Source: a virus
Reading direction: 5' to 3' (one strand)
Length of the DNA: 21,582 nucleotides
Virus record (IMG/VR): IMGVR_UViG_3300048672_001369
Location: 1-21,582 of that record
The translations under genes were made by a program, and so were the position numbers. The notes under the pieces were generated by a model, which made no database searches, was not told the origin of the DNA, and worked only from the letters and a program-made list of their open reading frames with translations. Each line of letters starts with the position of its first letter. Position 1 is the first letter of the stretch. This document shows positions 1-21,582 of the stretch, in pieces.

Positions 1-341
1 CTCGGGATGAGATCAACGACACGTGGCAGTACATGAACCAGCTCGCCCAGCGGAGGAACTGTCTGGTAGTGACGGCGACGCAGTCCGACGCTGACGGGTA
101 TGACAAGAAGCGCCTGAGCAAAAAGAACTTCAGCGGGGACCGCAGGAAGAACGACCACGTGTCGGCCCTGTTTGACATCACCATGTCCAAGGAGGACGGC
201 GCGCAGGAGATCGTGCGGATGTCCGAGGTGGCGATTCGGTTCGGAGCGCCGAAGGGCTACCAGGTGCTGGTGCATCGGTCGCTAGGAACAGGTCGGTTCT
301 GTGGGGCGAGCGAGATGGATAGGAGTGCGACGAAGGCATGA
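1..341 (+). CDS. DnaB-like replicative helicase, C-terminal end (partial)
   Basis: This is the tail of a RecA-fold hexameric helicase that would unwind DNA at the phage replication fork. The gene enters from the left edge and the first complete codon starts at base 3. Visible are a D-E pair at the start (RDEIND, plausibly just after the Walker B strand), a TATQSD motif like the DnaB H3 segment, a basic stretch (KKRLSKKNFSGDRRKNDHV) and a final beta-rich segment with VAIRFG and a short C-terminus. The absent N-terminal part must hold the Walker A motif. The stop overlaps the next ATG at 338. The alternative is another RecA-fold ATPase such as a RadA-like protein. The family is fairly secure, the subfamily is not. 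Confidence 0.75.
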   Translation, partial: RDEINDTWQYMNQLAQRRNCLVVTATQSDADGYDKKRLSKKNFSGDRRKNDHVSALFDITMSKEDGAQEIVRMSEVAIRFGAPKGYQVLVHRSLGTGRFCGASEMDRSATKA

Positions 342-508
342 AGCCGTTGATAGTGGGAGAGGTAAATAAGCTGTCGGTTGATCCAAAGTTTGCATTATAT
401 CCGTACCCAGCTAACGGTAGCGGGGGACGGTTGGTGTACTGTGCTCTTTTACGCATTTATTCAGTTCAAGGCTACGACGATGACAATGAAGGGGGGGAAT
501 ACCGATGA
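338..508 (+). CDS. Short ORF, N-terminal part of an apparently frameshifted gene
   Basis: This 56-residue frame starts at an ATG overlapping the helicase stop (ATGA). Its N-terminus, LIVGEVN followed by DPKFALYPYP and SGGRL, resembles the first 30 or so residues of a small phage and bacterial family related to uracil-DNA glycosylases, which has a VGEANPYG, ALYP.P, SG.RL pattern. That match is from memory and is tentative. The frame closes only three codons after a run of seven Gs (491-497). If one G is removed, it continues without a stop to base 770, giving about 143 residues. It may therefore be one half of a disrupted gene, or be made by slippage. Base composition is AT-richer than the helicase. 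Confidence 0.5.
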   Translation: MKPLIVGEVNKLSVDPKFALYPYPANGSGGRLVYCALLRIYSVQGYDDDNEGGEYR

Positions 509-524
509 GCTATACGCAGATGAC

Positions 525-530
525 GGGAGG
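525..530 (+). promoter_or_regulatory. Ribosome-binding site for the ATG at 537
   Basis: GGGAGG lies six bases before the ATG at 537 and supports that start over the ATGs at 480 and 486 in the same frame. It does not exclude readthrough from the frame starting at 338. Confidence 0.4.
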
Positions 531-536
531 CTCAAG

Positions 537-770
537 ATGGCTGAGTCGCTTGTGGAGCAGCATCCTGATATAACACAGGTGGGATGGCGGTGGAATCGTC
601 ATCAGCATGTTGTAGATTATTCATTCTTTAAGCATCCTTGGCGAAATAAACTAAGATTAAAACCTGGGATAGTAATTCCGGATGGTGTGAACGACTACGG
701 CATGATATTGCGGCTAAGAGATACGAAGGAAGTTATTGGTACGAAGATTCTTGCATCTGTAGAATATTAA
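537..770 (+). CDS. Hypothetical protein, probable C-terminal part of the frameshifted gene
   Basis: I do not recognise this 77-residue protein. It is rich in aromatic and charged residues (VGWRWNRHQH, SFFKHPW) and ends ASVEY, with no membrane segment or cysteine motif. The same frame is open back past the G-run at 491-497, so it can be joined to the 338-508 frame by removing one base. The start at 537 is chosen for its GGGAGG. ATG 480 and ATG 486 are alternatives. It ends 14 bases before the sliding clamp gene, whose own ribosome-binding site lies in that gap. Confidence 0.45.
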   Translation: MAESLVEQHPDITQVGWRWNRHQHVVDYSFFKHPWRNKLRLKPGIVIPDGVNDYGMILRLRDTKEVIGTKILASVEY

Positions 771-784
771 AAAGAGGAGAGAAG

Positions 785-1828
785 ATGAGAATCTACCGAC
801 AGGAACTACTGGATATTCTTGGTAAAATTCGTCCAGGTCTAGCGGCGAAGGAGATGGTTGAGCAGTCAGCTAATTTTCTCTTTCTGAATGGGCAAGTGTG
901 TACGTATAACGATGAAGTGCTTATGTCCCATCCTGGATGCTCGGATTTGATGGGGAGTGTTCAATCGAAGGAGCTATTTTTGCTGCTGTCAAAGATGTCT
1001 TCCAAGGAGATTGAGCTTGAGATAGAGACAACTAAGACGGAGATGTGTATTAAGAGTGGAACAATTGAGGCTGGAATTGCTTTGCAGGCCGATATTTCGG
1101 AGAAGCTAAAGTCCGCGGTGAAGGAGCTGATGGTAGATCGAGACTGGAAGTCTTTATCGAAGGATTTTGCTACCGTCGTTCAGCAGGTAGCTTTCGCGGC
1201 AGGGAAGGAAGTGACGAAGCCTTTGCTGACGTGTGTGCACGTGACTTCACAGTATGCGGAGACCTGTGACAACTATCGTCTTGCGAGAATCGCCTTTCCG
1301 AAGCGGCTGCGAATCAAAGATCTGCTTCTTCCGGCCAGGGCGATCCAGAACATCGCGCAGTACGAGCCTACTCAATTTGCTCATGGGGACGGCTGGGCAC
1401 ACTTCAGGAATGCAGATAGCGTACAGTTCTCCTGTCGGACGATGGAGGGACAGTATCCTGATCTGTCCGGACTCCTTCAGGTAGAGGGTGTTTTGGTAGA
1501 GTTTCCCGACGGCATCTTGGATTCCTTGGGGCGATCTGGAGTGTTCCTTGATGATTCCGTGATGGGAAATGAGGCGTGTTCTCTTCAACTGGCTGATGAT
1601 GTGCTGGAGATTTCGGCGCGCGGGGTCTCCGGCTGGATCAAGGAGAAGCTACCGGTTGCCTACAAGGGTGCGCCCATTGAGTTTCAGGTGTTACCAAAAG
1701 CGTTCGAGAGCATCCTGAAGCGACACCCTTCTGCCGTAATCGGTTCGCGATCAATTCTGTTCAAGGGGGAGGGATTCTTTTACTGCTGCTCCATTGTTGC
1801 CGGGGATTCCTCGTCAGAAACGAAATAA
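785..1828 (+). CDS. dnaN: DNA polymerase III beta-like sliding clamp
   Basis: This 347-residue protein matches the bacterial beta clamp, usually about 366 residues. The clamp forms a ring that tethers the polymerase to DNA and is opened by the clamp loader at 8428. Recognisable stretches are the second-domain QQVAFAAG.E with CVHV and CDNYRLA, the segment LLPARAIQNIAQY, and FSCRTMEGQYPD in the domain linker region. The C-terminal domain is shorter and more divergent than in host clamps, typical of phage versions. The start at 785 follows AGAGGAGAG at a suitable distance. It sits with polymerase and exonuclease genes, as expected for a phage-encoded replisome. Confidence 0.88.
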   Translation: MRIYRQELLDILGKIRPGLAAKEMVEQSANFLFLNGQVCTYNDEVLMSHPGCSDLMGSVQSKELFLLLSKMSSKEIELEIETTKTEMCIKSGTIEAGIALQADISEKLKSAVKELMVDRDWKSLSKDFATVVQQVAFAAGKEVTKPLLTCVHVTSQYAETCDNYRLARIAFPKRLRIKDLLLPARAIQNIAQYEPTQFAHGDGWAHFRNADSVQFSCRTMEGQYPDLSGLLQVEGVLVEFPDGILDSLGRSGVFLDDSVMGNEACSLQLADDVLEISARGVSGWIKEKLPVAYKGAPIEFQVLPKAFESILKRHPSAVIGSRSILFKGEGFFYCCSIVAGDSSSETK

Positions 1829-1830
1829 TA

Positions 1831-1998
1831 ATGGCATCCCTGCGCAGAACAGATGAGGAAATTCGGGAGCGAATCGCCATGTGGCAGCAAGCGATTGAGG
1901 AGGAGATGGAGAACGGGGGAAGCGGTGGAGAGGATTGGTGGCGCGAGGCGAAGACGGCCATTAGGGAACTCTCCTGGGTGCTCGGGGAGGCGGGGTGA
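1831..1998 (+). CDS. Small helical protein, hypothetical
   Basis: This 55-residue charged protein starts two bases after the clamp stop and overlaps the next ATG (TGATG at 1996-2000). The pattern RTDEEIRERI, a glycine-rich middle (NGGSGGEDWW) and the ending AIRELSWVLGEAG resemble many small phage and bacterial proteins that begin RT.EEIR.RI and end in L.WVLGE. No function is known to me for that group. It is probably two short helices. Being squeezed between clamp and exonuclease genes without gaps supports it as real. Confidence 0.6.
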   Translation: MASLRRTDEEIRERIAMWQQAIEEEMENGGSGGEDWWREAKTAIRELSWVLGEAG

Positions 1999-4418
1999 TG
2001 TTCGGGCTCTTATGCGATGATCGTGTCGTTGTTCGTCCTGGTGCTCGACGGCCTAATAGTAATATAGCCAAGCGTAGTAGGATGGGATCTAATGGTTCAT
2101 CTCGGATACTGGATTGTGCGTCTTGTGGATTGTACAGGGACTGCCATTCACCGAAGATGGCACCGACCGGTGAAGGCCGAAGGGGGATTTTGGTTCTGGC
2201 GGAGTCGCCAGGTCGTACTGAGGACGAGCAGGGCGTACAGCTGATCGGGGAGGCCGGGCAGCTTCTGCGACAGATTCTGAGAGACTATGATATTGACCTT
2301 GACCGCGATTGCCGGAAGACGAACGCCCTATCGTGTCGACCGGAGGGGAACCGTACCCCGACCAGCAGGGAGATCGATGCGTGCAGGACCAGAGTCTGGG
2401 AAGAGATCTGCGCATTCCAGCCAAGGTTGATTCTTCTGTTGGGGAACGCCGCAGTGGAGAGCTTCTTGGGGCATCGATGGAAGAAGGATCTCGGTGGGAT
2501 CAACAAGTGGCGCGGATTTCCTATCCCGGATCGGGAGACGAAGTGCTGGGTCGTGGCGACCTATCATCCGAGCTTCTTGCTTCGGTCAAAGGGGAATCCT
2601 GCGGTCGAGAGAGTCTTTCGAGAAGACATTGAATTGGCGATTGGATACGCGGACAGACCCTTCCCGGAGATGGGTGGGGAAGAGGAGCGGATTGAGGTCA
2701 TTCAGGATGCTGGACGGGCGGTCGAGCGGCTGAAGGGGTTATATCAAACGGTCACTCAGGCCAAAGAGGGGTTGATCGCATTTGATTACGAGACGACCGG
2801 GCTGAAGCCCTACAATAAGGGGCATCGGATCGTCTGTTGTGGGGTCGCTTACGATAGTACCGGGGGATCCGGTCCATTTGTTCATGATCAGGCTTTCGTA
2901 TTTGAGATGGCAGAGGATTCGACTCTTCGTCTGTGGTGGCGACGTATTTTGACTTCGGCAAGGATTCGGAAGACCGCGCATAATTGTCTTCATGCGCGAA
3001 GTTTTGTGCTTATGGCGGATGGTACGAAACGAATGATTTCACAGCTTGTAAATTCGAAAAGTCAGGCACTGGTAAAGTCTTTTAATGTGGGCGTTGGTAA
3101 AATTGAGCATAAGCAAATTGTGAATTGGTATAGGCAGATTGATCCCGATGTGCGATGGATGAAGATAATAACGGAGCAATCAATTAATGGGCATAGGGGA
3201 AGTCAGTCTCACGCGCTTACGAACGACCATGAAGTATATCTGAAAAACAAGGGAATGACTCGGGTTGATTCTGTGCGAATTGGGGATGAGATTCTCCTTG
3301 CTAAACCAGGGCTTTCTTTTATACAAGAACAGATGATTCGGGGAAGTTTGCTTGGTGATGCTTCCTTGGTATTACAGAGGGGGAGTAAGGCTAAGAATCC
3401 TCATTTTCAGGTTGGTCATTGTGAGAAGCAGAAGGAGTATTTGGAGTGGAAGCATTTGATATTAGAGAATGTATCGTCCCGCATTACTGCAAGACGGTGG
3501 GATAAGGGATTTAGCAATCCGAATTCTTTATTTTATACATTTCGAACAAAGTCACTTAGTGATTTGTCTTCTGTGTATGATGAGTTATATGTTGGGGGAA
3601 AGAAAAGGGTTTCAAAAGCATATTTGTCGAAGTTAACACCATTGAGTCTTGCTGTGTGGTATATGGATGATGGTTCTATTTGTCGGCATAGAACAAGCTC
3701 TACTGTACTGTTACATACGTATGGTCTTTCCGAGGCAGAAATAAATGATGTGATAAATCATTTTAAGTCGGTTTATAACATATGTTGGAAGAAAAGACGT
3801 CATAGTTCCTGTGATGGATGGTCACTTTGTGTTGGAAAGAAGGCTGGTGGGGCTAGATTTATTCGAATGATTGCTGGGTATGTACATCCTGCTATGCGGT
3901 ATAAGATTCCATCGTCTTGGTGCGAGGAAGTCTCTTCTTTTGATGATGGAATAATAAAATCTGCGGATATTTATAAGGATCACCTTTATTCGAAGGTGAT
4001 TGACGTTATTCCAACTAAAATGAAGATCTCCAAAAATCTCCGTTACTGTATTGAGGTGGAGGACAATCATAATTTTTTTACAACACTGGGGCTTGTGAAG
4101 AATTGTAAGTTCGAGGACACGTGGACCAATGTTATTCTCGGGCATCCGGTGAAGGGGTGGCAGTGGTGCTCGATGCAGGCCGCGCACGTGCTGGATAATC
4201 GGCCAGATATTACGGGATTGAAGTTCCAGGCGTATGCCAATTTTGGTATTGCGGACTATGCGTCTGAGATTGTGCCGTTTCTTCAGTCAGACGGAAGTAG
4301 TGACAACGCGGCGAATCAGATCGATCGCGCTCCGCTTCGGGATCTCATGCAGTATTGTGGCATGGACGCGCTGCTGCAGCTTCGCTTGGCTAGAAAGCAG
4401 ATGGGGCAGATCAGATGA
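1998..4418 (+). CDS. UDG-like domain fused to DnaQ-like 3'-5' exonuclease, intein-containing
   Basis: The precursor has 806 residues, or 433 after intein removal. Residues 37-200 are a family 4-like uracil-DNA glycosylase fold: four cysteines placed for a 4Fe-4S cluster (C40, C43, C113, C129), the segment ESPGRTED (69-76), N109 before the cluster cysteine, and the YHPS motif (189-192). Residues 255 onward are a proofreading exonuclease of the DNA polymerase I type: Exo I DYETTG (D263, E265), Exo II HN-CKFED interrupted by the intein at residue 330, and Exo III YCGMDA (D790). No polymerase domain follows; that is a separate gene at 4625. The start is ATG 1998 (TGATG coupling); GTG 1995 is possible. 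The UDG plus exonuclease order resembles the N-terminal part of SPO1-type phage polymerases, as I recall them. The glycosylase may be inactive because the usual aromatic residue after the first motif is a leucine (L82). Confidence 0.85.
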   Translation: MFGLLCDDRVVVRPGARRPNSNIAKRSRMGSNGSSRILDCASCGLYRDCHSPKMAPTGEGRRGILVLAESPGRTEDEQGVQLIGEAGQLLRQILRDYDIDLDRDCRKTNALSCRPEGNRTPTSREIDACRTRVWEEICAFQPRLILLLGNAAVESFLGHRWKKDLGGINKWRGFPIPDRETKCWVVATYHPSFLLRSKGNPAVERVFREDIELAIGYADRPFPEMGGEEERIEVIQDAGRAVERLKGLYQTVTQAKEGLIAFDYETTGLKPYNKGHRIVCCGVAYDSTGGSGPFVHDQAFVFEMAEDSTLRLWWRRILTSARIRKTAHNCLHARSFVLMADGTKRMISQLVNSKSQALVKSFNVGVGKIEHKQIVNWYRQIDPDVRWMKIITEQSINGHRGSQSHALTNDHEVYLKNKGMTRVDSVRIGDEILLAKPGLSFIQEQMIRGSLLGDASLVLQRGSKAKNPHFQVGHCEKQKEYLEWKHLILENVSSRITARRWDKGFSNPNSLFYTFRTKSLSDLSSVYDELYVGGKKRVSKAYLSKLTPLSLAVWYMDDGSICRHRTSSTVLLHTYGLSEAEINDVINHFKSVYNICWKKRRHSSCDGWSLCVGKKAGGARFIRMIAGYVHPAMRYKIPSSWCEEVSSFDDGIIKSADIYKDHLYSKVIDVIPTKMKISKNLRYCIEVEDNHNFFTTLGLVKNCKFEDTWTNVILGHPVKGWQWCSMQAAHVLDNRPDITGLKFQAYANFGIADYASEIVPFLQSDGSSDNAANQIDRAPLRDLMQYCGMDALLQLRLARKQMGQIR
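2985..4103 (+). mobile_element. LAGLIDADG intein inserted in Exo II of the exonuclease
   Basis: A 373-residue intein (precursor residues 330-702) starts with cysteine and is followed by cysteine as the first C-extein residue. Block A is CLHARSFVLMADG, block B is LTNDHEVY with the TxxH pattern, and block F/G is IEVEDNHNFFTTLGLVKN. Two LAGLIDADG homing endonuclease motifs are visible, RGSLLGDASL (Asp at intein residue 125) and LAVWYMDDGSI (second Asp at 229), so it is a full mini-exonuclease-hosted homing element with both acidic residues kept. The penultimate residue is lysine, not the usual histidine. Composition is clearly AT-richer than the extein (line 3541: 22 of 60 G+C; line 2461: 33 of 60), consistent with separate acquisition. 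Removing it restores an uninterrupted HNCKFED motif. Confidence 0.93.
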
Positions 4419-4573
4419 CAATTAAGTGCGGTCATTGTCGGTCGCCAATTGAATCATCGGGGAAACAGTTTTCAGCATTGAATACGGAAAAGGAAGAACA
4501 GATTACTGTTTGTGAGCACTGCGCGAGGATGATCTCCAAGTTTGTATTGTTATGGAGAAGAATAAATGGCTGA
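4415..4573 (+). CDS. Small zinc-ribbon protein
   Basis: This 52-residue peptide overlaps the exonuclease stop by ATGA. It has CGHC at residues 5-8 and CEHC about 35 residues later, the spacing of a two-knuckle zinc ribbon. The tail is basic (RMISKFVLLWRRING). It lies exactly between the exonuclease and polymerase genes, so it could be a small DNA-binding or bridging factor for the split polymerase, but that is only inferred from position. Function unknown. Confidence 0.65.
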   Translation: MTIKCGHCRSPIESSGKQFSALNTEKEEQITVCEHCARMISKFVLLWRRING

Positions 4574-4628
4574 GTTTATCCGAGCATCCTATGAGACAGC
4601 GTCCCCGAGTCCCGGTGATTTTCGATGA
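4566..4628 (+). CDS. 20-residue leader ORF coupled to the polymerase gene
   Basis: A very short frame (MAEFIRASYE...GDFR) starts inside the end of the zinc-ribbon gene and its stop overlaps the polymerase ATG as ATGA. The arrangement would couple translation from the zinc-ribbon gene to the polymerase. The peptide itself resembles nothing I know, and such overlaps arise often by chance, so the coding call is weak. Confidence 0.25.
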   Translation: MAEFIRASYETASPSPGDFR

Positions 4629-5980
4629 TATCCATTCAGCCTGATACGAAGGCCGCCTATCGTTTGATGCATGACGGTATCTTGGCGCTTGCGGAGATTG
4701 AGCGCACTGGGATGCGAATAGATGCGGATTACTGTAGGCGGCAGATTGACATTTTGGACCGTCGTGTCGAGCGGTTGATCAAGGCGCTGCATAAGACAGA
4801 GGATATATTGGAGTGGAAGCAGATTTATAAGCAGAAGTTCAACCTAGAGTCTCCGCGTCAGCTTGCGGACTACCTGTATAAGCATAAAAGGCTGATCCCG
4901 ATGAAAGTGACTGAGAAGGGCAATGCCTCGGTCGATGATGAATCGTTGAAGACCATCAAAGAGCCATTTGTCCAGGATTTGCTGCGCATTCGTAGGCTGA
5001 AGAAGACTCGTGATACCTATTTGAAGGGGATCTTATCAGAGGTTTCTGAGGATGGTCTGTTGCATCCGTTCTTTAATCTACACACAGTCAAAACATTTCG
5101 CTCCAGTGCACAGAGTCCGAATTTCCAGAATTTACCCATCCGGGATAAAGAGATGGGCAAGATTATCCGTCAAGCATTTATTCCGAGACAGGGATATCGG
5201 TTTGGTGGTGTGGACTACGCCGCAATCGAAGTCAAAATTGCTGCGTGCTATCACCATGATCAGACGATGCTAGAGTATATTCGCAATCCGTCTAGCGATA
5301 TGCATCGGGATATGGCGATGGAGTGTTACAAGCTTCGGCAGGATCAGGTGACGAAAATATCTAGGTACTGCGCTAAGAACAAGTTTGTTTTCCCGCAGTT
5401 TTACGGGGACTGGTATAAGAATTGCGCGGTGAGTCTCTGGTCTGCAATCGATGAGATGGAGCTCCAGACGGCGGACGGCGTTCCTATGCGAGAGCATCTG
5501 CGAACACAAAATATCAAAAACTATAATAGGTTTGAGGACCATATTCAGCGGGTGGAGAATCGGTTCTGGAATGATCGGTTCTCGGTCTACGCGGAGTGGA
5601 AGCGTCAATGGATTAAGGAATACGAGCGGAATGGATATTTCCACACGCTGACCGGGTTTACTTGCTCAGGGGTGATGGGTAGGAATGATGTGGTGAATTA
5701 CCCGGTCCAGGGATCAGCATTTCACTGTCTACTCTGGTCGCTGATCCGATTGCACGACTGGCTTAAGCAGGAGAAGCTTCAGACGAAGATCGTCGGTCAA
5801 ATCCATGATGAAATTACGCTGGACGTTTTTGAGGAGGAGATGGACGTTGTGCTGAGTCGTGCGAAGGAGATCATGTGCGAGGAGATTCGGCGGGAGTGGC
5901 CGTGGATCGTCGTTCCGTTGGATGTGGAGTCGTCATTCGCCCCGGTAGATCAGAGTTGGCATGAAAAGGAGGTCGTATAA
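4625..5980 (+). CDS. Family A DNA polymerase, polymerase domain only
   Basis: This 451-residue protein covers thumb, palm and fingers of a DNA polymerase I-type enzyme and lacks a 3'-5' exonuclease domain. Visible motifs are TFRSS...PNFQNLP before the palm, motif A VDYAAIEVKIA (D197), motif B RYCAKNKFVFPQFYG (R247, K251, Y260, G261), and motif C IHDEI (H394, D395, E396). Motif B has the KN.FVFP.FYG form, one residue longer than the E. coli O-helix pattern, which I associate with phage enzymes. With the upstream UDG-exonuclease it adds up to 884 residues, the size of a single-chain phage polymerase. The start overlaps the 20-residue leader by ATGA. Confidence 0.92.
   Translation: MISIQPDTKAAYRLMHDGILALAEIERTGMRIDADYCRRQIDILDRRVERLIKALHKTEDILEWKQIYKQKFNLESPRQLADYLYKHKRLIPMKVTEKGNASVDDESLKTIKEPFVQDLLRIRRLKKTRDTYLKGILSEVSEDGLLHPFFNLHTVKTFRSSAQSPNFQNLPIRDKEMGKIIRQAFIPRQGYRFGGVDYAAIEVKIAACYHHDQTMLEYIRNPSSDMHRDMAMECYKLRQDQVTKISRYCAKNKFVFPQFYGDWYKNCAVSLWSAIDEMELQTADGVPMREHLRTQNIKNYNRFEDHIQRVENRFWNDRFSVYAEWKRQWIKEYERNGYFHTLTGFTCSGVMGRNDVVNYPVQGSAFHCLLWSLIRLHDWLKQEKLQTKIVGQIHDEITLDVFEEEMDVVLSRAKEIMCEEIRREWPWIVVPLDVESSFAPVDQSWHEKEVV
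5966..5972 (+). promoter_or_regulatory. Strong Shine-Dalgarno for the ParB-domain gene
   Basis: AAGGAGG sits at the end of the polymerase gene and 12 bases before ATG 5985. The only earlier in-frame ATG (5961) overlaps this element, so 5985 is the better start. Spacing is on the long side. Confidence 0.5.
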
Positions 5981-5984
5981 ATTT

Positions 5985-7217
5985 ATGAAAGGGTTAGGTC
6001 TTATTGATACTGCGATGATTCAAGAAGAGAAACAAGATAATGATGATCTTTCTTTTTTCATTTCTTGGCAAGCGAAAGAAATAGTAGATTCTTGCGCTGT
6101 ATTTATTAAGAAGATACATAGTTTATCTATTATGGAGCGGATTGAAACGCTTAATGAACTACGAAGAATGCTGCATGATGAAAGTCCTTTTTATGGTGAA
6201 CCAGTAGATTGTGTTCAGTGGATACATGGGGAACAGCTTTACGCCAATGATTATAATCCGAACACTGTAGCACCACCAGAAATGAAGTTATTAGAACGGT
6301 CTATTATAGAGGACGGGTATACTCAGCCGATTGTGGCTTGGATTAAAGAAAAGAGATTTGAGGTCATTGATGGCTTTCATCGTAGTAGGGTAGGAAAAGA
6401 AAGTATCGAAATAAAGAATCGGATACATGGTTATCTTCCTGTTACTGTTGTTAATGAACATAGACTTGATCGAGGGGATCGAATAGCTTCTACAATTAGG
6501 CATAATCGAGCAAGGGGAAAGCATCGGGTTGAGGCAATGTCGGATATTGTTGTTGAATTAAAGCGACGGAATTGGACAGATGAGAGAATTTGTCGGGAAT
6601 TGGGAATGGATCAGGATGAAGTCCTAAGACTATGCCAGATTACTGGACTTGCAGAATTATTTTCTGATCAGGAATTTTCTAAGTCTTGGGATGTTGAGGG
6701 AAATGTGTCTGAAATAGACTTTGAGGAATTATCGGATGATAGTTTGACTTATGGAGACGAAGTTTCTTCGTTTCGTACAGTCAATACCAGTGATGAGACT
6801 AGGATTTTTCATACTTATGAAAAATGGGAATGTTATAAGTCGGGATTTTATGCACATACTAAAGATGGTATGACGAAAACCCAATGTGAGGAAGCTTATC
6901 GGGATTTTTTGTTGGATATTCCGAGATTTACTCAAGCATTGGAGTGTGTTGTTATAGAATGGAAATACTCTTGTGAACACTATTTGACGAATAGTGCTAT
7001 GAATCGGATTGCTTGGCTTGGGCAAGCTTCTGTTTGTTATGCTCTTGGTATTCCATCGATTTTTCGTAGTGGATTTTGGCTTCTTACAGAGGAACAGCAG
7101 AAGAAGGCTAATGAGGCTGCTCTTATATATTTGAATAAGTGGATGATGGCAAATGGACGAGAGTCAGTAACAATGGAGGTAGCTTATTCTGGTGAACGAC
7201 AAATGGAGATTTATTGA
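5985..7217 (+). CDS. ParB-like (IbrB-type) protein with extra C-terminal domain
   Basis: The protein has 410 residues. Residues 75-180 carry a ParB/sulfiredoxin-type domain: TQPIVAW, then DGFHRSR (D129-R135) and a second box with IRHNRARGKH. A helix-turn-helix-like stretch WTDERICRELG follows. Residues from about 270 form a second, aromatic-rich domain with KWECYKSGFY, SCEHYLTN, NRIAWLGQAS and IPSIFRSGF, which I do not recognise by name. ParB-domain proteins paired with a PAPS-reductase-like partner are known as IbrB/IbrA; IbrAB were first described as regulators in an E. coli prophage. The next gene is that partner and overlaps by one base. Composition is AT-rich (line 6241: 24 of 60 G+C) between GC-rich replication genes, suggesting insertion as a cassette. 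Activity could be nucleotide binding, nuclease or transcriptional control. Confidence 0.7.
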   Translation: MKGLGLIDTAMIQEEKQDNDDLSFFISWQAKEIVDSCAVFIKKIHSLSIMERIETLNELRRMLHDESPFYGEPVDCVQWIHGEQLYANDYNPNTVAPPEMKLLERSIIEDGYTQPIVAWIKEKRFEVIDGFHRSRVGKESIEIKNRIHGYLPVTVVNEHRLDRGDRIASTIRHNRARGKHRVEAMSDIVVELKRRNWTDERICRELGMDQDEVLRLCQITGLAELFSDQEFSKSWDVEGNVSEIDFEELSDDSLTYGDEVSSFRTVNTSDETRIFHTYEKWECYKSGFYAHTKDGMTKTQCEEAYRDFLLDIPRFTQALECVVIEWKYSCEHYLTNSAMNRIAWLGQASVCYALGIPSIFRSGFWLLTEEQQKKANEAALIYLNKWMMANGRESVTMEVAYSGERQMEIY

Positions 7218-8431
7218 TGGGAATTAAGCGATATCGAAATGTTAATGTATTGGAGGCTAGTCGACAGAGAATTGCTGTTGTATTTGATAATTTTGAGCGA
7301 ATTTATGTCGCATTATCTGGTGGAAAAGATAGTACTGTTTTACTTCATTTAGTTATGGAACAGGCGATAGCTAGGAATCAGAAAGTTGGTGTGATGTTTA
7401 TTGATTTTGAGGCTCAATATACGGATACAATTTCTCATATTCATAAAATGTTTGAACATTACCGTAAATATATTGATCCTCATTGGATATGCCTTCCAAT
7501 GTTACTTCGGAATGCTGTAACGAATTATGAGCCTCGATGGAAATGCTGGGATCCTGACAAGCAGGATATTTGGATTAGGGAAAAGCCGGAAAATTGTCGG
7601 ACTGAAGAGGATTATCCTTTTGCAATTCCTGGTATGGAGTTTGAGGAATTTATCGTGTTATTTGGACAGTGGTATGGGCAAGGAAAGAAAACCGCGGGAT
7701 TTATTGGGATTCGTGCACAAGAAAGTTTGCATCGGTATTGTGCAGTAGCAACATGGGAAAAACGAAATTTAACATTTAATGGGTATCGATGGACTACAAA
7801 AATCGTAGATAATGTCTATAACATTTATCCGATCTATGATTGGTTAACTGAGGATATTTGGAGATTCCATGCAGTATATCCTAATATGTCCCACAATTTG
7901 ATCTATGACAAAATGCAGATGGCTGGAGTACCTTTAAGTCATCAACGTCTTTGTCAGCCCTTCGGAGATGATCAGCGACGAGGTTTGTGGTTATACCATA
8001 TTTTAGAGCCTCAAACGTGGTTTCGTCTTGTATCCCGAGTAAACGGGGTGAATTCTGGAGCTTTATATATTGAGGAAAAGGGAAATATTACGGGATATAA
8101 TAAGATCACAAAACCAGATCAGCATACTTGGAGAAGCTTCTGTAATCTACTTTTGCAAACAATGCCGAAGAAAACAAGAGAGCATTATATTATACGATTT
8201 AAGAAGTTTATTTACGGATGGCATCAGCGCGGCTATTCAGTAATTCCAGAGGAAGCCCCGCTTGAGCTTGAAAGTAAATGTTGGGCTCCCTCGTGGAGAA
8301 GAATGTGCAAGGTATTGCTTCGTAATGATTGGTGGTGTAAGGGACTCGGGCAAGCTCAACCGAAGAGTGAGGCTTATCAACGATTTAAGGAGTTAAAACG
8401 CAGTGGAAAAGTTGGAAAGATGGTTTTATGA
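7217..8431 (+). CDS. PP-loop PAPS-reductase-like protein, IbrA type (DUF3440-like)
   Basis: This 404-residue protein has a clear PP-loop, LSGGKDSTVLLH (S34-S39 core), followed by VMFIDFEAQY. Such enzymes bind ATP and adenylate a substrate, as in PAPS reductase, DndC and tRNA-modifying enzymes. Further motifs are GIRAQESLHR, IYPIYDWLTEDIWRF and a C-terminal KCWAPSWRRMCKVLLRNDW...CKGLG, which I associate with the DUF3440 extension of IbrA. It overlaps the ParB gene (TGATG) with GGAG eight bases before ATG 7217; TTG 7214 is an alternative. It is strongly AT-rich (line 7441: 18 of 60). Likely roles are sulfur transfer or a nucleic acid modification together with the ParB partner, but the substrate cannot be read from the sequence. 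Confidence 0.78.
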   Translation: MGIKRYRNVNVLEASRQRIAVVFDNFERIYVALSGGKDSTVLLHLVMEQAIARNQKVGVMFIDFEAQYTDTISHIHKMFEHYRKYIDPHWICLPMLLRNAVTNYEPRWKCWDPDKQDIWIREKPENCRTEEDYPFAIPGMEFEEFIVLFGQWYGQGKKTAGFIGIRAQESLHRYCAVATWEKRNLTFNGYRWTTKIVDNVYNIYPIYDWLTEDIWRFHAVYPNMSHNLIYDKMQMAGVPLSHQRLCQPFGDDQRRGLWLYHILEPQTWFRLVSRVNGVNSGALYIEEKGNITGYNKITKPDQHTWRSFCNLLLQTMPKKTREHYIIRFKKFIYGWHQRGYSVIPEEAPLELESKCWAPSWRRMCKVLLRNDWWCKGLGQAQPKSEAYQRFKELKRSGKVGKMVL

Positions 8432-9342
8432 GCCTCTATAATAAGTACCGTCCGTCGGAGCTATCCGAGTTCTTCGGGAACGAGTCCGTGGTCGAGAGAG
8501 TCGAGTCGGTGCTCTCTAGGACGAAGTCAGAGGTCCCTCATGCCTGGCTGTTCACGGGACCGCCTGGAACTGGAAAAACATCCCTAGCTCGCGTTATCGC
8601 CAAGCGGTTGGGCTGCTCAGAGATGGATCTTCAGGAAATGGATATGGGGGATCTTCGGGGTATCGATTCTGTCCGGGATATCAAGCGACAGATGGGACTG
8701 GCGCCGCTCCAGGGATCTTGTCGGGTGTGGATTCTCGACGAATGCCATCGCCAAACCGGAGATGCACTCAGCGCGATGTTAAAGATGCTGGAGGACACGC
8801 CCTCTCATGTCTATTTCATGCTGGCGACGACCGATCCTCAGCGTCTGCTCAAGGCGATCCTCAGCCGGTGCATGGAGTTCCAGGTCGGCCCGCTTCAGGA
8901 GGAGTCGCTTGTTCGGTTGCTGCGGATGGTGGTCCGGAAGGAAGGCAAACAGGTTCCGCTGGATATCCTGAAGTCCATCGCGTTGAACAGCCTGGGGCAT
9001 CCGCGCAATGCGCTGGTGCTACTGGACTCCGTAATTGATCTCCCGGAGGAGCAGAGGCAGAAGGCGATTGAGCGGGAAGCGTCCCAGCAGAATCAAGTGA
9101 TTGACCTTTGTAGGATATTGATCAAGGGCGCAAAGTGGAGGGACGTGTCGAAGATCTTGAGCGGACTGAAGGATCAGGAACCGGAGGGCGTTCGTCGGGC
9201 GGTATTAGGCTATTGTAGCTCGGTGCTACTGAATGAAGACAGTCCGAGGGCGTTTCTCGTGCTTGATGCATTTAAGCAGCCGACCTATGACATCGGCTGG
9301 CCAGGCATCGTGTTGGCTGCTTATGAGGCGATTCAATCTTAG
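8428..9342 (+). CDS. Clamp-loader AAA+ ATPase (DnaX/RFC-like)
   Basis: A 304-residue AAA+ ATPase that would load the sliding clamp encoded at 785. It starts SLYNKYRPSELSEFFGNE, a hallmark of DnaX/RFC small subunits, and has Walker A GPPGTGKT (44-51), Walker B VWILDECHR, sensor 1 region LATTDPQRLLKAILSRC with the SRC motif, and a sensor 2-like GHPRNAL. The helical C-terminal collar is short, and no zinc module or tau extension is present. The zinc-binding loop typical of bacterial DnaX is missing, which suggests a phage or archaeal-style minimal loader. It overlaps the PP-loop gene by ATGA yet is GC-rich (line 8821: 38 of 60), a sharp contrast. Confidence 0.88.
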   Translation: MSLYNKYRPSELSEFFGNESVVERVESVLSRTKSEVPHAWLFTGPPGTGKTSLARVIAKRLGCSEMDLQEMDMGDLRGIDSVRDIKRQMGLAPLQGSCRVWILDECHRQTGDALSAMLKMLEDTPSHVYFMLATTDPQRLLKAILSRCMEFQVGPLQEESLVRLLRMVVRKEGKQVPLDILKSIALNSLGHPRNALVLLDSVIDLPEEQRQKAIEREASQQNQVIDLCRILIKGAKWRDVSKILSGLKDQEPEGVRRAVLGYCSSVLLNEDSPRAFLVLDAFKQPTYDIGWPGIVLAAYEAIQS

Positions 9343-9351
9343 GAGGATAAA

Positions 9352-9591
9352 ATGGCAGGTAGTTATCGACATATTGTTGAGGATGATGGTTCTTTCCGTG
9401 GAATGGATTTGATTGAGAATTTTGGGGATGCTCATGAAGCGTTGAAAGAATGTTATGAGATGATACAGTATGTAACTGGGGGTAATAAGGAGAAGATTTA
9501 TACTGCGTGGTTGGAGGGATATTTTAAGAAGTGCTGTCCATTAGAAAATCTTCCTTTGGCAACGTATGAAAGATTTTGGGGTAGTGATTAG
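9352..9591 (+). CDS. Small phage protein, hypothetical
   Basis: This 79-residue protein has AGGAGG six bases before its ATG. It reads SYRHIVEDDGSFRGMDLIEN followed by GDAHEALKECYEMIQYV. I recall small phage proteins of this type (Y..H...DG..., then GD.YEA.EE.Y.MI) of unknown function. Like the ParB/PP-loop cassette it is AT-rich, though a GC-rich clamp-loader gene separates them. No membrane segment; two adjacent cysteines (KKCCP) near the end. Confidence 0.7.
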   Translation: MAGSYRHIVEDDGSFRGMDLIENFGDAHEALKECYEMIQYVTGGNKEKIYTAWLEGYFKKCCPLENLPLATYERFWGSD

Positions 9592-9786
9592 ATGTCTTAT
9601 TTTATCTGGCGCTTGACCGACCATGAGCCGTGGCGGGTGTATGGCACGAAGCGGCATTGGCCTCCAAAAGATTACAACGACCCAGGAGCACCACCGGGGA
9701 AGACCGCATGGCAAGGCGACGACTACCAAGAGGTGCTGGAGAAGTGTAAAAAGCTGAACGCTGAGCGGAAAAGAGTTGTGCGATGA
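9592..9786 (+). CDS. Small hypothetical protein
   Basis: A 64-residue protein starting on the base after the previous stop. It is rich in tryptophan, proline and charged residues (YFIWRLTDHEPWRVYG, then GKTAWQGDDYQEVLEKC) and ends with a basic helix. I do not recognise it. Composition is GC-richer than the gene just before, with no obvious ribosome-binding site, so translation is probably coupled. Confidence 0.55.
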   Translation: MSYFIWRLTDHEPWRVYGTKRHWPPKDYNDPGAPPGKTAWQGDDYQEVLEKCKKLNAERKRVVR

Positions 9787-9810
9787 ATATGGGGGAATGT
9801 GTGGGGTGTG

Positions 9811-10050
9811 ATGAATATTATCTGTAGGCAAGCAGAAGATGATTTCAATGCGTTTTTAATCGCGCAGGGTATGGAAAACGCAGGAGCAGAAGTATTTAGT
9901 ATTTCCCATAATGGAATGCATCAACGATTCGGCGCGATGATTCCCAGTGCTAAATTCATTGTGTGGGCACGATATGAGGCGCCGGTTACGCCAAATGGTA
10001 TTGATGAGATGATTTCTCGGGAAATGGAAGAGAAGTATGGAGTGCGATGA
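9811..10050 (+). CDS. Small hypothetical protein
   Basis: A 79-residue protein with no recognised domain (IICRQAEDDFNAFLIAQGMENAGAEVFSI as opening, then FIVWARYEAP). Start ATG 9811 is preceded by GGGG at close spacing; an in-frame GTG at 9799 is an alternative. A 14-residue frame with CVGC overlaps upstream (ATG 9783) and could couple its translation. Function unknown. Confidence 0.55.
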   Translation: MNIICRQAEDDFNAFLIAQGMENAGAEVFSISHNGMHQRFGAMIPSAKFIVWARYEAPVTPNGIDEMISREMEEKYGVR

Positions 10051-10229
10051 ACTGCTTACCCTGGCGGCATGTGGCAACATGGATCTCAACGGCAAAGACG
10101 GATTATCCTGCTACTTCATCGCCAGATGATCTTCGGTGTGACTGGGGACGCTACGCACTACAATGGCATGATGGCATGAGCCGATGGCAGCGTACGAGGA
10201 ATGAGTGGACTGAACGACAGGGCGGGTGA
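10047..10229 (+). CDS. Doubtful small ORF
   Basis: A 60-residue frame starting with an ATGA overlap on the previous stop. It is tryptophan- and arginine-rich (RYALQWHDGMSRWQRTR) and resembles nothing I know. A competing frame from ATG 10037 runs through the first 80 bases. Weak call. Confidence 0.28.
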   Translation: MNCLPWRHVATWISTAKTDYPATSSPDDLRCDWGRYALQWHDGMSRWQRTRNEWTERQGG

Positions 10230-10375
10230 GTGGGACGAACTGTGCCGTCTGCAAGAAGGATCGTGATGAAAACTGATAGAGAGAACTTATGGTAAGATGT
10301 TGCTTGTGTGTTCCATTCTTCTGTTGGTAAAGCAAAATCAGAGTCGTAAAACTATAATAGAGTAAGGAGGGATTT
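10051..10375 (+). other. Stretch of 325 bases with only tiny overlapping ORFs
   Basis: No confident gene. Four tiny frames follow one another, three of them joined by ATGA or direct overlap: 10037-10129 (30 residues), 10126-10179 (17), 10176-10229 (17) and 10201-10266 (21). From 10267 to 10363 I see nothing coding. TATAAT occurs at 10353-10358 just before the AAGGAGGG of the next gene, but no good -35 lies at the right distance. Confidence 0.5.
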
Positions 10376-10864
10376 ATGAAGGCTTTGGATTATGAGCGAG
10401 ATATTAAGATTAACAAGGATCAGCTTGACGTTGAATGGGTTGAGCACCCGAATTTATTCTGGAGGTATGCGAAGGCTGAAGCCGATGCTGAGGATACGAT
10501 GGATCGGGCGAAGGAGCGAGTGGATCTGGTGAAAGCGGATCTGGATAAAAAGATGCGAATGCTGCTGGCATCCGGGGACAAGAAGCCGACCGAGACAGTT
10601 ATTGCATCTGCTGTACTACTACATGATGACTGTCGGGCAGCATCGTCAGAATATCTTGATGCGAAGCATGTCTATAATGTGTTCAGGGCTGCGGTGAAGG
10701 CTTTTAGCCAGCGGAAGGATGCCTTAGAGAATTTGGTGCGATTGTTTGGGATGGAGTACTTTTCGACTCCTACGGTCAAGAATCGGGAAGGAGAGGAGGG
10801 ACTGAGAAGATCAACGCGACAATCTATTCGGGAGCGTCTTGGGAGAAGCACAGGTGGAGAGTGA
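10376..10864 (+). CDS. Putative recombination mediator (UvsY-like)
   Basis: A 162-residue, mostly helical protein with a strong ribosome-binding site (AAGGAGGG at 10364-10371). The layout DY..DI.I....LDVEW..HPNLFW.YA..EADAE, a long charged helix, AVLLHDDCRAA, then RKDALENLVRLFGMEYF matches a widespread phage family found next to recombinase genes, which I recall being annotated as UvsY-like. UvsY helps load the recombinase onto SSB-coated DNA. SSB and recombinase genes follow directly, supporting the role. The last 25 residues are basic and probably disordered. The name is inferred from pattern memory and context. Confidence 0.5.
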   Translation: MKALDYERDIKINKDQLDVEWVEHPNLFWRYAKAEADAEDTMDRAKERVDLVKADLDKKMRMLLASGDKKPTETVIASAVLLHDDCRAASSEYLDAKHVYNVFRAAVKAFSQRKDALENLVRLFGMEYFSTPTVKNREGEEGLRRSTRQSIRERLGRSTGGE

Positions 10865-10865
10865 C

Positions 10866-10994
10866 ATGACTATGTGGAAGTTAGTGATAATTGGGATTCT
10901 GGTTTTGCCGTGGGTATATGTGTTGATGCGGTTGGCGGGGAAGGGATGGGCGAAGTCATATTACGAAGAGCTGAAGTCGGTCTTTAAGAAGTAG
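10866..10994 (+). CDS. Small single-pass membrane protein
   Basis: A 42-residue peptide starting one base after the previous stop. Residues 4-21 (WKLVIIGILVLPWVYVLM) form a hydrophobic helix followed by a basic amphipathic tail ending SVFKK. It likely inserts in the inner membrane with the tail in the cytoplasm. Function unknown. It is too short to name, but packing between two genes and a clear stop support it. Confidence 0.6.
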   Translation: MTMWKLVIIGILVLPWVYVLMRLAGKGWAKSYYEELKSVFKK

Positions 10995-11021
10995 TTACCC
11001 ATTATCGAATTAGGAGTAATC

Positions 11022-12125
11022 ATGGTGGATTTCAAGCGGGGGCGAGAAGATCGGAAAAGTTCTATGCGTGATCGCGCGCGGAAGCGTGCCGAGGAGCGGG
11101 AGAGTCAGGGAGGGGGTGGAACGAAATATAGCTTGCCTGAGAATGTAAATTTTTACTCGCCCAAGAAGCATGCGTCTCTGGATATTATCCCCTATACGGT
11201 ATCTGTGGATAATCACCCAGAGGACGTGCCGAAGGGGGAGCTCTGGTATCAGCGGACTATTTTCGTGCATTATGGTATTGGGAGTGAGGAGAAGAGCTAT
11301 CTTTGCCTCAAGACGATCAAGAAGAAGTGTCCCATTTGCGAGCAGCGTTCTCTGTTGATGAAGGACTCGAATTCTGACGAGGAGATTATCAAGGCGCTGC
11401 GACCGAAGGAGAGAGAGCTATTCAACATCTATGACCGGGAGGATCCGGATAAGGGAGTTCAGCTCTGGGACATCTCGAACTTTAACTTCGGGGCAAAGTT
11501 AGAAGAGGAGTTGCGGGAGGGTCGTCCGGAGTGGGCCGGATTCGCCGAGCCCGTCGATGGATTTACCTTGAAGGTGCGTTTCTCAGAGGAGCAGATCGGG
11601 AAGAATAAGTTCATGCAGGCGAGTCGTATCGACTTCGATGAGCGCAAGAGCATCGACAAGAAGCACCTCTCCCAGGCGCTGGACCTGGACAAGATCCTCA
11701 AAGTGCTGTCGTATGAGCAGCTGGAAAAAATCTTCCTCGGCGTAGACGGAGAGAATGTGGACGACGTGGAAGTAGTCGAAGCAGAGAAAGAAGCTGTGGC
11801 TGACAAGGACGAGGATACGGCGCAGCCGTCACGCCCTCGCGCAAGAGAATCGAATCGACCCGGACGGAAGCGAGAGCAAGATGAGGACACTCAGGAAGTA
11901 CAACACTCTTCACCAAGTCCGAGTCGAGAGAGGCCACAACGGGAGGAACCAGAGAGAAGTTCCGCGCGATCAGCTACCAGGGAATCCAAGTCCAAGACAG
12001 AGGACCAGTTAGTGTGTCCGGCTGGCGGCACCTTTGGGAAGGATTGTGATGAGTTGAAAGCGTGTCGTGACTGCGCGATCTGGGACAAGTGTATCGAGGA
12101 GCAAGATCGGCTGTCAAAGAAATAG
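11022..12125 (+). CDS. gp32-like single-stranded DNA-binding protein
   Basis: A 367-residue protein modelled on T4 gp32. A basic N-terminal arm (residues 4-25) suits cooperative binding. The core carries H83, C95, C103 and C106 (KKCPICEQ), an H-x11-C-x7-C-x2-C zinc pattern very close to gp32. KWQLWDIS-like FN segments follow, and YEQLEKIFLG is near the end of the core. Residues 245-335 are low-complexity, rich in D, E, S and R. The extreme C-terminus holds a second cysteine cluster (VCPAGGTFGKDC...CRDCAIWDKC), not a feature of T4 gp32. It would coat ssDNA at forks and during recombination, next to recombinase and mediator genes. The start at 11022 is the first ATG after AGGAG. Confidence 0.82.
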   Translation: MVDFKRGREDRKSSMRDRARKRAEERESQGGGGTKYSLPENVNFYSPKKHASLDIIPYTVSVDNHPEDVPKGELWYQRTIFVHYGIGSEEKSYLCLKTIKKKCPICEQRSLLMKDSNSDEEIIKALRPKERELFNIYDREDPDKGVQLWDISNFNFGAKLEEELREGRPEWAGFAEPVDGFTLKVRFSEEQIGKNKFMQASRIDFDERKSIDKKHLSQALDLDKILKVLSYEQLEKIFLGVDGENVDDVEVVEAEKEAVADKDEDTAQPSRPRARESNRPGRKREQDEDTQEVQHSSPSPSRERPQREEPERSSARSATRESKSKTEDQLVCPAGGTFGKDCDELKACRDCAIWDKCIEEQDRLSKK

Positions 12126-12140
12126 GATAGGGAGCCTTAT

Positions 12141-13259
12141 ATGGGGTGGGACGTTGTAGGTAAGAAGAAAGAAGAGCAATCTGAGGCCAGGCTCCAGGAT
12201 GTGACAGAGGACATCCTGGAGCATACTAAGCAGGAAGATCCCCGGCGTCCAAAGACGCTGCTGATTCCGACTGGCTCAGTATTGCTAAATCTCTCTTGTT
12301 CCGACCATATCGATGGCGGATGGGGGGCGGGGAAGATCGCTAATCTGATCGGGGATAGCTCTTCTGGCAAGACGCTACTAGCTCTGTCGATGTTTGCCGA
12401 GTGCGCCCAGCGATCGGAATTTGACGGGTATGACTTCATTTACGACGATGTCGAGCAGGCGTGCGAGTTTGATTTTGGCAAGCTGTTCGGAAGCAGAGTT
12501 GGGGAGCGTATCCAGGCTCCGCAATATGACGGAGACTCCTCGCTCTATAGCGACACCACGCAGCAGTTCCACGCGAACGTGTTTTCTGCCATCGAGACGG
12601 GAAGGCCGTTCATCTATGTGTTGGATAGTTTTGACGCCTTGACGAGCAGCGAGGAGTTGAATCGGGCGGAGGAGTCCGTCAAGGCGACTCGGGAAGGCAA
12701 AGAGCTGAAGGGTAGCTACCGGATGGAGAAGCCCAAGTTCGCCAGCGAGATGTTGCGCCAGATCAAGGCGAGGATTCGGGAGACGCAGTCCTTTCTGCTC
12801 ATCATCTCTCAGACACGGGATAACATCGATCCCATGTCCTTCGAGAAGAAGACGCGGAGTGGCGGACGGGCACTGCGATTTTACTGCTCCCACGAGGTGT
12901 GGATGGCGCTGGCCGGGAAGATCAAGAAGAAAGACCGCGTGATTGGGAGTAACGTGAAGGTCAAGGTGACGAAGAACAAGCTGACCGGCAAGCAGCGGGA
13001 GGTGATCTTCCCGATCTACTATGACTATGGCGTTGATGATTTAGAGTCGTGCATTGATTTTCTGGTGGACGAAGGGTATTGGCAGAAGAAGGGGGATAAG
13101 GTTGTTGCGAATGACTTGGGGCTGGAGGGATCTCGGCGCAAGCTGATCGCGGACATTGAGGACAAAGCATTGTCTCTTCAGCTATTTCAGTCCGTGCGGA
13201 TCTGTTGGGGACAGATTGAGGAATCCCTGAAGCTCGAAAGGAAGCCGAAATATGAGTGA
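12141..13259 (+). CDS. RecA/UvsX-type recombinase
   Basis: A 372-residue RecA-fold ATPase. Walker A is GDSSSGKT (71-78), after the SVLLNL...GG...G.I.NLIG lead-in typical of RecA/UvsX. A Walker B-like strand FIYVLDSFDAL follows, then a segment with IISQTRDNID and TRSGGRALRFY, as in the DNA-binding loop region of RecA relatives, and TKNKLTGKQREV. It would form filaments on ssDNA for strand exchange and recombination-dependent replication. The C-terminus is extended with a charged tail. SSB and mediator genes precede it. RadA-like ATPase is a less likely alternative. Confidence 0.85.
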   Translation: MGWDVVGKKKEEQSEARLQDVTEDILEHTKQEDPRRPKTLLIPTGSVLLNLSCSDHIDGGWGAGKIANLIGDSSSGKTLLALSMFAECAQRSEFDGYDFIYDDVEQACEFDFGKLFGSRVGERIQAPQYDGDSSLYSDTTQQFHANVFSAIETGRPFIYVLDSFDALTSSEELNRAEESVKATREGKELKGSYRMEKPKFASEMLRQIKARIRETQSFLLIISQTRDNIDPMSFEKKTRSGGRALRFYCSHEVWMALAGKIKKKDRVIGSNVKVKVTKNKLTGKQREVIFPIYYDYGVDDLESCIDFLVDEGYWQKKGDKVVANDLGLEGSRRKLIADIEDKALSLQLFQSVRICWGQIEESLKLERKPKYE

Positions 13260-13338
13260 CGGATGAGTGCAGAGCTTATCTTATTGGGTGGGTGTTCTGC
13301 TAATCGGATTAGGGCAGGAAGGCTCATTGTGAAATAAA

Positions 13339-13530
13339 ATGGCACATTACCATCCCTGTATGAAGTATAGAGCACAGGTCTACTGTGCTATTTGCGAGCA
13401 GCGTTTGAATTTCAACTTAACGCATCATTGGGCAAAGGAGCGCTGCGGTCCGTTATGTAATAGTTGCGCTGAGAAGCAGAATGCTGTATTGGCTGGGCAT
13501 GATGGCTGGCCGTGTGAGGATCGGGAATGA
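13339..13530 (+). CDS. Small zinc-finger protein
   Basis: A 63-residue protein with CAIC (16-19) and CNSC about 21 residues later, plus several histidines (THHW), fitting a treble-clef or HNH-like zinc finger, but the catalytic pattern of an HNH nuclease is not convincing. It overlaps the following exonuclease by ATGA. ATG 13339 has little ribosome-binding signal; ATG 13360 is an alternative start. Function unknown. Confidence 0.6.
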   Translation: MAHYHPCMKYRAQVYCAICEQRLNFNLTHHWAKERCGPLCNSCAEKQNAVLAGHDGWPCEDRE

Positions 13531-14429
13531 TTCTTGCTGATCGGGTTCGGGCCAATTCCCAGTTGGCTCTGCTGCTGGACTGTAACGGGATCTGTCACGC
13601 GCTTTCTCATACGGTAGGGGAGTTATCCCATAATGGGATGGAGACTGGGATCATCTTCGGTTTTCTGCTGCAACTGTTTACGCTGCAGAAGCGGTTCCAT
13701 CCGCATCGATGGGTATTTGCTTGGGATAGTCGACTCTCATTACGCAAGCACATTTATTCCCAGTACAAGGGGAACCGTGCGATCAAGCGCAGTCCGCAGG
13801 AGGAAGACCTTCGTAGCTCGGTTTTCCGGCAGTTCGATCTGCTTCGGATAAACATTTTACCCTCCTTGGGTTTTGATTGCATATTATACGTGAATGGGTA
13901 TGAAGCGGACGATCTTTTGGCTTGTGCAGTAGGACAGATAGGCGGGAAGAAAGTCATTGTTTCTCAAGACCATGATCTCTACCAGCTTCTTGGGGAGCAC
14001 TGCACGATGTATAACTCTAGGACGCGAAGTCTCTTTACCGAGACGGATTTTCGCACGCAGTACGGGATTAACCCGGAACAGTGGGTAGAGGTCAAGGCTA
14101 TTGCGGGGTGTCCAGGCGACAACGTGCAGGGCATTCTTCACGTGGGAGAGGCTACGGCTATCAAGTATCTGACTGGGCAATTGTCGTATAAGAGCAAAAC
14201 GTATGCCTCCATACGACAGCAATGGTGGGATCAGGTGCAGCTTAACAGGAGATTAGTGCGGCTGCCGTTTGAGGGCTGTCAGGCTGCAACAAAGGGATCT
14301 TTTTCTGATGGCTATTCTTCCTCCTTGTCGGAGGAGGGGTTTCGTCGCGTGTGCCGGGAACACGGGTTTGAGTCTTTCCTGGCAAAAGAGAAGTACGAGG
14401 AGTGGGGAAAGTTATTCAGATGGAAATGA
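13527..14429 (+). CDS. FEN/Pol I-type 5'-3' exonuclease
   Basis: A 300-residue 5' nuclease of the PIN-like FEN superfamily, equivalent to the N-terminal domain of DNA polymerase I and to T4 RNase H. It would remove RNA primers and flaps. Motifs are LLLDCNG (D18), WVFAWDS, LRKHIYSQYKGNR, NGYEADDLLA, VSQDHDLYQLL, and the helix-hairpin-helix region AIAGCPGDNVQGI.HVGEATA. The acidic metal ligands are all present. The polymerase at 4625 lacks this domain, so here the functions of Pol I are spread over three genes. ATGA overlap with the zinc-finger gene supports the start. Confidence 0.9.
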   Translation: MILADRVRANSQLALLLDCNGICHALSHTVGELSHNGMETGIIFGFLLQLFTLQKRFHPHRWVFAWDSRLSLRKHIYSQYKGNRAIKRSPQEEDLRSSVFRQFDLLRINILPSLGFDCILYVNGYEADDLLACAVGQIGGKKVIVSQDHDLYQLLGEHCTMYNSRTRSLFTETDFRTQYGINPEQWVEVKAIAGCPGDNVQGILHVGEATAIKYLTGQLSYKSKTYASIRQQWWDQVQLNRRLVRLPFEGCQAATKGSFSDGYSSSLSEEGFRRVCREHGFESFLAKEKYEEWGKLFRWK

Positions 14430-14602
14430 TTAAGCAAAATAGAGCGTGGGCCACCAATGAGCCGATATGCAGGTGGCATCTGGCCCGGCGTATTCACGCG
14501 CCTGATGAGAGTGTAACGCACTCGAAACAGAAATGTCGCGCGGAGGAGCCCCAGCCGGGAAATAACTGGCTCCCAGTCGGCTCAATTTTTTCTAAAAGAT
14601 AG
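14420..14602 (+). CDS. Small hypothetical protein overlapping an RNA-structure candidate
   Basis: A 60-residue frame starting 10 bases before the exonuclease stop and ending four bases before the ATPase gene. It holds C, H and C residues (ICRWHLARRIH, KQKC) and ends GNNWLPVGSIFSKR. I do not recognise it. The same DNA has several inverted repeats and a T-run, so it may instead be, or also be, a structured leader. An in-frame ATG at 14402 exists. Confidence 0.42.
   Translation: MEMIKQNRAWATNEPICRWHLARRIHAPDESVTHSKQKCRAEEPQPGNNWLPVGSIFSKR
14546..14591 (+). terminator. Terminator-like hairpin and T-run
   Basis: GAGCC (14546-14550) can pair with GGCTC (14579-14583), with an inner alternative AGCCG (14553-14557) with CGGCT (14578-14582), followed by six Ts at 14586-14591. 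It lies inside a small ORF and 16 bases before the ATPase start, so if it works it is more likely an attenuator than a plain terminator. Judged by eye only. Confidence 0.3.
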
Positions 14603-14606
14603 AGAT

Positions 14607-15653
14607 ATGTTTAAGTCTATAGTCCTCCAGAATTTTCAGTCACACAAGGACACCACGCTGGAATTTGATCCAGGCGTGAATGTCATCATAGGAGATAGCG
14701 ACTCAGGGAAGACTGCGATTCTACGCGCGCTGACTTGGGTGCTGACGAATCGTCCGACAGGGGAGGCTTTTCGGAGATATGGAACATCTGAGACTCGGGT
14801 AAAGGTGGAGACTATTGAAGGGTCTGTTGAGCGGCTGCGTGCTGACAACGGCAACTTATATTGGGTGGGTGTGGAACGGTTGGCTGCCATAGGGACGTCC
14901 GTTCCGGAGTCTGTGCTGAAGCTGCTTAAGATGGATCCGGAGGTTAATATCCAGCGGCAACTTGATGCTCCATTCCTGCTATCTTGCTCGCCAGGAGAGG
15001 TTGCCCAGCGGTTGAATGCCTCCGTCGGGTTGGATGAGATTGATGTCGGATTAGTAAATGTCGCAAGGCGCGTTCGACAAGGTCAGCTCATATTTGAGCA
15101 GGCAGAGACGGAGTGTGCGGCTGTATCGAAGCTGGTAGACTCCTTTGCCTATCTTACTGAGATGGAGCAGGCGGTTTCCCAACTAGAGCAGCAGTCACGA
15201 GATTTGGATATTATGGAATTGCAGATCGCTAGGCTGACTGATATTTTGGGAGAGGTTCAGCAGAGTCAACTGGAGATGGATTCTTTGCCTGCTGTGGATA
15301 TGCTTCTTCTGCTACTGAGAACGGCGCAGGAGCAGCTTCAAAACTATAATAAGGTATATGAGCAATGTCAGAAGCTATCGGTTCTGATCAAGGATGTTGC
15401 GAAGGCTAATAAGACTTTGGATGATATGCCGGATATGATTGGATTACTTCGTATTGTCTCTGGAGTAGAATATAATCTTGAACGGCTGGGCGAGTATACA
15501 AAATCAAAACAGGGTATGGAGAGTACATTGGTCAGTTATAGTGAGATTAGCCAGAACTTGCGTTCTGTAACCGAGACACTTACGGAGCGAGAGAGGAGAC
15601 TCCGCAAGGAATTTCCGCTGATTTGTCCCCTGTGCGGTAGGAAGGGGAAGTAA
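14607..15653 (+). CDS. SbcC/Rad50-like ATPase, N-terminal half ending at the zinc hook
   Basis: A 348-residue protein. It begins with an SMC/Rad50-type ATPase lobe: FQSHKDTTLEFDPGVNVIIG, Walker A GDSDSGKT (29-36) and a Q-loop-like LDAPFLLS. From about residue 150 it is a coiled coil rich in Q, E and L. It ends with FPLICPLCGRKGK, where CPLC (340-343) is the Rad50 zinc-hook CxxC. No signature motif, Walker B or descending coil follows. Those parts appear in the separate gene at 17241. Together with the nuclease at 15856 it should act in processing DNA ends, like T4 gp46/gp47. The start has only a weak ribosome-binding site. Confidence 0.85.
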   Translation: MFKSIVLQNFQSHKDTTLEFDPGVNVIIGDSDSGKTAILRALTWVLTNRPTGEAFRRYGTSETRVKVETIEGSVERLRADNGNLYWVGVERLAAIGTSVPESVLKLLKMDPEVNIQRQLDAPFLLSCSPGEVAQRLNASVGLDEIDVGLVNVARRVRQGQLIFEQAETECAAVSKLVDSFAYLTEMEQAVSQLEQQSRDLDIMELQIARLTDILGEVQQSQLEMDSLPAVDMLLLLLRTAQEQLQNYNKVYEQCQKLSVLIKDVAKANKTLDDMPDMIGLLRIVSGVEYNLERLGEYTKSKQGMESTLVSYSEISQNLRSVTETLTERERRLRKEFPLICPLCGRKGK

Positions 15654-15655
15654 GC

Positions 15656-15859
15656 ATGAGAGCAAAGATGTGTTTGGAGCCCGATGAAATTCTTGTAGTG
15701 CGGTTTTCTGGAGCCATTAGTTCTGAAGAAGCCACGCATACTGCTGAGGTGATTCGGCAAATGCTTCCGAAAACCAAGTTGTTGGTTGGTTCTCATGATG
15801 TGGGATTTAGTACTATCTCGCAAAAGATTTTGTGCGAGGAGTGTCGGGCCAACATATGA
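15656..15859 (+). CDS. Small hypothetical protein
   Basis: A 67-residue protein starting two bases after the ATPase stop and overlapping the nuclease start by ATGA. The sequence LEPDEILVVRFSGAISSEEA, then LLVGSHDVGFSTIS, suggests a small alpha/beta fold vaguely like short phage proteins of unknown role. It ends with CEEC. Its place between the two SbcCD-like genes suggests use in the same complex, but only by position. Confidence 0.55.
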   Translation: MRAKMCLEPDEILVVRFSGAISSEEATHTAEVIRQMLPKTKLLVGSHDVGFSTISQKILCEECRANI

Positions 15860-16785
15860 ACGTTTCTGCGATCTTGACATCTGATCTGCATCTCCGGGAG
15901 GATACGCCGGTCTGTCGGACAGATGATTTTCAGAAGACGCTTCAGAGGAAGTTGGATTGGCTCTCGGAGTTGCAGCAGAAATATGCTGGCGTTCCCATTT
16001 TGGATGCAGGAGATTTATTGCATCATTGGAAGCCCTCCCCGGCGCTTCTGTCTTGGGTGATGTTGAATCTTCCTAGACCGTTTATCACAGTACCTGGGAA
16101 TCACGACATGCCGCAGCATAATCTAGATCTGTTGCCAACTTCTGGATTATATACCTTGTCGGTGAGCGAGAGCATACAGATGCTAACCGGGGAGTTCCCG
16201 CTGTGGGATGATGCGTTACCATTTGATATTTATGCGATTCCGTGGGGAGCGGAAGTTTTGCATCCAGCTTGTCCGAAGCCAAGGAAATATCGTAAGAAAG
16301 TTCTGTTGTATCACGGGTTAACTTATGTTGGCTTGGAGCCTTATCCTGGTGCAGAGAAGGAGGGACTCACAGCGAGTTGCTTGTTGGAGCGATTCCCGCA
16401 ATTTGACCTGATTGTAAGTGGACACTATCACAGAGGGTTTGCAATTTGTTCTAAGGATCAAAAGCGGATGCTTGCTAATCCTGGAGGCATCGCTAGGATG
16501 ACGGCGGATGAGATTGATCGGCAACCGTATGTCTACCTATGGGATGCGGAGCGGAATGTGATAACTCCTGTTGCGGTGCCGATTGAACAGGGCGTTGTCA
16601 GGCGAGATCATATCATTCAGCAAGAGGAGCGAAGTGGCAGGATGGATGCGTTTCTGTCACGGATGAGCCAGGACGTGGAGATTCAGCTCTCCTTCCGAGA
16701 GAATTTGCAGCGATATATGGTGCAGAATACGATATCTGCCACAGTGGAGCAGGAGATCTGGAAATGCCTAGAAGTCCAGAAGTAG
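15856..16785 (+). CDS. SbcD/Mre11-like metallophosphoesterase nuclease
   Basis: A 309-residue calcineurin-type phosphoesterase with all metal-binding motifs: SDLHL (D10, H12), AGDLLHHW (D53), PGNHD (N82, H83, D84), LYHG (H153) and SGHYHRG (H190, H192). It would be the nuclease partner of the split Rad50-like ATPase, equivalent to T4 gp47. The start ATG 15856 is preferred over an in-frame upstream start because it overlaps the previous stop by ATGA and begins right at the first strand. The C-terminal 60 residues are helical and could bind the ATPase coiled coil. Confidence 0.88.
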   Translation: MNVSAILTSDLHLREDTPVCRTDDFQKTLQRKLDWLSELQQKYAGVPILDAGDLLHHWKPSPALLSWVMLNLPRPFITVPGNHDMPQHNLDLLPTSGLYTLSVSESIQMLTGEFPLWDDALPFDIYAIPWGAEVLHPACPKPRKYRKKVLLYHGLTYVGLEPYPGAEKEGLTASCLLERFPQFDLIVSGHYHRGFAICSKDQKRMLANPGGIARMTADEIDRQPYVYLWDAERNVITPVAVPIEQGVVRRDHIIQQEERSGRMDAFLSRMSQDVEIQLSFRENLQRYMVQNTISATVEQEIWKCLEVQK

Positions 16786-16958
16786 AGCAGTTCGTCATGG
16801 AATACGGGGAGCAGTATCGAGGTTTCATTGAGAATGCCTTGGAGTTCCTTGATTCTGTGGAGATTCTTGATTCTCTGGAAAAGGAAAATTTAGGGGAGCC
16901 CATAGATCGGTCGAAGTGTATCGAAGATCTATTGCGTTTCTCGGCTGGAGGATATTGA
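16764..16958 (+). CDS. Small acidic helical protein
   Basis: A 64-residue acidic protein overlapping the nuclease gene by 22 bases. AGGAG at 16750-16754 is nine bases before its ATG. The sequence (QFVMEYGEQYRGFIENALEFLDSVEIL) predicts two helices. I do not recognise it. It lies between the halves of the split ATPase, so may be part of that complex. Confidence 0.55.
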   Translation: MPRSPEVEQFVMEYGEQYRGFIENALEFLDSVEILDSLEKENLGEPIDRSKCIEDLLRFSAGGY

Positions 16959-17209
16959 TGGCAGATGATGCGGTAGTATTGGCGAATCAACTGTTGAACT
17001 TGAAGCGGCAGATTGAGGTGGATAAGGAGAAGAAAGCTCATTTAGAAGGTCAGCTTGCGTCGTTGATGTCCAGGCTTGAGAAGGAGTTTGCTTGTGCGAC
17101 AATTGAGGATGCGGAAGTAAAGGTAGCAAAGCTGAGCAAAGACATCGAGAAATTGACGGGGTTGGTGAGGGAGAAGATCACTGCTATTCAACAACAGTAT
17201 TCCGTGTGA
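16958..17209 (+). CDS. Coiled-coil protein between the split ATPase halves
   Basis: An 83-residue protein that is almost entirely heptad-like: LANQLLNLKRQIEVDKEKKAHLEGQL..., then IEDAEVKVAKLSKDIEKLTG. One cysteine (FACATIEDAE) sits between two helices, in a style seen in small phage proteins near SbcC-like genes (as I recall, G/A-C-x-x-I/L-E-E-A-E). ATG 16958 overlaps the previous stop and has GGAGG five bases upstream. It could supply the missing descending arm of the split Rad50-like coil; that is inference. Confidence 0.65.
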   Translation: MADDAVVLANQLLNLKRQIEVDKEKKAHLEGQLASLMSRLEKEFACATIEDAEVKVAKLSKDIEKLTGLVREKITAIQQQYSV

Positions 17210-17240
17210 GCTTAGAGTTTCTTGTCAAAGGATGATTTAG

Positions 17241-17852
17241 ATGCAGCAGATTATTAAAACACTCCGAGCGGATTTGGAGCAGCGTAAGGGACGGCTACTC
17301 CAGCTTCAGCAGCAGTTCGAGAAAGCGCAGGGAGAACGTAAGCAAGCCAAGCGGGCGCTATGGGCCTCTGAGCGGGCACAGGTGATCCTTCAGCAGGTAG
17401 CTCAGGCGACTCAGCAGGAGTTGGAGTATCGGGTGAGTGAGTTGGTAACGCTGGCGTTGTCCGGGGTGTTTCCAGATCCATACCAGTTTAAGTTGCGGTT
17501 TGTGGTTCGTCGGGGGAAGACTGAGGCGGACCTGCTGTTTCTGCGTGGGGAGCAGGAGATCGACCCGCTGTCTGCTTCTGGTGGGGGTGTCGTGGATGTA
17601 GCTGCGTTTGCGCTTCGTGTTGCCTTGTGGCGGCTGTCCAATGGGTTGCGTCCTGTCCTCATTTTGGATGAACCGGCGAAGTTTGTTAGTGCTAGTTTGA
17701 GGGAAAATGTTGGAAAGATGTTGAAAGAATTATCTGGGCGTTTGAAGTTACAGATAATTATGATCACTCATATCCAGGAATTTGCAGAGATTGCAGATAG
17801 AACATTCGAGGTCAGTAAGAAAGACGGGAGTAGTTCTGTGGAGGTTATATGA
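17241..17852 (+). CDS. SbcC/Rad50-like ATPase, C-terminal half
   Basis: A 203-residue protein with an N-terminal coiled coil (residues 1-65), followed by an ABC C-lobe: LSASGGGVVDVAAFALRVAL carries the signature motif (S113-G116), PVLILDEP is Walker B (D143, E144), FVSASL is the D-loop region, and IMITHIQEF is the H-loop (H177). It has no Walker A, so it must pair with the N-terminal half at 14607. The DEP form after Walker B instead of DEGFGSLD is common in phage versions, as I recall. The last bases overlap the next gene by ATGA. Confidence 0.88.
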   Translation: MQQIIKTLRADLEQRKGRLLQLQQQFEKAQGERKQAKRALWASERAQVILQQVAQATQQELEYRVSELVTLALSGVFPDPYQFKLRFVVRRGKTEADLLFLRGEQEIDPLSASGGGVVDVAAFALRVALWRLSNGLRPVLILDEPAKFVSASLRENVGKMLKELSGRLKLQIIMITHIQEFAEIADRTFEVSKKDGSSSVEVI

Positions 17853-18283
17853 AGGATCTACTGACGATGGATCTGGCGGCAATTCGAGCGGGAGTATCCA
17901 TCTCAACGATTCAGCGGAATGCTGCTTCTGGCTCTTTATCTGTGGCACAGCGGGGTTCTAATAGGCAGTTGTTTTTTGATTCTGAGGAAGTGGATAGGTG
18001 GATGGTATGGTTTCATGCGCATATTAAAAAAGTAAAAGAGAGCAAACAACGGCAAATTTCTATGCTGTGTAGGGGAAGTGGTATAGTTGTTTCGGATAAA
18101 TTGTCTTGTGAAGAGGAAGATGAGTTTGACAGGAATCGATTGTTGACGCTTGCTCGTGGGAAGGATAAGGAAGCGGCAAGGAAGGCGTTATCTGAATTGT
18201 ATACTAGATACAACAGACTTCGCTTGCTATTGGAAGAGCAGCGAGTGGGATTTACTTTGGGAAGGGATAGCATGAGATGTTGA
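17849..18283 (+). CDS. Helix-turn-helix DNA-binding protein (MerR/excisionase-like N-terminus)
   Basis: A 144-residue protein. Residues 6-52 read as a MerR/excisionase-type winged helix: LAAIRAGVSISTIQRNAASGSL, a turn, then RQLFFDSEEVDRWM. The rest is a charged region with two cysteines (MLCRGSG, KLSCEEED) and a helical tail. It may regulate transcription or bind a specific DNA site; without an integrase in view, excisionase is not implied. It follows the split ATPase with an ATGA overlap. Confidence 0.6.
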   Translation: MKDLLTMDLAAIRAGVSISTIQRNAASGSLSVAQRGSNRQLFFDSEEVDRWMVWFHAHIKKVKESKQRQISMLCRGSGIVVSDKLSCEEEDEFDRNRLLTLARGKDKEAARKALSELYTRYNRLRLLLEEQRVGFTLGRDSMRC

Positions 18284-18630
18284 GGATCTTACAGCACCAG
18301 GTCCGAGATTGGGCGAAGCAGAACTTTGGGGATGTTCCGACTTGGATGCCCTTAGTGGGAGTAATGGAGGAATTGGGAGAGCTGAGTCACGCTCACTTGA
18401 AGGAAGCCCAGGGCATTAGGTTGCAAGAGAACCATCAGGAGAAAGCGAAGGATGCGGTTGGAGATTTGATTATATATTTGGCCCATTATTGCTCGGTGCG
18501 TGGATTTGACCTGGAGGATATTGTGAATGATACCTGGGAGAAGGTGTCGAAACGTGACTGGAGAAAAGAACCCCATACGGCGCATATAACGTGCGATCAT
18601 GGATATCGGTGGAAAATAGGGGAGAAGTGA
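18277..18630 (+). CDS. MazG-like nucleotide pyrophosphohydrolase
   Basis: A 117-residue all-helical protein with the metal-binding pattern of the MazG/dUTPase-dimer superfamily: MEELGELSHAHLK (E31, E32, E35) and KAKDAVGDLIIYL (D59, D63). These enzymes cleave NTPs or dNTPs to monophosphates and pyrophosphate, cleaning the nucleotide pool or lowering alarmone signalling. The single-domain size suits phage MazG-like proteins. The start overlaps the helix-turn-helix gene by seven bases. The substrate cannot be told. Confidence 0.82.
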   Translation: MLRILQHQVRDWAKQNFGDVPTWMPLVGVMEELGELSHAHLKEAQGIRLQENHQEKAKDAVGDLIIYLAHYCSVRGFDLEDIVNDTWEKVSKRDWRKEPHTAHITCDHGYRWKIGEK

Positions 18631-19178
18631 ATACTCGGGGAGTGAAACAAAAAGGCAGAAATCTTCAAAATCGAATTGCGAAGGATTTGGCGAAGATCAC
18701 CGAGCTTAAATACGGCTCACCAAACGACGATCTGGCGGATCTTCGTGGGCGCTTGATGGGGACGCCTGGCGCAGATATTGTCAGATCGAGAACTGCGATG
18801 GATCTGACACCCTTTTACGTGGAATGCAAAAATTCTGAGTCGTGGTCACTGGGAAAGAGGATGTTTCAGGATGGACTTGGACAATTGATTCGATGGTATC
18901 TGTCTACGTCAGATAAGGCCGCGAGCCGCAAGGATGATCTGCGTAACATTCCTATTGTCGTGGCAGCTCAAGCACATGTAGCACCAATTGTGGTGATCTC
19001 AGAAAATAGATTCAATAAAGGGGATCTTGTCAGGTCATACGGCGTAATTTGCACGCGAGTTCCTGTTAGCAGGTTTTTGGATTCTAAGAAGGAATATACG
19101 TCGGTCTCGTATCTTGCTATTGTGGATATCCTCTCATGGGAAGACTTCCTTCGGTTGTGGTACGGGGATAAGAAGTGA
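18627..19178 (+). CDS. PD-(D/E)XK family nuclease (Holliday-junction-resolvase-like)
   Basis: A 183-residue protein from GTG 18627, which overlaps the MazG stop as GTGA and follows AGGGGAG. An in-frame GTG at 18591 would extend it into the MazG gene and is less likely. The catalytic pattern is KGRNLQNRIAKDL, then GADIV (D50), then FYVECKN (E66, K68), the core of PD-(D/E)XK nucleases. The first helix has Q/D in place of the usual glutamate. In this context it could resolve recombination intermediates or debranch DNA before packaging. A restriction-type nuclease is the alternative. Confidence 0.7.
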   Translation: MNTRGVKQKGRNLQNRIAKDLAKITELKYGSPNDDLADLRGRLMGTPGADIVRSRTAMDLTPFYVECKNSESWSLGKRMFQDGLGQLIRWYLSTSDKAASRKDDLRNIPIVVAAQAHVAPIVVISENRFNKGDLVRSYGVICTRVPVSRFLDSKKEYTSVSYLAIVDILSWEDFLRLWYGDKK

Positions 19179-19510
19179 GACGGGCAGCACTGATATTCAT
19201 TTCAATGGAACAGCTTTTCGTTAACAGAATATCTACTCAGGAGAATGTTTTTGTATTGCTTCGGGAGTTAGGAGTGTCAGATGCTGCGTTAGTCCGGCTC
19301 TCTGCTTGGGGACAATGTGTTGATCGAGGAGGGATGTTATTTCGGTTTGATTCTTATAAGCATGAGACGACTCTTCCTTTTTGTGCTGATGGATGTCGTG
19401 CGGTGGAGTTATCTATTGAGGAACTTAATTCTTTCTTTGCATCTTGCAGTCATCAGGAGTGCGCTTTTGTAAACATAAATTCTGGTCGGGTTATAGAAAG
19501 AACTGAATAA
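19175..19510 (+). CDS. Hypothetical protein
   Basis: A 111-residue protein if started at GTG 19175 (GTGA overlap with the nuclease) or 101 residues from ATG 19205. Four to five cysteines (GQC, FCADGC, SCSHQEC) could bind metal. No recognised domain. It ends 9 bases before the next gene. Confidence 0.5.
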   Translation: MRRAALIFISMEQLFVNRISTQENVFVLLRELGVSDAALVRLSAWGQCVDRGGMLFRFDSYKHETTLPFCADGCRAVELSIEELNSFFASCSHQECAFVNINSGRVIERTE

Positions 19511-19519
19511 GGGAGGAAT

Positions 19520-19744
19520 ATGCGAGACCAATCTCCTCGTGGATTTCCTCGGATCACGATGACGGAACGTATTTGTCAGATGTTGAAAATTCAATTGAAA
19601 GGGTCTCAAAGGGGTTCTCTGTGGGCGTCTCGAAGTTATTGGAATCCTGATGAGGCGCGGAGGATGCGATTGAAGTCATCGAGGAACATAAGCAAGCAGG
19701 GATGGATTGTTGTTGGGGTAGGAAAGAATGATGACCCGCGCTAA
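19520..19744 (+). CDS. Small basic hypothetical protein
   Basis: A 74-residue basic protein (ICQMLKIQLKG, EARRMRLKSSRN) with GGGAGG before ATG 19520. It overlaps the next gene by 17 bases. Its charge suggests nucleic acid binding, but no domain is recognised. Confidence 0.5.
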   Translation: MRDQSPRGFPRITMTERICQMLKIQLKGSQRGSLWASRSYWNPDEARRMRLKSSRNISKQGWIVVGVGKNDDPR

Positions 19745-20543
19745 GAAGAGCATCACAACCCGGTTGCCTATTAAGGCGAATGCTTCAAAGTCAAGGAAGC
19801 TCTCGCTTGAGCAGCAGGGTATCGCGTGTCAGAAATTAGCGACGGGATTGCGCCCGCGAGTGGTAGCTGAGCAGATGCGCAAGGAGCATGGCGTACAGGC
19901 GTCGCCGGAGGCGTATGCGAATTATCTGCGAACGCACGCTACGGAGATTGCCCAATATCGGAAGTCATGGAATGAGAATGTTCGTGACAAGGTGCATCTG
20001 CGATTTTCTGGCGCCCGTCTGATTGAGCTGGTCAAGGCATATTATATGCTGCTTCGGCTGCTCTTTCGGGTGATGTGTCCGACCTGTCTTGGGGGAGGAG
20101 TTACTTCTATTAAAAGTAAAAGTAGAAAAGAAGGTGAATTATCGATAGCACGTCGCTGTCGGACTTGCAAAGGGTGTAAGTGGGTTGTGGCGAAGGAGGC
20201 GGATACCTATGAGCTAGGAGATGATGCCGCGGCCGGAGCTTTACGGCTGGCGACGATTCCAATGCCCATAAATGTCGATCCGGCAGTGTGGGATCGTATG
20301 GCGGCCATTTTGCGGCAGATACGTGAGGAAGTTGGCGATGCGAAGCAAGACAAGGGGAGTAGTGGCGAAGACCTAGAGGCTGTTGCTCGTATTGCTGCCC
20401 TTCAGGCCATGACGTCGAAACTGAGTCAGATGACCTCGGAAGAATTTAGCGCCTTCTGTCGATCTCAGTTGGGGTCGCGTCAGGAGTTACCGACGATGAT
20501 TGATGGTGTGATAACAATTCCTTTTGAAACGAATGAACAATGA
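19728..20543 (+). CDS. Probable terminase small subunit with zinc-binding insert
   Basis: A 271-residue protein immediately before the large terminase (TGATG overlap), the usual place of the DNA-recognition subunit of the packaging motor. The N-terminal part reads as a helix-turn-helix (QQGIACQKLATGLRPRVVAEQM). The middle holds CPTCLGGG and, after a lysine-rich loop, CRTCKGC, a DnaJ-like zinc pair. The C-terminal region is helical (EAVARIAALQAMTSKL). The zinc part is uncommon for a small terminase. The loop between the cysteine pairs is coded by an AT-rich patch (20101-20147). The role is inferred mainly from context. Confidence 0.55.
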   Translation: MMTRAKKSITTRLPIKANASKSRKLSLEQQGIACQKLATGLRPRVVAEQMRKEHGVQASPEAYANYLRTHATEIAQYRKSWNENVRDKVHLRFSGARLIELVKAYYMLLRLLFRVMCPTCLGGGVTSIKSKSRKEGELSIARRCRTCKGCKWVVAKEADTYELGDDAAAGALRLATIPMPINVDPAVWDRMAAILRQIREEVGDAKQDKGSSGEDLEAVARIAALQAMTSKLSQMTSEEFSAFCRSQLGSRQELPTMIDGVITIPFETNEQ

Positions 20544-21582
20544 TGGACGCTTTGCTTGATCCAGATATTGTGCGGGAGGCAGCGTCAGGTCGGGTGCCGA
20601 CGACTGAGGAGGAGCTGTGGCATTTCTGTAAGTATGTTCTGCAATTGCCTTGTGAGGCATGCGGAGGGACAGGAGTTTGGTCAACTACTGACGGACAGGA
20701 TACTTGTCTGTGGTGTCATGGTCAGGGCCGCATTGGGATGCATTTTAGTCGGACGGCTATCTGCCCAGGACACGTGGCGCCGATGCGAGTGCTCTGGGAG
20801 ATATGGTCCGGGACCCTCAAGCACGTGCTGATTGTCGGAAACCGGGGCGGAGGTAAGACGCTACTGTTGGCCGTGATGGAGTTCCTCAAGATGTGGTTTC
20901 AGCGGTATACCGTCTGCCATATGGGAGCAGTTGAGAATCAGGCGAATCGCGCGCGGGAGCATTTTCATCATATCGTGATGGAGCCTCCGTGGTCTTCTAG
21001 GCTGAATGGACAGGAGCCGGGGAAGGAGGGCATCCGATTCGCCGAGGGAGGTCGCATTGAGTGGCTTCCTGGCACGCTGAAACAGGCGTCCGGACCGCAT
21101 CCGGAGTTGTCGGTATTAGATGAAGTGGACGAGTGTGACTGGATGGTCCGTCAGCGGTTTCTGAAGACTCCGTTTGGGCCAAGGGCGCAGTTTATCGAAT
21201 CTTCGACGCACTACATTCAGCTCGGGACGATCAGCCGCATCGAGAAAGAGGCCCCGCATCTTCCGATGAGGAAGTTTTGCCTGTGGGAGACGCTTGAGCG
21301 GTGTGAGTACGACTGCGACGAGATGCCTCTGCTCGACGGGACGATCGGACGCTGTCCGCTCTATGAGTCGGAGGAAGTGCGTGTCGACGGGACCGTGCAG
21401 ATGGTGACCTTGTGCGGGGGAGAGATCGCGCGACGGTGTGACGGGCATATTCCTGTTCCGTCTGCGGCGTCTCGGTGGGCGCAGGCGGACGTGTATACTC
21501 GACGGGTCGAGTTCCTGTGTGAAAAGCCTGGTATGACTTTGGGGGCTCGGGCATTTCACGCCTTCTCTCCAGAGGTGAGTGT
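20543..21582 (+). CDS. Terminase large subunit with N-terminal zinc motif (partial)
   Basis: An open frame runs from ATG 20543 to the right edge (346 codons, no stop). Residues 37-62 form a DnaJ-like zinc motif (CEACGGTG and CLWCHGQGR). The ATPase core has Walker A GNRGGGKT (99-106), SVLDEVDE as Walker B with catalytic acidic residue (D193, E194), and a coupling-type segment FIESSTH. The protein would pump DNA into the capsid; the nuclease domain should lie beyond the window. A further cysteine group (ERCEYDC, GRCPLY, TLCGG, RRCDG) at residues 255-310 looks like a second metal-binding insert. The zinc motifs set it apart from common terminases. Confidence 0.78.
   Translation, partial: MDALLDPDIVREAASGRVPTTEEELWHFCKYVLQLPCEACGGTGVWSTTDGQDTCLWCHGQGRIGMHFSRTAICPGHVAPMRVLWEIWSGTLKHVLIVGNRGGGKTLLLAVMEFLKMWFQRYTVCHMGAVENQANRAREHFHHIVMEPPWSSRLNGQEPGKEGIRFAEGGRIEWLPGTLKQASGPHPELSVLDEVDECDWMVRQRFLKTPFGPRAQFIESSTHYIQLGTISRIEKEAPHLPMRKFCLWETLERCEYDCDEMPLLDGTIGRCPLYESEEVRVDGTVQMVTLCGGEIARRCDGHIPVPSAASRWAQADVYTRRVEFLCEKPGMTLGARAFHAFSPEVS

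Follow-up and report, generated by a model that had tools for sequence, protein, structure and literature searches.

Rad50 and SbcC are usually viewed as one continuous coil that runs out to a zinc hook and back, yet the viral contig analysed here (21.6 kb, 21,582 nt; hereafter the window) encodes a Rad50/SbcC-like ATPase in two halves, the first of which ends five residues past the hook motif. Two questions follow: whether the separate chains make one enzyme, and what stands in place of the missing return path. The split ATPase lies within a replication and recombination module that includes clamp, polymerase A, clamp loader, RecA-like and FEN-type proteins, and its parts and nearest neighbours are:

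12141–13259, plus strand: RecA-like recombinase, same module (PF00154, E 3e-25)
13527–14429, plus strand: 5'-3' exonuclease (FEN-type), a neighbour in the recombination/replication module (PF02739, E 1e-23)
14607–15653, plus strand: N-half (N), comprising Rad50/SbcC lobe I, base helix, arm and terminal CPLC (AAA_23, E 4e-19)
15656–15859: 67-aa ORF inside the cassette
15856–16785, plus strand: SbcD/Mre11-type nuclease subunit (SbcD), 309 aa (Metallophos PF00149, E 1e-9)
16764–16958: acidic 64-aa ORF inside the cassette
16958–17209, plus strand: K, an 83-aa helix-turn-helix coiled-coil protein (family alignment)
17241–17852, plus strand: C-half (C), a heptad helix of about 55–60 residues followed by Rad50/SbcC lobe II (phrog_15167, E 5e-38)

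A Rad50/SbcC-like ATPase in two halves

The N-half (348 aa, ATG at 14607, stop at 15653) contains the Walker A and Q-loop of lobe I, and its Walker A sequence GDSDSGKT occupies, together with NIQRQLDAPFLL, invariant columns of the family alignment. Residues 1–179 align with lobe I of Rad50, SMC and RecF proteins (AF2 model, pLDDT 82; VIA-align), and helices are predicted at residues 142–179, 181–225 and 228–335. The N-half matches phrog_16465 in PHROGs (E 2e-33). Scores against NCBIfam equivalogs stay below the curated cut-offs: the best, a Rad50 model, reaches 51 bits (cut-off 700), and the SbcC model sbcc_Staph 14 bits (cut-off 920). The original prediction, that this half ends five residues after CPLC, is borne out by its C-terminus (CPLC-GRKGK), and the same end is found among its relatives, which finish at CPxC. 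N homologues with a full coil and a C-lobe, which would have counted against the prediction, were sought. Of 108 N homologues that are complete and stand alone, 106 finish near a CxxC, and the close single-chain forms that turned up were all armless. The CxxC motif of a zinc hook stands at the apex of the arm, where zinc binding is predicted. One locus (L050, 5398–6606) carries a hook variant, with CPIFDIPC replacing CPxC.

Lobe II resides in the C-half (203 aa), where the helix precedes the signature (ASGGG), Walker B (LILDEP) and H-loop (ITH); signature, Walker B, D-loop and H-loop are invariant columns in the alignment, and the protein matches solved Rad50 C-lobe structures (E 4e-15). PADLOC matches reflected generic ATPase similarity (the best for the C-half being mad3, 9e-15) and the locus has no defence context, so we rejected a reading as a defence system. 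SbcD retains all five metallophosphoesterase motifs (DLH, GDLLH, GNHD, HGLTY and GHYH); we take ATG 15856 as its start, with GTG at 15832 as a possible alternative.

Both in the window and across 110 distinct loci, each lobe has an ORF of its own, so the two are not joined by a long coil within one polypeptide. The mismatch in coil length that first drew attention to the locus is also real, the arm of the N-half measuring about 190 residues against about 55–60 helical residues in the C-half. SbcD, the acidic ORF and the 83-residue protein lie between the halves at the coordinates first proposed, and the 67-aa ORF had gone unmentioned. Neither the 67-aa nor the 64-aa ORF has relatives among the loci collected, and neither was counted as a part.

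K is a conserved third component

Of 110 distinct loci with both N and C (viral contigs, phage isolates and Bacillota genomes), 108 also have a K homologue, which places the split N/K/C arrangement far beyond chance. Gene order varies among the K-bearing loci (N-K-C in 47, N-SbcD-K-C in 32, SbcD-N-K-C in 24, N-K-C-SbcD in 5), and in each order counted K sits between N and C. Its start often overlaps the N or C gene or falls within a few bases of either, its length is 75–111 aa in the 48 loci measured, and a conserved turn marks the middle of the protein. K is thus a conserved third component, placed where a descending arm would be encoded.

Searches for K were specific. A profile built from phage sequences alone matched 89 Bacillota K ORFs against 3 other ORFs at E<1e-3, pointing to homology between phage and host forms as judged from coiled-coil sequences. 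Seven carrier genomes with coil-bearing forms each yielded a single match (E 1e-22 to 2e-29), and a genome-wide profile search found none in four genomes with canonical SbcC. No curated family for K exists in Pfam, PHROGs, NCBIfam or PADLOC; tblastn with K over phage records returned nothing meaningful, and comparison with solved structures gave only chance coiled-coil matches.

Three genomes encode a natural fusion, a single chain of about 700 residues in the order SbcD, lobe I, lobe II, which has neither arm nor CxxC nor K:

L182, 5652–7754, minus strand: fusion
L183, 4764–6818, plus strand: fusion
L184, 6583–8670, minus strand: fusion

No K was found elsewhere in these three genomes in a genome-wide search. 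Since K is absent together with the arm in the fusions and present in the carriers, it goes with the arm; K also stays beside N in genomes whose C now lies at a folD-rny locus. Together these observations are good evidence that K is a component of the arm-bearing form, and they uphold the proposal of a Rad50 built from separate chains with K as the third.

Two of the 110 loci lack a recognised K. In genome G095 (L111, 5717–5805), K has lost its start and most of its length to a 184-bp deletion, with N and C left open and intact; K may be dispensable there, and the deletion may be a real loss or an assembly error. The second is Microcystis phage Mvi-JY20, where a helical ORF of 95 aa stands in the expected position, beyond the reach of the profile.

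We also considered, and rejected, the idea that K duplicates one of the arm units: one N homologue resembles K, and the other arms score near the level of shuffled sequences. In that homologue, a phage N-half (L055, 5995–7041), residues 151–216 match the K profile (E 7e-8), and K and the arm base may have exchanged sequence.

The arm is built from 47-residue units

The arm of the N-half (window 15030–15615) is a tandem helical repeat of 47 residues in four units. Across homologues the number of units ranges from 3 to 7, with six usual in Bacillota, and arm lengths fall into clusters at 146, 193, 249, 296 and 343 residues, mostly in steps of 47; the span between Q-loop and hook is likewise quantised. 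The hydrophobic pattern of the arm recurs at lags of 47 and 94 with a local period of 3.36, whereas SMC-type coils of the same genomes mostly have a period of 3.5 with lags at multiples of seven; the helices of K and of the C-half follow the ordinary heptad pattern (3.5). In a modelled relative, the arm is broken into helices of 36–61 residues. A return strand matching the arm is absent, and the arm, as known from its sequence pattern, has a period of 3.36 rather than 3.5.

The original prediction was that K may complete the descending arm. On that reading K would be a detached segment which, with the C-half helix, runs antiparallel to the N arm as far as the hook. An ancestral single chain would follow the same order as the genes (N-K-C), K is lost together with the arm, and the shortest arms (146 aa) come close to the combined length of K (about 80) and the C helix (about 55–60), all of which would fit such a strand. 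However, arms extend up to 343 aa with K unchanged, and K length shows no relation to arm length (rho 0.006, p 0.97). Because K has about 80 residues while the arm spans 3–7 units, it cannot pair along the whole arm. The arm period also differs from that of K and C, the turn in the middle of K is conserved, and Microbacterium phage Magritte keeps a K-like gene though its N lacks CxxC. We therefore retain the part of the prediction that made K a third component, and consider its role as the partner strand of the arm unlikely.

Alternatively, N, C and SbcD may constitute the enzyme, with K as an accessory regulator outside the arm (perhaps a loading factor, an inhibitor or a link to RecA or SSB). 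That the armless fusions do without K, that N and C are intact in G095 although K is damaged, and that K belongs to no curated family would all agree with such a role. Yet K is missing exactly where the arm is missing, is present even in Magritte, where N, SbcD and C are scattered, and often starts inside the N or C gene or only a few bases away; on balance we judge an accessory role to be improbable.

A bolder reading makes the arm a modular rod of three to seven 47-residue units carried on the N chain alone, rather than an antiparallel coiled coil. Packed on itself or paired N to N, such a rod would end in a zinc hook and spring from a composite two-chain head with an obligate K; this form would stand in for SbcC in some of the Bacillota and is present in many phages. 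We put this forward tentatively, as a plausible picture that falls somewhat short of probable. Both odd and even unit counts occur, so an up-and-down bundle would shift the hook from tip to base, and a segmented rod, possibly with N paired to N, would be the more economical arrangement. As for K, its constant length suggests a constant position, which may be the neck, at the junction of the C-half helix with the N base, and is less likely to be the hook.

The halves probably act as one enzyme

The natural fusions of SbcD, N and C make it almost certain, as far as gene fusion can tell, that these three belong to one enzyme. The fusions themselves represent a minimal, armless Rad50-Mre11. A second line of evidence comes from structure prediction. 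For a relative whose three frames coincide, a read-through N-K-C translation was modelled with TAA and TAG read as Gln, the chains being linked artificially. This model matched whole Rad50, SMC and cohesin heads over residues 1–794 (Z 22–27, 300–410 residues in most rows), a fit that supports a composite head; with a pTM of 0.42, 12 rows, and neither contacts nor an error map, the model does not place K. The sequences themselves show the two half-heads and the nuclease, how conserved and specific K is, the repeat units of the arm and the fusion of SbcD, N and C, and the chain of evidence for a composite enzyme is strong. That the halves are instead decay products or independent half-ATPases, as public records annotating each alone (exonuclease; ATPase) might imply, is very improbable and contradicted by motifs intact and conserved in 110 loci, by the natural fusions and by the near-exclusion of canonical SbcC described below.

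Proposed mechanism

We consider it likely that the locus encodes a heteromeric DNA-end-processing enzyme of the SbcCD/Mre11-Rad50 type, in which N and C form one ABC head, CPxC forms the hook, the arm is a rod of 3–7 helical units, K occupies a constant site in the arm assembly and a RecA-type recombinase acts downstream. For complex formation, the site of K, the chemistry of the hook and the biological role we infer the following scheme. The N and C chains would join as one ABC-ATPase head, with Walker A and Q-loop contributed by N and signature and Walker B by C; two such heads would dimerise on ATP and drive SbcD, giving the complex a predicted ATP-dependent nuclease activity. The CPxC motifs at the ends of the N arms would make a zinc hook that holds the arms together, and K, as a short helix-turn-helix, would cap or clamp a constant part of the assembly, most likely the neck, rather than serve as a full-length descending strand. 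SbcD would dock its C-terminal helices on the arm base, a mode of binding established for Mre11-Rad50. Judging from gene order, the product may then pass to the RecA-like recombinase encoded next door.

The split form in phages and on bacterial chromosomes

The design is conserved from phages to bacterial chromosomes, including many Bacillota, where it often lies between recA and rny. Among phage isolates, Bacillus phage vB_BboS-125 has the same set of parts, and in Magritte they are scattered over the genome (the K-like gene being 245). In vB_BboS-125, N and K are separated by an inserted AP2-domain gene (L002, 7398–7970). A RecA homologue occurs within the analysed stretch of 50 phage loci, and on Bacillota chromosomes recA adjoins the cassette.

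Clostridia carry the cassette on the chromosome, and many genomes have the order cinA-recA-(recX)-SbcD-N-K-C-rny (names read from translations rather than from a family search). Five Clostridia (L109, L112, L114, L117 and L118) carry C alone between folD and rny; SbcD, N and K lie elsewhere, with K still adjoining N. C is carried by 21 of 291 Clostridia genomes and by 65 of 398 genomes of the phylum of genome G002. Canonical SbcC was found in one of 33 genomes with the split form, compared with 14 of 34 without it (Fisher p 2e-4, an optimistic value since the genomes are mutually related), and the split form seems to take the place of the usual SbcC on these chromosomes.

Relation to known systems

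With SbcCD and Mre11-Rad50 the split form shares the head fold and motifs, the SbcD/Mre11 partner, the CxxC hook and the recombination context; it differs in having separate N and C chains together with K, a hook at the end of a chain, and an arm of 47-residue units that has no matching return strand. SbcCD-like enzymes of Bacillota also include B. subtilis YhaN/YhaO, an ATPase and a nuclease, of which YhaN is a single chain. The N and C families correspond to phrog_16465 (exonuclease) and phrog_15167 (ATPase), entries that are linked neither to each other nor to SbcD or K and carry no mechanism. We found no description of a split Rad50/SbcC, of K or of the 47-residue arm in a literature search that was thin on subscription journals.

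Fusions of Mre11/Rad50 (SbcD/SbcC) were described by Yoshida et al. 2011 (PMC3175470), including A7KV18, a protein of Bacillus phage 0305phi8-36 and the second best viral fold match of the N-half in our window. In those proteins, as in the L182–L184 fusions, SbcD is joined to Rad50-like lobes; a separate C-half and K were unreported, and L182–L184 moreover lack arm and hook. The authors noted that one SbcC NTPase segment is missing in the Bacillus phage and Anaerostipes proteins (PMC3175470), an absence for which the split form would account.

The missing return path, the stepwise arm length and the retained third chain would allow the roles of arm and hook to be tested directly. The split form would also account for the loss of SbcC from many Bacillota, and would supply names and partners for proteins whose present annotation is hypothetical protein, exonuclease or ATPase.

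Elsewhere in the window, a uracil-DNA-glycosylase protein of 807 aa (1995–4418) contains an intein-like LAGLIDADG insert at about residues 340–715 (PF03161, E 3e-31), and positions 5961–8431 encode a possibly ParB-like protein (418 aa, with no Pfam match) beside a PAPS-reductase/DUF3440 protein.
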